Assembly: GCA_021818105.1 (NCBI GenBank)
Contig: JAKAFB010000011.1
Location: 1-64,000 of the forward strand
Source: Acidobacteriota bacterium
GTDB taxonomy: Bacteria > Acidobacteriota > Terriglobia > Terriglobales > Acidobacteriaceae
DNA: 64,000 nt
Reading direction: 5' to 3'
Numbering within the stretch: the first letter of the stretch is position 1; every line of letters begins with the position of its first letter. A model generated the notes under the pieces. That model was given only the letters and a program-made list of their open reading frames with translations. It had not been told where the DNA came from and did not search any database. Both the position numbers and the translations under genes were made by a program. Shown one piece after another: positions 1-64,000 of the stretch.

Positions 1-881
1 TTATGTTGCCAGTTGCTGTTACCCTGTGCATTTACGCGGTTTCCGCCCTGTACGTTGGAGTTCCTTACAAAGTTGTTATTGTTGTTGATGTTTATGGTGT
101 TGTTTCCGCCCCATCCGCAACCCCAACCCCAGCCACCGTGAAAAGCCGCGCCCACCATCATGCCAACACCGAAGGAAATCGCCATTCCGGCTGCATAGTA
201 TCCAGGTGGCGGATAGCTAATTGGCGGATAAGGATATGCAGGTGGCCCGTACACGACCGTGGGATTGTAGCTTGGCACATACACGACCTCGGGATTGGAA
301 GGTTGGATCACAATTACCTGCTTGTTGTCGACGACCGTAGTCTCCACCTTCTGTTGTTCAGTGCTCTTAAGATTTCCGTTCCCCTTAGCCTTTGAACGCA
401 TCCGCTGGACGGCGTCCATCACTTCGCTTTGCTGCGCTAGAAAAGCATTTCCGAGGTCGGTGGTCCACTTGATGTTGCCTGCAAGTTGTTTCACCAGATC
501 GGGGAGCAGGGCCATGGCCTGTACGCTCGGATCCCAGGGTTGCTTCATTGCAGCGTCAGTCAGCGCTTTATCTTTCAGACTCTTGTTCGCTTCCAACCAT
601 TGCTGCAGCTGCACGAGCTCAAGCGGGTACGTTGAAGCTACAAGGGCTTGGCTGAGCAGGTCATCGGGATAGAGGGCGATCGGCGCCACAAGGGAATCGA
701 GTTCCTGCGGAGAGAGTGTGGATGCTGGTTGAGTTTGAGTTGGCGGTGCATCTTGCGCGGAAGCGACTGCCCACGCTGCATCGCCCGGTGCGATTAGCAG
801 AGAACAGAGAACGGCAACCAAGCTGCGGAAGACATATTTGCAAACTGCAGATTTTGATCCTCTGAATCTCATGGCAGACAT
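1..881 (-). CDS. DUF3300 family secreted protein (3' end outside window)
   Basis: The reading frame runs leftward off the window edge, so the C-terminus is missing; about 293 residues are visible. An N-terminal hydrophobic stretch is followed by the typical DUF3300 opening, with LVAPIALYPDDLLSQ near residue 65 and VQLQQWLEANKSLKD after it. Beyond residue 190 the chain becomes rich in Tyr, Pro, Gly and Asn (PPAYPYPPISYPPPGYYAAG, then NNTINININNN), which is the usual low-complexity tail. The start at 881 is preferred because AGGAAGGA lies 5 bases upstream; an in-frame ATG at 872 is the alternative. The family is exported in Gram-negative bacteria and has no assigned biochemical role. Confidence 0.85.
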   Translation of the reverse strand, partial: MSAMRFRGSKSAVCKYVFRSLVAVLCSLLIAPGDAAWAVASAQDAPPTQTQPASTLSPQELDSLVAPIALYPDDLLSQALVASTYPLELVQLQQWLEANKSLKDKALTDAAMKQPWDPSVQAMALLPDLVKQLAGNIKWTTDLGNAFLAQQSEVMDAVQRMRSKAKGNGNLKSTEQQKVETTVVDNKQVIVIQPSNPEVVYVPSYNPTVVYGPPAYPYPPISYPPPGYYAAGMAISFGVGMMVGAAFHGGWGWGCGWGGNNTININNNNNFVRNSNVQGGNRVNAQGNSNWQH

Positions 882-1358
882 CCCATTCCTTCCTATCGCC
901 CTTTGAAACGGCGCCAACTCGAGCAACTGCCAGGCACGGTCGAAGGACCCGCGCGGACAGGCGACCTGGCCCGGTCACGATACGGCTGCTCGCGGGGCTT
1001 GTCGCTCTCTATAAAGCTAGAAGGCAACAAAAGGGCGAGGTACTGGGAAATCTACCAGTGATTTGCGCATAATTAGTTTGCAGGAGCGTCACTCGCGCTC
1101 GATTTGAGCTGTCACAAGCTAGGCAGAGTTCGCAATGTCAATAAGAGTATGGTCGAAAAGTATCGCTGTTGATCATTTGCGAACTTCTTCAACGTTCACT
1201 GTCTTGCCGCCGATCCTGTCGCGCCCTTCGCTTCTCTGCGGGATGGCGACAAAATTGCAATTTCACCGCAGCACATTCAATGGGATTACACGGCTACTGC
1301 GTTTCGAATTGATGACAAGATGCCAGCCGAACGAAGGAGTGTGGCGCGCATAGAATGT
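882..1358. other. Intergenic region, no gene seen
   Basis: This stretch lies between two leftward genes. It should hold the promoter of the DUF3300 gene and the end of the upstream transcript. The short open frames here have no family signature, no Shine-Dalgarno sequence and no coding-like composition. I saw no clear hairpin terminator. Confidence 0.5.
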
Positions 1359-2339
1359 TCAATTCGGTCTACCAAGCCAGGAGTATTGCCAGGCAACGGA
1401 GATATTTTGAAAGTTGCCTCCGTATTTTACATAGGCGCCATTGCTATAGCTGAACTTGAGAGACTGATGCCTGCTGACTGGTACAGAGGCAGTTGCACCA
1501 AGGCGCGAACTTCTCTGTGAGGTCGCAGGATTCTCAACCCCGTTCAGGCTGGTCTTTCCCCCAAACCAGAAGTTTGCATCGAGCGATACCCAGAGCCGAG
1601 GCTTTACGTCGTAGCTCACATGTCCTTCGATAGCCTCGACAGGGGCTTGGGTCTGCGACTGGATGCCGGGAACGATTTGGTTTTCGGAGAAGAACTTCGG
1701 GTTTTTCGTATAGAGCCAAGCGCCAAAATAGGCGTCCAGGATCCAGTGTCCATTCCGCCTGGAGTAACCTATTTCGGGCTTGAATCCCCATCGGTTGGTT
1801 CCCCAGTTTATCAGCTTCGTGGAGTCGTATTGCCCGGTTGGTGCAGTTGCCCGAAGGCTGATCCCCAAGAGGTTCCTCTGCTGCCATTTTCGGAATTCCG
1901 AAGGAGTCATCGCGGGACCACCAGCGAGATTGATCGAGAACCGGTAAACGGAATCAAAGAGCCCGGACCTGTAAGCATTCGTTTCGGAGCCCATTACAGT
2001 ACCGTGGAAACGAGCTTGGCCGTAAGGAAGCCCCGCGGTGATGCTCGCACTGCGTCCGAAGACAGACATCGAGTGGAAGAGAGTAACGATAGGTACGTTT
2101 GCCTTAGCCGTGGCATCTGCGATGGGAACGGCCCCTTGAAAGTCAAGATTGCCGTCGAAGAAGGAGTAGCTCAAGATGATCGCATTGCTGTGAATGGGCG
2201 TGATTACATAGGACCGTGGCGCCAAATCCTGGGCAGCGACGACGCGACAAAGACTTGCTGCGAGCGCAATGCAGATGCGCCAATTTAGAGATTTGCCATC
2301 GAGAAATCGCCGTAGCAGCCTTTTAACCACGCGATGCAT
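1359..2339 (-). CDS. Outer-membrane beta-barrel, MetA-pathway-of-phenol-degradation-like transporter
   Basis: A 326-residue protein with a basic N-terminus and a hydrophobic segment ending in VVAAQDLAPRSY, consistent with a signal peptide. The rest alternates polar and aromatic residues as in a beta-barrel, with LLGISLRATAPTGQYD, NWGTNRWGFKPEIGYS and WILDAYFGAWLYT in the middle. It ends with strands closing on QYSWLGRPN. The PTGxYD and NxGxNRW...KPEIGxS pattern is typical of the Phenol_MetA_deg/transporter family (PF13557), whose members are outer-membrane proteins of mostly unknown substrate. The gene stands alone and is divergent from the BON lipoprotein gene. The assignment to an outer-membrane barrel is firmer than any transport role. 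Confidence 0.75.
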   Translation of the reverse strand: MHRVVKRLLRRFLDGKSLNWRICIALAASLCRVVAAQDLAPRSYVITPIHSNAIILSYSFFDGNLDFQGAVPIADATAKANVPIVTLFHSMSVFGRSASITAGLPYGQARFHGTVMGSETNAYRSGLFDSVYRFSINLAGGPAMTPSEFRKWQQRNLLGISLRATAPTGQYDSTKLINWGTNRWGFKPEIGYSRRNGHWILDAYFGAWLYTKNPKFFSENQIVPGIQSQTQAPVEAIEGHVSYDVKPRLWVSLDANFWFGGKTSLNGVENPATSQRSSRLGATASVPVSRHQSLKFSYSNGAYVKYGGNFQNISVAWQYSWLGRPN

Positions 2340-2910
2340 CCTCTAGGTTGGCTCTATATTCATATCACCAGTTCTCAGGACAGCTGCGCACTGACAAATC
2401 AGCTAGTCACGGATACCAATCAGTATTGCAGGAGCGAGGCCGGCCGCCTAAGCATTCTGGGGGACGGCACGCCATCCAAGTTCCCTTGAAGTCTGTGTGA
2501 AGGACGTCGCACTGAGCTGTGTGCGGTGGTAGAAGCGGGCCGATGGCTTGCATCGGTGTTCACACGCTGGCGCGGGGTAGTAAATCGAGAAGGTGGTTCG
2601 GCATAGCGCTTGGCGTTGAGAATAAAGTCCATAAATCGGCACAGGCAATTTGCGCGGTGGACGGACAACCAAGATATACCTTCCTGCACAAATGCTCGAT
2701 CTGCCATAGGCTCGCCGCATCATCTCACGCTTCCACATGCTGAGCGGTATGTGCCTGCCCGCCTTTCTAAGAGTTCACACTGCGATCAATGCTATGTTCT
2801 CTGCGTCAAGTGCGATACGTTCTAGTAAAACTTCCAGTTACCATGACGTGGCCAAGCTGCTATGTTCCATTTCGAATCGCGAAGTGTGGAGATCGATGAA
2901 GGAGAGGCAT
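2340..2910. other. Divergent intergenic region
   Basis: This 570-base spacer separates the leftward barrel gene from the rightward BON lipoprotein gene, so it should contain both promoters. Several overlapping frames stay open on both strands, but none has a recognisable product or a good ribosome binding site. I regard it as non-coding. Confidence 0.45.
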
Positions 2911-3807
2911 ATGCGCAGGTTAGCTACCACCCTTTGTCTGCTGTTCCTTGTCGCGGCTATAACGGCATGTCATAGCAAACCAGACGACCAGGCCATCGTC
3001 AAGGATATCCAGACGAAAGTTGCGGATGATCCGGTGACGCAGGACTCCCGTGTCACCGTGGAATCGCATATGGGTGAAGTAACGGTCACTGGAACAACTA
3101 GTACCGTGGCTGCAAAAAAAGAGATCGCCAGAAAGGCCAAGGATGAGCCAGGGGTAACGGTGGTTCACGACGAAACTATAGTAGGCCAGGGACCATCCTC
3201 AGGTGCTGCGCAGGGCGGCAGGGGTGAGGCTTCCGCACCTGCAACTCCCGTAGCTGCCACGCATCCACCTCCTCGTCCACAGCCAGTAGTGGTGCCTGCG
3301 GGTACGGTGCTCACGATTCGTACAAATCAAGCGCTAAGTACCAAAAACGTTCAGACTGGAACAGCATTCACTGGTTCGGTTATGACTCCGATCTCACTCG
3401 AGGGGAAGACGGTGATTCCTGCTGGTGCAGAAGTTACGGGAATTGTTAGAGATGCAAAAAAAGCGGGGAAATTTAAGGGAGGAGCTTCTTTGACGCTTGC
3501 CCTGGATTCAGTGACGGTGAATGGGCACAAGTACAACATTGTTACGGAGTACTTCGCGCAGGAATCTCAGGGCAAGGGAAAACGCACCACAGGCATGATT
3601 GTAGGGGGATCAGGTGCGGGTGCAGCAATTGGCGGGCTGGCAGGTGGAGGGAAAGGAGCTGCAATCGGCGCACTTGCTGGAGCGACTGCGGGCACTATCG
3701 GAGCCATCACTGGTAACCGAGATATTGAGTTGCCGGCTGAGTCAGCGTTGACTTTCAAGTTAGATGAACCTCTCACGCTGAAATCCGATGCGGGTGGAGA
3801 CGAATAA
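2911..3807 (+). CDS. BON-domain lipoprotein with glycine-zipper segment
   Basis: The ATG at 2911 is chosen because AAGGAGAGG lies just upstream. The next residues form a lipoprotein signal, MRRLATTLCLLFLVAAITAC, giving a lipidated Cys20. Residues about 25-90 form a BON domain (QAIVKDIQTKVADDPV, then SHMGEVTVTGT), a fold linked to membrane or periplasmic binding. A Pro-rich linker follows. The C-terminal part has TVLTIRTNQALSTKN and a glycine-zipper stretch (GAAIGGLAGGGKGAAIGALA) that may insert in or span a membrane. The likely location is the periplasmic face of an envelope membrane. The precise role is unknown; stress protection is often proposed for BON lipoproteins. Confidence 0.85.
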   Translation: MRRLATTLCLLFLVAAITACHSKPDDQAIVKDIQTKVADDPVTQDSRVTVESHMGEVTVTGTTSTVAAKKEIARKAKDEPGVTVVHDETIVGQGPSSGAAQGGRGEASAPATPVAATHPPPRPQPVVVPAGTVLTIRTNQALSTKNVQTGTAFTGSVMTPISLEGKTVIPAGAEVTGIVRDAKKAGKFKGGASLTLALDSVTVNGHKYNIVTEYFAQESQGKGKRTTGMIVGGSGAGAAIGGLAGGGKGAAIGALAGATAGTIGAITGNRDIELPAESALTFKLDEPLTLKSDAGGDE

Positions 3808-4006
3808 TTGTCAAGCGCGACGTTCGACAAGGAGAGTATGACGCAAGAGTTGTGTCTCCGGATTTCGATGATTTTGATGCGCTAGACGATCGTACAGATC
3901 CGACACGGACAAACTGGAACGCGACCTGACCTCTAGCTAGCTGCGAAATGCCAACCAGTAGCGCAAGTTAGGGAGGGATGGTCGCGTTTCGTTAGGTGGG
4001 ATACAA

Positions 4007-5668
4007 GTGAAGTCCGCATGGATGCTGCAGTACATTCGTTGTCTCTTCGTGATTGGTTTGTACGCGACGCTGCTTTTTGCTGCGCAAACTGTTGGAGGTC
4101 AGCTTTCAGAGCCTGCCATCAGCGGTCGGACGAGTCAAACCCAAGCCACCGAGGCTGTCCAGGACTCATTGGGACGCACAACCCCGCGCGGTACAGTGAT
4201 GGGTTTCCTGAAAGCTGCGTACAACGAAAAGTACGATGTAGCTGCTCAGTACCTGGATACACGGGCTCGTGGGAAAGATGCTGCAAATCTTGCTAGGCAG
4301 CTTTTTTATGTACTGGATCGAAAACTACCTGCCAAACTTAATAACGTGAGCAACGAACCACTCGGGGCGCTCGCAGATCCCGTTGATTCACGCAGGGAGT
4401 TGATCGGCAGTGTAGTGACTGAGGGCGGGGGGGCGGACATCTATCTTGAACGTATCGATCGTCCGGGCATCGGATCAATCTGGCTGTTCTCCCGTCAAAC
4501 GCTAGCCGATATACCCAGCGTTTATCAAGAGATTAATGTCGTACAGGTGGAAAGCATCGCACCTGAATTCCTGCTGAAGAGATATTTTGGCATTGCTCTG
4601 TTTGGATGGTGCTATTTTCTATTATTCCTACCGTTACTCTATCTCTTCCTAAGTGTAGTCAATCGTGTAGTTGGAGCTGGGATAGGCTATTTACTCAGAC
4701 ATTGGGCCCACCGGCCAGAGGTGCGGAACCCTTGTATTCTTCCTCATCCCGTACGCCTTCTTATTCTTTCAGGAACTATCTATCTCACGCTGTCCAAAGT
4801 CAGTGTTTCACTTCTGGCTCGTCAGGCAGCTTCGACAATTGCACATTTAGTTCTGATTGTGGCGTTTGTATGGGCTATGTTTTATGTGAACGCAAAATGT
4901 GAGCTGTATTTGAAGCGACGGATCGAAAGTCATGGAAGAATTAGCTCAACCGCAATAATTCGTCCAGCTCGGCGTGTGATGGACCTGATTGCAGTAATTG
5001 TGGGTCTAATGTTTCTGCTTCACAGCCTTGGAATCAATCCATCAGCAACACTAGCAGGTCTGGGAGTGGGAGGTATTGCAGTAGCCCTCGCTGCTCAAAA
5101 GACCTTGGAAAACGTGATTGGCGGGGCGTCTCTGATCATGGATGACGCTGTTCGCGTTGGAGACTTCTTCAGGATAGGAGATGTAGTAGGGACAGTCGAA
5201 GTCATCGGGCTTCGCTCCATCCAGCTTCGCACTCTTGACCGTACAACGGTTACGATCCCAAACGGTCAGGTGGCTACTATGACGCTCGAGAACTACTCTG
5301 CACGTGACCAATTCTGGCTACATCAATTATTTTGCCTGGATTATCAGACCGCACCCTCCAGGTTGGACGCGGCTCTTAGCGAGGCCAGATCCTTGCTGAC
5401 AAGAGACTCCAGGGTGTTTCCTGCTACAGCACGTATCCGACTAATCCGCTTTGCAGAGTCCAGTCTGGAACTGGAAGTCTTCGCATATGTTGCAGCTCAA
5501 GACTGGAACAATTTTCTTGAAATTCAGGAAGACCTCTTAATGAAAATCAGAGAAGTAGTCCAGTCTACGGGTGTCGAGATTGGTTATCCCGCTCGCACAG
5601 TCTATCTGAAGAATAGGATCGGTGCGGAAAATACACCGCTCAGGGCGGTGGGTGAAGGAAAAGAATAA
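4007..5668 (+). CDS. MscS-family mechanosensitive ion channel
   Basis: A 553-residue membrane protein. It starts at GTG with AGGTGG about 8 bases upstream, followed by a signal-like hydrophobic stretch. A periplasmic N-terminal domain of about 180 residues precedes a group of transmembrane helices from roughly residue 195 to 345. The pore helix and MscS core follow (LAGLGVGGIAVALAAQKTLE, then NVIGGASLIMDDAVRVGD, about residues 348-385). The beta domain carries VTIPNGQVATMTLENYSARD, the most conserved MscS motif. Such channels open when membrane tension rises and release solutes on hypo-osmotic shock. The long N-terminal domain is larger than that of E. coli MscS. The next gene starts 3 bases after the stop, so the two are probably co-transcribed. 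Confidence 0.93.
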   Translation: MKSAWMLQYIRCLFVIGLYATLLFAAQTVGGQLSEPAISGRTSQTQATEAVQDSLGRTTPRGTVMGFLKAAYNEKYDVAAQYLDTRARGKDAANLARQLFYVLDRKLPAKLNNVSNEPLGALADPVDSRRELIGSVVTEGGGADIYLERIDRPGIGSIWLFSRQTLADIPSVYQEINVVQVESIAPEFLLKRYFGIALFGWCYFLLFLPLLYLFLSVVNRVVGAGIGYLLRHWAHRPEVRNPCILPHPVRLLILSGTIYLTLSKVSVSLLARQAASTIAHLVLIVAFVWAMFYVNAKCELYLKRRIESHGRISSTAIIRPARRVMDLIAVIVGLMFLLHSLGINPSATLAGLGVGGIAVALAAQKTLENVIGGASLIMDDAVRVGDFFRIGDVVGTVEVIGLRSIQLRTLDRTTVTIPNGQVATMTLENYSARDQFWLHQLFCLDYQTAPSRLDAALSEARSLLTRDSRVFPATARIRLIRFAESSLELEVFAYVAAQDWNNFLEIQEDLLMKIREVVQSTGVEIGYPARTVYLKNRIGAENTPLRAVGEGKE

Positions 5669-5671
5669 AGG

Positions 5672-6904
5672 ATGCAGCCCATGGACTGCGGACTCGGCAG
5701 CGAGCTTGGTGATATAGGCGCACACGGTAAGTCATACATCATGGTGATTACCATTATTGCGCTTTTATTTTGCAATACTGTGGTTGTCAGAGCTCAGCAG
5801 TTCGCACTTGATACTTCCGCCGCCACGATGATGGCCCAATCTGAGAAGCAGACAAGCGGCCTCCCAAACTCGAAGATTGCGCCCGGCGTTTCTAATAATC
5901 CTGGACGCGGGGCCATTGTTGTGGTTCCCATTCCAACTTCAAGTCCTGCAATTGGCAATGGTGCCACTATATTGGGCGGGTACATTTTTCCGCTACGTAA
6001 GACCGACAAGATTTCCCCGCCCTCCATCATCGGAGGGACCTGGGTCGGCACAGATAACGGAACCCGCGCATGGGCAGTGGGAACGGAACTCTACTTCAAC
6101 CAGGATCGCTATCACGCTATCTCTGGTGTTGCGCATGGAGATTTGAACTACGATTTCTATGGCACAGGCACCGTAAATGGCGACGCAGGCAGAAAGTTTG
6201 GCCTGAACCAGACCGGAAATGTCTTTTTCGGGGAAATCCTGCGGCGAACATTTTGGGAAATCTTCGTAGGTCCGCGGCTGTGGATCGGAAAATCCCGACT
6301 CGAGCCGCAACACCTCGGTGAGACCTTTCCAGACTTGCCGCCTCTGGGTGTGGACTTCAGTATGAATTCCCTTGGGTTCAAGATTGAGCGGGAGACCACT
6401 CCGAATCGCTTCTATCCGGAGAAGGGCACGTTGTTCCAATTGGGGAGTGATTTCTTCTCCAAAGATATTGGCGGAACCTTTACGTTTCAGCGATACAGGC
6501 TCACCTTCAATGCGTATCACACCGCCGCAAAGAGGCAGGTTCTGGCCTACAACGCCTTTGCATGTGCGACTGGAGGCAATGCTCCGTTTTTCGGTCAGTG
6601 CATCTTTGGATTGCAGAATGAACTCCGAGGCTACCCGGCTGGACGATATATCGACAAGGACATGCTCGCCACACAGGCCGAGTATCGACTCTCGCTTCCA
6701 TGGAGGCTAGGCTTAGCGGCATTTGCCGGGCTGGGGGAAGTCGCGCCGAGCTTCTCAAAGTTTGATGCCGGCAATATACTTCCGAGCGGTGGCGTGGGCC
6801 CCCGCTTTGTGCTGAGCAGCAAGTATCATGTGAATCTTCGCGCTGATTTTGCATGGGGCAAAAATGGAAGAACCTTCAGTATGGGCCTTGGCGAGAGCTT
6901 CTGA
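5672..6904 (+). CDS. Omp85/BamA-like surface-antigen barrel without visible POTRA domains
   Basis: A 410-residue frame beginning directly after the MscS gene. A better signal peptide starts at the internal ATG at 5741 (MVITIIALLFCNTVVVRAQQ), so the true protein may be 387 residues. The body reads as beta-barrel strands: GNGATILGGYIFPL, FYPEKGTLFQLGSDFFSKDI, ELRGYPAGRYIDKDMLATQA and a final FSMGLGESF. The LRGYxxGRYxDKxxLATQAEYR segment is characteristic of the bacterial surface antigen (D15) barrel. No POTRA repeats precede it, unlike BamA or TamA. A stand-alone outer-membrane barrel is the safest description; coupling to the inner-membrane channel gene suggests a shared osmotic or envelope role. 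Confidence 0.78.
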   Translation: MQPMDCGLGSELGDIGAHGKSYIMVITIIALLFCNTVVVRAQQFALDTSAATMMAQSEKQTSGLPNSKIAPGVSNNPGRGAIVVVPIPTSSPAIGNGATILGGYIFPLRKTDKISPPSIIGGTWVGTDNGTRAWAVGTELYFNQDRYHAISGVAHGDLNYDFYGTGTVNGDAGRKFGLNQTGNVFFGEILRRTFWEIFVGPRLWIGKSRLEPQHLGETFPDLPPLGVDFSMNSLGFKIERETTPNRFYPEKGTLFQLGSDFFSKDIGGTFTFQRYRLTFNAYHTAAKRQVLAYNAFACATGGNAPFFGQCIFGLQNELRGYPAGRYIDKDMLATQAEYRLSLPWRLGLAAFAGLGEVAPSFSKFDAGNILPSGGVGPRFVLSSKYHVNLRADFAWGKNGRTFSMGLGESF

Positions 6905-7079
6905 AGAAATAATATTAGCCCACGCTATTTCCTCGCACGCATAGTCGGACGTGATCACTGCAATTTCTGCTAGTCGAATGCAAGCTAGTTGGGTCGTAGG
7001 CTTTTGTGAAGTGGTGAAAGGCCAGTACCACCTAGGCACACATCATCGCGTGACTAATCTATGGGCGGGTGGTGATCCA

Positions 7080-8633
7080 ATGTCCTCGAAATTGGAATAT
7101 GAGGTTTCGATGCAGGAGCACGGTTGCACATCAATCGTAAACAAGAGAGGACCCGCGCTTTACCCGTCTCTCTATCAAATCAATACTCGCGTGCTGATGC
7201 AAGAACTCAGCAGTGCACTCGGGCGGCCAGCGACGCTGGACGACATTCCCGACAAGGATCTCGATCATTTCGCGAAACTAGGTTTCGATTGGGTATGGCT
7301 CCTTGGAGTATGGCAGACAGGCGAAGCAGGTTGCAGGGTATCGAAAGAAAACGAGCAGTGGCAACGCGAGTTTCGGGACTTTCTCCCTGATTTCACCGAG
7401 GCTGATGTGTGCGGATCATGTTTTGCAGTCACCAAGTATGAGGTTCACACCGATCTTGGTGGAAATGCGGCTCTCGATCGCCTCTGTGATCGAATTCATG
7501 CGCACGGGATGAAACTGCTTCTTGACTTCGTGCCAAACCACACTGCACCTGACCATGAATGGGTGAGTCAGCATCCGGAATATTACATGCATGGCACTGA
7601 GGCAAAGCTGCGTAATGAACCGCAAAACTATATTCAGATGGAAAATTCTAGTGGACCTCATATATTCGCCTACGGACGTGACCCCTATTTCGATGGCTGG
7701 CCTGACACCATTCAATTAAATTATGCGGAGCCATCCTTACAACAAACAATGATCGGTGAACTCAAGAAGATAGCGAGACACTGTGACGGAGTTCGCTGCG
7801 ACATGGCAATGCTGATCCTTCCCGAGGTATTCGAGCGGACATGGGGACTGAGACCAGAGCCATTCTGGCCCCGAGCGATTCAGTGTGTGCGGGACGAGAA
7901 CCCTGGTTTCCTGTTCATGGCCGAAGTGTATTGGGATCTTGAATGGATGCTGCAGCAGCAAGGCTTCAACTACACTTATGACAAGCGGTTATATGATCGT
8001 CTTCGCAAAGGATATGCGCGATCAGTTCGTGATCACTTCCGTGCTGATATGGGCTTCCAGAGCAAGTTGGTGCGTTTCCTCGAGAACCATGACGAACCTC
8101 GCGCAGCGGCTGTGTTTCCGCCTGACCAGCATCGCGCTTCTGCAATTCTGACGTTTCTATGCTCTGGTCTTCGGTTCTTCCACGATGGGCAATTCGAGGG
8201 GAGAAAGAAGAAGGTGCCTGTCCACCTATGCCGGCGACCTGATGAGCCGGTCGATGTCGCCTTAAGTGAGTTCTACAGTAGCCTGCTTACATGCGTAAAC
8301 CTACCAGTCATTCGCAACGGTACGTGGTCACTGCTCGAGTGTTCTGCGGCATGGGAAGGGAACTGGACATCCGATTGCTTTATCTGCTTCGCATGGACAG
8401 ACCAATCACATGACAGAGTCATAGTGGTCGTCAACTATGCACCCAATCAGAGCCAGTGCTATCTCCAAATTCCCTTCGAAGATCTCCGGGGCCTATCTGT
8501 GCGCTTTGAAGACATCATGGGACACGATGTCTATGAGCGAGACGGAGAGGAGTTGTCAGAACGTGGACTTTATCTGGATATTGCTGGTTGGGGATACAAC
8601 GTTTTCCGAGTGACCACACCATCGAGGCGCTAG
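7080..8633 (+). CDS. Glycoside hydrolase family 13 (alpha-amylase family) protein
   Basis: A 517-residue protein from the ATG at 7080, preceded by GGGCGGGTGGTGATCC; the frame is open further upstream but the extra residues look non-coding. The four GH13 regions are present: DFVPNH; GVRCDMAM with the nucleophile Asp near residue 241; FMAEVYWD with the acid/base Glu near 282; and FLENHDEP with the stabilising Asp near 338. A TIM barrel with a short C-terminal beta domain is expected. There is no signal peptide, so it probably acts in the cytoplasm on alpha-glucans or oligosaccharides. Substrate cannot be told from sequence; alpha-amylase, alpha-glucosidase and trehalose-type enzymes share these motifs. 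Confidence 0.9.
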   Translation: MSSKLEYEVSMQEHGCTSIVNKRGPALYPSLYQINTRVLMQELSSALGRPATLDDIPDKDLDHFAKLGFDWVWLLGVWQTGEAGCRVSKENEQWQREFRDFLPDFTEADVCGSCFAVTKYEVHTDLGGNAALDRLCDRIHAHGMKLLLDFVPNHTAPDHEWVSQHPEYYMHGTEAKLRNEPQNYIQMENSSGPHIFAYGRDPYFDGWPDTIQLNYAEPSLQQTMIGELKKIARHCDGVRCDMAMLILPEVFERTWGLRPEPFWPRAIQCVRDENPGFLFMAEVYWDLEWMLQQQGFNYTYDKRLYDRLRKGYARSVRDHFRADMGFQSKLVRFLENHDEPRAAAVFPPDQHRASAILTFLCSGLRFFHDGQFEGRKKKVPVHLCRRPDEPVDVALSEFYSSLLTCVNLPVIRNGTWSLLECSAAWEGNWTSDCFICFAWTDQSHDRVIVVVNYAPNQSQCYLQIPFEDLRGLSVRFEDIMGHDVYERDGEELSERGLYLDIAGWGYNVFRVTTPSRR

Positions 8634-8865
8634 ATGTATAGTCAAAATCCTCTCTCAATATAGAGTTGTTCGCGTGCCTATGCGCAATTGTTTCCCATCA
8701 TAGGGCTTATCTATTGCTAGCAGCGATGTGCCACATAGTTGTTAGACTCTACACATTTATTGATTTCCCCAGGGATCACGCTGCCCTATTTCCTCGATGA
8801 GAATTGCAGCAATAGCTAGCATTTTTGGCAGTTCGTGTTGACGGTACGGAAGAATTACTCTGCGC

Positions 8866-9660
8866 ATGAACGAAGACTACGTCTCCATTCTTGAGAGTCA
8901 AGAAGACAAGTTCATGGGAACGCGTAGCTGTTATCGCATGAGGATACGCATCGCTAATCTGAAATGGTTCGAACGCGCTTTGCTCATTGTTGGACTGATC
9001 CTTGTTGGGATCTCAGTAACTACTTATGTGAGTGGAAGGATCTATTCGCAATGGGAAGTCGCGAGGTTCCACGCTGGTATTGTGTATCCCGCCGGCCAGG
9101 AATCGAGTTGGTTGGTGAATAAGAAGCCTGTTGACTTTAGTCTATGGTCACGCCAACGAATCGAGGCTTATGAGGCTACGTACAACGAACGTATAGACAA
9201 ACCTCTCGCTCTTCTGAAGATGGATAAACTCCGTTTGGAAGTACCTGTTTATGAGGGCACCGATGATCTAGTTTTAAACCGCGGTTTGGGGAGAATTGTT
9301 GGTACTGCCCATCTGGGAGAATCGGGAAACGTTGGGATTGCGGGCCATCGTGATGGATTCTTTCGGGGCCTAAAGGATGTCAGTGTTGGTGACACATTGG
9401 AGATTGAGACTGTTACTGGTACGCAGACATACATCATTGATTGGATCAGGGTAGTTGGCAGAGAAGATGTGAGCGTACTGAAGAACGAGTCGGGATCCGC
9501 ATTGACCCTGGTTACGTGCTATCCGTTTTACTTCGTCGGGAGTGCCCCAAAGAGATACATTGTCCACGCATCTCTTAGGGACAAATACAACACGCAGAAC
9601 GAGCCTGCTAAGGCAAGTCTGCAAGCCACTGCTTCAGGAACCAAGGAGAATACACAATGA
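8866..9660 (+). CDS. Class D-like sortase (transpeptidase)
   Basis: A 264-residue membrane-anchored enzyme. One transmembrane helix lies near residues 35-55 (ALLIVGLILVGISVTTYVSG), with the catalytic domain outside the inner membrane. Sortase landmarks are DKLRLEVPVYEGTDDLVLNR, GNVGIAGHRDGFFRGL with catalytic His161, TLVTCYPFYFVGSAPKRYIV with catalytic Cys218 and Arg230. Sortases cut LPXTG-type signals between Thr and Gly and join the product to an amino acceptor. Starts at 8914 or 8938 are also possible. Its stop codon overlaps the start of the next gene (ATGA), whose product ends in LPATG, so enzyme and substrate are made together. Sortases are mainly Gram-positive enzymes, so the acceptor in this diderm is unknown. 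Confidence 0.92.
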   Translation: MNEDYVSILESQEDKFMGTRSCYRMRIRIANLKWFERALLIVGLILVGISVTTYVSGRIYSQWEVARFHAGIVYPAGQESSWLVNKKPVDFSLWSRQRIEAYEATYNERIDKPLALLKMDKLRLEVPVYEGTDDLVLNRGLGRIVGTAHLGESGNVGIAGHRDGFFRGLKDVSVGDTLEIETVTGTQTYIIDWIRVVGREDVSVLKNESGSALTLVTCYPFYFVGSAPKRYIVHASLRDKYNTQNEPAKASLQATASGTKENTQ

Positions 9661-10439
9661 ACGCAAGAACAGGCTGTATGCGAGCGGTGATGATTCTTGC
9701 AGTCGGGGCGATTGGACTCGCCTTTGCCGTCAAGATGAGTGCACAGGTTCAAACAACAACACAAGAGCAGGCAGGAGAGTCTGCTCAAGAAGTCAAGGTC
9801 GAGCGTGCGGAAGTCATTGCCGTCTCTGGGAACGATCTCGTGCTCAAGATGGAAGATGGCTCAATCCGGCATATTGCAAATGTGCCAGAGAGTGCCCGCG
9901 CCACAGTGGAAGGCAGGGAGGTTGGGATTCATGAATTGAAGCCTGGCATGCACCTGCAGAGGACGATCGTCACGACCACAACTCCTAAAGTGATTGTGAC
10001 CACGAAGCACGTGACAGGAAAGGTCTGGCATGTAAATCCACCACTTAGCGTAATTCTGACCTTGGAAAATGGCGAGAATCAATCCTTCGAAATTCCCAAG
10101 GGCCAGAAATTCATGGTCAATGGACAAGAGGTTGATGCATGGGGTTTGAAAAAGGGAATGAAGGTAACAGCAACCAAGGTTGTCGAGGAGCCGGTCACTG
10201 AGGTAGAGGCAAAGGCCAGCATCACAGGGCATATGCCTCCACCGCCTCCTGCGCCGCCAGCTGGTGAACCTATTCTCATTGCAACTGGCGAGCCTACGCC
10301 CGCTCCAGCCACTACCGAGGTCGCTGAACTGCCTGCGACAGGAAGCAATCTGCCATTGATCGGGCTCATCGGCGTAATGATTCTTGTGGGATCTTTTGCA
10401 ATTCGTGCATTTCGGAAGGTATCGCATAAGGTGGTCTGA
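9657..10439 (+). CDS. LPATG-tailed sortase substrate with two repeated domains
   Basis: A 260-residue secreted protein, translationally coupled to the sortase by a 4-base ATGA overlap, with AAGGAGA 8 bases upstream. It has a signal peptide (ending near SAQVQ), two similar domains of about 60 residues (one with LVLKMEDGSIRHIANVP...LKPGM, the other with VILTLENGENQSFEIPKGQ...LKKGM), and a Pro-rich linker (PPPPPAPPAGE). The sorting signal is LPATG at residues 225-229, then a hydrophobic helix and the basic tail RAFRKVSHKVV. This is a complete cell-wall-sorting-type signal. The domain function is not recognised; the two copies look like a duplicated small beta fold. Being the only visible LPXTG protein in the window, it is probably the dedicated substrate. 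Confidence 0.88.
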   Translation: MNARTGCMRAVMILAVGAIGLAFAVKMSAQVQTTTQEQAGESAQEVKVERAEVIAVSGNDLVLKMEDGSIRHIANVPESARATVEGREVGIHELKPGMHLQRTIVTTTTPKVIVTTKHVTGKVWHVNPPLSVILTLENGENQSFEIPKGQKFMVNGQEVDAWGLKKGMKVTATKVVEEPVTEVEAKASITGHMPPPPPAPPAGEPILIATGEPTPAPATTEVAELPATGSNLPLIGLIGVMILVGSFAIRAFRKVSHKVV

Positions 10440-10480
10440 TGCGACGCGCTAGTGCGAACCGTGGATGGCAGTAGTAGCGT

Positions 10481-10511
10481 CGGGAAGGCCGTTTCTGTCC
10501 CGGTCTTCCCG
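10481..10511 (+). terminator. Candidate terminator after the sortase operon
   Basis: CGGGAAGGCC (10481-10490) can pair with GGTCTTCCCG (10502-10511) over 10 bp with one G-U pair and an 11-base loop. It sits about 40 bases after the LPATG gene. No T-tract follows, so termination efficiency is doubtful. Confidence 0.45.
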
Positions 10512-10901
10512 GCGTTAAGCCATGGTCTTGTAAAGAGATAACGGATATGTATTGAAATCGGCCCTGTCGCAACGAGCAGCTATTTAGTTATATGCATAAA
10601 CACAAATAATGATTTACATCTAGCAATGTGACCCATGTCACATGACATGCATGCTACTAAATATGTGAAAGATAATTACAGGAATGTCATGTTGACTTCA
10701 TTACGGAAATGTCACTCCTTATGGAGTGGAATCAGGCTACACTTAGTCAACACCAGAGATGGGGGTTTAGGAAAGACGTGCATTTAAGTATTGCACTGCA
10801 GGCTGTATAGGCAAGTGGTTAATTGAGTAGCGGCTGCGGAAGCACCCTGAATATGAAACGGAGTGGTCTACTTAGTTTCGATTCGGGGCACTAGGCTGAG
10901 T
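10512..10901. other. Regulatory spacer upstream of the histidine kinase
   Basis: About 390 AT-rich bases without a gene separate the sortase operon from the kinase operon. They contain a perfect CRP-type palindrome at 10627-10642 and ATGTCA boxes at 10635, 10684 and 10709, plus the inverted copy TGACAT at 10643. This is probably the promoter region of the kinase and regulator genes. Confidence 0.5.
10627..10642. promoter_or_regulatory. CRP/FNR-type operator
   Basis: The sequence TGTGACCCATGTCACA matches the CRP consensus TGTGA-N6-TCACA exactly, flanked by AA and TG. It lies about 260 bases before the kinase start. Proteins of the CRP/FNR superfamily are the expected binders. No such regulator gene is in the window. 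Confidence 0.55.
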
Positions 10902-13157
10902 ATGATGCAGGTTACGTGTGCGATGAAAAGTAAAGAAACCAATCATAGGAAATTTACGCAAAGCATAAAGCCGATACATGCAAGGCATCCTGTGGGGCGG
11001 AATTCTCGGCGAGAACATCAGTTGGAATCCCTACTTGAATCGACTACCGAGAGTTTTGGAACCTGGGATATAGCATCAGGGCAGATATGCATCTCGGATG
11101 CATGGCTGGCGTCCCTGGGATATTTGGCCACCGATTCACGCAAGGGGCATGAGCATGTCAAGAGCTTGCTTCATCCTGAAGACAAGGCAGGGTATGAATC
11201 TGCATTGAAGTCACATTTGGCCGGGAAGACTCCGATGCTGGATTGCGAATTCAGATTGCGCACAAAAGACGGTCGCTACAAGTGGTATCAGATGCGTGGC
11301 AAGGTTGCACGAAGGGATAGAACGGGTACTCCACTGCAACTATCTGGCATGGTTTTTGATATTCATGCACGAAAGGCGAGAGAAGAAGAACTGGCAAAGT
11401 CTCGCGACCAGTTGTTGTCGTTGATCCAATCATCCCCGGATTCAATGGCCCTTGTTGATCCTCTGCGATTCGGTCTGGTTACCTTTAACAAGGCATTTGC
11501 GGAAGTGATTTTCAGTGCCCATGGAATTCACCCGATGTCAGGGATGCCTCCGGAGGAGATTGCCCCTGAGGCGGCAGGGTGGTGGAACGAGTTCTACAGA
11601 GAGGTCGTGGAGAACGGGAACGCAAGACGGTGCTGTGAGTTTCCATCTATACGCAAAACCCTGCAATTCTTCGCTAGTAGCATAGTTCGTAATGGCCAGA
11701 TCCAGGCAATATGCATCTTCGGACATGACATTACGAATCGTAAAGAAATGGAGACAGCCTTACGATTGTCAGAGGAGAAGTTTCAAAAAGTATTTCGGGA
11801 AAGCCCTTTGGCAATTGCGCTTACGAGCATTCGAGATCATCGCTACATTGAGGTAAATGATGCCTTCATTGAGGCAACCGGCTATGGTCGTGATGAGATC
11901 ATCGGTAAGACTCCACTCGATATAGGGCTTTGGGTTAAACCAGAGCAGCGCATGGAAATCATCAAGGATATTATCTGGAACGGGGATGTTCGTAATCGCG
12001 AGATCCTTTATCGCACCAAAAATGGCGAGGTCCGTGAGGCTAGCGGATCGGCCGCCCTCATCAATATCAATGGTGAACCGTGCATGATCGGAGTAAGCCT
12101 GGATATCACTGATCGCAAACGCGCCATTAAAGCTGTGCAGGAGAGTGAGGAGCGTCTTCGCATCGCAATCGAATCTGGGCACATGTATTCGTTCGAGTGG
12201 GATGTTGCGACTGATTTGGTCCAGTGGTCAGGGCAGAGCGTAAATACGCTTTACCTCCTGGACGATAATATGGCGCACACCAAACACGCGTTGATCGAAA
12301 GAATTCAACCCGAGTATCGGCAGAAATACATAAATTGCCTTAATTCACTCACGCCAGAAAAGCCGGATTACAAGGCTGTCTTCCGCATTCGGCATCGGAA
12401 CGGACGAACAGTATGGCTAGAGGAATCTGGAAGAGCTGTTTTTGATCCAGAAGGAACACTACTAAAAGTCATCGGGATTACATCGGACGTTACAGAGGGC
12501 CGCGAGTCAGAGCGTATGCTTCGGGAACTAAGCAGACGTTTGATTACGACACAAGAGGACGAGCGCCGGCGAATTGCGAGAGAGCTCCACGACCATATTG
12601 GACAAGAAGCTGCCTTGCTATGCGTTCTTGCCCAACGCATTGTTTCTGATGAAGCGGATCCGGAACACATGCCGCGTTCGGACGTTCACGATCTGTACAG
12701 AAGGATCAAGGCACTGGGAACAGATATCAGTAACTTGTCTCATCGTCTGCACTCGTCGGAGCTTGCCTTTCTTGGGTTGGCAGTTGCAGCTGAACGGCTG
12801 TGCCGCGATTTCGCTGAGCAGTATCGAATCGACATTGATTATCAGGTAAAGCCCCTGCCAGCAGCGCTTGATCGCTCGAAGTCTCTATGCATGTACAGGG
12901 TTTTGCAAGAAGCGCTTCAAAATGTAGGGAAGCACAGCCATGCTACACAGGTTATCGTTGAGCTCCAAGCAATCGGAGAAGAGGTGATTCTTGTAGTGCG
13001 GGACAATGGTGAGGGGTTCGACGCAGAGAAGACAGATTATGAAGCAGGACTCGGCCTTCTGAGTATGCGCGAAAGGTTGAATCTGGTGGGAGGACGATTT
13101 GCGATTGCATCGCGGCCAGGGGCGGGAACAAAGCTGACTGCGTGTGTGGCAGCCTAA
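10902..13157 (+). CDS. Multi-PAS sensor histidine kinase, NarX/DesK type (HisKA_3)
   Basis: About 751 residues from the ATG at 10902; GTG at 10863 and ATG at 10923 are alternatives. There is no membrane segment, so it is a cytoplasmic sensor. Four PAS-type domains come in series (near residues 45-145, 155-270, 285-400 and 415-530); one contains EKFQKVFRESPLAIALTSIR and another LRIAIESGHMYSFEWD. A HisKA_3 dimerisation domain follows, ERRRIARELHDHIGQEAALL, with the phospho-accepting His near 563. The C-terminal ATPase has LQEALQNVGKHSHATQV (N box), VRDNGEGFD (G1) and GLGLLSMRERLNLVGG (G2). The signal is unknown. It almost certainly phosphorylates the NarL-type regulator encoded next, and possibly the receiver-only protein after that. 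Confidence 0.93.
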   Translation: MMQVTCAMKSKETNHRKFTQSIKPIHARHPVGRNSRREHQLESLLESTTESFGTWDIASGQICISDAWLASLGYLATDSRKGHEHVKSLLHPEDKAGYESALKSHLAGKTPMLDCEFRLRTKDGRYKWYQMRGKVARRDRTGTPLQLSGMVFDIHARKAREEELAKSRDQLLSLIQSSPDSMALVDPLRFGLVTFNKAFAEVIFSAHGIHPMSGMPPEEIAPEAAGWWNEFYREVVENGNARRCCEFPSIRKTLQFFASSIVRNGQIQAICIFGHDITNRKEMETALRLSEEKFQKVFRESPLAIALTSIRDHRYIEVNDAFIEATGYGRDEIIGKTPLDIGLWVKPEQRMEIIKDIIWNGDVRNREILYRTKNGEVREASGSAALININGEPCMIGVSLDITDRKRAIKAVQESEERLRIAIESGHMYSFEWDVATDLVQWSGQSVNTLYLLDDNMAHTKHALIERIQPEYRQKYINCLNSLTPEKPDYKAVFRIRHRNGRTVWLEESGRAVFDPEGTLLKVIGITSDVTEGRESERMLRELSRRLITTQEDERRRIARELHDHIGQEAALLCVLAQRIVSDEADPEHMPRSDVHDLYRRIKALGTDISNLSHRLHSSELAFLGLAVAAERLCRDFAEQYRIDIDYQVKPLPAALDRSKSLCMYRVLQEALQNVGKHSHATQVIVELQAIGEEVILVVRDNGEGFDAEKTDYEAGLGLLSMRERLNLVGGRFAIASRPGAGTKLTACVAA

Positions 13158-13297
13158 GGCTCCATAATTGAGTGTGATCCTGCACATGTTATTCTTCATT
13201 GTCGGGATCATGCAGTGTCGCTAGATGTGCGATCACAGTGACTATAAGGGCTATACGAGGGATTGACATCTGTAATTCGTGCACTGAGGAGATAGTC

Positions 13298-13945
13298 ATG
13301 ATGGACCATCGAACGCGTGTAATCATTGCTGACGACCACAAGCTACTTGCTGAGGCGTGCAAGAATCTTCTCGAACCAGAATTCAACGTAGTCGCATTGG
13401 TTTGTGATGGGCGAGAATTATTGAAGGCTGCGTCGGAACTGCGGCCTGATGTGGTGGTTCTGGATATATCCATGCCGCAGCTAAACGGGCTGGATGCAGG
13501 CGGTATGCTCAAGGACAGAAACCGGGCAATCAAACTCGTCTACCTGACCATGTCACTTGGCGCCGATGTGGCGGCAGAGGCTTTCAGGCGTGGCGCATCG
13601 GGGTATGTCCTAAAGCAGTGCAGCGCCGAAGAGCTGCAGGTTGCTGTCCGTCGCGTTGTACGCGGAGAATCCTATCTCTCGCCCCTAATCACCAGGGACA
13701 CAGTTGAATTTCTTCTGAGATCAGGCGCTACTTATCACGAGGAGAAACACATCTCCAGCCGTCAGCGGGAAGTTCTGCAATTGCTGGCAGAAGGGAAATC
13801 CATGAAGGAGATTGCGTGTATTCTTCAACTCAGGCCTGGAACTGTGGCATTTCATAAGTACAGGATTATGGATATTCTAGGGGCGAGGAATAGTGCTTCA
13901 CTGATTGAATATGCATTAAGGCATCACATGATCTCGCCGCAATAG
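13298..13945 (+). CDS. NarL/FixJ-family response regulator
   Basis: 215 residues from the ATG at 13298, which has GAGGAG 6 bases upstream; the frame is open earlier but without a signal for initiation. The receiver domain has the acidic pair ADDHKL, the phospho-acceptor Asp56 in VVVLDISMPQLNG and the switch Lys in GYVLKQ. The C-terminal LuxR-type helix-turn-helix starts at SSRQREVLQLLAEGKSMKEI and continues to VAFHKYRIMDIL, so it binds DNA. It follows the HisKA_3 kinase by about 140 bases, which is the standard partner arrangement. Target genes cannot be told. Confidence 0.93.
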   Translation: MMDHRTRVIIADDHKLLAEACKNLLEPEFNVVALVCDGRELLKAASELRPDVVVLDISMPQLNGLDAGGMLKDRNRAIKLVYLTMSLGADVAAEAFRRGASGYVLKQCSAEELQVAVRRVVRGESYLSPLITRDTVEFLLRSGATYHEEKHISSRQREVLQLLAEGKSMKEIACILQLRPGTVAFHKYRIMDILGARNSASLIEYALRHHMISPQ

Positions 13946-14056
13946 TGCTGGAGTTTTAACGAGGACGTACCATTAATTTTACTGGTTTCCTGGTAATGGA
14001 TTGTCACTTAGCATGTTCCCTGTGGGGTTCTGAAGTGTGAACTCACGGGGGTTACT

Positions 14057-14482
14057 GTGACTGAGCGGCATCGCGTGCTAATAGCGGATGATAATCCAGA
14101 GATGCTGGAAACCGTAAAGCGCATACTCCAAAACGATTATCAGGTGGTTGCAGCGCTGGAAGATGCTCATGCCGTCGTGGCAGAGGTGCTGAGATTGAAG
14201 CCTGATGTCGTCGTGCTTGACATTTCCATGCCAGAAATGAACGGGTTCGAAGTTGTACGTCTGTTGAGGTCTGAACTCTGCCGCTCGAAGATCGTATTTC
14301 TTACGGTCCACGAGGAGTTGGATTTTATCCGGGCTGCATTTGATGCTGGAGCGTCTGGTTATGTTTTCAAGGCGCGAATGAATTCAGACCTTCGCACTGC
14401 AATTGAGACAGTACTGCACGATAAGGTCTTTATTCCCAATGCGCCGATTGGTCAATATAGCCCAGATGTCATCGGCCTATAA
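14057..14482 (+). CDS. Receiver-only response regulator
   Basis: 141 residues starting at GTG. It contains a full receiver domain: ADDNPEM acidic patch, Asp55 in VVVLDISMPEMNGF, the Thr of VFLTVHEE and Lys in GYVFKAR. The protein ends about 20 residues after the receiver fold with no DNA-binding or enzymatic domain. Its sequence resembles the receiver of the preceding regulator, so it may derive from a duplication that lost its helix-turn-helix. Such proteins act as phosphate sinks, relay partners or protein-binding switches. It probably shares the upstream kinase. Confidence 0.9.
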   Translation: MTERHRVLIADDNPEMLETVKRILQNDYQVVAALEDAHAVVAEVLRLKPDVVVLDISMPEMNGFEVVRLLRSELCRSKIVFLTVHEELDFIRAAFDAGASGYVFKARMNSDLRTAIETVLHDKVFIPNAPIGQYSPDVIGL

Positions 14483-14946
14483 CGCAATTGGTATCTATCC
14501 TCGATTAGCAATACATGCCTTAACCGGCCGAATGGTCGTCTGCTGATGGTCGGCGCAATCTTTCATGATGCGGCGGTGAACGTCATCACCTTGTTCGATG
14601 GAGAGGTGATGATCGGTGAGATGAGCGCAGCCTCCGTTACGTAGTGATCCATTCCAACATTTCTATACTTAGCATCATTACTGACTGATGCTTGAGTGCG
14701 CCTGCAAACGGGACATTTCTACGAACGTTTTGTAGGGAGCGATCAACTCCCTGCTGAGATGTTCTCTGTTGGACCTTGGAAAGGGGTTAACAGCCCAAGA
14801 CTAGCATCTACTAGTATTTTGTGCAGTTCCGAAAGATCAGCCAGCAAAGCGAACATAGTCTGGCGGTTTCATCGTGCACTTTCCAGACGTAGGTTCGGGT
14901 AGATGCTGGACGCGACCGTGATCAAAGTATCGGACTGGAGGAACCA
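14483..14946. other. Intergenic region, no gene supported
   Basis: About 460 bases between the receiver-only gene and the next secreted protein. A 32-codon frame at 14546-14644 and a 68-codon frame at 14696-14902 are open, but neither has a recognisable product or clear ribosome binding site. The promoter of the 14947 gene is expected here. Confidence 0.4.
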
Positions 14947-15432
14947 GTGAATACGCGATGTGTGGCTCTTGCATTCTTTCTCTTTAGCGGCTTGGCACTT
15001 AACGCACAAGTCGCGGAGGTTACCGTTAAGCCTCTCTCGGACAGCGATATCCAACTGATCCGTCAGGACATTCAGGCAGCCAAAGATGACATCATCAAAG
15101 AAACGATGCAGTTTACTGAAGCAGAGGGGACTGCATTCTGGCCGATCTACAAGGCCTACGCTGGCGAGCAACGAGCACTTGCAGAAAAGCGGTTTGCCAT
15201 AATCACGGATTACGCACAAAATCTCGACTCGATGACGGATGCGAATGCCAAGAATCTGACTGAGAAGATGCTTCAGGTGGAAGACGAATCACAAGCATTG
15301 AGGAAGAAGTACTTCCCGAAGTTTGAAGAAGCGCTAGGCGCAAAACGTGCCGCGAAGTTTTACCAGGTTGACAATCGATTGACGATGATCCTGAATGTAC
15401 AACTTGCTTCGGCGATCCCACTCATTCCTTAG
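14947..15432 (+). CDS. Small secreted helical protein of unknown function
   Basis: 161 residues from a GTG with GGAGG 5 bases upstream. The N-terminus (ending LFSGLALNAQVAEV) is a signal peptide. The mature part is rich in Glu, Lys, Ala and Gln and predicted helical (LIRQDIQAAKDDIIKETMQ, then LTEKMLQVEDESQALRKKY). The overall look is like small periplasmic helical proteins of the Spy/CpxP kind, but the LTxxQ motif is not present, so no family is assigned. Periplasmic location is inferred. Confidence 0.75.
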   Translation: MNTRCVALAFFLFSGLALNAQVAEVTVKPLSDSDIQLIRQDIQAAKDDIIKETMQFTEAEGTAFWPIYKAYAGEQRALAEKRFAIITDYAQNLDSMTDANAKNLTEKMLQVEDESQALRKKYFPKFEEALGAKRAAKFYQVDNRLTMILNVQLASAIPLIP

Positions 15433-15645
15433 CTGGGGGAGAAAGCAGATACAGCATGTTTAAGGGAGAAAAGCTTAGCCGGTAGTCAGTTGGTGCTTCT
15501 TGTAGTGCGCGTGATCGATGCAAGCTGGAATTGCAGTTGAAACGTAGATTGTGACGGACACTTTTAATCTTTCTCGGGCTAATAGAGTTCACCTCTGGCA
15601 ATCGATTTGCGACTCAATCATCCTTGGAAGATTGGAGACTCAACA

Positions 15646-16209
15646 ATGAAAAAGAGTATCTTCTTGGCTACAATTGCCTTGTCCGCATTAGCGTTAGGGA
15701 CGGCTTGGGCACAGGATGTTCGTTACAACTACGACAAGGACATAGATTTTTCGAAGTTCAAGACCTACAAATGGGTTGAGATAAAGGGCGCCACAGTCTT
15801 CAATAATATCGTCGACAAAAATATCAAGGATGCGGTCGACGCTCAACTCGCAACAAAAGGGCTTACTAAAAATGATGGAAAAACTGCCGACTTGCTGATA
15901 GGTTACCAAGGGGCCGTTGGGCAGGAGAAGGAGTTTTCGTCCTATAACTCGTCGTGGGGTTATGGGCCGGGCTGGGGTAGGTACGGATATGGTGGTGGGG
16001 GCGGAGGTTGGACAACCGGTTCTACATCCACAATCTACATAGGTCAGATTGCGCTCGATATGTATGATCCTGCCAACAAGGAGCTCGTATGGAGAGGCGT
16101 TGTTAGCAAGACGCTCGATCCAAAGGCAAAACCAGACAAGCAAGAGAAGAATATTAACAAGGCAATCAAAAAACTATTGAAAGACTTCCCGCCGAAGCCC
16201 AAGTCTTAA
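15646..16209 (+). CDS. DUF4136 domain secreted protein
   Basis: 187 residues from the ATG at 15646, preceded by TTGGAGA. The signal peptide ends at GTAWAQ. The mature protein opens with DVRYNYDKDIDFSKFKTYKW, the hallmark of DUF4136, and ends with DMYDPANKELVWRGVVSKTL and a Lys/Pro-rich tail. A Gly/Tyr-rich loop (WGYGPGWGRYGYGGGGGGW) interrupts the domain and may be exposed. DUF4136 proteins are lipoproteins or periplasmic proteins of unknown function. A good terminator follows, so the gene is probably monocistronic. Confidence 0.88.
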   Translation: MKKSIFLATIALSALALGTAWAQDVRYNYDKDIDFSKFKTYKWVEIKGATVFNNIVDKNIKDAVDAQLATKGLTKNDGKTADLLIGYQGAVGQEKEFSSYNSSWGYGPGWGRYGYGGGGGGWTTGSTSTIYIGQIALDMYDPANKELVWRGVVSKTLDPKAKPDKQEKNINKAIKKLLKDFPPKPKS

Positions 16210-16226
16210 CCATGCACGGCATGGTG

Positions 16227-16259
16227 AAACAGGGTGCTGCTTAAAGCGGCACCCTGTTT
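16227..16259 (+). terminator. Intrinsic terminator after the DUF4136 gene
   Basis: AAACAGGGTGC (16227-16237) pairs perfectly with GCACCCTGTTT (16249-16259) around an 11-base loop, followed by CTGTTTCT. It lies 17 bases after the stop codon. Confidence 0.8.
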
Positions 16260-16400
16260 CTGTTTCTCGGTTGGTTCAGTCGACTCTGGGCCTGATCCAT
16301 TATTCGTCTAGTCCTAAGTAAGGAATCATATCCTTTGAGCCGTAGTGCACGGATTGTAGTTGCATGCGGACATGCCTTCAATCCAAGCCTGAGAATTCAG

Positions 16401-17564
16401 CTATGGAACCGCGACATTTGCCATGTTCGACGCAGTACTTTCAACCCCGGATGCGTCCACGCTTCGCACGATGTAATCATAGGATGCGCCACTTTGCACT
16501 GACTGGTCCGAGTATTGTGTAAGAGCGACTTGCGCAGAATTCACCAATTGATATGTGGAGGTCCCTGACGGCGCACGATAGATGTTGTAGCCGGCAACCG
16601 GATCCGTTGAGTTAACAGGCGCGTTCCAGCTCAAGTTCACCTGGTAGGAAGTTCCAGAACTGCTCGCAACGCCGTTGCCACTCAGACTGACGACATCTGT
16701 CGCACTCGTCGAGGAATTGCTGGAGATTGTCAGTTGACCAGAAGCCGTGCCTGCAACAGTTGGATCGAATTGTACATTCAGTGACAAGGACTGGCCGCTC
16801 TTCAAGCTCACGGGGAACGTTGCTCCCGAAACGCTGAATCCGGCACCGGTGATCGTAGCGGAGTTGATGGTCAGCGATGTTGTTCCCGTCGAAGTTAGTG
16901 TCACCGTCTGTGTAGACGTGGTGCCCAACGTAACATCCCCAAATGAGATTGCCGTCGCATTGATACTCAGCGTCGGAGAACCCCCGGCAGACCCGCCACC
17001 GTTTGCCGTACCTTTGCCCTTCAGACTCACTACAGCGGCTGGACTAGGGGAAAGGTTGCTTGTGATGTTCAGGTCCCCCTGCGCGGCGCCCGAGGTTGTA
17101 GGCCCGAATTGCACTGTCATTTTCAGCGTGCTTCCTGCAGCGATAGTAATTGGAAGGCTTCCGGGGGCCAAGATGGAGAAGGACTGCCCAGTAAAGGTCA
17201 GCTGTGAAATCTCAATTGGATCTGCACTCTTATTGATTAAGCTGACAGTTGCCGTCGCTGTTTGGCCAACTGGGACCGAGCCGAAGTCGACATTATTCGG
17301 GAGAGCGATCAAGAGCCCAGCTGCCGCTGCGTTATTGGGAGTACCAACAAATGTTCCGCAGCCCGCAATTCCCAAGGATCCTAATGCAACTATGAGCAAT
17401 CCAAGGCGCCAAGCTAACGCTCTCTGGCATCGAGAGCTACTTTGGCCCTGCTGATTCAACCGGCTAGGTTTGTGGTCAAGATTGCATGGTTGAGTGGAGC
17501 AGGACAATTTTCCTGCGGCGATGTTACGGCAGATGGAGCGGAGGAGTACGGATGATCCCTTCAT
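16401..17564 (-). CDS. Choice-of-anchor-D (ASH-like) lipoprotein with fibronectin type III domain
   Basis: 387 residues, possibly shorter because the first 50 precede the hydrophobic signal. A lipobox-like LGIAGCG near residue 69 suggests lipidation. Two Ig-like choice-of-anchor-D repeats follow (VDFGSVPVGQTATATVSLIN and ISFGDVTLGTTSTQTVTLTS), each ending in a VVSL-G-G strand. The C-terminal domain is fibronectin type III (VNLSWNAPVNSTDPVAGYNI, then YDYIVRSVDASG). Such proteins are numerous in acidobacteria and are thought to be surface or periplasmic binding scaffolds. No ligand can be named. The codon use is unremarkable for the left part of the window. Confidence 0.85.
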   Translation of the reverse strand: MKGSSVLLRSICRNIAAGKLSCSTQPCNLDHKPSRLNQQGQSSSRCQRALAWRLGLLIVALGSLGIAGCGTFVGTPNNAAAAGLLIALPNNVDFGSVPVGQTATATVSLINKSADPIEISQLTFTGQSFSILAPGSLPITIAAGSTLKMTVQFGPTTSGAAQGDLNITSNLSPSPAAVVSLKGKGTANGGGSAGGSPTLSINATAISFGDVTLGTTSTQTVTLTSTGTTSLTINSATITGAGFSVSGATFPVSLKSGQSLSLNVQFDPTVAGTASGQLTISSNSSTSATDVVSLSGNGVASSSGTSYQVNLSWNAPVNSTDPVAGYNIYRAPSGTSTYQLVNSAQVALTQYSDQSVQSGASYDYIVRSVDASGVESTASNMANVAVP

Positions 17565-18311
17565 GTTGTAAGCCCTTACGCGCCTAGATGTCGAATCCAG
17601 GCTTTTCTCAGCGCGAGTTCTGAGTGGTTCACCGAATGCTGGCTAGCATACTGCGCTTTGCATTTCCGGTGGAGGTTACTAAAGTCCTGACTCGCATTAC
17701 CCCAGTGTGGCCTACATAAAGCTCGGTTTGTCTTAGCGTTAGTAAAGATTGAAACCGAGTTCTCAGCAAATTGTGCCCTAAAATGAGGTCAAAAATGCTC
17801 GTTTTGGAAGATTACTCAATAACTGATTATTAGCAAATCAGTTACACTATTTGTTTCCCGTAAGCAATCAGTGCGTTAACAAATTAAACACACAAAAGCC
17901 TGCGAGGAGGGTGATAGCCCTACTGATTTTTGTTGAGCCCCCTGCAGAGAATCAGCTCATTGACGGGCATAGATTGACATAAACAGGAAAAGCAATTCCG
18001 GTGCCAAACTGCCGTCTTTCATCTATGACATCCCGCTGTAGGAGCATATGACTTTAGAGACTGTTTTCCCGACACCATCGGGGCATAGGCCACTGTTGCA
18101 TCATTTTGTCTGTGTAAAAATTCCTCAGTGATGTATTTTTTTCTCATTCAGAATTTTCACTATGCAGCGTAGCCTTGCGCTCAATGTGCGAATACGTCGG
18201 GAAGCGATTCCGCAGCCTCATAATGGAGCAGTGCTCCTGTAACAGAACAGCACATAGCTTTGGAAGGTTTATCTCTCTGTAATAAAAAGATTTATGTGCT
18301 ATTAGTGCGCT
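17565..18311. other. Long AT-rich non-coding region
   Basis: Nearly 750 bases lie between two leftward genes with no credible frame on either strand. The stretch is clearly more AT-rich than its surroundings and includes the inverted repeat at 17820-17844 and a short palindrome GGAGCAGTGCTCC at 18224-18236. It probably serves as a long upstream region for the choice-of-anchor-D gene; a small RNA cannot be excluded. Confidence 0.45.
17820..17844. repeat. Perfect 9-bp inverted repeat, 7-base spacer
   Basis: TAACTGATT (17820-17828) and AATCAGTTA (17836-17844) are exact reverse complements separated by ATTAGCA. A dyad of this size in a promoter-like region is a plausible operator. It lies about 255 bases upstream of the leftward lipoprotein gene. 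Confidence 0.5.
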
Positions 18312-19022
18312 CTATTTGCTCGTACTCTGGTGCAGGTCATCGGCTAGAGGGCAATGGGCACAATCTGGAGTACGGCCGCAATGAGCCTTACCCACAGCCA
18401 CAGTAAGCGCGTGAAACTCGTTGAAGTGCTCAATGCGGTTGCGAAGAGGCTGATCAGCAAAGGCTTGCTCGGAAAGTTCGGCTAGTGTGTCATAGCTTGC
18501 ACGCTTCCCTCTGGCAGGTGGTACAAGCAGATCGTGACGCTCCACGATGCGCCGCAGGTATTCATCTGCAACAGGGACCGGGTGTTCGAGTGCGTAGAGC
18601 AGTATTGCATCAGCGGTTTCCGGGCCTACCCCCGGCAGGGACAATAGCTTCGAGCGAACCAGCGGGGTTGGCTGTTCGCTCATGGTTTCCAATGAGCCTG
18701 AGAATTCGTTGTCAAGAAGAGTGATGAAAGCCTTTAGAGCCGCAGCCTTACGGGAGTAAAAGCCTGACGGGCGAATCAGCAGCTTCAGGTCTTCCGTCCC
18801 GATGGTGCGCAGGCCCTGGATGTTCATGACCCCGGCGTTGCGCAAATTATCGAGCGAGATCTCGACAGAGCGCCAGGAAGTATTTTGTGTCAAATAGGCG
18901 CCAATTACCACTTCAATGGCAGATTTTGCCGGCCACCAATTCTGCGGACCATAGACTCTCACCAGCCGGTTATATATGCGCCTTAAGCGTAAAGCAGCGC
19001 CGACATGAGGAACCTCTTTCAC
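18312..19022 (-). CDS. Endonuclease III-related HhH-GPD protein (COG2231-like)
   Basis: About 236 residues from a GTG at 19022 that overlaps the stop of the TPR gene (GTGA); an ATG at 19067 is also in frame. The HhH-GPD fold is seen in IEVVIGAYLTQNTSWRSVE, the helix-hairpin-helix LLSLPGVGPETADAILLYAL and the conserved Asp in PVPVADEYLRRIVER. The catalytic Lys of endonuclease III (LPGVGRKTA) is replaced by Glu, so a lyase activity is unlikely and a simple glycosylase is more plausible. The C-terminal cluster has only three Cys (CGRTPDCAHC), one fewer than the usual 4Fe-4S motif. MagIII-type 3-methyladenine glycosylases share these traits. Confidence 0.82.
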   Translation of the reverse strand: MKEVPHVGAALRLRRIYNRLVRVYGPQNWWPAKSAIEVVIGAYLTQNTSWRSVEISLDNLRNAGVMNIQGLRTIGTEDLKLLIRPSGFYSRKAAALKAFITLLDNEFSGSLETMSEQPTPLVRSKLLSLPGVGPETADAILLYALEHPVPVADEYLRRIVERHDLLVPPARGKRASYDTLAELSEQAFADQPLRNRIEHFNEFHALTVAVGKAHCGRTPDCAHCPLADDLHQSTSK

Positions 19023-19378
19023 TGCGCGGCATCCTCTTGCGGATGGGCTTGAAGTTGGATTCTCCATTCCTGAATCCGCGCACGCGCTGCGGCGGCTTCT
19101 GCTTCCCGGATATGTCCAGCCTGCTGCAGTGCAATGGATAGCGCTGTGTGTGCAAGTGGGTCACCCGGCGTCAGGGCAGTGAGTGCTAAAGCGGCACCCA
19201 CAGCTTGTTCAAGTTGACCCGACTCCCTTAGCGCACGGACGAGCCCATGGTGTGCATCGTAGTGCGTTGCGTCAAAGCTGATAGCCGCCCGAAATGCGCA
19301 CACCGCCTTTTCTGCTTTGCCGGCTGCCAGTAGTTCAAGGCCCTGCTCAAAGAGATCCTGGGCGTCCGATGTAGGCAT
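19019..19378 (-). CDS. Small TPR-repeat protein
   Basis: About 119 residues from the ATG at 19378. The frame continues upstream, but that part overlaps the divergent yjbQ-like gene and has no coding look. At least two tetratricopeptide repeats are visible: GLELLAAGKAEKAVCAFRAA, DATHYDAHHGLVRALRESGQ and LAHTALSIALQQAGHIREAE. The protein lacks a signal peptide and is probably cytoplasmic. It overlaps the start of the glycosylase gene, so the two are translationally coupled. The partner protein is unknown. Confidence 0.72.
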   Translation of the reverse strand: MPTSDAQDLFEQGLELLAAGKAEKAVCAFRAAISFDATHYDAHHGLVRALRESGQLEQAVGAALALTALTPGDPLAHTALSIALQQAGHIREAEAAAARARIQEWRIQLQAHPQEDAAQ

Positions 19379-19532
19379 ATGTGTCACGCAGTCCCTGAAG
19401 AATAGGCTATGGTGAAGCGCATGCATTTGTACAGTCGTTTGCACTCCATGTACTATCGTTGCGCCTTCACGCTTTTGCTGCATCAACTTGTGCAGCCGAA
19501 TGTAAATTAGAAAATAGGGGGGCACTATACGT

Positions 19533-19949
19533 GTGAAAAGCCATACGGAATACCTTGTTTTTGAAACAACAGAACGCCGTGAAATGGTGCATATCACCGA
19601 CGAAGTTGAGCAAATTGTGAGGCGAAGCGGTGTGAGGGACGGTTTGTGCTTCGTGTCCCCAATGCATATCACCGCTGCGGTATACGTGAATGACCTGGAG
19701 AGTGGCCTCATTCAAGACATCAGCAAATGGCTAGACGAATTGGCTCCGGCGCGGCCCGACTACAAGCATCACCGGACAGGCGAGGATAACGGAGACGCGC
19801 ATTTGAAGTCACTGCTACTGCACCATGAGACAACCTTGCCAGTCACCAATGGCAGACTTGATTTGGGAACCTGGCAGCGTGTGTTTTATGCAGAGTTTGA
19901 TGGCCAAAGGCGCAAGCGGGTAATCGTGAAGGTCCTCGGCGTGGAGTGA
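19533..19949 (+). CDS. YjbQ family (UPF0047) protein
   Basis: 138 residues from GTG. It matches the YjbQ family along its length: [20 protein letters not shown], the conserved [30 protein letters not shown], and the end [19 protein letters not shown]. The conserved His and Asp/Asn residues form the family's putative metal or active site. YjbQ proteins have weak thiamine-phosphate synthase activity, but the physiological role is not settled. The gene is divergent from the TPR gene and convergent with the ABC exporter gene. Confidence 0.93.
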
Positions 19950-20051
19950 CAATCGGCCTGGCGCGATCATCTTCAGCAGGGATCGATATAAAGGCAGAAC
20001 ATCAGCCCGGAGCCTCAAGACTGCTGTCTCAGTCTCCAATCTTCCTCATCA

Positions 20052-21803
20052 TCAGCCGGCAACTGTCAGTTCCTCTTCCAGTTGCTGTTTCTGGTAAAGC
20101 CCGGCGTAATAGCCATTCAGCGCTAGCAGTTCTTCGTGCTTTCCTAACTCAACGATGCGGCCGTGGTCCAGCACTGCAATCTGGTCTGCTCCGCGCACCG
20201 TGGAAACTCGGTGTGAAATGAGGATGGTTGTTGCTGTCATTGTGTAGCTGTGAAGTCCGCCAAGGATCTGCTCCTCGGTGTAGGTGTCAACACTAGCTAG
20301 TGCATCATCCAGAATCAGAATGGACGGCCTACGCAGCAGGGCTCGGGCAATCGCGGCGCGTTGCTTTTGCCCACCTGACAAGGTAACGCCGCGCTCGCCG
20401 ACAACAGTATCAAACCCCTTGGGAAACTCCTGGAATTCCTGGCGGATATGTGCCGCTTCAGCCGCTTCCATCAGTTCCTCCCTGCTTGCGCTGGGAGCTC
20501 CGAAAGCCAAATTTTCAGCGATCGTCTCACTGAAGAGGAAAGTCTCCTGCGGCACCATCCCAATATTTCGCCGTAAAACGGCGAGTGGAAATGACCGAAC
20601 GGGCCGGCCGTCTATCAGGAGAGAGCCTTCAGGCGCCTCATATAAACGTGCAATCAGGCTCACGAGCGTTGACTTCCCTGCGCCCGTCGGGCCTACAATC
20701 GCCAGGCTTGAGCCCGCCGGAATACGAAGGCAGATGTCGTGGAGCACGGGCGTCGAATTATAGCCGAAGTTCAAATGCCGAAACTCAATTTCTCCCTTCA
20801 GCAAAGCATCCGCCGGAACCGCCTGATCCGCTGCACTATCATCAATCGCCGGATGTGCACGCAGTAGTTCGTCAATTCGTTTTACGGAAGCGGTGCCCCG
20901 TTGAAACAGATTCACAACCCAGCCTACTGCGATGATGGGCCAGATCAGCAGGATCATATATGTATTGAAGGCAACAAACTCTCCCGGCGTAATTCTGTGC
21001 GCGATGACTTCGTGCCCTCCAACCAGCAGTGTGATAATCATTGAAATGCCGAGGATGAATTCCAGCGTCGGCCATAACATTCCCATCAACTGAACAAGTC
21101 GCTGTGCACGGGCAATGTACCGCCGGTTCAGTTGCTCAAACTGCTTCATCTGAGAGTCTTCGCGGGCAAAGGCGCGCACTAGGCGCGCTCCGGAGTAGTT
21201 TTCCTGTGCCTGGGAAGAAATTTCAGAGAAACTTTCCTGAATGCGCTCGAATCGATCGTGAATCTTCCGGCCGAAGTACTGAACGAGTACGCTGGCCAGT
21301 GGCATGGGTGCCCATGCTACCAGGGTCAAGAATGGACTGATGTGCAGCAGGAAGAAGAGAGCGCCCACGGTGAAGAAAATGGTGTTGGCGCTGTACATGA
21401 GCGCAGGCCCCAGCAACATCCGTACGGCATTTAAATCATTGGTGAGCCGCGCCATAATGTCGCCCGTGCGGAAGCGCTGGTAAAAACCTGTGTCCTGCAA
21501 CTCCAGCTTACGAAAGAGGTCATTGCGCAGGTCAAATTCGATTTCGCGGGAAATTCCGATCAGGATCCAACGCTGCGCATAGAGAAATATCCCTTTCACA
21601 AGCGCAATGGCTACGAGCAGACCTGCGAAATGAAGAACTCGCTGGCGGGTAATACCCTGGTCGAGACCATCGATGGCAGCCTGCAACACCTTCGGAAACA
21701 GTACCCAAACCGCGTTCGTGCATACCACGCAAAGCATGCCTCGAAGGTATCCCCAGCGGTAGCGATGCATGTACTTGAAGAGCGGACTAAGGTCGCGAAG
21801 CAT
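20052..21803 (-). CDS. MsbA-type ABC exporter (fused permease and ATPase)
   Basis: 583 residues. The N-terminal 320 residues form a six-helix exporter membrane domain. The ATPase domain has Walker A (SLAIVGPTGAGKSTLVSLIA), a Q-loop (IGMVPQETFLFSETIAENL), the signature LSGGQKQRAAIARALL, Walker B (SILILDDALASVD) and the H-loop (ILISHR). Such half-transporters dimerise and move lipids, lipid A or drugs across the inner membrane. It lies 63 bases downstream of the LptF/LptG gene, which favours lipid A or LPS transport (an MsbA role). That assignment rests on context. Confidence 0.9.
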   Translation of the reverse strand: MLRDLSPLFKYMHRYRWGYLRGMLCVVCTNAVWVLFPKVLQAAIDGLDQGITRQRVLHFAGLLVAIALVKGIFLYAQRWILIGISREIEFDLRNDLFRKLELQDTGFYQRFRTGDIMARLTNDLNAVRMLLGPALMYSANTIFFTVGALFFLLHISPFLTLVAWAPMPLASVLVQYFGRKIHDRFERIQESFSEISSQAQENYSGARLVRAFAREDSQMKQFEQLNRRYIARAQRLVQLMGMLWPTLEFILGISMIITLLVGGHEVIAHRITPGEFVAFNTYMILLIWPIIAVGWVVNLFQRGTASVKRIDELLRAHPAIDDSAADQAVPADALLKGEIEFRHLNFGYNSTPVLHDICLRIPAGSSLAIVGPTGAGKSTLVSLIARLYEAPEGSLLIDGRPVRSFPLAVLRRNIGMVPQETFLFSETIAENLAFGAPSASREELMEAAEAAHIRQEFQEFPKGFDTVVGERGVTLSGGQKQRAAIARALLRRPSILILDDALASVDTYTEEQILGGLHSYTMTATTILISHRVSTVRGADQIAVLDHGRIVELGKHEELLALNGYYAGLYQKQQLEEELTVAG

Positions 21804-21866
21804 GCCCTAATTGTAAGGGCTATGGCTCTCCATTGAAGACTGATCGGCTGCTGAGGGTGGTCTCTA

Positions 21867-24206
21867 TTAAGTGGGGGTGCGCAGAAGCAAATAGCCCCCG
21901 GTGAGGCCAAAAAGCACGACGGGGGCCCATGCGGCGAGAGCGGCAGGAAGATAGTTTACGCTTCCCATTGCTCCAAAGAGCCCATCGATAACCCAATAGG
22001 CAAGGGCAACAGCAATAGCCACCGCAACTCCCGTCAGTGAACCTCGGCGGCCCATGGACAGCGCAAAGGGTATCGCCAGCACTGCCATCACAACGGCGAT
22101 GAGTGGATATGCCAGTTTGTGCCACAGCGCAACGCGCAGCCGCATCGTGTCAAATCCGCTCTCCCGAAGGTCATTGATGTAGTGTTTCAGTTGCTCAAAA
22201 TTCATTTCTTGCGACTGTAGGCTTTCCTTCTTGAAGTAGCCGGGTTCTTCGTGAATTTCGGCAAAGGATGTGCTTTTGAATTCCGTGAATCGCGTCACAC
22301 TCGCGCCGTCGAACTCGCGCTCCCATCCATTTTGAAAGCGCCATGCGTGCGCATCACTATCCCAGAATGCGCGCGCGGCAAAAATCCTACGTGAAAGCGA
22401 AAAAGTTGATGGGTCAAATTCAAAGACTGAGAGATTGGCGAACTCGTTTCTGTCGGGATCGAAGAACTGGTAATAGAAGATATGAGCAGGCTCGCCCGGA
22501 CGAGTCTGACCAAAGATCCACTTCTGCTCAGGATGCAAAAATGTTTGCGGCGGACGGCCCTTGATGGTACTTCGCAAGGCTTCCTGCCTGCGATTTGCTT
22601 GCGGCAAATAAAACTCGTCGAAAAGGAAAAGACTCACTGTCAGTATCGCGGCGATACAGACAATGGGAACAATCAGCCTGTAGAGACTGATCCCCGTAGC
22701 CTTCATGGCTACGATTTCGCTGTTTCTATTGAGAACACCAAACGTCACCAGTCCGGCGATTAGCACGGCCAACGGAGTGATCTGATAAATCATGCTTGGT
22801 GTGAGATTCAGCAGGTAATCCCCAACCGTAATGAGCGAAATTCGATTGCGTAGAATGTCACCAACCAGCTCAAAAAAAGTGAAGACTAGCATTAACATCA
22901 CAAAGCTTACGAGAACCAGCAGGAATGTTCCAAGAAATTCACGGATGACGTAACCATCCAGAATGCGCGGGAAGCTTCCGCGGGACGGACTCCTTGGGCC
23001 TTTGGCCTGCACTCGCGAGATCAGCCGCGTAAAGTATCCTGTCCGCTGTCTGACCGTTGGGCGCATCGTCGAGATTCGTGCAGAGAGGGCAGTAAGTGCG
23101 TTCAAGAAGCGCCCCCCACTGGCCATCTGCCACAGCAGGAAGATGCCGACCGCGGCGAACAGAATGTTCGCAAGCCAGACCCCTAGGAATGGCGGTAGCT
23201 TATTTTGCTTGCTGAGGGCGATCCCGGTGTACGAAAGAATGTAGTAAAGCAAGACAAGCAAAATTGTAAAAACAATGCCGGAACTCTTGCCGCCACGGCG
23301 CGAGACAAGCCCTAAGGGTACGCCCACAAGCATCAATACGAGACAGGCAGTTGGATATGCAAATCTTGTGTGCAGTTCGATCAGAAAGCGCTGGGCATCG
23401 GCGCCATGCGTGCGCTTTTCAAGCGCAGACATGGGCAAGGCGTAGATAGCGGTATCCATGCGCCCGAGGTGCACGTCGCTTTGCTGATTAAGGGTCAAGG
23501 GAAGATCTGTGCTTGTGAAGGTGGAGATGTTGTATTGTTGTGACTCTCCGGCTGAAGTTTCGTGTTCTGACCCGTCACGCAAGCGCATTAGCAACACCTG
23601 GGACGAATCGCTTACCACCGTCGCTGATGCGGCAGTTGTAATGAGTGGGGTGCTCGGGTTGCTGACGTCAGCCATGAAGACCTGACGCCAGTTGGCGGCT
23701 CCTGTTCCTCCGCGTACATCTTGGATGTATAAGACTCGATTGCGAAAGTCCTCATAAAAGACGCGCGGCTGAATCTCAAAGGAGGCTTGCGATGTCTCCA
23801 ATTCATGCTGCATGTCCAGAATCGCCTGGTTGGCGCGAGGAGCAACGTAGGCTGAGTTCAATAGCCCAAGCGCCGTGCCGGAAACTGCTACGATGGAGGC
23901 CACCCAGACGAAATATCCAATCCCGAGCCCAGATGCGCGCATCGCAATCACTTCACTATCCGCCGCGAGTCGGCTCAGTCCCAGAAGAATTCCAACCAGA
24001 ACGGCCATGGGAATCGTGACCCGGAACAAATTCGGGAGGGTGAATAGAAATACCTCCATCACATTTGTAAAAGTGGAACTGTTGCGGACCACGGCCTCGA
24101 GGATTCGCGGGAGCTGCGGCATGAAGAGAATGAAGGTGAAAAGCGCGCAGCCGATCAGTGTGTGCGACAGGATTTCGCCGAGAATGTAGCGGGTCAGGAT
24201 ACGCAC
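21867..24206 (-). CDS. Fused LptF-LptG permease of the LPS export machine
   Basis: About 780 residues, twice the size of LptF or LptG. The first half is an LptF-like YjgP/YjgQ unit (RYILGEILSHTLIGCALFTF, MAVLVGILLGLSRLAADSEV, IAMRASGLG). The second half, from about residue 410, is a second such unit (LDGYVIREFLGTFLLVLVSF, FGVLNRNSEIVAMKATGISL). Each half has a periplasmic jellyroll segment. Normally two separate proteins pair with the LptB ATPase to extract LPS from the inner membrane. The GTG at 24206 has GAGAG 7 bases upstream and is preferred over the TTG at 24212. It starts 10 bases after copA ends. A stop-free linker joins the halves, so this is a true fusion. Confidence 0.9.
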   Translation of the reverse strand: MRILTRYILGEILSHTLIGCALFTFILFMPQLPRILEAVVRNSSTFTNVMEVFLFTLPNLFRVTIPMAVLVGILLGLSRLAADSEVIAMRASGLGIGYFVWVASIVAVSGTALGLLNSAYVAPRANQAILDMQHELETSQASFEIQPRVFYEDFRNRVLYIQDVRGGTGAANWRQVFMADVSNPSTPLITTAASATVVSDSSQVLLMRLRDGSEHETSAGESQQYNISTFTSTDLPLTLNQQSDVHLGRMDTAIYALPMSALEKRTHGADAQRFLIELHTRFAYPTACLVLMLVGVPLGLVSRRGGKSSGIVFTILLVLLYYILSYTGIALSKQNKLPPFLGVWLANILFAAVGIFLLWQMASGGRFLNALTALSARISTMRPTVRQRTGYFTRLISRVQAKGPRSPSRGSFPRILDGYVIREFLGTFLLVLVSFVMLMLVFTFFELVGDILRNRISLITVGDYLLNLTPSMIYQITPLAVLIAGLVTFGVLNRNSEIVAMKATGISLYRLIVPIVCIAAILTVSLFLFDEFYLPQANRRQEALRSTIKGRPPQTFLHPEQKWIFGQTRPGEPAHIFYYQFFDPDRNEFANLSVFEFDPSTFSLSRRIFAARAFWDSDAHAWRFQNGWEREFDGASVTRFTEFKSTSFAEIHEEPGYFKKESLQSQEMNFEQLKHYINDLRESGFDTMRLRVALWHKLAYPLIAVVMAVLAIPFALSMGRRGSLTGVAVAIAVALAYWVIDGLFGAMGSVNYLPAALAAWAPVVLFGLTGGYLLLRTPT

Positions 24207-24216
24207 AGGCAAGCTC

Positions 24217-26493
24217 TCAGGCTAGTTTAACGCGCCTTCCTGAGTGCAAGGACGCTTGGTGCCAACTCCGCAGCCGCAGGCTGTTTGAGAGAACACTGAC
24301 GGAGCTAAGTGCCATCGCGGCGGCCGCAACCCACGGTGTCAGCAGAATGTGAAATGCCGGGTAGAGAACGCCGGCCGCGATCGGAATGCCCAGGATGTTG
24401 TATCCCATTGCCCAAAGCAGATTCTGGCGCATTACTGCGAATGTGCTTCTCGCCAGAGCCAAAGCGGCAGGGACCAAAGCCGGCTGCGTACGCAGCAGCA
24501 CAACATCGCCAGCCTCCTGGGCGAGGTCAGTCCCCGAGCCCATGGCAATTGCGGCGTCTGCCTGCGCCATGGCGGCAGCATCATTGACGCCATCGCCGAC
24601 CATGGCAACGCGCAGGCTACTCTCCTGTAGTGCACGAATCTTCGCGAGCTTGTCGCTGGGTGTCAGTCCTGCCTCCACCTCGTCAATCCCTGCCTGGTTC
24701 GCGATGGGGGCCGCGGCACCCGCACTATCTCCCGTCAACATCAGTACGCGCAATCCCTCGCGTCTTAGAGCAGCAACGGCTTCCGCCGCGTCCGGTCGAA
24801 GCGTATCACGCGTGTCAAAAGCGCCTGCCATCTGTCCGTTCAGGGCCATCCATAGGCGCGTGTAGCCGGGTCGTGGCGGAGAGATTCCATCCGGCAATGA
24901 GAGGAAATATTCTCGAAACAGCGCCTCGTTGCCGATCATGCAGTCATACTCTTCCACTGTGGCTGTCACGCCTCTCCCCGGCAGGATTTGCACATGTTCT
25001 GCAGGTGACCAAGTGAGTCCGCGTTCCCGCGCATACTCCACAATCGCATGTGCAAGAGGATGGTTCGTTCGCTCCTCGACGGCAGCGGCCATCCGCAGCA
25101 GATCAATTTCCCGGTATCCCCCGAGTGGCCGAATCGACTCAAGAGACGGCCGGCCGACTGTGAGCGTTCCTGTCTTGTCGAGCACCACAGCATCCAGATG
25201 CGCAAGGCGTTCCAGCGCCTCTCCGCCCTTGAACAGCACACCCATCTGGGCCCCTCTGCCCACGGCGACTGTGAGGGCGGCAGGTACGGCAAGGCCCATC
25301 GCACATGGACAGGCTATCACCAGCACTGCCACCATGTTTGCTACAGCTAACTCCAGAGAATGAGACGCAATCATCCACACGAGAAATGTGATGGTAGCCA
25401 GTACCAGTACGACAGGAACAAAGATGGAGCTTGCGCGATCCGCGAGACGCTCCATAGGAGCTCGCGAAGACTGAGCGAGTTCCACCATGCGCGTAATTTG
25501 TGCAAGGACCGTGTCTTCTCCCAGCGACTGCGCCCTACATACCAAAGCCCCGTCATAATTGAGAGAGCCGGCCAGAACACGGCTCCCAGGCTCACGCATC
25601 AAAGGCGTGGATTCTCCCGTCAGCATGGACTCGTCCACGGTGGATCGTCCTTCAAGGATGTCCGCATCGACAGGGAAGCGCTCGCCCGGTAATACCAGCA
25701 CGCTGTCTCCTGGCTGAATTTCAGCAAGGGGCAGAATGGACTCTACTCCATCCCGAATGCGTCGCGCGGTCACAGGGCGCAGACGGCTCAGCGAGTCCAG
25801 CGCAGTCATGGCGCGACGCTTGGCGCGGAACTCCAGGGCCTTGCCCAGCAGAAGAAAGCCCAAGATCAGCAGGACAGCATCAAAATAAACATGGCGGCCC
25901 GGGGCCGGCCAAATCGTTGCATACGCGGAGTAAGCGAAGGCTACGCCAGTTCCAAGGCTGACCAGCGTATTCATGTTGGTTGTGCCATGTCGCAGGCCGC
26001 GTGCCGCGCTTAGGTATATGCCTTGACCAGCCCAGACCATCAGAACCGCCGTCAGGCCGAGCAAGAACCAGCTGATCTGAGCAGGCGTAAAGACATAGAG
26101 CCACGGCATCATTCTCATCACGATGAAGCCGAAAACGCCCATGTCATCGCCGAGTGGCATCGCAAATAGCATGGCCACGATTCCGGCAAAGATCGTGATC
26201 CCGGCTTTGCGATCCGCTCTTGCTGTCGCGGCCTTTTCTTCAGGTTTAGCGGCCGACTCTCCGGCGCGCGGTAGAACAGCATCGTATCCCGCTGCTCGTA
26301 TCGCCTCCACAAGGGATTCAGGCGCAGCAACTACGGGGTCAAAAACAATGCTAGCCTTGTGCGCCATCAAATCCACACGCGCTTGTTCCACGCCGACAGT
26401 CGCGCGCAGGGCCTGTTCAACGTGGTGTTGGCAGGCAGCGCAGCTCATGCCGAGTACGGGTAGCGTGATGGTTTCCTTCGCCGCTGTAGCCAT
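24217..26493 (-). CDS. copA: Copper-exporting P1B-type ATPase
   Basis: 758 residues. An N-terminal heavy-metal domain has GMSCAACQHHV. Membrane metal-site helix carries CPC at about residues 395-397 (VIACPCAMGLAVP). The actuator loop has STVDESMLTGESTP, the phosphorylated Asp439 lies in DKTGTLT, the nucleotide site has NHPLAHAIVEYA, and the hinge has MVGDGVNDAAAMAQADAAIA. This set is diagnostic of CopA-type Cu(I) exporters. Cu(I) is pumped out of the cytoplasm with ATP. A CopZ-like chaperone gene lies 9 bases upstream. Silver may also be a substrate. Confidence 0.95.
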   Translation of the reverse strand: MATAAKETITLPVLGMSCAACQHHVEQALRATVGVEQARVDLMAHKASIVFDPVVAAPESLVEAIRAAGYDAVLPRAGESAAKPEEKAATARADRKAGITIFAGIVAMLFAMPLGDDMGVFGFIVMRMMPWLYVFTPAQISWFLLGLTAVLMVWAGQGIYLSAARGLRHGTTNMNTLVSLGTGVAFAYSAYATIWPAPGRHVYFDAVLLILGFLLLGKALEFRAKRRAMTALDSLSRLRPVTARRIRDGVESILPLAEIQPGDSVLVLPGERFPVDADILEGRSTVDESMLTGESTPLMREPGSRVLAGSLNYDGALVCRAQSLGEDTVLAQITRMVELAQSSRAPMERLADRASSIFVPVVLVLATITFLVWMIASHSLELAVANMVAVLVIACPCAMGLAVPAALTVAVGRGAQMGVLFKGGEALERLAHLDAVVLDKTGTLTVGRPSLESIRPLGGYREIDLLRMAAAVEERTNHPLAHAIVEYARERGLTWSPAEHVQILPGRGVTATVEEYDCMIGNEALFREYFLSLPDGISPPRPGYTRLWMALNGQMAGAFDTRDTLRPDAAEAVAALRREGLRVLMLTGDSAGAAAPIANQAGIDEVEAGLTPSDKLAKIRALQESSLRVAMVGDGVNDAAAMAQADAAIAMGSGTDLAQEAGDVVLLRTQPALVPAALALARSTFAVMRQNLLWAMGYNILGIPIAAGVLYPAFHILLTPWVAAAAMALSSVSVLSNSLRLRSWHQASLHSGRRVKLA

Positions 26494-26502
26494 CGATTCC
26501 GT

Positions 26503-26712
26503 TTATTGCTCCAGGCGTGCTGTGTATCCAGCTTTGGCTAGAGCGTCTATTGCTTGGTTCACTGATTCGGGACCAGCAATGCATGTTACGCGGGCGACGC
26601 CAATCCGTACTTCCTCAATCTTCAACCCCTCCGTTGCTGCCAAAGCCTGCATCACATGACGAACGCAGGAACCGCAATGCATTCCATCAATGTGCAGCGT
26701 AAACTCCGCCAT
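26503..26712 (-). CDS. copZ: CopZ-like heavy-metal-associated chaperone
   Basis: 69 residues from the ATG at 26712, set by AGGAGG 6 bases upstream; the longer frame lacks a better start. The single HMA fold has the copper-binding motif GMHCGSCVRHV and ends with IDALAKAGYTARLEQ. CopZ-type proteins carry Cu(I) in the cytoplasm and hand it to CopA. It is the first gene of the copper operon. Direct metal specificity is inferred from the motif and the neighbour. Confidence 0.9.
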   Translation of the reverse strand: MAEFTLHIDGMHCGSCVRHVMQALAATEGLKIEEVRIGVARVTCIAGPESVNQAIDALAKAGYTARLEQ

Positions 26713-26864
26713 TGTTGTCCTCCTGCTGTCTTTGATGATACGCCGCGGCATAAGATTTCAGCCTGGCTGAAAATCTTCTCTCACAGCACGTTGCCCGGTT
26801 AGACATCCCCTATTGCCGGCAGGCACGGCACCCCGGGCCATGTCACCGGCTAGAATACCAATCT

Positions 26865-27317
26865 ATGAAGAGAGAATTCCCTCAATCCCCTTTGGTGGGA
26901 ATCGGAGCCGTGGTCATCCAAGAGGGCAGGGTGCTGCTTATTCGACGAGGTAAAGAGCCTCTCAAGGGACATTGGTCTCTTCCAGGAGGCCTGCTGGAAT
27001 TGGGTGAGCCTCTTCTGGAGGGCGTCATCCGTGAAGTGAAGGAAGAGACGGGTCTGCTGGTTGAGCCCATTGAACTCGTGGAATTGCTGGATCGGATCCA
27101 CCGCGATGGGGAACGAGTTCGCTACCAATATGTCATTGCCGACTATCTCTGCCGCGTCCGAGGGGGGACGTTGTGCGCTGGTTCAGACGCTGATGAAGTG
27201 CGCTGGGCAGAGCACGCCGAGTGGCGCAATCAGAGCGCGCTTCAACTTGATCCCGTGACTGCCAGGGTAATCGAGAAGGGCTGGCAAATGGCGCAGCGCC
27301 TTGCCGCGCCGGCATAA
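26865..27317 (+). CDS. NUDIX hydrolase
   Basis: 150 residues. The NUDIX box G-x5-E-x7-REVKEETG is complete (GGLLELGEPLLEGVIREVKE, then ETGLLVEP), with the preceding LPGG. The catalytic Glu residues that bind Mg2+ are present. These enzymes hydrolyse nucleoside diphosphates linked to another group. The pattern GAVVIQEGRVLLIRRGKEPLKG and size fit ADP-ribose or similar pyrophosphatases, but the substrate is open. It is convergent with mdh, with a candidate structured RNA between. Confidence 0.93.
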   Translation: MKREFPQSPLVGIGAVVIQEGRVLLIRRGKEPLKGHWSLPGGLLELGEPLLEGVIREVKEETGLLVEPIELVELLDRIHRDGERVRYQYVIADYLCRVRGGTLCAGSDADEVRWAEHAEWRNQSALQLDPVTARVIEKGWQMAQRLAAPA

Positions 27318-27347
27318 TAACTAGAACTTGGCAACTGGACTACAATT

Positions 27348-27470
27348 CCTGTGCAACGGATCACACCCGGGAGTTGTGTTGAAAGGTGGGCATCCACCTA
27401 AAAGTCTGCAACATCTGCGCCCGATATTGGCAAGGCCACCCCGTGGGGTGGCCTTGTGCGTTGCAGCAGG
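27348..27470 (+). ncRNA. Candidate structured RNA between NUDIX and mdh genes
   Basis: A closing stem pairs CCTGTGCAACG (27348-27358) with CGTTGCAGCAGG (27459-27470), 11 bp with one bulged G. Inside it are ACAC/GTGT pairing around 27364-27380, a perfect hairpin AGGTGG-GCAT-CCACCT (about 27385-27400) and the long hairpin at 27431-27456. TACAAT at 27341-27346 could be a -10 box. The whole fits a 120-base multibranch RNA. I could not match it to 6S, SRP, tmRNA, RNase P or a riboswitch I know, and strand is a guess from the -10 box. Confidence 0.45.
27431..27456. terminator. Strong GC hairpin between convergent genes
   Basis: CAAGGCCACCCC (27431-27442) pairs with GGGGTGGCCTTG (27445-27456), a perfect 12 bp dyad whose innermost pairs must open to form a loop. 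It lies between the convergent NUDIX and mdh genes and may end transcripts from both sides. It has only TG and then GCG downstream, so no T-tract, and could equally be a stem of the RNA candidate. Confidence 0.5.
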
Positions 27471-27479
27471 GTCGAAAGC

Positions 27480-28442
<963 letters not shown>

Positions 28443-29843
28443 TTACATGTTTCCGATGATGCGGGTGGCAAACTCACTGGTGCCAACCTTGGTGGCCCCG
28501 GCAGTTTGACGCTCGAAGTCATACGTCACAAACTTCTGCAGGATCGTCTTTTCAAGCGCGTCCTCAATCAGTTTTGCCGCTTCCTTCCAGCCCATGAACT
28601 CCAGCATCATCACACCCGAAAGAATCACGGATCCAGGATTGATTACGTCCTTATCTGCATACTTCGGTGCCGTGCCATGGGTGGCCTCAAAGACTGCGTA
28701 GCCATCGCCAATATTGGCTCCCGGGGCAATTCCGAGACCGCCAACCTGTGCAGCGGCCGCGTCCGAAATGTAGTCGCCATTCAGGTTTGGTGTTGCCAGC
28801 ACGCTATAGTCCGATGGACGAATGATGATTTGCTGGAAGATGGAGTCGGCAATGCGGTCATTGACCAGGACCTTTGACTTCCATGCTCCATTTCCGTGGG
28901 ACTTCCCAATGGAATCCAGAACAGATTTGACCTCGGCGTATACCGAGTCGCGGAAGCTCTGCGGTGCAAACTCCAGTCCCGGCTCGATCAAGGCTGCATT
29001 CTGTTCAACTGTGATGCCGGGATTCGCCTCGACGTTGCCGAGAATCCAGCTTTCCCGCTCAGTCACCGTTTGATTGCGGAACTCCTGCGTTGCGACTTCG
29101 TAACCCCATTCGCGGAAAGCACCCTCAGTGAACTTCTGGATGTTGCCCTTGTGCACCAGCGTGACCGTCTTGCGGCCTGTTTCCAGAGCATAGCGAATGG
29201 CATAGCGAACCAGCCGCTTCGTTCCGAATATTGAGATTGGTTTGATGCCAACGCCGGAATCCGTTCGAATCTTCTTCTTGCCACCCTTCAGCAGGTCTTC
29301 ATTTAGAAACTCAATAAGGCGAGCTGCCTCGGCGCTGCCTTGCTTGAATTCAATACCCGCATATACATCCTCTGTGTTTTCGCGGAAGAGAACGATGTTG
29401 AGCTTCTCTGGATGCTTTACGGGGCTTGGAACGCCTTGGTAATACTTCACCGGGCGCACACAGGCGTAGAGGTCGAGAATCTGTCTAAGCGCCACATTCA
29501 GCGAGCGGATGCCGCCGCCGACTGGTGTCGTTAGGGGTCCTTTGATTGAAATGCGCAGATCGCGCGCAGCGGCTACTGACTCGTCCGGCAGCCAGTTGTT
29601 GAACTGGCGAAACGCTTTCTCGCCGGCGAAAATTTCAAACCATTTGATCTTGCGTTTGCCGCCGTAGGCCTTCTCCACAGCAGCATCAAACACGCGTTGC
29701 GACGCCTTCCAGATGTCGCGGCCCGTGCCGTCGCCCTCAATAAATGGAACAATGGGATTGTCAGGAATCTGATAATGGCCGTTTTCGTATTGAATTGGTG
29801 CGCCGTCTTTGGGCAATTCCAGCCCGTTGTAGGTTGTTTGCAT
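28443..29843 (-). CDS. icd: NADP-dependent isocitrate dehydrogenase
   Basis: 466 residues from the ATG at 29843; the open frame extends further but the extra residues do not belong to the family. Substrate and cofactor motifs are present: [25 protein letters not shown] (the Ser is the residue phosphorylated by AceK in E. coli), [14 protein letters not shown] and [19 protein letters not shown]; the Lys-Tyr pair fits NADP. About 50 residues more than the E. coli enzyme, mainly an insertion near residues 265-330 ([19 protein letters not shown]). It converts isocitrate to 2-oxoglutarate. It is the first gene of the icd-mdh pair. Confidence 0.95.
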
Positions 29844-30677
29844 GGTGTTTGCTTTGTCCCCTTCTTTAAAACAGCTGCAGAGAGAGGCTAACACCTGCAA
29901 TTTATGGGTGGCAACGGCGCGCCACGCCACCTTTATCGGCTGGTGACACGCCGGTGTTTGCTGCCACAATACACGGAATGTAAAAAGCCCCGGTGGGTGT
30001 AGCGAGTCAGATGGGCTTTTGTCGCCCGCTAGGGTCACCAAAGTGAGCGTTTTGGATGGCTCCGCCAGAACGACGGCGTTGCGCACGATGACACCATCCA
30101 GCACAATCCCTACGTTAGTGATTTCGCTGTGGACCGGCCCGCTTGCGCCGGTGGTCGTCATCACACATGCTTCCAGCAGTGCAAATGGCAGAAGCCGCGA
30201 ATTTCAGAGCCTGCATCTTCATCCTTGGCCTTGCATGGGCAAAACGAAGCATGTGGCCGCTACTCCACCGAGCTCACAAATAGCCCGGCGATACGTATGG
30301 CGGTTGGCGATGACCCGGCCTTATTGCCATAGTCGGCGCCTGGCAAAGTGCGAGCCGAAGCTCACGATGGCTCACGAAAACATTTTTCGACTGCCGATAT
30401 TTGCTTTATGCCGGCTTAAACTCGTAGGGCAAGACGTGGCTCTTCGATGCACTGTCTTGCGGCAGCGTTTGACTGAAATTCTGTGCAATCCAGCACGAAA
30501 TTGGTCCCAACCGACAGGTCCGCCTCCCTGACTAGCGTTGGCTCCGTTTTATGCCCGCTATGAAATGCCCGGAACGGCTGTTATTGCAGGGCCAGATGCG
30601 ATACACTCATGCGGGAACGTTTCACTCAATCCACAACTGTTCACGTCACGGAGGACACATAGAAATTGGGAAATAGC
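29844..30677. other. Divergent region between icd and arginine decarboxylase genes
   Basis: About 830 bases without a firm gene. On the minus strand a frame from GTG 30164 leftward reads plausibly ([20 protein letters not shown], then [18 protein letters not shown]) but merges into the icd frame without its own stop. AAAAGCCC (29983-29990) and GGGCTTTT (30013-30020) can form an 8 bp hairpin around a 22-base loop. The right part must hold the promoter for the rightward decarboxylase gene. A degraded small gene is possible. Confidence 0.35.
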
Positions 30678-31226
30678 ATGGTCCCGAAGAAGCTTTTCTT
30701 CACCAAGGGTGTCGGCAAACATAAGGAGCGGCTAACCTCCTTTGAGCTGGCCCTTCGGGATGCAGGGATTGCCTCGCAGAATCTCGTGCGCGTCTCTTCC
30801 ATCTTTCCGCCGCGGTGCAAGGTGATTTCACGTAAGGAAGGCCTGAAATACCTCAATCACGGTGAGGTGGTGTTTGCCGTCATTGCAGAGAATTCCACCA
30901 AGGAGCCTCATCGCCTCGTTGTCTCCAGCATTGGAGTCGCCATTCCCGCTGATCGCGACACCTACGGTTATCTCAGTGAGCATCACAGCTTCGGCGAAAC
31001 TGAAGAGCAGGCTGGTGAATACGCCGAGGAACTGGCTGCCGAAATGCTCGCCACCACTCTGGACGTGGAGTTCGACCCTGACAAGAGCTGGGACGAAAAA
31101 AAGGAAATCTACCGGATCTCGAACAAGATTGTTCGTACCAGCAATGTCACGCAGTCGGCCGTAGGCGACAAGCGCGGTCTTTGGACTACGACCATCGCAG
31201 CAGCCGTTCTGATTCTGGAAGAGTAG
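30678..31226 (+). CDS. Pyruvoyl-dependent arginine decarboxylase
   Basis: 182 residues from ATG 30678 (TTG 30666 is the alternative). The family's self-cleavage site is clear: [13 protein letters not shown], where cleavage between the two Ser residues creates the pyruvoyl cofactor. Other conserved parts are [40 protein letters not shown] and [15 protein letters not shown]. The enzyme converts arginine to agmatine and CO2. The next two genes complete the route to putrescine. A hairpin with a short U-run separates it from them. Confidence 0.95.
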
Positions 31227-31245
31227 AGGATCTGTGCAGGTGTTC

Positions 31246-31275
31246 AAGGCCAATCCCGCCAGCGGGATTGGCTTT
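31246..31275 (+). terminator. Attenuator-like hairpin inside the polyamine operon
   Basis: GCCAATCCCGC (31249-31259) pairs with GCGGGATTGGC (31262-31272), extended by AAG against TTT, a 14 bp stem with a tight loop followed by TTTG. It lies 20 bases after the decarboxylase stop and 34 bases before the amidase start. It could lower expression of the downstream genes relative to the first, or end some transcripts. Confidence 0.6.
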
Positions 31276-31308
31276 GCTATGTCCTTGCAAAGGAGTGGCG
31301 GGCAGTTG

Positions 31309-32250
31309 ATGAAGGAAAATCATACGTACAAAGTTGGCTTGGTGCAGATGCGCATGGGCGCAGATCCGGATGCGAACCTGGATTCAGCCGTGCGTCATAT
31401 TCGTGAGGCAGCACGCCTGGGTGCAAACGTCATTTGCCTGCCCGAATTGTTCCGCGCGCAGTACTTCTGCCAGCGCGAAGACATCCGCCTCTTCGACCTC
31501 GCTGAGCCGATCCCTGGGCCCTCCTCGGAGAGGCTGGCTGAGGTGGCCCGCGAGGCCCGGGCCGTCATCATTGCATCGCTCTTTGAGCGCCGCGCCCCAG
31601 GCCTGTATCACAACACTGCAGTCACACTGAACGTTGATGGCTCCATCGCTAGCATCTACCGAAAGATGCACATCCCCGACGATCCTCTCTACTACGAGAA
31701 GTTCTATTTCACCCCAGGCGATCTGGGCTTCAGGGCAGCCGATACGGCATTTGGCCGCATCGGCACGCTTGTCTGCTGGGACCAGTGGTATCCCGAGGGT
31801 GCCCGGCTGACGGCTTTGCAAGGGGCGGAGGTGCTCTTCTATCCCACCGCCATAGGTTGGCATCCCGCAGAGAAGGATGAGTTTGGCGCCGCACAGTACG
31901 AGGCCTGGCAGACCATTCAGCGGGCTCATGCCATTGCCAATGGCGTTTACGTCGCCGGCGTGAACCGCGTCGGCCACGAGCACGGTGACATCCGCGGCAA
32001 TCGCGCACCAGGGCAGGGCATCGAGTTCTGGGGTGGCAGCTTCCTCGCTGATCCCTTCGGCCGTCTTGTTGCCCAGGCTTCGCACGACGCAGAAGAGATC
32101 CTGTTGGCGGAGATTGACCCTGGACTGCTAGAAGAAACCCGCCGCAATTGGCCATTTCTGCGCGATCGGCGCATTGATGCCTACGGTTCCATTACGAGCC
32201 GTTTCCTCGATCGTGTGCCCGTCTCCGGTCAGGAAGGGGAGCCGAAGTAA
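31309..32250 (+). CDS. aguB: N-carbamoylputrescine amidase
   Basis: 313 residues from ATG 31309; AGGAG lies about 14 bases upstream and TTG 31306 may also serve. It belongs to the nitrilase/CN-hydrolase family: catalytic Glu in CLPELFRAQYF, Lys in IYRKMHIPDD, Cys in LVCWDQWYPEGARLT. The segment GQGIEFWGGSFLADPFG and length fit AguB. It hydrolyses N-carbamoylputrescine to putrescine, CO2 and ammonia. The flanking decarboxylase and agmatine deiminase genes fix the assignment. Confidence 0.95.
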   Translation: MKENHTYKVGLVQMRMGADPDANLDSAVRHIREAARLGANVICLPELFRAQYFCQREDIRLFDLAEPIPGPSSERLAEVAREARAVIIASLFERRAPGLYHNTAVTLNVDGSIASIYRKMHIPDDPLYYEKFYFTPGDLGFRAADTAFGRIGTLVCWDQWYPEGARLTALQGAEVLFYPTAIGWHPAEKDEFGAAQYEAWQTIQRAHAIANGVYVAGVNRVGHEHGDIRGNRAPGQGIEFWGGSFLADPFGRLVAQASHDAEEILLAEIDPGLLEETRRNWPFLRDRRIDAYGSITSRFLDRVPVSGQEGEPK

Positions 32251-32252
32251 CG

Positions 32253-33350
32253 ATGGCCGTTCAGCTCCCCGCAGCAACTCCGCAAGCACTCGGCTTTCGC
32301 ATGCCCGCCGAGTGGGAGCCGCACGAGGCTACGTGGCTTGCATGGCCGCATAATCCAGAAGACTGGCCGGGGAAATTTCAGCCTATTCCATGGGTTTATG
32401 CCGAAATTGTCCGTCTTCTCGCCGCACGCGAGCGTGTCCACGTGCTCGTCAACGATGAGAAGTCCCGCGGCCGCGCCGAAGGTGTCTTGCAGCGTGCGGG
32501 CGCTAACCTCGATCAGGTGAGTTTTCACCTCTGGCCCACCGATCGCGTCTGGACGCGCGACTCAGGTCCCATATTCGTACGAAATGCCGAGGGCCAGTTG
32601 GGCATTATTAATTGGCGTTTCAATGCGTGGGCCAAATACCCAGACTGGCAACTGGACGACCAGATTCCCAGCCGCGTGACAGCGTTGCTCGGACTTCGGG
32701 AATGGCAGCCGACGGTGGCACTCGCCCATGGGCATCACCGTCTTGTTCTGGAAGGCGGTTCCATCGATACAAACGGCGAAGGCATTCTCCTCACCACGGA
32801 GGAGTGCCTCCTGAGCGAAGTGCAGCAGCGTAATCCCGGCGTGAACCAAGCTCAACTGGAGCAGGCCTTCCACGACTACCTCGGCATCGACCAGGTCATC
32901 TGGCTGAACCGGGGGGTCGCGGGCGATGACACCCATGGCCACGTGGATGACATCACCCGCTTCGTCGCTCCCACGACTATCATTACTGCTGTTGAACCCA
33001 ACACGGCCGACCCCAATCATGAGTCACTGGCCGAGAATCTCGGTCGGCTCAAGGCTGCTCGCACGCGCGATGGCAAGCAGTTCACTCTTGTGGAACTTCC
33101 TCTGCCGCGCCCTGTTGTCTTTCGTGGTCAGAGGCTCCCGGCCAGTTACGCCAACTTTTACATCGCCAACGGTCTGGTTCTGGTTCCCACCTTCCACGAT
33201 CCCAACGATCGTGTTGCCTTGAACCTTCTCGCTGAAGTCTTCAGGGATTGCGAGGTCATCGGAATCCATTGTGTGGATCTCATCTGGGGTCTAGGGGCAT
33301 TGCACTGCATGACCCAGCAGCAACCCATAGCGCTACCATCAAAGCAATGA
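32253..33350 (+). CDS. aguA: Agmatine deiminase
   Basis: 365 residues, starting 2 bases after aguB. Family motifs are MPAEWEPHEATWLAWPHNPE, WTRDSGPIFV, EGGSIDTNGEGILLTTEE, DDTHGHVDDITRF and the catalytic Cys in WGLGALHCMTQQQP. It converts agmatine to N-carbamoylputrescine and ammonia, the middle step of the arginine-to-putrescine route. Its stop overlaps the tadA start (ATGA). A cytoplasmic enzyme with no signal peptide. Confidence 0.96.
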   Translation: MAVQLPAATPQALGFRMPAEWEPHEATWLAWPHNPEDWPGKFQPIPWVYAEIVRLLAARERVHVLVNDEKSRGRAEGVLQRAGANLDQVSFHLWPTDRVWTRDSGPIFVRNAEGQLGIINWRFNAWAKYPDWQLDDQIPSRVTALLGLREWQPTVALAHGHHRLVLEGGSIDTNGEGILLTTEECLLSEVQQRNPGVNQAQLEQAFHDYLGIDQVIWLNRGVAGDDTHGHVDDITRFVAPTTIITAVEPNTADPNHESLAENLGRLKAARTRDGKQFTLVELPLPRPVVFRGQRLPASYANFYIANGLVLVPTFHDPNDRVALNLLAEVFRDCEVIGIHCVDLIWGLGALHCMTQQQPIALPSKQ

Positions 33351-33799
33351 TCAGCGATGCCGAAGCCATGGATGCCGCCCTCGCCGAGGCCCAACAGGCC
33401 GCCGAAGCCGGTGAAGTTCCCATCGGAGCGGTGATGGTCTATCAGGGCGCGATTATTGTCCGCGGGCAAAATCGCGTCTTGCGCGACAACGATCCGACCG
33501 CCCATGCCGAGATCGTTGTACTGCGCGCTGCTGCAGCGGTTCTTGGCAACTATCGTATGAACGGCTGCACACTTTATGTCACACTCGAGCCCTGCGCCAT
33601 GTGCGCTGGCGCAATGATTCACGCCCGGCTCGACCGGCTCGTATTCGCCGCCGCAGACCCCAAGAGTGGCGCTTGCGGTTCGGTGTTGCCTGTCCTCAAT
33701 CACCCGCGGCTCAATCATCAGATGCGGGTGGAGCAGGGAATTGGAGCCGATGAGGCGGGCAGCCTGCTGCGCGAATTCTTCCGCGAACGTCGCGGTTAG
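33347..33799 (+). CDS. tadA: tRNA-specific adenosine deaminase
   Basis: 150 residues from ATG 33347, which overlaps the aguA stop. Zinc-deaminase motifs are HAEIVVLRAA and TLEPCAMCAGAMIHARL; PKSGACGS and the DNDPTAHAE context are TadA-like. It converts A34 to inosine in tRNA-Arg(ACG). Position at the end of the polyamine operon seems to be chance coupling. The last bases overlap the stop codon of the convergent cupin gene. Confidence 0.93.
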   Translation: MISDAEAMDAALAEAQQAAEAGEVPIGAVMVYQGAIIVRGQNRVLRDNDPTAHAEIVVLRAAAAVLGNYRMNGCTLYVTLEPCAMCAGAMIHARLDRLVFAAADPKSGACGSVLPVLNHPRLNHQMRVEQGIGADEAGSLLREFFRERRG

Positions 33800-34281
33800 C
33801 TCCGCGTCAGTGCCCGAATTCTCTCTGTCTGCACCGGCCACTTAGCCGCCAACTCCGCATAACTCGCGTTCCTGTAATCGGCAAAGTCAAACCCGGGAGT
33901 TACTGTGCATCCCAGCAGCGCGACCATCCCTTCGCCCATCAAGCGCGAACCTTGCCACACGCCTGCTGGAACCACGATCTGAACGCACTGTCCGGCCGCC
34001 AGGTCCGGCCCGAGGATGAAAACTCCAGAGCTCCCGTCCGGATAAAGCTGCAACATCTCCACCGGATCTCCCAGATAGAAGTGGAAGATCTCGTCAGACT
34101 CAAGGACGTGCATCTCTGAGAAAGTACCCGCTTCCAGCAGATAGTAGATTGCCGTGCCCTGAGGTCGAATTCCCCGTCGCAACTCAACGGATTCCTCAGA
34201 GTTGTAAGTGCGCCGGAAGTATCCCCCTTCGGTAGGGTGCGGTTCAAGATGCAGCAATGCCTTAATTTCATCCGCAGTCAT
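33796..34281 (-). CDS. Cupin_5 (DUF985) family protein
   Basis: 161 residues from ATG 34281. DUF985 features: LLHLEPHPTEGGYFRRTYNS, AIYYLLEAGTFSEMHVLESD, EIFHFYLGDPVEMLQLYPDG and GCTVTPGFDFADYRNA. The fold is a double-stranded beta barrel with a His/Glu-lined pocket; function is unknown, with epimerase-like roles suggested. The start is 41 bases from the divergent glutaredoxin-like gene, so they share a promoter region. The stop codons of this gene and tadA overlap. Confidence 0.9.
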   Translation of the reverse strand: MTADEIKALLHLEPHPTEGGYFRRTYNSEESVELRRGIRPQGTAIYYLLEAGTFSEMHVLESDEIFHFYLGDPVEMLQLYPDGSSGVFILGPDLAAGQCVQIVVPAGVWQGSRLMGEGMVALLGCTVTPGFDFADYRNASYAELAAKWPVQTERIRALTRS

Positions 34282-34322
34282 CGCTTCCGATGTTATCAGT
34301 GCAAGCTTGTAATATAAGAAAC

Positions 34323-34580
34323 ATGAAAGTGCAGGTGTATACAGCAAGCTGGTGCCGTGACTGCCGCGCTGCCAAGCAGTTTCTTGATTCACACGGCATT
34401 CAGTACTCCGAAATCAACGTGGACAATGACCCCGCTGCATCGGCGGAGGTGATCCGCCATGTGGGTAAACGTGCGATTCCTCAGCTCGTGATAGATGGGG
34501 AATGGTTTCAGCCTTACCTGCCAGGTCGCGGCCTTCTTTATAACGAACTTCACCAGCGCCTTGGAATCCCACGTTCTTAG
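34323..34580 (+). CDS. Glutaredoxin-like thiol-disulfide protein
   Basis: 85 residues from ATG 34323. It has the thioredoxin-fold beginning MKVQVYTASWCRDCRAAKQF with a CxxC redox pair (CRDC), the cis-Pro segment RAIPQLVIDGEWFQPYLPG and a glutaredoxin-like end. NrdH or mycoredoxin-type proteins are the closest match. The CRDC active site differs from the usual CPYC or CVQC. Probably a cytoplasmic reductant for an unknown partner. purB follows at 67 bases. Confidence 0.88.
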   Translation: MKVQVYTASWCRDCRAAKQFLDSHGIQYSEINVDNDPAASAEVIRHVGKRAIPQLVIDGEWFQPYLPGRGLLYNELHQRLGIPRS

Positions 34581-34647
34581 CTCCTTCCCCGTACAATGTG
34601 AGTGTGCATGCGGGCCATTGTCCGCGACCCAATTGAGGAGCCAGCCG

Positions 34648-35958
34648 TTGATCGACCGTTATACACGCCCGGCTATGGGCCACATCTGGACTGAAGGGAA
34701 CAAGTACCATTGCTGGCTTCAGGTGGAGGCTGCCGCAAGCTCTGTCCTTGCTGAAGACGGTGTCATTCCTGCCTCGGCAGCTGAGGCCATCGCCACCAAG
34801 GCTGGCTTTTCCGTCGCGCGTATTCAGGAAATCGAAGCCGAAGTGAAGCATGACGTTATTGCCTTCACCACCGCAGTGGCCGAGAGCTTGAATGCGCAGG
34901 GACTCGGCACCGAATCTCGCTGGCTTCACTATGGACTCACGTCGAACGACGTGGTTGACACTGCGCAGGCTCTGCAAATTAAAGGAGCCTCCGATCTCAT
35001 TCGTCAGGGTCTTGTAAGTCTTCTTGAAGTGCTTAAGCGGCGTGCCATTGAGTTCAAGCACACGCCCACCATCGGCCGTACTCATGGCATTCACGCCGAG
35101 CCCACCACCTTTGGCCTTAAGATTCTCAACTGGTATGCGGAGATGCAGCGTAACTTGATCCGATTCGACGCTGCCGCTGAGGACATGCGGGTTGGCAAGC
35201 TCTCCGGCGCGGTGGGTACTTTCGGTCATCTTAAGCCTGAGCATGAGGAGCGCATCTGCGCGCGCCTGGGCCTCAAACCTGCTCCTATAGCAACGCAGGT
35301 CATCCAACGCGACCTGCATGCTGCATATGTCTCCACCCTTGCGCTCATCGGCAGCACGCTCGACAAGATAGCCGTCGAAGTGAGGCATCTTCAGCGAACC
35401 GAAGTGCGCGAAGCGCAGGAGTACTTCAGCGAAAAGCAGAAGGGCTCCTCGGCTATGCCGCACAAGAAAAATCCCATCACGTCCGAGCAAATCAGCGGAC
35501 TGGCACGTGTCCTCCGCGGCAATGCGCAGGCAGCCTTCGAAAATATTCCGCTCTGGCATGAACGCGATATTTCACACTCCTCCGTCGAGCGCATCATTCT
35601 GCCGGATTCAACCATCCTCGTGGATTATTTGCTGGCGAAGACCAGAAACCTGGTGGATAGGCTTCTCGTGTATCCGGAGCGAATGAAGCGCAACCTTGAG
35701 AGCACAGGCGGACTCATTTTCAGCGGCCAACTCCTGCTCGATCTGGCTGAAGCAGGGATGTTGCGTGAAGATGCATACCGTCTCGTGCAATCACATGCCA
35801 TGCGTGCCTGGAAAGACGATCTCGTCTTCCGCGATGAAGTAGCCCGCGATCCGGCCATCACGGCGCTGCTCACCCCGGAAAAACTTGCCGCCACGTTCGA
35901 CTATTCGCGTCAACTCAGCAACGTTGACGCCATCTTCCGCCGCGTCCTGGGCGACTGA
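34648..35958 (+). CDS. purB: Adenylosuccinate lyase
   Basis: 436 residues starting at TTG 34648, chosen because GAGGAG lies 7 bases upstream and the resulting length fits the family. Signatures: IDRYTRPAMGHIWTEGNKYH, LHYGLTSNDVVDTAQALQI, GRTHGIHAEPTTFGLK and the fumarase/aspartase motif GSSAMPHKKNPITSEQ. It acts twice in purine synthesis, on SAICAR and on adenylosuccinate, releasing fumarate. ubiX follows at 23 bases, so the two may form an operon. Confidence 0.96.
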   Translation: MIDRYTRPAMGHIWTEGNKYHCWLQVEAAASSVLAEDGVIPASAAEAIATKAGFSVARIQEIEAEVKHDVIAFTTAVAESLNAQGLGTESRWLHYGLTSNDVVDTAQALQIKGASDLIRQGLVSLLEVLKRRAIEFKHTPTIGRTHGIHAEPTTFGLKILNWYAEMQRNLIRFDAAAEDMRVGKLSGAVGTFGHLKPEHEERICARLGLKPAPIATQVIQRDLHAAYVSTLALIGSTLDKIAVEVRHLQRTEVREAQEYFSEKQKGSSAMPHKKNPITSEQISGLARVLRGNAQAAFENIPLWHERDISHSSVERIILPDSTILVDYLLAKTRNLVDRLLVYPERMKRNLESTGGLIFSGQLLLDLAEAGMLREDAYRLVQSHAMRAWKDDLVFRDEVARDPAITALLTPEKLAATFDYSRQLSNVDAIFRRVLGD

Positions 35959-35981
35959 TTCCGGCAAGAGGAGCATACAGC

Positions 35982-39359
<3,378 letters not shown>

Positions 39360-39763
39360 GTTGACCTGCGCCTGTGCCGCAGGAACTCTCCCGCAATTCT
39401 GGTGTCTAACGGGGTACGATAGGCGCCTGGAGGACACATGTTCTGGACCAGCAACAACCTCAAGTCGAACTGTATCCGGGGCCGAACTGATGCCCTCCGC
39501 CTGGTCCTTCGGCCCGAAGGTGGTATTGGAAGCAAGCTCCGAGCGGCGGGTTGGCCCTCTGCCACTCCACCTGGAATGTCCTCAATACAGGCACGCTTGT
39601 CACAACTGGATTGGCTTTCTATAATCCTTCCAACACCGCAGTGGAAGCCGAGGTATCGTTTTCTCGACACCCTGGTGACCAACCGTCGCAGGGAACGGTT
39701 GTAGATTCCGTGAGCGTGTGCTTGAGTTTTGATTTTCATTTCGGCATTTCCCAGGAGCACTAA
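39360..39763. other. Intergenic region with possible decayed coding sequence
   Basis: About 400 bases follow metX. TGGAGGACAC precedes an ATG at 39439 that opens 88 codons (to 39705), but codon use and composition switch between frames along the stretch. Frame +2 reads GAELMPSAWSFGPKVVLEAS and frame +3 later reads TGTLVTTGLAFYNPSNTAVE. This suggests either chance or a gene broken by frameshifts. No family was recognised. Confidence 0.3.
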
Positions 39764-41086
39764 ATGAAGAAGATTGTCTTTGCATCTGTTATGGCGTTGG
39801 CGAGCTTCGGGCTCGTTGTCGCACCTGCGTTGCGCGCCCAGCAAACCGGAACGATTCAAATCAAGGATCCGGCTGAGTTCAATGCCTATCAAATGGCAAT
39901 CACACAACCGAACCCCAAGGCCAAGGCCGAGGCCATGGAGAGCTTTCTGCAGACCTATCCCCAAAGCGTGGTCAAGAAGGCTGTGCTCGACATGCTAGTG
40001 GATACCTATCAGAGCATGGGAGAAGCCGATAAGACTCTCAACGCAGCCAGTCGCCTGCTTCAGGTTGACCCGAATGACATGAAGGCAATCTTCATCTCAG
40101 TCTTCATCAAGAAGAATGAGTGCATGAAGACCTCTGATGTTCAGGCTTGCGATGATGCTGGCATGCTCGCTAAGAAGGGCCTTGCGGTGCCCAAGCCGGC
40201 TGACGTCTCCGATGATGACTGGAAGAAGCAGACTGCTGCCACCTATCCCATCTTCCACTCGGCAATAGCTACCGATTACCTGCTGGGCAAAAAGGACGTA
40301 AAGGCGGCAATCTCCGAATATCGCACAGAGCTGATGCTTTACCCTCCGGATCAGACCAAGAGCGGCCCCGGCCTGGTGGATACGCTGCAGCTTGCCGAGG
40401 CTTACACCAAGCCTGAAGCGCGCGATCTGGTGCAGGCTGTATGGTTCTATGCCCGTGCATGGAACTTCGCTCCTCCGGCCTACAAGGCCCAGATTGAGCC
40501 GAAGATGGAGTATTACTACAAGAAGTACCACGGCAATCTTGACGGGCTGGATGCCGTTAAAACTCAGGCAGCGGCCACCGTCTTCCCTCCGGGAACCTTC
40601 CAGATTTCGGCCGCTCCCACACCTGCTGAGCTAGCCCACAAGGCCATCGTAGAGACTCCAGACCTGACCACGTTGAACCTCAGCGACAAGGAATTCATCC
40701 TCGCTTCAGGTACCAAGGAGGATGCCGATAAGGTGTGGGCGGTGATGAAGGATCAGGTGACACCTGTCCCGGGCATCGTAATCGAGGCCAGCCCAACGGT
40801 CATTAAGCTTGCCGTTTCGCAGGATGCGAAGGATGCGAAAACCGCCGACTTCATCGTAAACATGAAGAAGCCACTCGATGACAAGGATGTTCCGGCTGTC
40901 GGTTTTGAATTTGGCCTGCAGCCGAAGGCAGAGCTTGATGGAACCTACGATAGCTACACTCAGGTTCCGGCGACCGGAAACATGCTGCAGACCGTGCAAA
41001 TCGTACTCCGTGACGGGTTCATCCAGCCGGAGAAGAAGCCGGCTGCTCGCAAGCCAGCTCCTGCACGTCGGAAGACCACACACTAA
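39764..41086 (+). CDS. Secreted TPR-like protein of unknown function
   Basis: 440 residues, preceded by CCCAGGAGCACTAA. A signal peptide ends near LRAQQ. Residues 30-250 are helical with TPR character (EAMESFLQTYPQSVVKKAVL, VDTYQSMGEADKTLNAASRL, LAEAYTKPEARDLVQAVWFY). The C-terminal part (residues 290-420) is a separate beta-rich domain with DKEFILASGTKEDADKVWAV, ending in a Lys/Pro/Arg-rich tail. Likely periplasmic. I know similar proteins only as conserved hypotheticals in acidobacteria. Confidence 0.8.
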   Translation: MKKIVFASVMALASFGLVVAPALRAQQTGTIQIKDPAEFNAYQMAITQPNPKAKAEAMESFLQTYPQSVVKKAVLDMLVDTYQSMGEADKTLNAASRLLQVDPNDMKAIFISVFIKKNECMKTSDVQACDDAGMLAKKGLAVPKPADVSDDDWKKQTAATYPIFHSAIATDYLLGKKDVKAAISEYRTELMLYPPDQTKSGPGLVDTLQLAEAYTKPEARDLVQAVWFYARAWNFAPPAYKAQIEPKMEYYYKKYHGNLDGLDAVKTQAAATVFPPGTFQISAAPTPAELAHKAIVETPDLTTLNLSDKEFILASGTKEDADKVWAVMKDQVTPVPGIVIEASPTVIKLAVSQDAKDAKTADFIVNMKKPLDDKDVPAVGFEFGLQPKAELDGTYDSYTQVPATGNMLQTVQIVLRDGFIQPEKKPAARKPAPARRKTTH

Positions 41087-41163
41087 CCCGGTCTTTCCTT
41101 GAGCAACCGAGGCGGCGGAATTTACGGATTCTGCCGCTGCAACAATCAAACCTGGGAATCTAG

Positions 41164-41202
41164 GAGGGGTAGTCTTCTTCGGGCTGCCCCTCTTTACTTT
41201 TG
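41164..41202 (+). terminator. Intrinsic terminator
   Basis: GAGGGGTAG (41164-41172) pairs with CTGCCCCTC (41184-41192) with one G-U pair and an 11-base loop, followed by TTTACTTTTG. It ends the transcript of the TPR-like gene. Confidence 0.8.
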
Positions 41203-41246
41203 TTTCAAGTGGCGACGAATTATGCGGGTGCTACTCTGTTTCTGGC

Positions 41247-42107
41247 ATGCTGCGATTTAGCTTCCTACTTCTCACGCTGATTACTTCTGTTGCCTCTTTG
41301 CTGCAGGCGCAGAGCGCGGCTGTCCCCACTACATCGAATGCAATGAGGACACGGCAGGTCCCTTCGCCACTCGTTCCGAAGCCATTCAAAATCAACAATC
41401 GAGGCGTGGGTGCCGATCTCCCCGTTGAATTTCGCGTGCAAAGCGACATGACGGCTACGGACCGCACATTGGCTCAAAATGCGCAATCCATCATTGCAGA
41501 GCATGCGCGCCGCAGCGGCTATGAGTTGGACCAGGGCCAGTGGAATTACCAGCAAATCGTTTGTCCTGCGCTGCCGGGCCATCTCTTCCTGCAATATTTA
41601 AGCAACAATGGTGCCCGAGACGTCAGTGTTTTCTCTGTTGCGATTCCTCGGACAGGCGCCGGCCGCGTTCGTATGATTCCGATCCTGCGGAGGAGCTATT
41701 CGCTGTTTTCACCGGCTCCCATCAATGCTCTTACCGTTTCGGCATTCAATCACATCAGCAACGAGGAGCCAGATTACGACGCGGCTGACTGGTTTGGAGT
41801 CGCGTTGTGCTATGCAGCTTTCGCTGGCGCACATCCGCAGATTGCATCGCCCAAGAAGGTACTTGCTGATCATCAACCAGTACCCACTTCTTCCGCCATG
41901 ATGGAGATTCCTCGCGGGGGTGGAGAAGTGATTCACTTTGTGGACATGCATGCAGGTCCGCAGCCCATGGAATGGACCATGACTTTCTCCTCCAGAGGGA
42001 AGCTCATCAAGGCAACGCATTCCCGCGCAAGCATGATTGCTGCGCATCCGGTTCCAGCACGGATACCCCCGCTCAGCACACATGCCGTCCCGGCAGCGCA
42101 TAACTAA
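41247..42107 (+). CDS. Secreted protein of unknown function
   Basis: 286 residues with a signal peptide (MLRFSFLLLTLITSVASLLQ, cleavage near AQS). The mature chain has two Cys (IVCPALPGHLFLQYL and VALCYAAFAGAHPQ) that could form a disulfide, and a mixed alpha/beta look (RVRMIPILRRSYSLFSPAPI). It ends in a Pro/Ala/His-rich tail. No domain is recognised. It stands between a terminator and the convergent YmdB-type gene, so it is monocistronic. Confidence 0.75.
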   Translation: MLRFSFLLLTLITSVASLLQAQSAAVPTTSNAMRTRQVPSPLVPKPFKINNRGVGADLPVEFRVQSDMTATDRTLAQNAQSIIAEHARRSGYELDQGQWNYQQIVCPALPGHLFLQYLSNNGARDVSVFSVAIPRTGAGRVRMIPILRRSYSLFSPAPINALTVSAFNHISNEEPDYDAADWFGVALCYAAFAGAHPQIASPKKVLADHQPVPTSSAMMEIPRGGGEVIHFVDMHAGPQPMEWTMTFSSRGKLIKATHSRASMIAAHPVPARIPPLSTHAVPAAHN

Positions 42108-42131
42108 GTAATAGGGTAACTACCAGAGGGC

Positions 42132-42929
42132 CTACTCGCCGAGCATGATCCGCTCGATCGCCAGTGCGCGCCCAGTGAGTGCATCGCACGAGACCAGCGT
42201 TGCGCACATCCTGGGGTTCCCCTTTGCTGCCTCAAACTTTCCCGGCATGCCCGTCAGGAATTTGTTGAGAACCATGTCTTTTTCCACGCCGATGACGCTG
42301 TCATAGGGGCCGCTCATGCCCACGTCTGTCTGGTAGGCCGTGCCGCCGGGCAGGATACGTTCATCCGCTGTGGGGACGTGCGTATGGGTCCCCAGTACAG
42401 CGGTCACGCGTCCATCCAGATGCCAACCCATGGCCACTTTCTCGCTGGTGGCCTCGGCATGGAAATCCACCACGATTACGCTGGCCTTGATCTCCGCCAG
42501 CAGCCGGTTGATGCCATGGAAAGGGTCATCGGCTCCGGACATAAAGACGCGGCCCATCAGGTCAACTACCGCGTAGTCCACCCCACTCTTGCTGCGCCCT
42601 TCAAAGACGCCGAAGCCCGGCAACCCCGGAGCCATGTTTACGGGCCGCAAAACCCGCCGGGGGCGCTCTGTGCTGTCGGCCGGCGCTGAGTTCAAATACT
42701 CCTGCAACTCGCGCTTATCCCACACATGATTGCCTGTGGTCAGCACGTCTGCGCCCAGGTCAAACAGATCCTCGGCAATCTGCGGCGTCAGCCCAAACCC
42801 GCCCGCGGCATTCTCCGCGTTGATAATCAAGAGCTCCACGCCATGGGCTTCGCAAACGTGCCCAATGTGCTCGCGCACAATACGTCTACCCGCACTGCCG
42901 AAGATGTCGCCTACAAAAAGAATCTTCAA
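42132..42929 (-). CDS. YmdB-type metallophosphoesterase (TIGR00282)
   Basis: 265 residues starting at TTG with AGGAG 8 bases upstream. Metal-binding motifs: FVGDIFGSAGRRIVREH, INAENAAGGFGLTP, LTTGNHVWDKRELQEYL and VLGTHTHVPTADERILPGGT. The family hydrolyses 2',3'-cyclic nucleotides and affects RNA stability and motility in Bacillus; the role here is not known. It is upstream of nothing on its strand; lysS ends 113 bases before its start on the same strand. Confidence 0.93.
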   Translation of the reverse strand: MKILFVGDIFGSAGRRIVREHIGHVCEAHGVELLIINAENAAGGFGLTPQIAEDLFDLGADVLTTGNHVWDKRELQEYLNSAPADSTERPRRVLRPVNMAPGLPGFGVFEGRSKSGVDYAVVDLMGRVFMSGADDPFHGINRLLAEIKASVIVVDFHAEATSEKVAMGWHLDGRVTAVLGTHTHVPTADERILPGGTAYQTDVGMSGPYDSVIGVEKDMVLNKFLTGMPGKFEAAKGNPRMCATLVSCDALTGRALAIERIMLGE

Positions 42930-43042
42930 AGAAGAAGCTCCTGCCTTTCAGTTCACGGCAGCAGAACAACTTTTCATCAATGCGCCCTTATCGCTGCCAG
43001 CGGGGCGAAAGGCAAAGTTGGACAAATGAATCCGGCTAGTGC

Positions 43043-44689
43043 TCACGAGCCGGAAGCCTGCGGGGGCTTTTCCTGCTTCTCCGGCCGCATCAGGGGGAAG
43101 AGGATTACATCGCGGATGGACCGGGATCCTGTCAAGAGCATGGTCAGCCGATCCACGCCAATTCCTTCACCTGCCGTTGGCGGCAGGCCATAGGCTAGAG
43201 CCCGCACGTAATCCTCATCCATCTGATGGGCTTCGTCGTCGCCCCGGTCCCGCTCGCTCAGTTGCTGTTCAAAGCGCTTATGCTGTTCTACCGGATCGTT
43301 CAATTCGCTGAAGGCATTGCCCAGCTCAAAGCCGCCAGCGAAGAACTCAAAGCGTTCCACGTGTGCCGGATCGTCTGGTTTTGCCTTTGATAATGGCGAT
43401 ACCTCCACCGGGTAGTCGTAGATGATCGTCGGCTGAATCAGGAATGGCTCAGCGACCGCTTCAAACAGGTTGTAAACGGACTTGCCCACAGGCGCGCCCT
43501 TCATTGATTCGTAGTACACCGCATTCAATGCTTCGCGGATGGTCTTCAGCTCGGCCAGACGCTCGGGCGCAATGCGACCTGTTGCTTCTGCTGCTTTTTC
43601 CAGCGAAATGATGGCAGCTTGGACCCGCGACTGTAACACCTGCGCTGAGTCAAATGCGGTCATTGCCGGCTTCGGCCCGCCCTCTTCTGGCCAGTACTGG
43701 AGAATCGCTTCCCGCAGCGTCAGCCGCTGCCATTGCGCGAGGTCAATTTTGTGCCCATTGAATTCTGTTTCTGCCGTTCCGTTCACCGAGCGGGCCACAA
43801 ACTCGATCAATTCTTCTGTCAACTGCATCAGATCGTGATAATTCGCGTATGCCTGATAAAACTCCAGCATCGTGAATTCTGGATTGTGCTGTGTACTGAT
43901 GCCCTCATTGCGGAAGTTGCGATTGATCTCATACACGCGATCAAGTCCACCCACCACCAGGCGCTTCAAATAAAGTTCCGGTGCAATGCGCAGAAACAAG
44001 TCCATGTCCAGAGCGTTATGGTGCGTCTTGAACGGCCGAGCGGCCGCACCACCGGCGATTTGCTGCATCATCGGCGTTTCCACTTCCAGATAACCCCGTT
44101 CGTCAAAAAACTGGCGCAGCGCGCGCAGGACTTTCGCCCTCTTGACGAAGACTTCCCGGCTTTCAAGGTTTGTGAAGAGATCCACGTAGCGTTGCCGGTA
44201 GCGTAGCTCCACATCCGCCAGCCCGTGGTATTTCTCCGGCAGAGAAAGCATCGCCTTGGCAAGAAACGTCAGTCGTTCCACATGCACAGTCAATTCGCCG
44301 GTGCGGGTGCGGAACAGGTAGCCTGAGACGCCAATGTGGTCACCAAGATCCAGCAGTTTATACAGTGCAAACCCCTGATCGCCGACGGCATCCAGCCGAA
44401 CGTAGATCTGTAACCTTTGCCCGCCCTGCTGCAGCGTGGCAAATCCGGCTTTCCCCTGTGTGCGGATGGCCATGATGCGTCCGGCAACGGACACCGTCAC
44501 CCGCTTCGCCTCCAACTCCTCGGTCTTCGCCTCGCCCCAGGTTGTGCGTATTTCTGGGACCGTATGTGTGGCAGGGAACTGGTTCGGATAGGCCGCCTGT
44601 CCCAGCTTCTCAATCTCCGCCAGTTTTGCCTTGCGCAGGTCAAAAAGTCCGCGCTCAAACTCTGATTCAAACACTGTGATTCCTTCCAT
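43043..44689 (-). CDS. lysS: Lysyl-tRNA synthetase, class II
   Basis: 548 residues from ATG 44689 (TTG 44698 is also in frame). OB-fold anticodon domain with [20 protein letters not shown]; class II motif 1 near [20 protein letters not shown], motif 2 with [20 protein letters not shown], and motif 3 in [20 protein letters not shown]. It charges tRNA-Lys. A Glu/Lys/Pro extension ends the chain ([13 protein letters not shown]). The start is divergent from atpZ with 72 bases between them. Confidence 0.96.
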
Positions 44690-44761
44690 TTGATCCAACA
44701 GGGCCTAAAAGGGAAGTATACCTGCTCGTTCAATGACGCTGTATCCTGATAGACAGCGTCC

Positions 44762-45079
44762 ATGCCCTTCCATCGCCCCATTCCGGAGCGCGAGCCGCGT
44801 CAAAAGATGTCCACCGGCCTCCAAAGCCTTGTGGAAGCAGAGAAGCTCATGCAGATTGCCATTCTGCTGCCCGCCTCAGCTTTCATCGGTTGGTTGATCG
44901 GCGCATGGCTCGACAGCCGATTCCATCAGACATGGATCAGCATAATAGGCATCATTTTTGGCGGGATTGCGGGCATCGTGCACGTGGTCCGGCTGGCGAT
45001 GGCGTCCACAGACGACTCCGGCGCGAATACAGGTAATGGCAGCGACGCTGAGAAAGATAGCTCCCACAGAAAATCATGA
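44762..45079 (+). CDS. atpZ: AtpZ/AtpI-family F0 accessory protein
   Basis: 105 residues with two transmembrane helices (QIAILLPASAFIGWLIGAWL and IGIIFGGIAGIVHVVRLAMA), the AtpZ pattern with GWLIGAWLD between them. AtpZ and AtpI help assemble the c-ring or import Mg2+/Ca2+. The start lies 72 bases from divergent lysS; its stop overlaps the atpI start (ATGA). First gene of the F0 operon. Confidence 0.85.
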   Translation: MPFHRPIPEREPRQKMSTGLQSLVEAEKLMQIAILLPASAFIGWLIGAWLDSRFHQTWISIIGIIFGGIAGIVHVVRLAMASTDDSGANTGNGSDAEKDSSHRKS

Positions 45080-45489
45080 CCGAACAGACACATCCGGCCC
45101 CTGCCCTGACTGATGAGGCGCTGGCTATCCTCCTCAAGCGGGCTGTGCGCGACACACTCATTCTCGGCGCGGCAGCCGCGCTCGTCCTTCTCATAGCCTC
45201 TGGTTGGCGCAATGCAGCCATGCTTGCCACCGGGGCCGCTATCTCGGCTGCAAGCATCCTGGAATGGCAGCGCCTCATTCGCCTGATTAACAGCCGCCTC
45301 GACAAGCAAAAGCTGCCCAGAAGCTCCGTTGTCGTGGTCCTCTTCTTTCTGCTCAGACTCTTTATCTTTGCAGCGGCCATTTATGGTAGCCTGAAATGTT
45401 TCCAGGGTTCTTTGGTGGCGCTTCTCTGCGGCCTTGGCTTGGCGGTTCTGGCCACGACCTGGGGGGCGTTGCGGCTCCTGAAAGCCTGA
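45076..45489 (+). CDS. atpI: ATP synthase subunit I family protein
   Basis: 137 residues with four hydrophobic segments (TLILGAAAALVLLIASGWRN; AAISAASILEWQRL; VVVLFFLLRLFIFAAAIYG; LLCGLGLAVLATTWGALRLL). The size and helix pattern fit the ATP synthase I family (PF03899). It overlaps atpZ by 4 bases and precedes atpB by 40. A membrane assembly factor for F0 is the expected role. Confidence 0.8.
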   Translation: MTEQTHPAPALTDEALAILLKRAVRDTLILGAAAALVLLIASGWRNAAMLATGAAISAASILEWQRLIRLINSRLDKQKLPRSSVVVVLFFLLRLFIFAAAIYGSLKCFQGSLVALLCGLGLAVLATTWGALRLLKA

Positions 45490-45529
45490 CTCCACAACCC
45501 ATTCCTGGAACGGAAAGATTCAAGTATTC

Positions 45530-46261
45530 ATGCCGGAATCGCTTGTTGTCACGCACCTGATGAACCTGCTGTTTGGCCATGTTGCAGCGTTCCTGCTGCA
45601 CCTTGTGGGCATCCCCGCCGATCCCGCAACGGCCATCAACGATACATTTGCATTTGAGCTGGTAGTTGTCCTCGGCCTTTTAGCCTTCTTCGTCATCGTG
45701 AGGCTCACCCTCTCTGTGGAAAAGCCCAATGTCGCACAGCAATTTGCCGAGATCATCCACGAGTTCACCGCTGGCCAGGGTGACCAGATTATCGGACACG
45801 GCCACGAGCGTTTCCAGGCTTTCGTCACCTGCATCTTTCTGTTCGTCATCTTCAACAACTTTCTGGGACTCATCCCTGGCATCGTCACGCCCACCAGCCA
45901 GCCGGTAGTTCCGCTGGGCATTGCAGTGCTCACGTTTTTCTACTACAACTTCCACGGTGTCCGCGTACAGGGGCCGGTTGGGTACCTCAAGCACTTCGCG
46001 GGTCCGCTTTGGTGGCTTGCGCCGCTCCTGTTTCCCATCGAGATCATTTCGCACCTCGCGCGTGTCATGTCCCTGACCATTCGTCTTTATGCCAACATGC
46101 TGGCCAGTGACTTGTTGACCCTTGTCTTCTTCTCGCTGGTGCCTCTGGCGGTGCCTGCAGCCTTTCTTGGTTTGCACTTCGTTGTTTCCATCATTCAGGC
46201 TTACGTATTCATGCTGCTTGCGATGATCTACCTCACCGGGGCAGTTGCTCACGAGCACTAA
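45530..46261 (+). CDS. atpB: F0 ATP synthase subunit a
   Basis: 243 residues with about six transmembrane helices. The essential Arg of the ion channel lies in RVMSLTIRLYANMLASD, and the last helix has FVVSIIQAYVFMLLAMIYLT with the conserved Gln. It forms the stator channel for ions beside the c-ring. Two hairpins separate it from atpE. No F1 or b-subunit genes follow, so these must be elsewhere. Confidence 0.95.
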   Translation: MPESLVVTHLMNLLFGHVAAFLLHLVGIPADPATAINDTFAFELVVVLGLLAFFVIVRLTLSVEKPNVAQQFAEIIHEFTAGQGDQIIGHGHERFQAFVTCIFLFVIFNNFLGLIPGIVTPTSQPVVPLGIAVLTFFYYNFHGVRVQGPVGYLKHFAGPLWWLAPLLFPIEIISHLARVMSLTIRLYANMLASDLLTLVFFSLVPLAVPAAFLGLHFVVSIIQAYVFMLLAMIYLTGAVAHEH

Positions 46262-46280
46262 GAGTTAAGCAATCCAGGAT

Positions 46281-46331
46281 TCTCGTCCTCGACGAGAGTA
46301 AAGTATCCGCCGGAGAGCGCTTCCGCTCCGG
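46281..46331 (+). other. Hairpin pair in the atpB-atpE intergenic spacer
   Basis: TCTCGTC (46281-46287) pairs with GACGAGA (46291-46297), and CCGGAG (46310-46315) pairs with CTCCGG (46326-46331). Neither is followed by a T-tract, so they look like mRNA-stabilising or translation-adjusting structures, as known for high-copy c-subunit genes. Confidence 0.4.
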
Positions 46332-46419
46332 ACCAACGGACGATCGCAAGCGTGAGGGGGCCAGCACGGTGAGTCTCAACCACCCACTGGCGATCAATTT
46401 CAAGGGAAGCTGGAGAACT

Positions 46420-46719
46420 ATGCGGAAACTTCAAAACCTGTTTATTGCTCTGGCGGCACTTTGCTTTGCCATGCCGGCCTTTGCACAGAGCGGATCGGCC
46501 GTGGTCGATTTCGCCCCCATTGGCATCGGCCTTGGCATGGGCCTTGCTGCCGGCCTCTGCGGCCTTGGTCAGGGTAGGGCTGTGGCTTCTGCCACTGAAG
46601 CTCTGGCTCGTAACCCCGGAACGCGCGCAGGCATTCAGCTGTTGCTCGTCCTCGGCCTCGCCTTCATCGAATCCCTCACCCTGTTCACCCTGGCCGTGAT
46701 CTTCGCCAAGATCAAGTAA
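46420..46719 (+). CDS. atpE: F0 ATP synthase subunit c with cleavable-looking leader
   Basis: 99 residues from ATG 46420 (GGAG 4 bases upstream); a GTG at 46369 would add 17 non-family residues. Two helices flank the loop (IGIGLGMGLAAGLCGLGQGR; LLLVLGLAFIESLTLFTLAV); the ion-binding Glu is in FIESLTLF and helix 1 carries Gln in LGQGR. A signal-like leader (MRKLQNLFIALAALCFAMPA, then FAQSG) precedes helix 1, making the chain longer than the usual 75-85. The Gln, Glu and Ser recall part of the Na+ site, but the Thr of Na+ c-rings is Leu here. Confidence 0.93.
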   Translation: MRKLQNLFIALAALCFAMPAFAQSGSAVVDFAPIGIGLGMGLAAGLCGLGQGRAVASATEALARNPGTRAGIQLLLVLGLAFIESLTLFTLAVIFAKIK

Positions 46720-46740
46720 CAGTAAGTACGTTTCAACACA

Positions 46741-46774
46741 GCGGCCCCGTCCTCGGACGGGGCCGCAGTGTTTT
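46741..46774 (+). terminator. Intrinsic terminator of the F0 operon
   Basis: GCGGCCCCGTCC (46741-46752) pairs perfectly with GGACGGGGCCGC (46755-46766), then AGTGTTTT. It lies 22 bases after atpE. It shows that the F0 operon ends here, without F1 genes. Confidence 0.85.
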
Positions 46775-46782
46775 CCCCCGAT

Positions 46783-47658
46783 TTAACGAAGATGGGCTGG
46801 AGTCGTACCCTGCGCGGCCGTCTCGCGGCTGGACCTCAGCAGATGAATCGCCTGCACATAGTTCAGCCCTGCCGGGACCGGAGAAAAGTGCGTCTGCTCC
46901 TGGAGCGTGTCAAAGCTCTTGTTCGCAAAGAGCAGGCGGCCAGTCATCTTCAGCTGGATGCGCACAATGCGCCATTGTTTAGGAGCTACCTCCGCCTGCT
47001 CGATGACAATCCATCCGCCCTTGTACATTCGGCCAAGAATACCCCAGCCAAAGTCCACATCGTCCTGCAGATGGCCTTCCAGCCGCGTCACTCGCCCCTG
47101 TGACGCGTCAATCCATATCTCCCCCGTCATCTCCGTCAACGGTAAAGTCTCCACATCCTGGGCATTGAACGTTCGATTGGGGCTGAAGGTGAACCGTTCC
47201 ACGGTGCCGCTCGGCCCAATGCCTGTCCCGGCATACTGATAGATGAAGGCGCTGGGCAGAGCGCGAAGCACCTTGAGAATGCGGCGTGTGTCATTGTCCT
47301 GGCTTTCTTTCCTATGCCGCTGCCGGTTCGAGTCATTCAGCAGAGCAGTCAGTCGTGCCTGTTCCTTCTCCTCATCATCTCGGCTCAAAGGCTGATCGTT
47401 GATCTCCACAAGCCGTGCGACGGCCCCGTCCTTGCTTTCGCAAATCTCCTTTGTCGTCGTGAGCCGCGGCGTCGATCGCCGCAGCCGGTACCGCATGGGA
47501 TGCCCAGGGTTCGTTGCCTCACGCAGCTCTGTGTCCAGGGCTCGCTTTACCATTTCCACGTCCGGCACAGCCGAGCTCGGACTCTGGCCATGCATAGCCG
47601 TCGGCGTCAGCAGAAAAAGTAAGACTATGCTGTGGACGAGCATTCGATGAGCATCCAT
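46783..47658 (-). CDS. Secreted protein of unknown function
   Basis: 291 residues from ATG 47658 (ATG 47685 is in frame). A signal peptide ends near PTAMHGQ. The N-terminal half is charged and helical (EEKEQARLTALLNDSNRQRH); the C-terminal half is beta-rich with EIWIDASQGRVTRLEGHLQD and GWIVIEQAEVAPKQWRIVRI, similar in style to outer-membrane lipoprotein carrier folds. No family is claimed. It is convergent with atpE, with a shared terminator. Confidence 0.72.
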   Translation of the reverse strand: MDAHRMLVHSIVLLFLLTPTAMHGQSPSSAVPDVEMVKRALDTELREATNPGHPMRYRLRRSTPRLTTTKEICESKDGAVARLVEINDQPLSRDDEEKEQARLTALLNDSNRQRHRKESQDNDTRRILKVLRALPSAFIYQYAGTGIGPSGTVERFTFSPNRTFNAQDVETLPLTEMTGEIWIDASQGRVTRLEGHLQDDVDFGWGILGRMYKGGWIVIEQAEVAPKQWRIVRIQLKMTGRLLFANKSFDTLQEQTHFSPVPAGLNYVQAIHLLRSSRETAAQGTTPAHLR

Positions 47659-47906
47659 TTCCAAGCCTTGCCGTTCCTCCATCATCTTTAGTTTCTTAGA
47701 CGCTCCCTATCTGCCACGGTTTCTGGAATTGAAGGGAACGGGCCAGTTTGCGTATAGTGCGGGCAGGGTCTTCATCGCATTGGGTGCCGCGCTGGCCGGT
47801 ACTCAGTCATCCAGCCGGTCAACTCGTCTGGAACACTCACACTGCAGAATGCACTACTTTCTGCTCCCTGAACAGGATTTCAATCAAGCCCCGGAGGAAA
47901 TTGCAC

Positions 47907-48281
47907 ATGGCAACAGAGAATGGTCTGGCGAGGATAGGCAAAACGGTCGTAATTCGCGGCGAAGTCAAGGGAAACGAAGATTTGATCATCGATGGGCTTG
48001 TCGAAGGAACGGTTTCTCTTTCTGAAAATCGCCTGACCATTGGTCCAAATGCCAATGTAAAGGCCGATCTCGCCGCAAGGGATGTTTTGATCATGGGCCA
48101 TGTACAGGGCAATATTGTGGCCACCGGCCGGGTTGAGTTGCGTGCCGGCTGCGCTGTGGAAGGCGACGTCCGCGCTTCCCGCCTCGCCGTCGAGGATAAT
48201 GCCGTTTTCCGCGGGAAAGTGGATCTTACTCAGGGCGCCAAAGCTGCCGATCCAGCCGCGGCCACAGCTCATCACACGTAA
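47907..48281 (+). CDS. Bactofilin (polymer-forming cytoskeletal protein)
   Basis: 124 residues from ATG 47907 with GGAGG 9 bases upstream. The bactofilin core is a right-handed beta-helix: GKTVVIRGEVKGNEDLIIDG, GLVEGTVSLSENRLTIGPNA, and DVLIMGHVQGNIVATGRVEL, ending in GDVRASRLAVEDNAVFRGKV. A short Ala/His-rich tail follows. Bactofilins polymerise at the inner membrane without nucleotides and help place cell-wall or motility machinery. The neighbouring methyltransferase may be unrelated. Confidence 0.93.
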   Translation: MATENGLARIGKTVVIRGEVKGNEDLIIDGLVEGTVSLSENRLTIGPNANVKADLAARDVLIMGHVQGNIVATGRVELRAGCAVEGDVRASRLAVEDNAVFRGKVDLTQGAKAADPAAATAHHT

Positions 48282-48367
48282 ACAGCCTTTCGTAAACAGC
48301 GTTTGTGGAATGGATTGTCCGCGGGCTCTTTCCCAGAGCCTGCCGCAACGATTTGGGGTCTTCTAGG

Positions 48368-49021
48368 ATGCTTCGTCGCCTGTTTGACAAGAAACATGAC
48401 ACCAGTTCTGCCCCTTCAAGCGTGAGTCATGCGGGCCCGAAAATACCTCGCCATTCAGGCGGTTGGGCTGCCCTGCGCAAGCGCCTGCAGACCGAGCCGG
48501 GACTGCGCGTGATTGACGCCGGCGCTACGTCACCCACCAACATCAATTACCTCACCAGCCTCGGGCACAGCATTTTTCTTGCGGATCCGGTGTACGATGC
48601 CTGCTCCGGCAACTGGCAAAGCGGCGTAGATACCGAAGGCCAGCCGCTCTGGAATATTCAAGGCTTTCTTGACCAGACACTTCAGTTTGCTGATCGTAAG
48701 TTCGACGTGGTTTTGTTGTGGACCACACTCGACTATTTGCCGGAACCTTTCGTCGTTCCCGTTGTCGATCACCTCTTCTCTGCGATGAATCCGGGCGGCC
48801 AGGTACTCGCCTTCTTTCACACCAGAAACAAAGGCGAGGAAACCGCCTATTGTCGCTTCCACGTGACCGAGGATGATGAAGTACAAATGCAGCCAGCGCA
48901 GCCGTTTCCCCTCCAACGGGTGTTTACGAACCGAAGCATCGAGCGACTTTTCTCCCGCTGGTCCGGCTTCCGCCAATTTCTTGCAAAGGATAGTGTGTCA
49001 GAGGTAATCATCACGCGCTGA
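48368..49021 (+). CDS. Class I SAM-dependent methyltransferase-like protein
   Basis: 217 residues from ATG 48368. A Rossmann-type motif I analogue is LRVIDAGATSPTNINYLTSL; the acidic end of strand 2 is in HSIFLADPVYDA; motif II is FDVVLLWTTLDYLPEPF; and MNPGGQVLAFFHTRNKGEE is the later strand. The glycine-rich loop is weak (DAGATSPTN), so catalytic competence is uncertain. Substrate unknown. It follows the bactofilin gene by 86 bases on the same strand. Confidence 0.75.
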   Translation: MLRRLFDKKHDTSSAPSSVSHAGPKIPRHSGGWAALRKRLQTEPGLRVIDAGATSPTNINYLTSLGHSIFLADPVYDACSGNWQSGVDTEGQPLWNIQGFLDQTLQFADRKFDVVLLWTTLDYLPEPFVVPVVDHLFSAMNPGGQVLAFFHTRNKGEETAYCRFHVTEDDEVQMQPAQPFPLQRVFTNRSIERLFSRWSGFRQFLAKDSVSEVIITR

Positions 49022-49075
49022 GCCGTGCCATGGCCGCGCGCATTCAAACGAACAAATTCATTTTCCGGAGGATTC

Positions 49076-49780
49076 ATGAGCCTTTTGAAGGGAACGCGCG
49101 TAACGTGGATGGGACATGCGACGGTGCTGATACAAACAGCCAAAGGAACCAATATCCTGATTGATCCGTTCATCGCTCACAATCCGAAATACCCCAAGAG
49201 CTTCAACCTTCCAGAAAAAATCCACTATATTCTGCTCACTCACGGTCACGGCGATCACATCTCCGATGCGGCGCCTGTTGCCGCCAAACATGGTTCAACT
49301 GTTGTGGCAATTTACGAACTGGCTGCCTATATGGCTGGCAAAGGTGTCAGCGAGACCATTGGTATGAATCTGGGTGGCACTGTGCAACTCAATGACTGTG
49401 CAGCAACGATGGTGGAAGCAAAGCACTCTGCCGGTGCTCAGGATGAGCAAGGCACTCATTACGTGGGGGTCGCGACGGGCTTCGTGCTCACCATTGACGA
49501 CGGGCCGGTGCTGTATCACGCCGGCGATACGAGCCTCTTCAGCGACATGAAACTCATTGCAGACTTGTATCACCCTGAGGTCGCCATGCTGCCCATTGGT
49601 GGGCACTTCACCATGGGACCCAGCGAGGCTGCGCTGGCTGCAAGACTCCTCGCTGCCAGCATGATTCTTCCGTTACACTTTGGCACATTCCCTCCGCTCA
49701 AGGGCACTCCGGACCAGCTGGCAGCCCTGCTGGATAAGAATGTGTATGTGGCACGGCTTGAGCCTGGCGAGTCCCTTTGA
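49076..49780 (+). CDS. UPF0173 metal-dependent hydrolase
   Basis: 234 residues from ATG 49076 with CGGAGGA upstream. The metallo-beta-lactamase fold: WMGHATVLIQTAKGTNILID, the metal motif LLTHGHGDHISDAAPVA, LYHAGDTSLFSDMKLIADLY, and PIGGHFTMGPSEAALAARLL with a final LPLHFGTFPPLKGTPDQL. Substrate is unknown for this family. A strong terminator follows. Confidence 0.93.
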   Translation: MSLLKGTRVTWMGHATVLIQTAKGTNILIDPFIAHNPKYPKSFNLPEKIHYILLTHGHGDHISDAAPVAAKHGSTVVAIYELAAYMAGKGVSETIGMNLGGTVQLNDCAATMVEAKHSAGAQDEQGTHYVGVATGFVLTIDDGPVLYHAGDTSLFSDMKLIADLYHPEVAMLPIGGHFTMGPSEAALAARLLAASMILPLHFGTFPPLKGTPDQLAALLDKNVYVARLEPGESL

Positions 49781-49815
49781 CAGGGACAGGTGTATTCTCT
49801 AGGCGCAAAAACATG

Positions 49816-49840
49816 AAGGGCCGGCTTTTTGCCGGCCCTT
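49816..49840. terminator. Bidirectional terminator hairpin
   Basis: AAGGGCCGGC (49816-49825) pairs perfectly with GCCGGCCCTT (49831-49840) around TTTTT. It lies between convergent genes and can serve both strands, although the T-tracts are short. Confidence 0.75.
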
Positions 49841-49860
49841 CACTCTCGTGCACAGGGACG

Positions 49861-50109
49861 TTACTTTCCTGACCCCTTCTTTTGTTCTCCCGCTGCCTTC
49901 TTTTGCTCGGCCCAGCGGCGCTTTACCGCCTCGGCAATCCGCTTGCGACCCTCTGGGGTGAGGTTTCTCTTCTTTTTCGCCGCCTTCTTGCCAGCCAGAG
50001 TGGCTGCCTTTCCAGCCTTCGCAGCCGCCGCGCCGCTTAGCAACGCGCGAGCCTGTTGTAACTGGGCAATCTCTCGGTCAAGTTGTGCCAGGATTTCTGA
50101 TACTCCCAC
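49861..50109 (-). CDS. Small basic protein of unknown function
   Basis: 82 residues from GTG 50109 with GAGGAGG 6 bases upstream. An N-terminal helix (EILAQLDREIAQLQQARALL) suggests coiled-coil pairing, and the rest is very Lys/Arg/Ala-rich (KKAAKKKRNLTPEGRKRIAE, AVKRRWAEQKKAA). The composition suggests nucleic-acid binding. The RNLTPEGRKRIAEAVKRRW segment recurs in many small bacterial proteins, mostly unannotated. Function not known. Confidence 0.72.
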   Translation of the reverse strand: MGVSEILAQLDREIAQLQQARALLSGAAAAKAGKAATLAGKKAAKKKRNLTPEGRKRIAEAVKRRWAEQKKAAGEQKKGSGK

Positions 50110-50537
50110 GGATCCTCCTCTTGCTTACTTTGAAGTGGTACTTTCCCCGTGGTCTTCCTTAGACAACCGCTCGTGGGCTACCACTCTTGCTGGAATGAAG
50201 GATACGCAACTGTAAACTATTTTACAAACAAAAAATGCGCATTTTTACCGCAATCTCAACAATTGATTCTTCTGGGATTGTTACGAGCACTTTCAAGCGC
50301 CGGAATAACTCACCGGTCATGGGGAGGAAGCTAACCACAATAACACAGCGCGTTCGCTTCTTTGCCAACAGGTGGCAACTCGGGCTTACCCAGTGACTCA
50401 TATCACAACAAAACAGTTCATAAACGGACGTGTGGTTCAGTCCTTGAAAAGATTCCACACTAACTCACCGAGTCATGAGTATTGGGAGAGGGCATGACTG
50501 ATGTCCATTCCATCGGGCCGTGGCGTAGTCCGGATGA
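50110..50537. other. Intergenic region with CRP-like site
   Basis: About 430 AT-rich bases between two leftward genes. No convincing frame. It should hold the promoter of the basic protein gene and the end of the permease transcript. A near-perfect CRP-type palindrome lies at 50392-50407. Confidence 0.45.
50392..50407. promoter_or_regulatory. CRP/FNR-like site
   Basis: AGTGACTCATATCACA matches TGTGA-N6-TCACA at 9 of 10 fixed positions. It lies about 285 bases before the leftward basic-protein gene, which is far for an activator, so function is uncertain. Confidence 0.35.
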
Positions 50538-52916
50538 TTAGAGGTCACTGGAGGGCTTTGCGGGGGGGATGCGTTGCTCGGGTTGTGGGACTCCAGGTGG
50601 GATCCCAGTCAACTCCTGCTCGGCGGGGCGCAGAGTCATCCTAGAGGTTTCTGCCGCGCGGTAGTTACGAAGGTCGCGCAGGATCTCCGCCTTCTCGCGG
50701 GCATATTGACCTGCCAGACGGGTCAGCGCATACGTGATGATGTCGCTATGGTGCAAATCCTGTACCGATGGGTCACGCCGCATATTCAGCCATAAGCGAT
50801 GCACCAGTTGCACGTCGTCCGGGGTCAACGCCGGCGCATGTGGGCCGATGTAGAAAACCTTGGTCTCGCCCGTGGGAGACACTACAAAGAAATTGAACTG
50901 CCGTTTGGGTTCGGGCAGGGCCTCCCATGCCTGACCAAGATGAAAGGCCTGATCCTCGGCGCTCATCGAACTGGAGAGGCTGGAAACCACAGAATCCACC
51001 TCCAGCGAATTCGCGCTCTGCGCCAGTGCAGCGAAAACATCGCCTGCGGGGACCACCAGCAGGGAAACTTTCTTCCCAAAGGTTTCTGCAACTGAGACAG
51101 CTTTCGTGAACAGCGTCTGCTCATGTTCGCTAAAACTCTGCTGCTCGGCGCTCAGATATTCCGGTCCGCCCACGCCCATCATGCGCACGCTCATTACCAC
51201 CACGTCGCGGTCTTCTGTCCGTGTACGTGCCAGCACCCACTTCAAAGCAGAAGTGTTGTTCGCGTCATGCATCGTCACCATGATGCTGCCAGGGCGGATG
51301 GCCACCGATTCGCGGTCAATCGTGTCCTGATGCTCGAGTTGAAAGTGGTCTTTCATCTGCCGCGCTGTCAGCGCATGCTTGCGAAGGTTCTCACGCTCAG
51401 AGAAGGTGAAAATGATATAAAAAGTCGCCGCGAAAGCGATCCCGCTTACTGTTGCCACCGACTTCGTAAACAGATTCACCACCGCCGTTGATAGCAGCAC
51501 CAGAAACACCGAAATTACTCCCAGCGGAATTTCAGTGTTGCCAATGCGCAGGTTCGGCGGAACCTTCCAGCCGCGCTCACCGTGATACTTCCAGCGCAGC
51601 ACGAGCATCGCAAGGCTGTTGAAAGTGAAGGACCAGATGACACCGAAGGCGTATGCCTCGCCCAGCGTAATCACATTGCCGCGGGTCACGATGATTGTGA
51701 ACATCTGTAGCCCGAAGACGAGATTCACGATGCGGTGGCTAGTGCCGAAACGAGGATGCGGCTTGCGAAACCAGTCTGTCAGCACTCCGTCCTCGGCAAC
51801 GCGCATCAGAACGCCCGTCGAACCGATCATGGACGTGTTAATGGCACCGGAGAGGATCAGGAATCCCACGAACACCACAAAGATGCGGAAAGCGATGCGC
51901 CAGAAAACAGGACCGACCATGTACATTGCCAAACCTGCAATCAGGTTGTCCTGGTAAATGTGCGTGCGCTCCCAAGTAGGAATCAGCATCGAGGCGAGCA
52001 GCGTCGCACCGCCCGTAAACACCAGGCTGTAGATGGCAATCACAATCGCCGCGCGCTTCAGGTTCTTCAGCTTGGGGTGCTGAATTTCGCGATTCACCTG
52101 CGCAAGGCTTTCCTCGCCGCTCATGGCGAGAATGGAGTGGCCGAAGGCCATCAGAATGCCGAACAGACCAAAGATGGGTACAACGTGCGAGCCACGCAGG
52201 AACCCGAGCGCATCGTCGCTGAACTTGAGATTGGCCGGAATTGGCGCCGGTGGTAGATGCACGCCACGTACGAATAGCGAGTAGCCTCCCCACAGAAACA
52301 GGATTACGACCATGACGGTTGTAATCTGCATGACGCGCAGAGCCTTGTCGCTGGACTCCTCAATGCCCTTAATGTTTTGCCACCAGTAATAGATGGTCAC
52401 CACGGCCGCAAACAGGGCGGAGGTGGTGTTCATATCGAACTGGAAGGGATTGTTGTGCGCGTCCATCAGGGCTGGCGGCAGCCAGTGGCTGTTGGCAGCC
52501 ACCACCAGCAATTCATTCATCAACCCGGTGATGTACTGCCCGGCAGATACGCCAGAGATTGGCCCCGTAAGAATGTAATCGAACATGAGGGCCGAAACGC
52601 TGAGCTTTGCGAAGGTTCCGCCGAGAGCCTCTTTGACCACCCGGTAAACACCGCCCCGGGTGAACATTGAGCAGCTTTCCACGTACACTGCCCGTACCGC
52701 GAAGCTGAACAGCATGATCCCAAGGATGAACCATGGCGCAGAAGCGCCGACTGCCTGTTCAGCGATGCCGCCGGCGTAGAAAGCCGAGGACCCAAGATCA
52801 TTGAGGACGATGGCAGCCGCGCGCCAGAAAGAGATAAACGTGAGCATCACGGAGGATGCCACGATGAGCCGGACGCGGTCGGAAGGTGGGGCTACGGTCG
52901 TTCGAGTGGATGCCAT
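50538..52916 (-). CDS. APC-family amino acid permease with C-terminal cytoplasmic domain
   Basis: 792 residues. The first 530 have about 12 transmembrane helices with APC-type beginnings (GSSAFYAGGIAEQAVGASAP; ESCSMFTRGGVYRVVKEALG; GPISGVSAGQYITGLMNELL). The last 250 are soluble and include IRPGSIMVTMHDANNTSALK and DVVVMSVRMMGVGGPEYLSA, resembling a universal stress protein fold. A regulatory role for that tail is inferred. It probably imports amino acids or polyamines. A tiny membrane protein gene lies 140 bases upstream in the same direction. Confidence 0.85.
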   Translation of the reverse strand: MASTRTTVAPPSDRVRLIVASSVMLTFISFWRAAAIVLNDLGSSAFYAGGIAEQAVGASAPWFILGIMLFSFAVRAVYVESCSMFTRGGVYRVVKEALGGTFAKLSVSALMFDYILTGPISGVSAGQYITGLMNELLVVAANSHWLPPALMDAHNNPFQFDMNTTSALFAAVVTIYYWWQNIKGIEESSDKALRVMQITTVMVVILFLWGGYSLFVRGVHLPPAPIPANLKFSDDALGFLRGSHVVPIFGLFGILMAFGHSILAMSGEESLAQVNREIQHPKLKNLKRAAIVIAIYSLVFTGGATLLASMLIPTWERTHIYQDNLIAGLAMYMVGPVFWRIAFRIFVVFVGFLILSGAINTSMIGSTGVLMRVAEDGVLTDWFRKPHPRFGTSHRIVNLVFGLQMFTIIVTRGNVITLGEAYAFGVIWSFTFNSLAMLVLRWKYHGERGWKVPPNLRIGNTEIPLGVISVFLVLLSTAVVNLFTKSVATVSGIAFAATFYIIFTFSERENLRKHALTARQMKDHFQLEHQDTIDRESVAIRPGSIMVTMHDANNTSALKWVLARTRTEDRDVVVMSVRMMGVGGPEYLSAEQQSFSEHEQTLFTKAVSVAETFGKKVSLLVVPAGDVFAALAQSANSLEVDSVVSSLSSSMSAEDQAFHLGQAWEALPEPKRQFNFFVVSPTGETKVFYIGPHAPALTPDDVQLVHRLWLNMRRDPSVQDLHHSDIITYALTRLAGQYAREKAEILRDLRNYRAAETSRMTLRPAEQELTGIPPGVPQPEQRIPPAKPSSDL

Positions 52917-53056
52917 CGAGTCAGAGCAGGAGAAATGTTGAGCAGTTCCTTATGCCAGGAGCGAATTCGCCCTCGCCCCTGGCTGAGTCTATTTCCCGCG
53001 GACGAGAGAGTCAATCGAAAAGAGTTGCCCATTGGAAATCGCTCGTGTTCAAGCCC

Positions 53057-53182
53057 TTACTCTTCACCGAACAGTTCCTTGGCATCCTCGACAAAGCTGA
53101 TGATCACGACCACTGCTGATCCTATAAGGCCGGTGAAGAACATGATTTCAAGAATACGGATTCCGTAATTCGCCAAATGCAT
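53057..53182 (-). CDS. Small single-helix membrane protein (41 residues)
   Basis: The minus strand reads MHLANYGIRILEIMFFTGLI, then GSAVVVIISFVEDAKELFGE and a final E before TAA. One hydrophobic helix of about 19 residues is followed by an acidic tail. It is in the same direction as the APC permease gene, 140 bases ahead of it. No strong Shine-Dalgarno sequence is seen, and an ATG at 53143 could also start it. Composition and membrane character support a real gene. A helper subunit of the permease is a guess from position. Confidence 0.55.
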   Translation of the reverse strand: MHLANYGIRILEIMFFTGLIGSAVVVIISFVEDAKELFGEE

Positions 53183-53301
53183 GCTTTTGATTGTATGGCC
53201 TCGCTCCCGTTTTGCTTCTCCTGTTGTTCAGAAAATGAAACGGAGCTATGCGCTCACCTCACGGGCGCTGCCATACCCGGATGCAGTACACTCCTCCCAG
53301 G

Positions 53302-54948
53302 ATGAAGGGCGATTCGTGGAAGTTGTGGGGCGCGGTGGTCCTCTCTGCCGGACTTCTTGAGTTGCCGTTTCCAATCGCCGGGCCCATGCCGGTTTGGCGC
53401 AGCCTGTTTGCGTGGTTCGCACTCTTGCCCCTATTGTGGGCCATTCTTACGCCCGCCAACACTGAGCGTCCCCGCGCCTCCCGTCGAGCCTTCCTGCTCG
53501 CCTACCTGTGCGGGTTCCTTTGGTATTGCGGGAACTGCTACTGGGTGCGCGACACCATGGAGCGCTATGGCGACATGCCGCCCATGGCGCCGACACTCCT
53601 CCTCATCGGCTTTAGCCTCGTGCTGGGGCTCTACTTCGCACTCTTTGGCCTGGCCGTAATGTTGGTGCGCCGTGCATCGGGCAGTTCGCTTCCTGCTCTG
53701 GCGGCAGCGCCGGTTCTCTGGGCTGCCCTTGAACTCGCAGCCGCGCGCATCACCAGCGTGCCTTGGGACCAGCTCGGCTATTCGCAAGTCGACAACGCGC
53801 TGGTGAACCAGTTTGCGCCTTGGACAGGTGTCTACGGCATCAGCTTTGTGCTCGTGGTGATGAATGCTCTGTTTACGGGTGCGCTTGTACTCGCTGCCAG
53901 GCGACAGCGGCTTATCTCTGGCTGCATTGGCCTGGTTCTCTTGCTGCTTGGTTCCGCGGGCCTGCTGATGAAGCCACCGCTGGCACCCACCAGCGCGACG
54001 GCTGTTCTGATCCAGCCTAATCTTGATGTGGGCTCGGACAATGTGTGGGCCGGCGCGGAGTGGGAGCGCCGGATGGCAGAGTTTACGCGGCTGGCAGAGG
54101 AGGAGTGCAAGAGCTACATTGCAGGGATACCGCAGACAGGCGCTCCAACAATGGCAATGGATTGCCCATCGGCCCCAACGCATCCTGACCTGGTAGCTTG
54201 GCCAGAGTCCCCGGCACCATTCTTCGAACCCGATGTTCGCTTCCAGAACGCACTCATTTCCATTGCCCGCACAACGGGTTCGCCCCTTGTCGTCGGTTCC
54301 ATCGGCGCGGACTACTCTGCCGCGGAGCAGCAATGGCGCAATTACAACTCCGCCCTTGTGGTGGGCGCGGACGGCGCGCGTATCGGCCGCTATGACAAGA
54401 TCCATCTTGTTCCCTTCGGCGAATACGTCCCGTTCAAGGATTTGCTGTTTTTTGCGCGCAAGCTCACGGGGCGGGTATCAGAGTTCACGCGTGGGAATGA
54501 GCGCGAGGTTTTTCGCCTGAATGGTCACCGCTTCGGCGTGTTCATCTGCTATGAAGCGGTGTTTGCCGACGAGGTGCGGCAGTTTACCCGCCTAGGCGCA
54601 CAGGTGCTCGTCAATGTGAGCGATGACGGTTGGTACGGGGATACAAGCGCCCCATGGCAGCATCTGAACATGGCTCGTATGCGCGCCCTTGAAAACCGGC
54701 GCTGGCTGCTGCGCGACACCAACAACGGCGTGACCGCCGCGATTGACCCCTACGGCCGCGTAAGGCAGAGCATCCCGCGCCATCAGGTTGATGCATTGCC
54801 GGCCAAGTTTGGCTTCCGTGACGACATTACCTTCTATGCGGCGCATGGCGACGTCTTTGCCTGGGTTTGTGCCATACTTTCCATAGGAGTGATTGGCTGG
54901 GGTTTGCGTGCCATCCTTCAGAATGAAATTCAAACCAAAGTCAGGTAA
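53302..54948 (+). CDS. lnt: Apolipoprotein N-acyltransferase
   Basis: About 548 residues from ATG 53302; ATG 53248 and 53281 are in frame. Six or so N-terminal transmembrane helices (residues 5-220) precede the nitrilase-like periplasmic domain. Catalytic Glu lies in DLVAWPESPAPFFEPD, Lys in GRYDKIHLVPFGEYVPF, Cys in FGVFICYEAVFADEV. It adds the third acyl chain to lipoproteins, consistent with the diderm envelope. prfB follows 12 bases after it. Confidence 0.94.
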   Translation: MKGDSWKLWGAVVLSAGLLELPFPIAGPMPVWRSLFAWFALLPLLWAILTPANTERPRASRRAFLLAYLCGFLWYCGNCYWVRDTMERYGDMPPMAPTLLLIGFSLVLGLYFALFGLAVMLVRRASGSSLPALAAAPVLWAALELAAARITSVPWDQLGYSQVDNALVNQFAPWTGVYGISFVLVVMNALFTGALVLAARRQRLISGCIGLVLLLLGSAGLLMKPPLAPTSATAVLIQPNLDVGSDNVWAGAEWERRMAEFTRLAEEECKSYIAGIPQTGAPTMAMDCPSAPTHPDLVAWPESPAPFFEPDVRFQNALISIARTTGSPLVVGSIGADYSAAEQQWRNYNSALVVGADGARIGRYDKIHLVPFGEYVPFKDLLFFARKLTGRVSEFTRGNEREVFRLNGHRFGVFICYEAVFADEVRQFTRLGAQVLVNVSDDGWYGDTSAPWQHLNMARMRALENRRWLLRDTNNGVTAAIDPYGRVRQSIPRHQVDALPAKFGFRDDITFYAAHGDVFAWVCAILSIGVIGWGLRAILQNEIQTKVR

Positions 54949-54960
54949 TAAGAGCAAAGC

Positions 54961-56098
54961 GTGACGCTAAACGATCTCGAATTCGCCTACGCTCCCGTGC
55001 GCGATCAAGTGCGCGACCTGCGGGAGTATCTTTGACCCTGCCCGCATCCGCAGGGAACTCACAGACATAGAAGCCAGGCTCGCCGATCCGGCCTTGTGGT
55101 CCGACCCAGCGGCCAGCCAGCCGCTGATGCGCGACCGCAAGAGGCTGGAAGCGCTCGTCGCGGACGATGAGGAACTGGTGCGACGCACTAGTGACATAGA
55201 GGCGTATTTTGAATTGGCACGCGAGGGCGAGGACGTGCTGGCCGAACTCGAGCGGGACATCAAGGCGCTGTCTACCTTTGCCGAGGAACTGGAAGCCCGT
55301 ACGATGCTCTCCGGGGAGGCAGACCCGCTGAACGCCATCGTCACTGTGCACCCCGGCGCGGGTGGAACGGAAAGTCAGGACTGGGCTGAAATGCTCCTGC
55401 GCATGTATCTCCGATGGGCCGAGCAGCAGGGCTTCAAAACAGAAATGAACGACTACCAGGCGGGCGAAGAAGCCGGCATCAAGTCCGCTACCTTCACCAT
55501 CATGGGTGATTATGCCTTTGGTCTGCTTGCGGGTGAAAGCGGCGTGCACAGGCTGGTGCGCATCTCGCCGTTCGATTCCGCCAAGCGCCGTCACACCTCG
55601 TTTGCCTCCGTTTTTGTTTCGCCGGAAATCGACGACTCCATTCAGGTGGACCTCAAGCTGGAGGACCTGCGCATTGACACCTACCGCTCCGGTGGCAAGG
55701 GCGGGCAGCATGTGAATACGACAGACTCCGCCGTGCGAATGATCCACATCCCCACTGGCATCGTGGTCAGTTGCCAGAATGAGCGCTCGCAGCACAAGAA
55801 CCGCGAGAAGGCCATGAAGATGATGCGTTCGCGGCTCTACGAGCACGAGCTTGAAAAGAAGCGCGCGGAGAGCAAGAAGCTGGAAGACTCCAAGCTGGAC
55901 ATCAACTTTGGCTCGCAGATTCGGTCGTACGTACTGCAACCTTACCGCATGGTGAAGGACCACCGCACCAAGGTGGAGCTGGGCGACGTGGACAAGGTGC
56001 TGGACGGCTATCTGGAGCCATTCCTTCGCGGCTACCTGCTTGCCAAACGCCGCGGAACCGCCGTAGCTGCTGGTGAAGCAGACGATCTGGACTTATAG
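54961..56098 (+). CDS. prfB: Peptide chain release factor 2 with programmed +1 frameshift
   Basis: The first frame starts at GTG 54961 (MTLNDLEFAYAPVRDQVRDL, REYL) and hits TGA at 55033. Shifting +1 at CTT-TGA-C gives DPARIRRELTDIEARLADPA and continues to 56098, for about 378 residues. Release-factor motifs are HPGAGGTESQDWAEMLLRMY, ISPFDSAKRRHTSF (SPF codon recognition) and SGGKGGQHVNTTDSAV (GGQ). It terminates at UGA and UAA. The frameshift lets RF2 control its own level. Confidence 0.96.
55021..55036 (+). promoter_or_regulatory. RF2 programmed frameshift site
   Basis: CGGGAGTATCTTTGAC is nearly identical to the E. coli prfB site AGGGGGTATCTTTGAC. GGGAG acts as an internal Shine-Dalgarno 3 bases before the CTT slip codon at 55030, and TGA at 55033-55035 is the pause codon. 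Confidence 0.95.
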
Positions 56099-56116
56099 CG
56101 ACAGCGTGGAGGAGAA

Positions 56117-56563
56117 ATGGAAGCAACAGCCAACGATCCCGCAGTCATACAGGAAATGCTGGAGAATGCTCAGACTATTGCCGTCATTGGCATGAGTGAC
56201 AAGAAGTGGCGTGCCAGCCATAACGTGGGGCTTTATCTCTCACGCAATGGCTACCGCGTCCTGCCTGTAAATCCCGCGTTGAAGGAGATTGCAGGTCTGG
56301 CCAGCTATCCGGATCTGGACGCGGCGCAGGCGGCAGCGCAGAAGGAAACAGGCAAGGGAATTGATCTGGTGGATGTCTTTCGCGCCAGTGAGTATGTCCC
56401 TTCTATAGTGGACGACGTTCTACGTTTGGGCATACCGTACCTCTGGCTACAGGATGAAGTGATCCACGAAGAAGCTGTTGCCCGCGCCCGCGCGGCCGGC
56501 GTCAAGTGCGTGCAGAACGACTGCATGTTTCGCGAGCATGCGCGCAGGATGCAGGGAGCTTGA
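56117..56563 (+). CDS. CoA-binding protein (YccU-like)
   Basis: 148 residues from ATG with GGAGGAG upstream. CoA_binding_2 fold: QTIAVIGMSDKKWRASHNVG, YLSRNGYRVLPVNPALKEIA, VDVFRASEYVPSIVDDVLRL and LWLQDEVIHEEAVARARAAG. Ends with CVQNDCMFREHARRM. Resembles succinyl-CoA synthetase N-terminal domain and binds CoA; enzymatic role not established. 18 bases after prfB. Confidence 0.9.
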   Translation: MEATANDPAVIQEMLENAQTIAVIGMSDKKWRASHNVGLYLSRNGYRVLPVNPALKEIAGLASYPDLDAAQAAAQKETGKGIDLVDVFRASEYVPSIVDDVLRLGIPYLWLQDEVIHEEAVARARAAGVKCVQNDCMFREHARRMQGA

Positions 56564-56675
56564 TGGCCGCTTGCAACCCCCTGACCTGCTCGCTTTTCAG
56601 GGCGCGCATGGCCGCCAATTCTCAGCGACCAAGCTGCTATCATCCGCGTCCAACAAATAGGTCTGATTTCTGCGT

Positions 56676-58865
56676 ATGCGTTCTCTGCGTCTAGCTTTCG
56701 CGCTCACAATCCTGCTGACCGCAGGCCTGCCTGTGCTGGCAGCATCCAGCTCCGCTGATGCGCCGCATGTGCATGTGCGGCTTGTGGTTCTGCCCGAGGA
56801 GCTGAGCCGCGGCACTTCGGCGCAGGCGGGCCTTTACTTCAAGCTTGATCCGGGCTGGCATATCTACTGGAAGAATGCGGGCGATGCCGGCGAGCCGCCG
56901 CGCATACGCTGGACGCTGCCCGATGGTGTGACCGCGAGCGACCTGCTCTTCCCGGCGCCCAGCCGGCTTCCGCTTGGTCCGCTGATGGACTACGGTTACG
57001 AGAATGAGGTGCTTTTTCCATTCACGCTCAGCGTGGCAAAGAGCGCCCGGCCCGGCCCTGCGCAACTGCAGGCAAAGGTGAGCTGGCTTGTTTGCCAGGC
57101 AAGCTGCATTCCCGGCAAGGCTGAGCTGGCAATCGACAGGCCGATTGTGCCGCAGGCAGGCAAGGCTGTTATTGATCCGCAGGATGCGGCCCTCTATGAC
57201 CGGTTTGTGGAGAAGCTACCCAAACCCCAGCCGAAGGAGATGAAGGCGGTCTTTCAGCCGAGCCAGGACGGCTTTCTGCTCGCTGTGAGCACGGGGCGCG
57301 CTGAGTCAAGCGCCATCTTTTTCCCTGAAGAGCAGGGAATCCTCGACAACCCGGCCCCGCAACTATTTACAGCGACACCGCATGGTTTTGTTCTGAACTT
57401 AAAGAAAGACGCGAGCTTAACGGAGCATCCTTCTGTATTAAAGGGGGTTATTGAGCTTGCAGGTGGCAGGGTTTTTGCCATCTCAGCAGCTCCGGGCGTG
57501 GTAAAGGACGTACCACCGGCAGCCGCGCAACCGGTGGCTTCGGGCACTGCTTCAATTGGGCATGCGGGGACCACGGCCCCTGCCACATCTGCAGCGGCGT
57601 CTTCGGCTTCCCTTGGCTTGCTTGGCGCAGTGGGTTTGGCGCTTGTGGGCGGGTTGCTACTGAACCTCATGCCGTGCGTATTTCCCGTGCTGTTCCTGAA
57701 GGGGCTGGCACTGGTGCAGTCTGGCAGCGAAGAGCGAGGAAGGCTGCGGGCGCATGGGGGCGTGTATGCGCTGGGGATTCTGGTTTCGTTCTGGGTATTG
57801 GTGGGCGTGCTGCTCGGGCTGCGGATGGCTGGCGCGAGCCTTGGCTGGGGATTCCAGTTCCAGTCGCCGGTGTTTCTGTCGCTGATGGCTGGGCTGCTGT
57901 TCTTTTTGGGGTTGTCGCTGGCGGGGCAGTTTGAGATTGGGCTGACGCTGACGAGAGCGGGCGGTTCGCTGGCGGCGAAGCAGGGGTATACGGGCAGCTT
58001 TTTCACGGGTGTACTGGCGGTGATTGTGGCCACGCCGTGCACGGCGCCGCTGATGGGGGCGGCTGTGGGCTATGCGCTGGCGCAGCCCGCGGCGGTCACG
58101 TTTGGTGTATTTACGGCGCTGGCGCTGGGGCTGGCCTCGCCGTATGTGGCACTGACTCTGCAGCCGGCATGGACCAGATGGCTGCCCAGACCGGGCGCGT
58201 GGATGGACGTGCTGAAGCAGGTGGTGAGCGTGCCGATTTTTGCCACAGTAATCTGGCTGGCATGGGTGCTGGCGCAGGCTTACGGAGCGGCACTGCTGGC
58301 GGCGCTGCTGGGTGCCTTCCTGCTGCTGGCAATAGCGGGCTGGTTCCTAGGCCGGTGGCCTGCGCGGCGCTGGGCCACTCTGGTTGCGGCAGGAATCATC
58401 GCCTTGGTGATTGCAGTGAATGCATTAGCTCCGGGCAGGCTGGCGGCAACCCCGCAGACGGGCACTGCGGCAAACGCGAAAGGCTGGCAGCCCTGGTCGG
58501 CGGAAGCAGTGGCACAGTATGCGGCGCAAGGACGCCCAGTGTTTGTGGACTTTACGGCGAACTGGTGCCTGAGCTGCCAGGTGAATGAGCATGTGGCGCT
58601 GAGTCAGCCGCAGGTGCAGAAGGCTTTTGCTGATGCCAACGTGGTTCTGCTGCGCGCAGACTGGACGCGGCACGACGAGGCGATTACACAGGCGCTGACA
58701 GCGCTGGGACGAGATGGCGTTCCTGCGTATGCGCTGTACGTTCCCGGTGAAAAGAGCCCTCGGCTGCTGCCAGAGGTGCTGACGCCAAGCGTAGTCACTG
58801 ATGCGCTGGCGGCGCTTCCGCGTGGTGCAACAGCAAGCAGCACAATGACTTCTACGCTGCGGTAA
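56676..58865 (+). CDS. DsbD-type thiol:disulfide reductase (ScsB-like)
   Basis: 729 residues in three parts. A signal peptide and N-terminal periplasmic domain have CQASCIPGKAEL. The central DsbD membrane domain has NLMPCVFPVLFLKG and ATPCTAPLMGAAVG, the two Cys that relay electrons. The C-terminal thioredoxin-like domain has VDFTANWCLSCQVNEHVALS. It takes electrons from cytoplasmic thioredoxin to periplasmic thiol proteins. N-terminal length and the CQASCIPG pair fit the ScsB/DsbD subgroup. Confidence 0.92.
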   Translation: MRSLRLAFALTILLTAGLPVLAASSSADAPHVHVRLVVLPEELSRGTSAQAGLYFKLDPGWHIYWKNAGDAGEPPRIRWTLPDGVTASDLLFPAPSRLPLGPLMDYGYENEVLFPFTLSVAKSARPGPAQLQAKVSWLVCQASCIPGKAELAIDRPIVPQAGKAVIDPQDAALYDRFVEKLPKPQPKEMKAVFQPSQDGFLLAVSTGRAESSAIFFPEEQGILDNPAPQLFTATPHGFVLNLKKDASLTEHPSVLKGVIELAGGRVFAISAAPGVVKDVPPAAAQPVASGTASIGHAGTTAPATSAAASSASLGLLGAVGLALVGGLLLNLMPCVFPVLFLKGLALVQSGSEERGRLRAHGGVYALGILVSFWVLVGVLLGLRMAGASLGWGFQFQSPVFLSLMAGLLFFLGLSLAGQFEIGLTLTRAGGSLAAKQGYTGSFFTGVLAVIVATPCTAPLMGAAVGYALAQPAAVTFGVFTALALGLASPYVALTLQPAWTRWLPRPGAWMDVLKQVVSVPIFATVIWLAWVLAQAYGAALLAALLGAFLLLAIAGWFLGRWPARRWATLVAAGIIALVIAVNALAPGRLAATPQTGTAANAKGWQPWSAEAVAQYAAQGRPVFVDFTANWCLSCQVNEHVALSQPQVQKAFADANVVLLRADWTRHDEAITQALTALGRDGVPAYALYVPGEKSPRLLPEVLTPSVVTDALAALPRGATASSTMTSTLR

Positions 58866-58923
58866 GATGCGGATAAGTGACGGCATCGGATACCGGACTG
58901 AAACGGTCCGGGTTAGTCTGCAA

Positions 58924-58938
58924 AATTCTCTGCAAACT
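58924..58938. repeat. Direct repeat copy 1
   Basis: AATTCTCTGCAAACT, identical to 59186-59200. Followed by an AT-rich stretch and then GGGGGGGGTAGGGGG at 58964-58978. Confidence 0.6.
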
Positions 58939-59185
58939 TTCTGTGGAAAAGAAAAATATTAAAGGGGGGGGTAGGGGGTATTCTCAGCCGACAGCAGGGA
59001 TCTCTCATCCCATTGCTTGCTGTGCAGATGTGTTCTGAGTGACCTCCAATTTCAGTGCGCGCAAAGTGATGGAAATTTCTGCAAATTCAGGCGATTTTTT
59101 CCCTGACCGCCTCCGATTCCGGCAGATGCGAAGGTGAATTCGCCTGAGAGGTACGATCAATTCCAATGGTGGCACAATCGCACAT

Positions 59186-59200
59186 AATTCTCTGCAAACT
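59186..59200. repeat. Direct repeat copy 2
   Basis: AATTCTCTGCAAACT, identical to 58924-58938. Followed by an AT-rich stretch and then GGGGGG at 59229-59234, the same layout as copy 1. Confidence 0.6.
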
Positions 59201-59410
59201 CACACAAACATTTTCTAAACTGATTTTTGGGGGGACACCCGCGCGGGAATGAAAATTGGATACCCCGGGTCCCTGCTGCCGGAACGGCGAGCACGGGTCG
59301 TAGGGCTGGTCAGGGCCCGGAGCATCCAAAGTCGTTTAGTTTTATGCTTCCACCGACTCACTGCGGCGGAATCTCAGCCCAGGTAAGCGCCAAGCGAGGC
59401 ACTCACGGCC

Positions 59411-59887
59411 TCAGGCGGCCTTGAGCGTTTTGGCGACATTCACCTTGATCTGCTTGGGCTTTGCCTCGGCGCGTTTGGGCATCTGGATAGCCAGAATGCC
59501 GTTGTTATAGTTTGCCTCGATCTTCTCAGCATCTACCGACGGTGGGAGCGTGAAGGACCGGGCAAAGGCGCCATAGTGGCGCTCCATGCGACGGAAGTTC
59601 TCTTCCTTGATGTCCTTCTCCAGCTTGCGTTCGCCGCGAACGGTGAGGACGTTGTTTTCGACTTCGACATGGATGTCTTTTTCTTCGATGCCCGGGACTT
59701 CCACTTTGAACTGGAGTTTCTGATCGTCTTCAATGATGTCCACGGGTGGGCCGAACTCCCAGGCTCCAAGCTCCTCTTCGAAAGGCAGTAAGGAAGTTCT
59801 GCCAGCGAAGGATTCGAAGAGGCGATTCATCTGTCTCTGGAGTGTTGAGAGCTCCTGAAATGGCTGCCAACGTACGAGCGATTTCAT
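59411..59887 (-). CDS. Hsp20 small heat-shock protein
   Basis: 158 residues, ATG with AAAGGAGGT upstream. Alpha-crystallin domain: PPVDIIEDDQKLQFKVEVPG, DIHVEVENNVLTVRGERK, YGAFARSFTLPPSVDAEKIE and the C-terminal NGILAIQMPKRAEAKPKQI. Small heat-shock proteins hold unfolded proteins as oligomers. No CIRCE element is visible upstream. A single-gene unit. Confidence 0.95.
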   Translation of the reverse strand: MKSLVRWQPFQELSTLQRQMNRLFESFAGRTSLLPFEEELGAWEFGPPVDIIEDDQKLQFKVEVPGIEEKDIHVEVENNVLTVRGERKLEKDIKEENFRRMERHYGAFARSFTLPPSVDAEKIEANYNNGILAIQMPKRAEAKPKQIKVNVAKTLKAA

Positions 59888-60123
59888 AGCATACCTCCTT
59901 TGCCGCCGGGTATCTGCTTGGCGGCATCACCCCCAAGGATATGGAACCACAGGGGATGAAAAACCGCAGTGACTCGAATCACCCCTTGCCGTTCGGTGCA
60001 GGGGGTGGAAGCCCAGGAACGGCACGGAAAGGCGCACAATCCGGCGTAAGGTAAGATCGTGCAGACGCGAGCATGCCCGTGGTAGTGATTCTGCTCGTCT
60101 TTGAAGAGGAACATGAGAGACGG

Positions 60124-61332
60124 CTAGGCTGCGGAAGGCTTTGCGACAGAGCGCATTCCCAACCCTATCAGTGCGAGTATGCAAAAGACGGCGCCAGCAT
60201 GGAATGTGGAAGCCGCGCCGAGGCGATCCCAGAGCAGGCCGGCAACTGCACTGGCCACAAGCATGGCGATTCCGCTCATCAGGTTGAAAAAGCCATAGGC
60301 TGTGCCTCGAAGGTCGGCGGGCGCGGTATCGGCCACCATTGTTGCGAGAAGACCCTGGGTGATACCCATGTGGACACCCCAGAGCGCAACGCCGGCAAGG
60401 ACGAGGCCCCAATGATTGCTGCGGGCCAGAACAAGGTCAGCAGCTATAAGCACGATGAGACCAAGCGCCAACAATTTTGTATGGCTGATGCGGTCTGAGA
60501 GCCTTCCGAAAGGATAAGCCGAGGCCGAATAGATCAGATTCATCGCGACCATCACAAGTGGGACCAAAGCGATGGGGATGCCTCCCTGTTGCGCACGCAA
60601 CACAAGAAACGCCTCACTGAAGCGCGCCAGCGTGAATACAGATCCGATGCCGACCACCCACCAAAACGACGGGCTCATGCGCTTGAGGCTTGCGTGACTT
60701 AGTGGATGGACGCGCTCCGAGGGGTGGTGCGATTTTGGTTCGTGCACTCCAAAGAGAAGCAGCGCAACTGCGAGCATGCCCGGAATTATCGCGACACGAA
60801 AGACTGCCCGGAAATTGTCGGCCCAGAGCAGCATCAAGCCCACGGCCAGGAGCGGGCCGAGAAAGGCGCCAACAGTATCGAGGGCCTGGCGAAGACCAAA
60901 GGCGGCACCACGCACCTGCGGAGGCGTCATGTCTGCGATCAATGCATCGCGTGGCGCTCCACGCATGCCTTTGCCGGCGCGGTCGACCAGGCGCGCAACG
61001 AGTACGAAGCCGACGGTGGGAGCCACGGCAAACAGTGGTTTGGACAACGCGCCAAGTGTGTAACCAAGCAGCGCCAGTCCCTTGCGCCTGCCGAGGTAGT
61101 CGCTCCATGCTCCTGAGAGGATTTTGATGAGAAGAGCTGTGGATTCAGCCAATCCTTCGATCAAGCCTACAGCGAATGCGCTGGCCCCGAGAGTGGTGAT
61201 GAGGAACATGGGCAGCAAGCCATGAACCATTTCAGAGGAAACATCCATGAGCAAGCTGACAAAGCCGAGTATCCAGACGCCGGATGGAACTTTGCCAGCC
61301 GGGTTGCCGGTATTTTCAATCGTCCCGCGCAA
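60124..61332 (-). CDS. Major facilitator superfamily transporter
   Basis: 402 residues from TTG 61332, chosen because AGGAG lies 6 bases upstream and the chain then begins just before helix 1; ATG 61425 is also in frame. Twelve helices are expected: VPSGVWILGFVSLLMDVSSE; the inter-helix motif WSDYLGRRKGLALLGYTLGA (family motif A); FVLVARLVDRAGKGMRGAPR. The RxGKGxRGAPRDALI signature is common in drug or metabolite MFS exporters. Substrate is unknown. It is the last gene of a leftward group with cinA and the propeller gene. Confidence 0.88.
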   Translation of the reverse strand: MRGTIENTGNPAGKVPSGVWILGFVSLLMDVSSEMVHGLLPMFLITTLGASAFAVGLIEGLAESTALLIKILSGAWSDYLGRRKGLALLGYTLGALSKPLFAVAPTVGFVLVARLVDRAGKGMRGAPRDALIADMTPPQVRGAAFGLRQALDTVGAFLGPLLAVGLMLLWADNFRAVFRVAIIPGMLAVALLLFGVHEPKSHHPSERVHPLSHASLKRMSPSFWWVVGIGSVFTLARFSEAFLVLRAQQGGIPIALVPLVMVAMNLIYSASAYPFGRLSDRISHTKLLALGLIVLIAADLVLARSNHWGLVLAGVALWGVHMGITQGLLATMVADTAPADLRGTAYGFFNLMSGIAMLVASAVAGLLWDRLGAASTFHAGAVFCILALIGLGMRSVAKPSAA

Positions 61333-61460
61333 GGATGGCTCCTGTGTCCCTGGGAGACAGATTATATGAGCAAATGGCTGAGCCAATCTGGTACGCGGTT
61401 CATCCTTGCGCTCCGGCAGGGGCATTGCATACGAGGCGTGGAATAGAGGATGAGGGGCGC

Positions 61461-62705
61461 TTACATAAGCTTGCGGCGGATGAGGTCGAGGGCCTGCTGT
61501 GTGGCCCACTGGCGGACGCGGTCGCGATTGCCGCGGAATGTGCGCTCGAAGGTGTCGGTTTTCTGGGCGTCGGAGATGGCGAGGTAGACGCGGCCGACGG
61601 GTGTTTGGTCTGTGCCGCCGGTGGGGCCGGCGATGCCGGTGACGCCGACGCCGAGGGTGGCTCCTGTGCGCTTGCGAATGCCTTCGGCCATGGCGGCGGC
61701 AACTTCGGCGGAGACGGCTCCGTGCTGGGCGATGAGTTCGGGCGGGACGTTGGCGAAGCTGGTCTTGAGGGGGTCAGAGTAGACGACAGCGCTACCGAGG
61801 AAGGATCGCGAGCTGCCGGGGACGGAGGTGATGCGCTGGGCGACCATGCCGCCGGTGCAGCTTTCTGCAACGGCGAGGGTGGCCTGACGAAGGCCGAGGT
61901 AGTAAAGAACGATTTGCTCGAGGGACTCGCCGTCAGAGGAGTAGAGCCAGTCGTCGAGGGCCTCTTCCATGCGGCCGGCGAGCTCGTCGACGCGCTGCTG
62001 GGCGGCGTCGAGGGAGGGCTTGGAGCAGAGGAGGGTGAGCTGGATGTCTCCGGCCTTGGCGAGGATGGTGGTTTCAACGTCAGAGTAGGAGGTGTAGATA
62101 GGCGCGAGGAGCTTGTCGGCCTGCGACTCGGGGATCATGGCCGCCTTGAGCGTGCGCTTGGCGATGAAGCGCTGCGGGACGGCGGCACGGAGGCGGGGCA
62201 GACATTCATCGTCAAAGAGCGGGCGGCACTCATTGGGCGGGCCGGGGACGAGCGCGATGAGCTTGCGGTAGCCCTGGTAGGCGGTGTCGAGCCATTGGCC
62301 GGGGGCACTGCCGTTTGGGTTGGGCAGGATGGTGGCTGTTTCGATGACGTCGGCCTGTTTGAGGTTGTTTTCCGGCATGGGCATGCGCCAGGAGGCAGCA
62401 CGAACATGCATGGCGGCTACCTGGGCGGCATCGCGGCGGAGTTGGAGGGAGAGGGCTTCAGCGACGGCCTCGCGGGTTAGGTCATCCTCGGTGGGGCCGA
62501 GGCCGCCGATGAGGATGATAATGTCCGTGCGGCCGAGGGCGGTGCGGATGGCGGCGACGAGATCCTTGAGACGGTCGCCGACAATGGTCTTGAAGTGGAC
62601 GGCGACGCCGATTTCGTTGAGCTTTTCTGTGATGTAGAGGGAGTTGGTGTCCTGCCGGAAGGGCGTGAGCATCTCGGAGCCGACAGCGATGATTTCGGAT
62701 TTCAT
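61461..62705 (-). CDS. cinA: CinA family protein (nicotinamide-nucleotide amidase-like)
   Basis: 414 residues. N-terminal MoCF-like domain has AVGSEMLTPFRQDTNSLYIT and ILIGGLGPTEDDLTREAVAE; the C-terminal amidase has VAESCTGGMVAQRITSVPGS, FLGSAVVYSDPLK, GVSAEVAAAM-like AVSAEVAAAMAEGIRK and GVGVTGIAGPTGGTDQTPVG. The family cleaves nicotinamide mononucleotide and ADP-ribose derivatives in NAD recycling. Starts at ATG 62705. Confidence 0.94.
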   Translation of the reverse strand: MKSEIIAVGSEMLTPFRQDTNSLYITEKLNEIGVAVHFKTIVGDRLKDLVAAIRTALGRTDIIILIGGLGPTEDDLTREAVAEALSLQLRRDAAQVAAMHVRAASWRMPMPENNLKQADVIETATILPNPNGSAPGQWLDTAYQGYRKLIALVPGPPNECRPLFDDECLPRLRAAVPQRFIAKRTLKAAMIPESQADKLLAPIYTSYSDVETTILAKAGDIQLTLLCSKPSLDAAQQRVDELAGRMEEALDDWLYSSDGESLEQIVLYYLGLRQATLAVAESCTGGMVAQRITSVPGSSRSFLGSAVVYSDPLKTSFANVPPELIAQHGAVSAEVAAAMAEGIRKRTGATLGVGVTGIAGPTGGTDQTPVGRVYLAISDAQKTDTFERTFRGNRDRVRQWATQQALDLIRRKLM

Positions 62706-62784
62706 AGGCGCGTAGTGCAGTTTTTGAGTGTGAACAGAGAAATGGGCGATGCTTGACTGCTGCTGGCTGCGCGAAGGAACGCGG

Positions 62785-63837
62785 CTAGAAGAGGGTCAGG
62801 CCTTCCACATCCAAGTCCACATCATAAACTGCTTCGCTGGTGGCGAGGATGGTGGTGCCGAGCGGAGAGAAGGCGACGCCGACGATGTTGTTTCCGCTGA
62901 GGACGAGGGAGGCCTCACCCTGCGGGGTAACGCGGACGAGGCCACGGCGGCCTTGGAGGCAGGCGGCGAGGTAGATGTCACCGTCTTTGGAGAGGGCGAG
63001 TCCCTGGGGTCGGCCGAGGCCGCGGAACCAGGGGCGGGCGTTGCCGTGGCTGTCGATGGCCCAGATTGCATCATTGGAGCAGAGTGTGGGGCCGGTGACA
63101 AAGAGCGTGCCATCGGCGTCCATGGCGAGGTGATAGGCGGAGACGCTGGGCTCGAGAGTGGCGTAGACGAAGATGCGTCGCTGGGGGTCAATTTTGAAGA
63201 TGGTGCCGCTGCGGTCGCCGACGTACAGGTTGCCGTCGCGGTCAAAGACGGCGCCGGTGGCGATGCCCATGCCTTCGGCATAGAGGGTAGGCTCGCCCGA
63301 GCCGTCGATGCGGTAGACGTTGCCCTCGGCACGGGAGGTGACGTAGAGATCGCCTTCAGGGCTGAAGGCGAGGCCGGTGGCGTTGAGGATGCCGGTGACG
63401 AAAGGGGTTCCGCGGCCGTCCGGGCTGACGCGCACGACGGAAACGGGCGTCTGCTTGCCGCGCTGGCCGGAGATGGTGACGTAGACCATGCCGGAGCGGC
63501 TGACGGCGGGGCTGGTGACGGGGTGGAGGCCATCAGAGAGTTCGCGTGCGACGCGGAGAGGCGTGGCGTTGCTGACGCCATCGGGCGAGCGCACTTCCAC
63601 GAGTGCCGTGGTGGCCTGCTCCGGGACGCGGAAGGCAATGCGGCCGGGACGGCACATGATGAGCGATGCGGTGTAACTACCGATGACGACGCGGGGAAGA
63701 GCGGAGTTATGGGGGCCGAGATTTACGCCAGCGATTTCGACCTCGCCGAGGGGAAGCGCGGCGGAGGGGATGAGGTCATCAATGCGCGGGTCGGGGAAGG
63801 TGTCTTCCTGCGCGTGCTGGGAACGAGAGCGTGGCAT
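62785..63837 (-). CDS. IPT/TIG-like domain plus SMP-30/NHL-type beta-propeller
   Basis: 350 residues. An N-terminal IPT/TIG-like region (AALPLGEVEIAGVNLGPHNS, RIAFRVPEQATTALVEVRSP) precedes a six-bladed propeller with repeated phrases: NATGLAFSPEGDLYVTSRAE, ATGAVFDRDGNLYVGDRSGT, AYHLAMDADGTLFVTGPTLC and PQGLALSKDGDIYLAACLQG. There is no signal peptide, so it is probably cytoplasmic. The closest relatives are SMP-30/gluconolactonase-type propellers; substrate not known. It lies 79 bases upstream of cinA in the same direction. Confidence 0.85.
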   Translation of the reverse strand: MPRSRSQHAQEDTFPDPRIDDLIPSAALPLGEVEIAGVNLGPHNSALPRVVIGSYTASLIMCRPGRIAFRVPEQATTALVEVRSPDGVSNATPLRVARELSDGLHPVTSPAVSRSGMVYVTISGQRGKQTPVSVVRVSPDGRGTPFVTGILNATGLAFSPEGDLYVTSRAEGNVYRIDGSGEPTLYAEGMGIATGAVFDRDGNLYVGDRSGTIFKIDPQRRIFVYATLEPSVSAYHLAMDADGTLFVTGPTLCSNDAIWAIDSHGNARPWFRGLGRPQGLALSKDGDIYLAACLQGRRGLVRVTPQGEASLVLSGNNIVGVAFSPLGTTILATSEAVYDVDLDVEGLTLF

Positions 63838-63852
63838 ACGAGTCCCTAGGGC

Positions 63853-64000
63853 CTAAATCCAAACATGTAAGAGAGATGCTACACCCAAAGCATACAGGCC
63901 TGCGAGGACGTCATCGAAGACGATGCCCCAGCCCTCGGGCAGAGCTTCAACCTGGCGGACGGGAAAAGGCTTGGTGATGTCAAAAATGCGGAAGAGGATG
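63853..64000 (-). CDS. pgpA: Phosphatidylglycerophosphatase A, C-terminal part
   Basis: Only the last 49 codons are in the window; the start lies beyond the right edge. The visible end reads ILFRIFDITKPFPVRQVEAL, then PEGWGIVFDDVLAGLYALGV and ASLLHVWI. This matches PgpA, where FRxFDxxKPxPxR and GWGIxxDDxxAG are invariant. It removes phosphate from phosphatidylglycerophosphate at the inner membrane. The propeller gene begins 16 bases after it, so an operon is likely. Confidence 0.9.
   Translation of the reverse strand, partial: ILFRIFDITKPFPVRQVEALPEGWGIVFDDVLAGLYALGVASLLHVWI

Follow-up and report, generated by a model that had tools for sequence, protein, structure and literature searches.

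Sortases are textbook enzymes of Gram-positive bacteria, and the presence of a sortase gene beside the gene for a putative sortase substrate in a 64,000-nucleotide stretch of acidobacterial DNA (the whole stretch that was analyzed, hereafter the window) raises the question of whether the two form a dedicated pair and, if so, to what the enzyme would join its substrate in a diderm cell. The initial annotation of the locus had described the host as a diderm and the two genes as an acidobacterial dedicated system. The diderm description was upheld by the window itself, which encodes an LptF/LptG protein and a protein of the Omp85 superfamily. Within the same stretch, a 781-aa open frame on the minus strand (21867-24212) has two LptF/LptG (PF03739) stretches and resembles an LptF-LptG fusion.

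The sortase and its LPATG substrate

The sortase gene (8866..9660, plus strand) encodes a protein of 264 aa with an N-terminal membrane helix, and its product matched PF04203 at 86.5 bits (gathering score 26.6), which places it in the sortase superfamily. A scan of a genome collection confirmed 112 relatives, of which the best 80 loci were retained, and a sortase alignment (A3, n = 80) was assembled from the window sortase, 78 of the 80 retained loci and the locus L015; L048 and L079 were omitted because the start of the contig cuts their sortases. The residues that had been singled out as catalytic when the locus was first annotated, His161 (codon 9346-9348), Cys218 (9517-9519) and Arg230 (9553-9555), were invariant across all 80 aligned sortases, and the identification of a sortase with these three residues was thereby confirmed.

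Based on its sequence, we classify the enzyme as class D-like. The best NCBIfam model for it was NF058671, at 131.7 bits and just below the cut-off of 140, and the other class D model, NF033746, was also missed (121.4 bits versus a cut-off of 165); it is because these curated class D cut-offs were missed that we use the name class D-like and not class D. All 80 aligned sortases matched both class D models at E <= 1e-5, and the best E-values among them were 1.1e-43 for class D, 3.8e-29 for class E and 1.9e-26 for class GN. For the AlphaFold2 model of the sortase (pLDDT 84.7), the top Foldseek matches were two entries labelled sortase D, 4d70 and then 2ln7, with entries of classes A, C and E close behind. 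By sequence, the nearest solved structures were 2ln7 first and 4d70 second, and we take 2ln7 to be B. anthracis SrtC, which we count as a class D enzyme.

The substrate gene (9657..10439, plus strand; 260 aa; AlphaFold2 pLDDT 80.4) begins within the sortase gene, such that its ATG (9657-9659) and the sortase stop codon TGA (9658-9660) share the four bases ATGA. Its product has a predicted Sec signal peptide of approximately residues 1-29 (9657..9743), with cleavage near MSA-QV; this part of the first description was retained as a prediction, made by eye and by a hydrophobicity rule, and in 70 aligned substrates position 29 is Ala in 94% and position 30 is Gln in 84%. There follow, all on the plus strand, two beta modules at approximately residues 45-112 (copy 1, 9789..9992) and 116-185 (copy 2, 10002..10211), a Pro-rich linker whose limits were set by eye (10233..10328), the LPATG sorting motif at residues 225-229 (10329..10343), and a membrane helix with a basic C-terminal tail, RKVSHKVV (10350..10436; residues 232-259 are helical in the AlphaFold2 model). 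The window tail passed TIGR01167 at 17.9 bits (cut-off 15.9), and with this match, the modelled helix and the sequence itself, the ATGA overlap, the position of LPATG, the helix and the basic tail all stand as originally reported. There are 11 Pro within the 40 residues preceding the motif, equal to the median count for 71 substrates, and in the 71 tails the P and T of the motif are invariant and the residue after LPxT[G/A] is Ser in 62.

The two beta modules are, as judged by profile comparison (hhalign, 99.4% for copy 1 versus copy 2), homologous to each other. A single copy of the module is present in the substrates of the L033 group (97.7% and 97.2%) and likewise in those of the gammaproteobacterial group, which matched copy 1 at 94.9% and copy 2 at 85.1%. 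The substrates of the L024 type showed no relation to the module (0.1%), and the L024-type sortases form one clade of 10 rows (support 99/98) with the sortase of L019, a locus whose substrate has two modules. Since this clade joins L024-type and two-module substrates, it appears to have swapped the substrate ectodomain and retained the tail. The substrate alignment A2 comprises 39 of the 71 substrates, picked as two-module types, and omits L029, L053, L058, L068, L071 and L083, which were two-module in a later grouping. One further substrate, a 445-aa protein of L096 (6750-8327, minus strand), falls outside the clusters of the other 70 and is encoded on the strand opposite its sortase. The window substrate as a whole matched no Pfam family at E <= 0.001. 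The search for a known fold was also abandoned. The best Foldseek match had E = 1.6e-3 and so none reached E <= 0.001, with the linker and tail barely covered; the three leading hits of a further structure comparison were small beta domains aligned over 43-74 residues with Z of about 5, and were distrusted.

To evaluate the pair as a dedicated one, the initial annotation had proposed a search of the genome for other LPXTG proteins and had named many further substrates as the result that would speak against it. Such substrates were not found in the window genome, an assembly of 3,635,135 bases in 136 contigs that is 97.9% complete and from which some sequence may be missing. One sortase was found in it, and searches with E up to 10 gave eight matches to TIGR01167, of which the LPATG substrate was the one above the cut-off and seven were below, and a sole match, again the LPATG substrate, to a model of the 71 related tails. 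Neither model would detect a substrate with a very different tail. Moreover, some tails are missed by the tail model, as seen for the genome G053, which was scored as having a sortase and no tail, yet has an LPATG tail gene (L162, 3868-4602) beside the sortase position. A scan of 8600-10900 for a sigma-70 promoter found none, a negative result of little weight in this phylum.

Recurrence of the pair and of its linked regulators

By itself the TIGR01167 match is weak evidence for a sorting tail, because 9 of the 14 control genomes also have matches above its cut-off. The argument against a chance tail, as we read the sequences, is recurrence near related sortases: an [L/M]PxT[G/A] tail protein was found near the sortase in 69 of the 80 loci (the best 80 of 112 relatives). 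Geometry was measured for 67 of these 69 loci and for the window, with start codons picked by rule. The substrate gene was downstream on the same strand in 56 pairs, including that of the window, and 15 of the 56 had the 4-base overlap; in the remaining measured pairs it was upstream (4) or on the opposite strand (8). There were 11 loci among the same 80 without an adjacent substrate, and a search of their genomes identified a tail match elsewhere in seven (one of them weak) and no tail match genome-wide in four. The records are mostly of Acidobacteriota, the others being Gammaproteobacteria and its orders, one Betaproteobacteria, one Gemmatimonadales and one Myxococcaceae, although single taxon names may be wrong because many of the records are metagenome bins. 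Named isolates that carry such pairs are found in Edaphobacter, Granulicella and Acidobacterium records; they include Edaphobacter modestus, E. aggregans, Granulicella sp. L46 and Acidobacterium sp. S8, in which the motif is LPKTG.

The joint presence of sortase and tail was then considered at the level of whole genomes, in a scan whose initial step scored no more than 14 candidates per genome for the sortase and 39 for the tail. In 60 relatives, a sortase match was present in 21, a tail match in 19 and both in 17 (Fisher p 2e-9), leaving 4 of the 21 sortase genomes without a tail match and 2 of the 19 tail genomes without a sortase match; these counts retain a fragmentary sortase match in G017, which covers 23 positions and contains a stop, and tail matches in G024 (tail cut by the contig end) and G025 (weak and with a stop). 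In a phylum sample of 197 genomes (sortase E <= 1e-10, tail E <= 0.001), 40 had a sortase and 30 had a tail, and all 30 tail genomes were among the 40 (Fisher p 3e-27); the tail model was trained on tails near sortases, and the sample may include genomes used to build the models, as it certainly does G000. There were no tail matches in the 157 genomes that lacked a sortase match, and 10 of the 40 sortase-bearing genomes had no tail match. Counted from match coordinates, the tail was <= 3 kb from the sortase match in 28 of the 30 tail-bearing genomes. Exactly one tail was present in 22 of these 30 genomes and several, up to four, in the other eight, and therefore one substrate per sortase is no universal rule. 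In G050 four tail matches were identified versus two sortase matches (L153-L156), which indicates that some substrates are unlinked. Taking these comparisons of sequence together, we regard the sortase-substrate unit as a recurrent dedicated pair. The proposal of an acidobacterial dedicated system is supported by the finding of one sortase and one tail in the window genome, by the phylum-wide co-occurrence, and by the naming of the nearest sortase record, that of L018, as Acidobacteria.

In the sortase tree the window sortase groups with that of L018 with support of 100/98, and the next shortest tree path leads to L022, whose record bears the name Betaproteobacteria. Three genomes of the window's own genus have sortases (L148-L150) that fall elsewhere in the tree. 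The tree recovered 10 of the 14 sortases sought from fetched stretches, and in it L015 and L096 are mislabelled 'none', though each has a tail protein (that of L015 being of the L024 type). Among the 60 relatives, the full ectodomain was found in the window genome only; the others had the tail region only, except for a partial match in G013. Based on the placement of the pair in the tree and on this distribution of the ectodomain, the pair is patchy within its genus, whether by loss or by transfer. The G013 match (G013:C54:733-936) covers positions 16-81 of the substrate model within a 409-aa open frame, in a genome with no sortase match.

Downstream of the pair are two-component genes that were absent from the initial annotation. 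These include the following: a PAS-domain sensor histidine kinase (10863..13157, plus strand; PAS_3, HATPase_c) whose start codon is uncertain; a LuxR/NarL-type response regulator (13298..13945, plus strand; Response_reg, GerE), for which the frame is open from 13199 and the ATG at 13298 was chosen as the start; and a second receiver-domain protein (14057..14482, plus strand; Response_reg) whose Pfam matches include no output domain. At L018, a kinase, a LuxR-type regulator and a lone receiver protein occur in the same order as in the window, and the window kinase and second receiver protein are 57% and 66% identical, respectively, to the L018 proteins at the equivalent places. Regulators 36-78% identical to that of the window are located <= 4.5 kb from the sortase in 10 other loci, seven at >= 49.5% identity and three at 36-46%. 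The best regulator match in the 59 other relatives was 46% (E <= 1e-40, with up to 51 candidates scored per genome), and so in 7 of the 10 loci the sortase-linked regulator is nearer to that of the window than is any match in those relatives. Counting the window, any two-component gene was found <= 4.5 kb away in 19 of 79 loci and one of the REC + LuxR type in 11 of 79; in the other 60 of the 79, where some contigs end sooner, none was found within that distance. It is probable, judging from these identities and linkages, that the LuxR-type regulator is cognate to the pair in that part of the tree to which the window belongs.

Upstream of the pair the window has a gene for an MscS-like channel (4007-5668), and members of the same similarity group occur near the pair in L079, L091 and L094, which are gammaproteobacterial; L155, which has a tail and no flagged sortase, also contains one. 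These four loci were too few for the linkage to be used. In L155, the tail gene (4494-5090) adjoins a channel-like gene.

Known systems and the acceptor of the substrate

The window locus can be compared with several described systems. The basI-srtC-sctR-sctS locus of B. anthracis is similar to it in that the sortase is of the nearest solved kind, its gene is accompanied by genes for a substrate and a two-component system, and the motif is of the form LPxT[A/G] (PMC3297441). In contrast, the window has a diderm host, a Pfam-less ectodomain and a different gene order, and the likeness is one of layout, motif and sortase kind. A second comparison is with the LPxTATN-specific SrtD (NF058671/NF058670), as NF058671 is the best model of the window sortase. 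The tail of the gammaproteobacterial relative L079 matched NF058670 weakly (19.7 bits, cut-off 32), and the type 2 acidobacterial sortase of L153 passes NF058671 at 144.2. LPXTATN has been described in Bacillus cellulosilyticus, a Gram-positive organism that has four sortases and 27 proteins with the anchor domain (PMC3617157), whereas one tail was found in the window genome and LPxT[G/A] is mostly followed by Ser. The type 2 acidobacterial loci themselves (L148-L153) share with the window related sortases and LPxT[G/A] tails, but the ectodomain of their substrates is a different one and a VWA gene separates the substrate gene from that of the sortase. The four of these that were tested (L149, L151, L152 and L153) showed TIGR03436, and L148 and L150 cluster with them. 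L148-L150 come from the window's own genus.

Our favored reading, to which we give a probability of roughly 0.6, is that of a dedicated diderm pair whose LPATG protein is joined to the meso-diaminopimelate (m-Dpm) of lipid II under linked two-component control. In such a system Sec would export the substrate, and the predicted C-terminal helix would hold it in the inner membrane. Cys218 would then cut LPATG between Thr and Gly to form a thioester, presumably with assistance from His161 and Arg230, given the conservation of these residues and the behavior of class D enzymes. An amine would resolve this thioester, the likeliest candidate being that on the side chain of m-Dpm in lipid II, on the assumption that the host peptidoglycan contains m-Dpm. 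This acceptor is the best supported one, by analogy, because B. anthracis SrtC, which is encoded beside a single substrate gene and two-component genes in the layout basI-srtC-sctR-sctS, cleaves LPNTA between Thr and Ala and uses m-Dpm as the nucleophile (PMC3297441). In C. difficile, too, a sortase substrate, CD2831, is linked to diaminopimelate (PMC4591827). As a consequence of such a reaction, the two small beta modules would end up in the periplasm, on peptidoglycan, via a short Pro-rich stalk. Since part of the tree retains the linkage, it is probable that the histidine kinase and the LuxR-type regulator beside the pair turn it on in response to some condition of the envelope.

Several other products of the sortase can be envisaged. 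One that we consider unlikely is that the enzyme joins the substrate to the amine of a membrane lipid, for example phosphatidylethanolamine, to give a C-terminally lipid-anchored periplasmic protein. We know of no sortase of this fold that uses a lipid amine, although a diderm, having other means of fixing proteins to peptidoglycan, might use its sortase in this way. Archaeosortase substrates are lipid-anchored in haloarchaea (PMC7157517), but the acceptor of B. anthracis SrtC is m-Dpm (PMC3297441). It is also quite improbable, in our estimation, that the pairs represent a separate widespread diderm class, in Acidobacteriota and some Gammaproteobacteria, in which a single sortase lineage exchanges substrate ectodomains and keeps the tail motif, and the product is placed on a membrane lipid or an outer-membrane partner instead of peptidoglycan. 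The same interpretation would also cover the single records named Gemmatimonadales and Myxococcaceae. Polymerization of the substrate head to tail, or its joining to the lysine of another protein as in sortase-built pili, has the attraction that pilus loci also pair a sortase with a substrate gene. However, there is no invariant Lys in the 39 aligned substrates (the best ectodomain column, at residue 166, is 82% Lys), the window genome has a sole tail found, and the class C model gave 69.7 bits versus a cut-off of 160; with no invariant lysine and the class C cut-off missed, we dropped this very unlikely alternative. There is an equally slim chance that the sortase merely hydrolyses the substrate and frees it into the periplasm once the regulator fires. 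A linked kinase and regulators would suit such a switch, but sortases are mainly transpeptidases and a Pro-rich stalk ahead of the motif suits a fixed end.

The initial annotation had also suggested a comparison with the proteobacterial Pds loci, and of this the logic of one sortase and one target proved common to both, while membership failed on the class D-like sortase, the non-vWA substrate and the LuxR-type regulator. Dedicated Gram-negative sortases are known as TIGR03784, or class GN (PMC3237569). That class (TIGR03784/TIGR03787/TIGR03788) is also a dedicated pair with an adjacent gene and a single target, as described in the same source, and it has a regulator model of its own, TIGR03787. 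These parallels would favor membership in the class GN system, in which the target is a vWA protein with LPXTG, a reading that we nevertheless regard as exceedingly improbable and dropped because the sortase and regulator scores contradict it. The window sortase reached 75.6 bits with TIGR03784 versus a cut-off of 158.25, no TIGR03787 regulator above 335.7 was found in the genome (the best, at 129.4, is on a different contig), and the second receiver protein of the locus scored 24.3 against TIGR03787. The substrate is of another family, with no match to a vWA family (Pfam, E <= 0.001) and with TIGR03788 absent at E <= 0.1 among the matches listed (the best 25 of 33), and the linked regulator is of the LuxR type.

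A familiar machine in a diderm setting

Among the literature matches listed (in part the best 20 of 1,273, 20 of 23 and 20 of 410), there was no description of an acidobacterial dedicated sortase. A row in a 2011 table, 'Sortase 6, 1, 6.0' (PMC3174227), refers, as we take it, to six sortase genes in Candidatus Solibacter usitatus, and sortases in the phylum had therefore been annotated before. According to a passage in a 2006 essay, Gram-negative sortase homologues were otherwise not known beyond a small proteobacterial group and one Chloroflexus protein (PMC1586193). Since the scores lie far below the class GN cut-offs and just below those of class D, we view the units identified here as class D-like dedicated diderm pairs. 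What is new is the duplicated Pfam-less beta module, the LuxR-type regulator whose place near the sortase is retained over part of the tree, and the differing substrate ectodomains inside one sortase clade. This is a known kind of machine, probably with familiar chemistry, in a little-described diderm setting.

A recurrent sortase with an adjacent substrate in diderms provides a simple system for the role of a sortase in a periplasm with thin peptidoglycan. As isolates with such pairs exist in the Edaphobacter, Granulicella and Acidobacterium records, the question of the acceptor is directly testable, and the linked regulator may reveal the envelope condition that demands an anchored protein.
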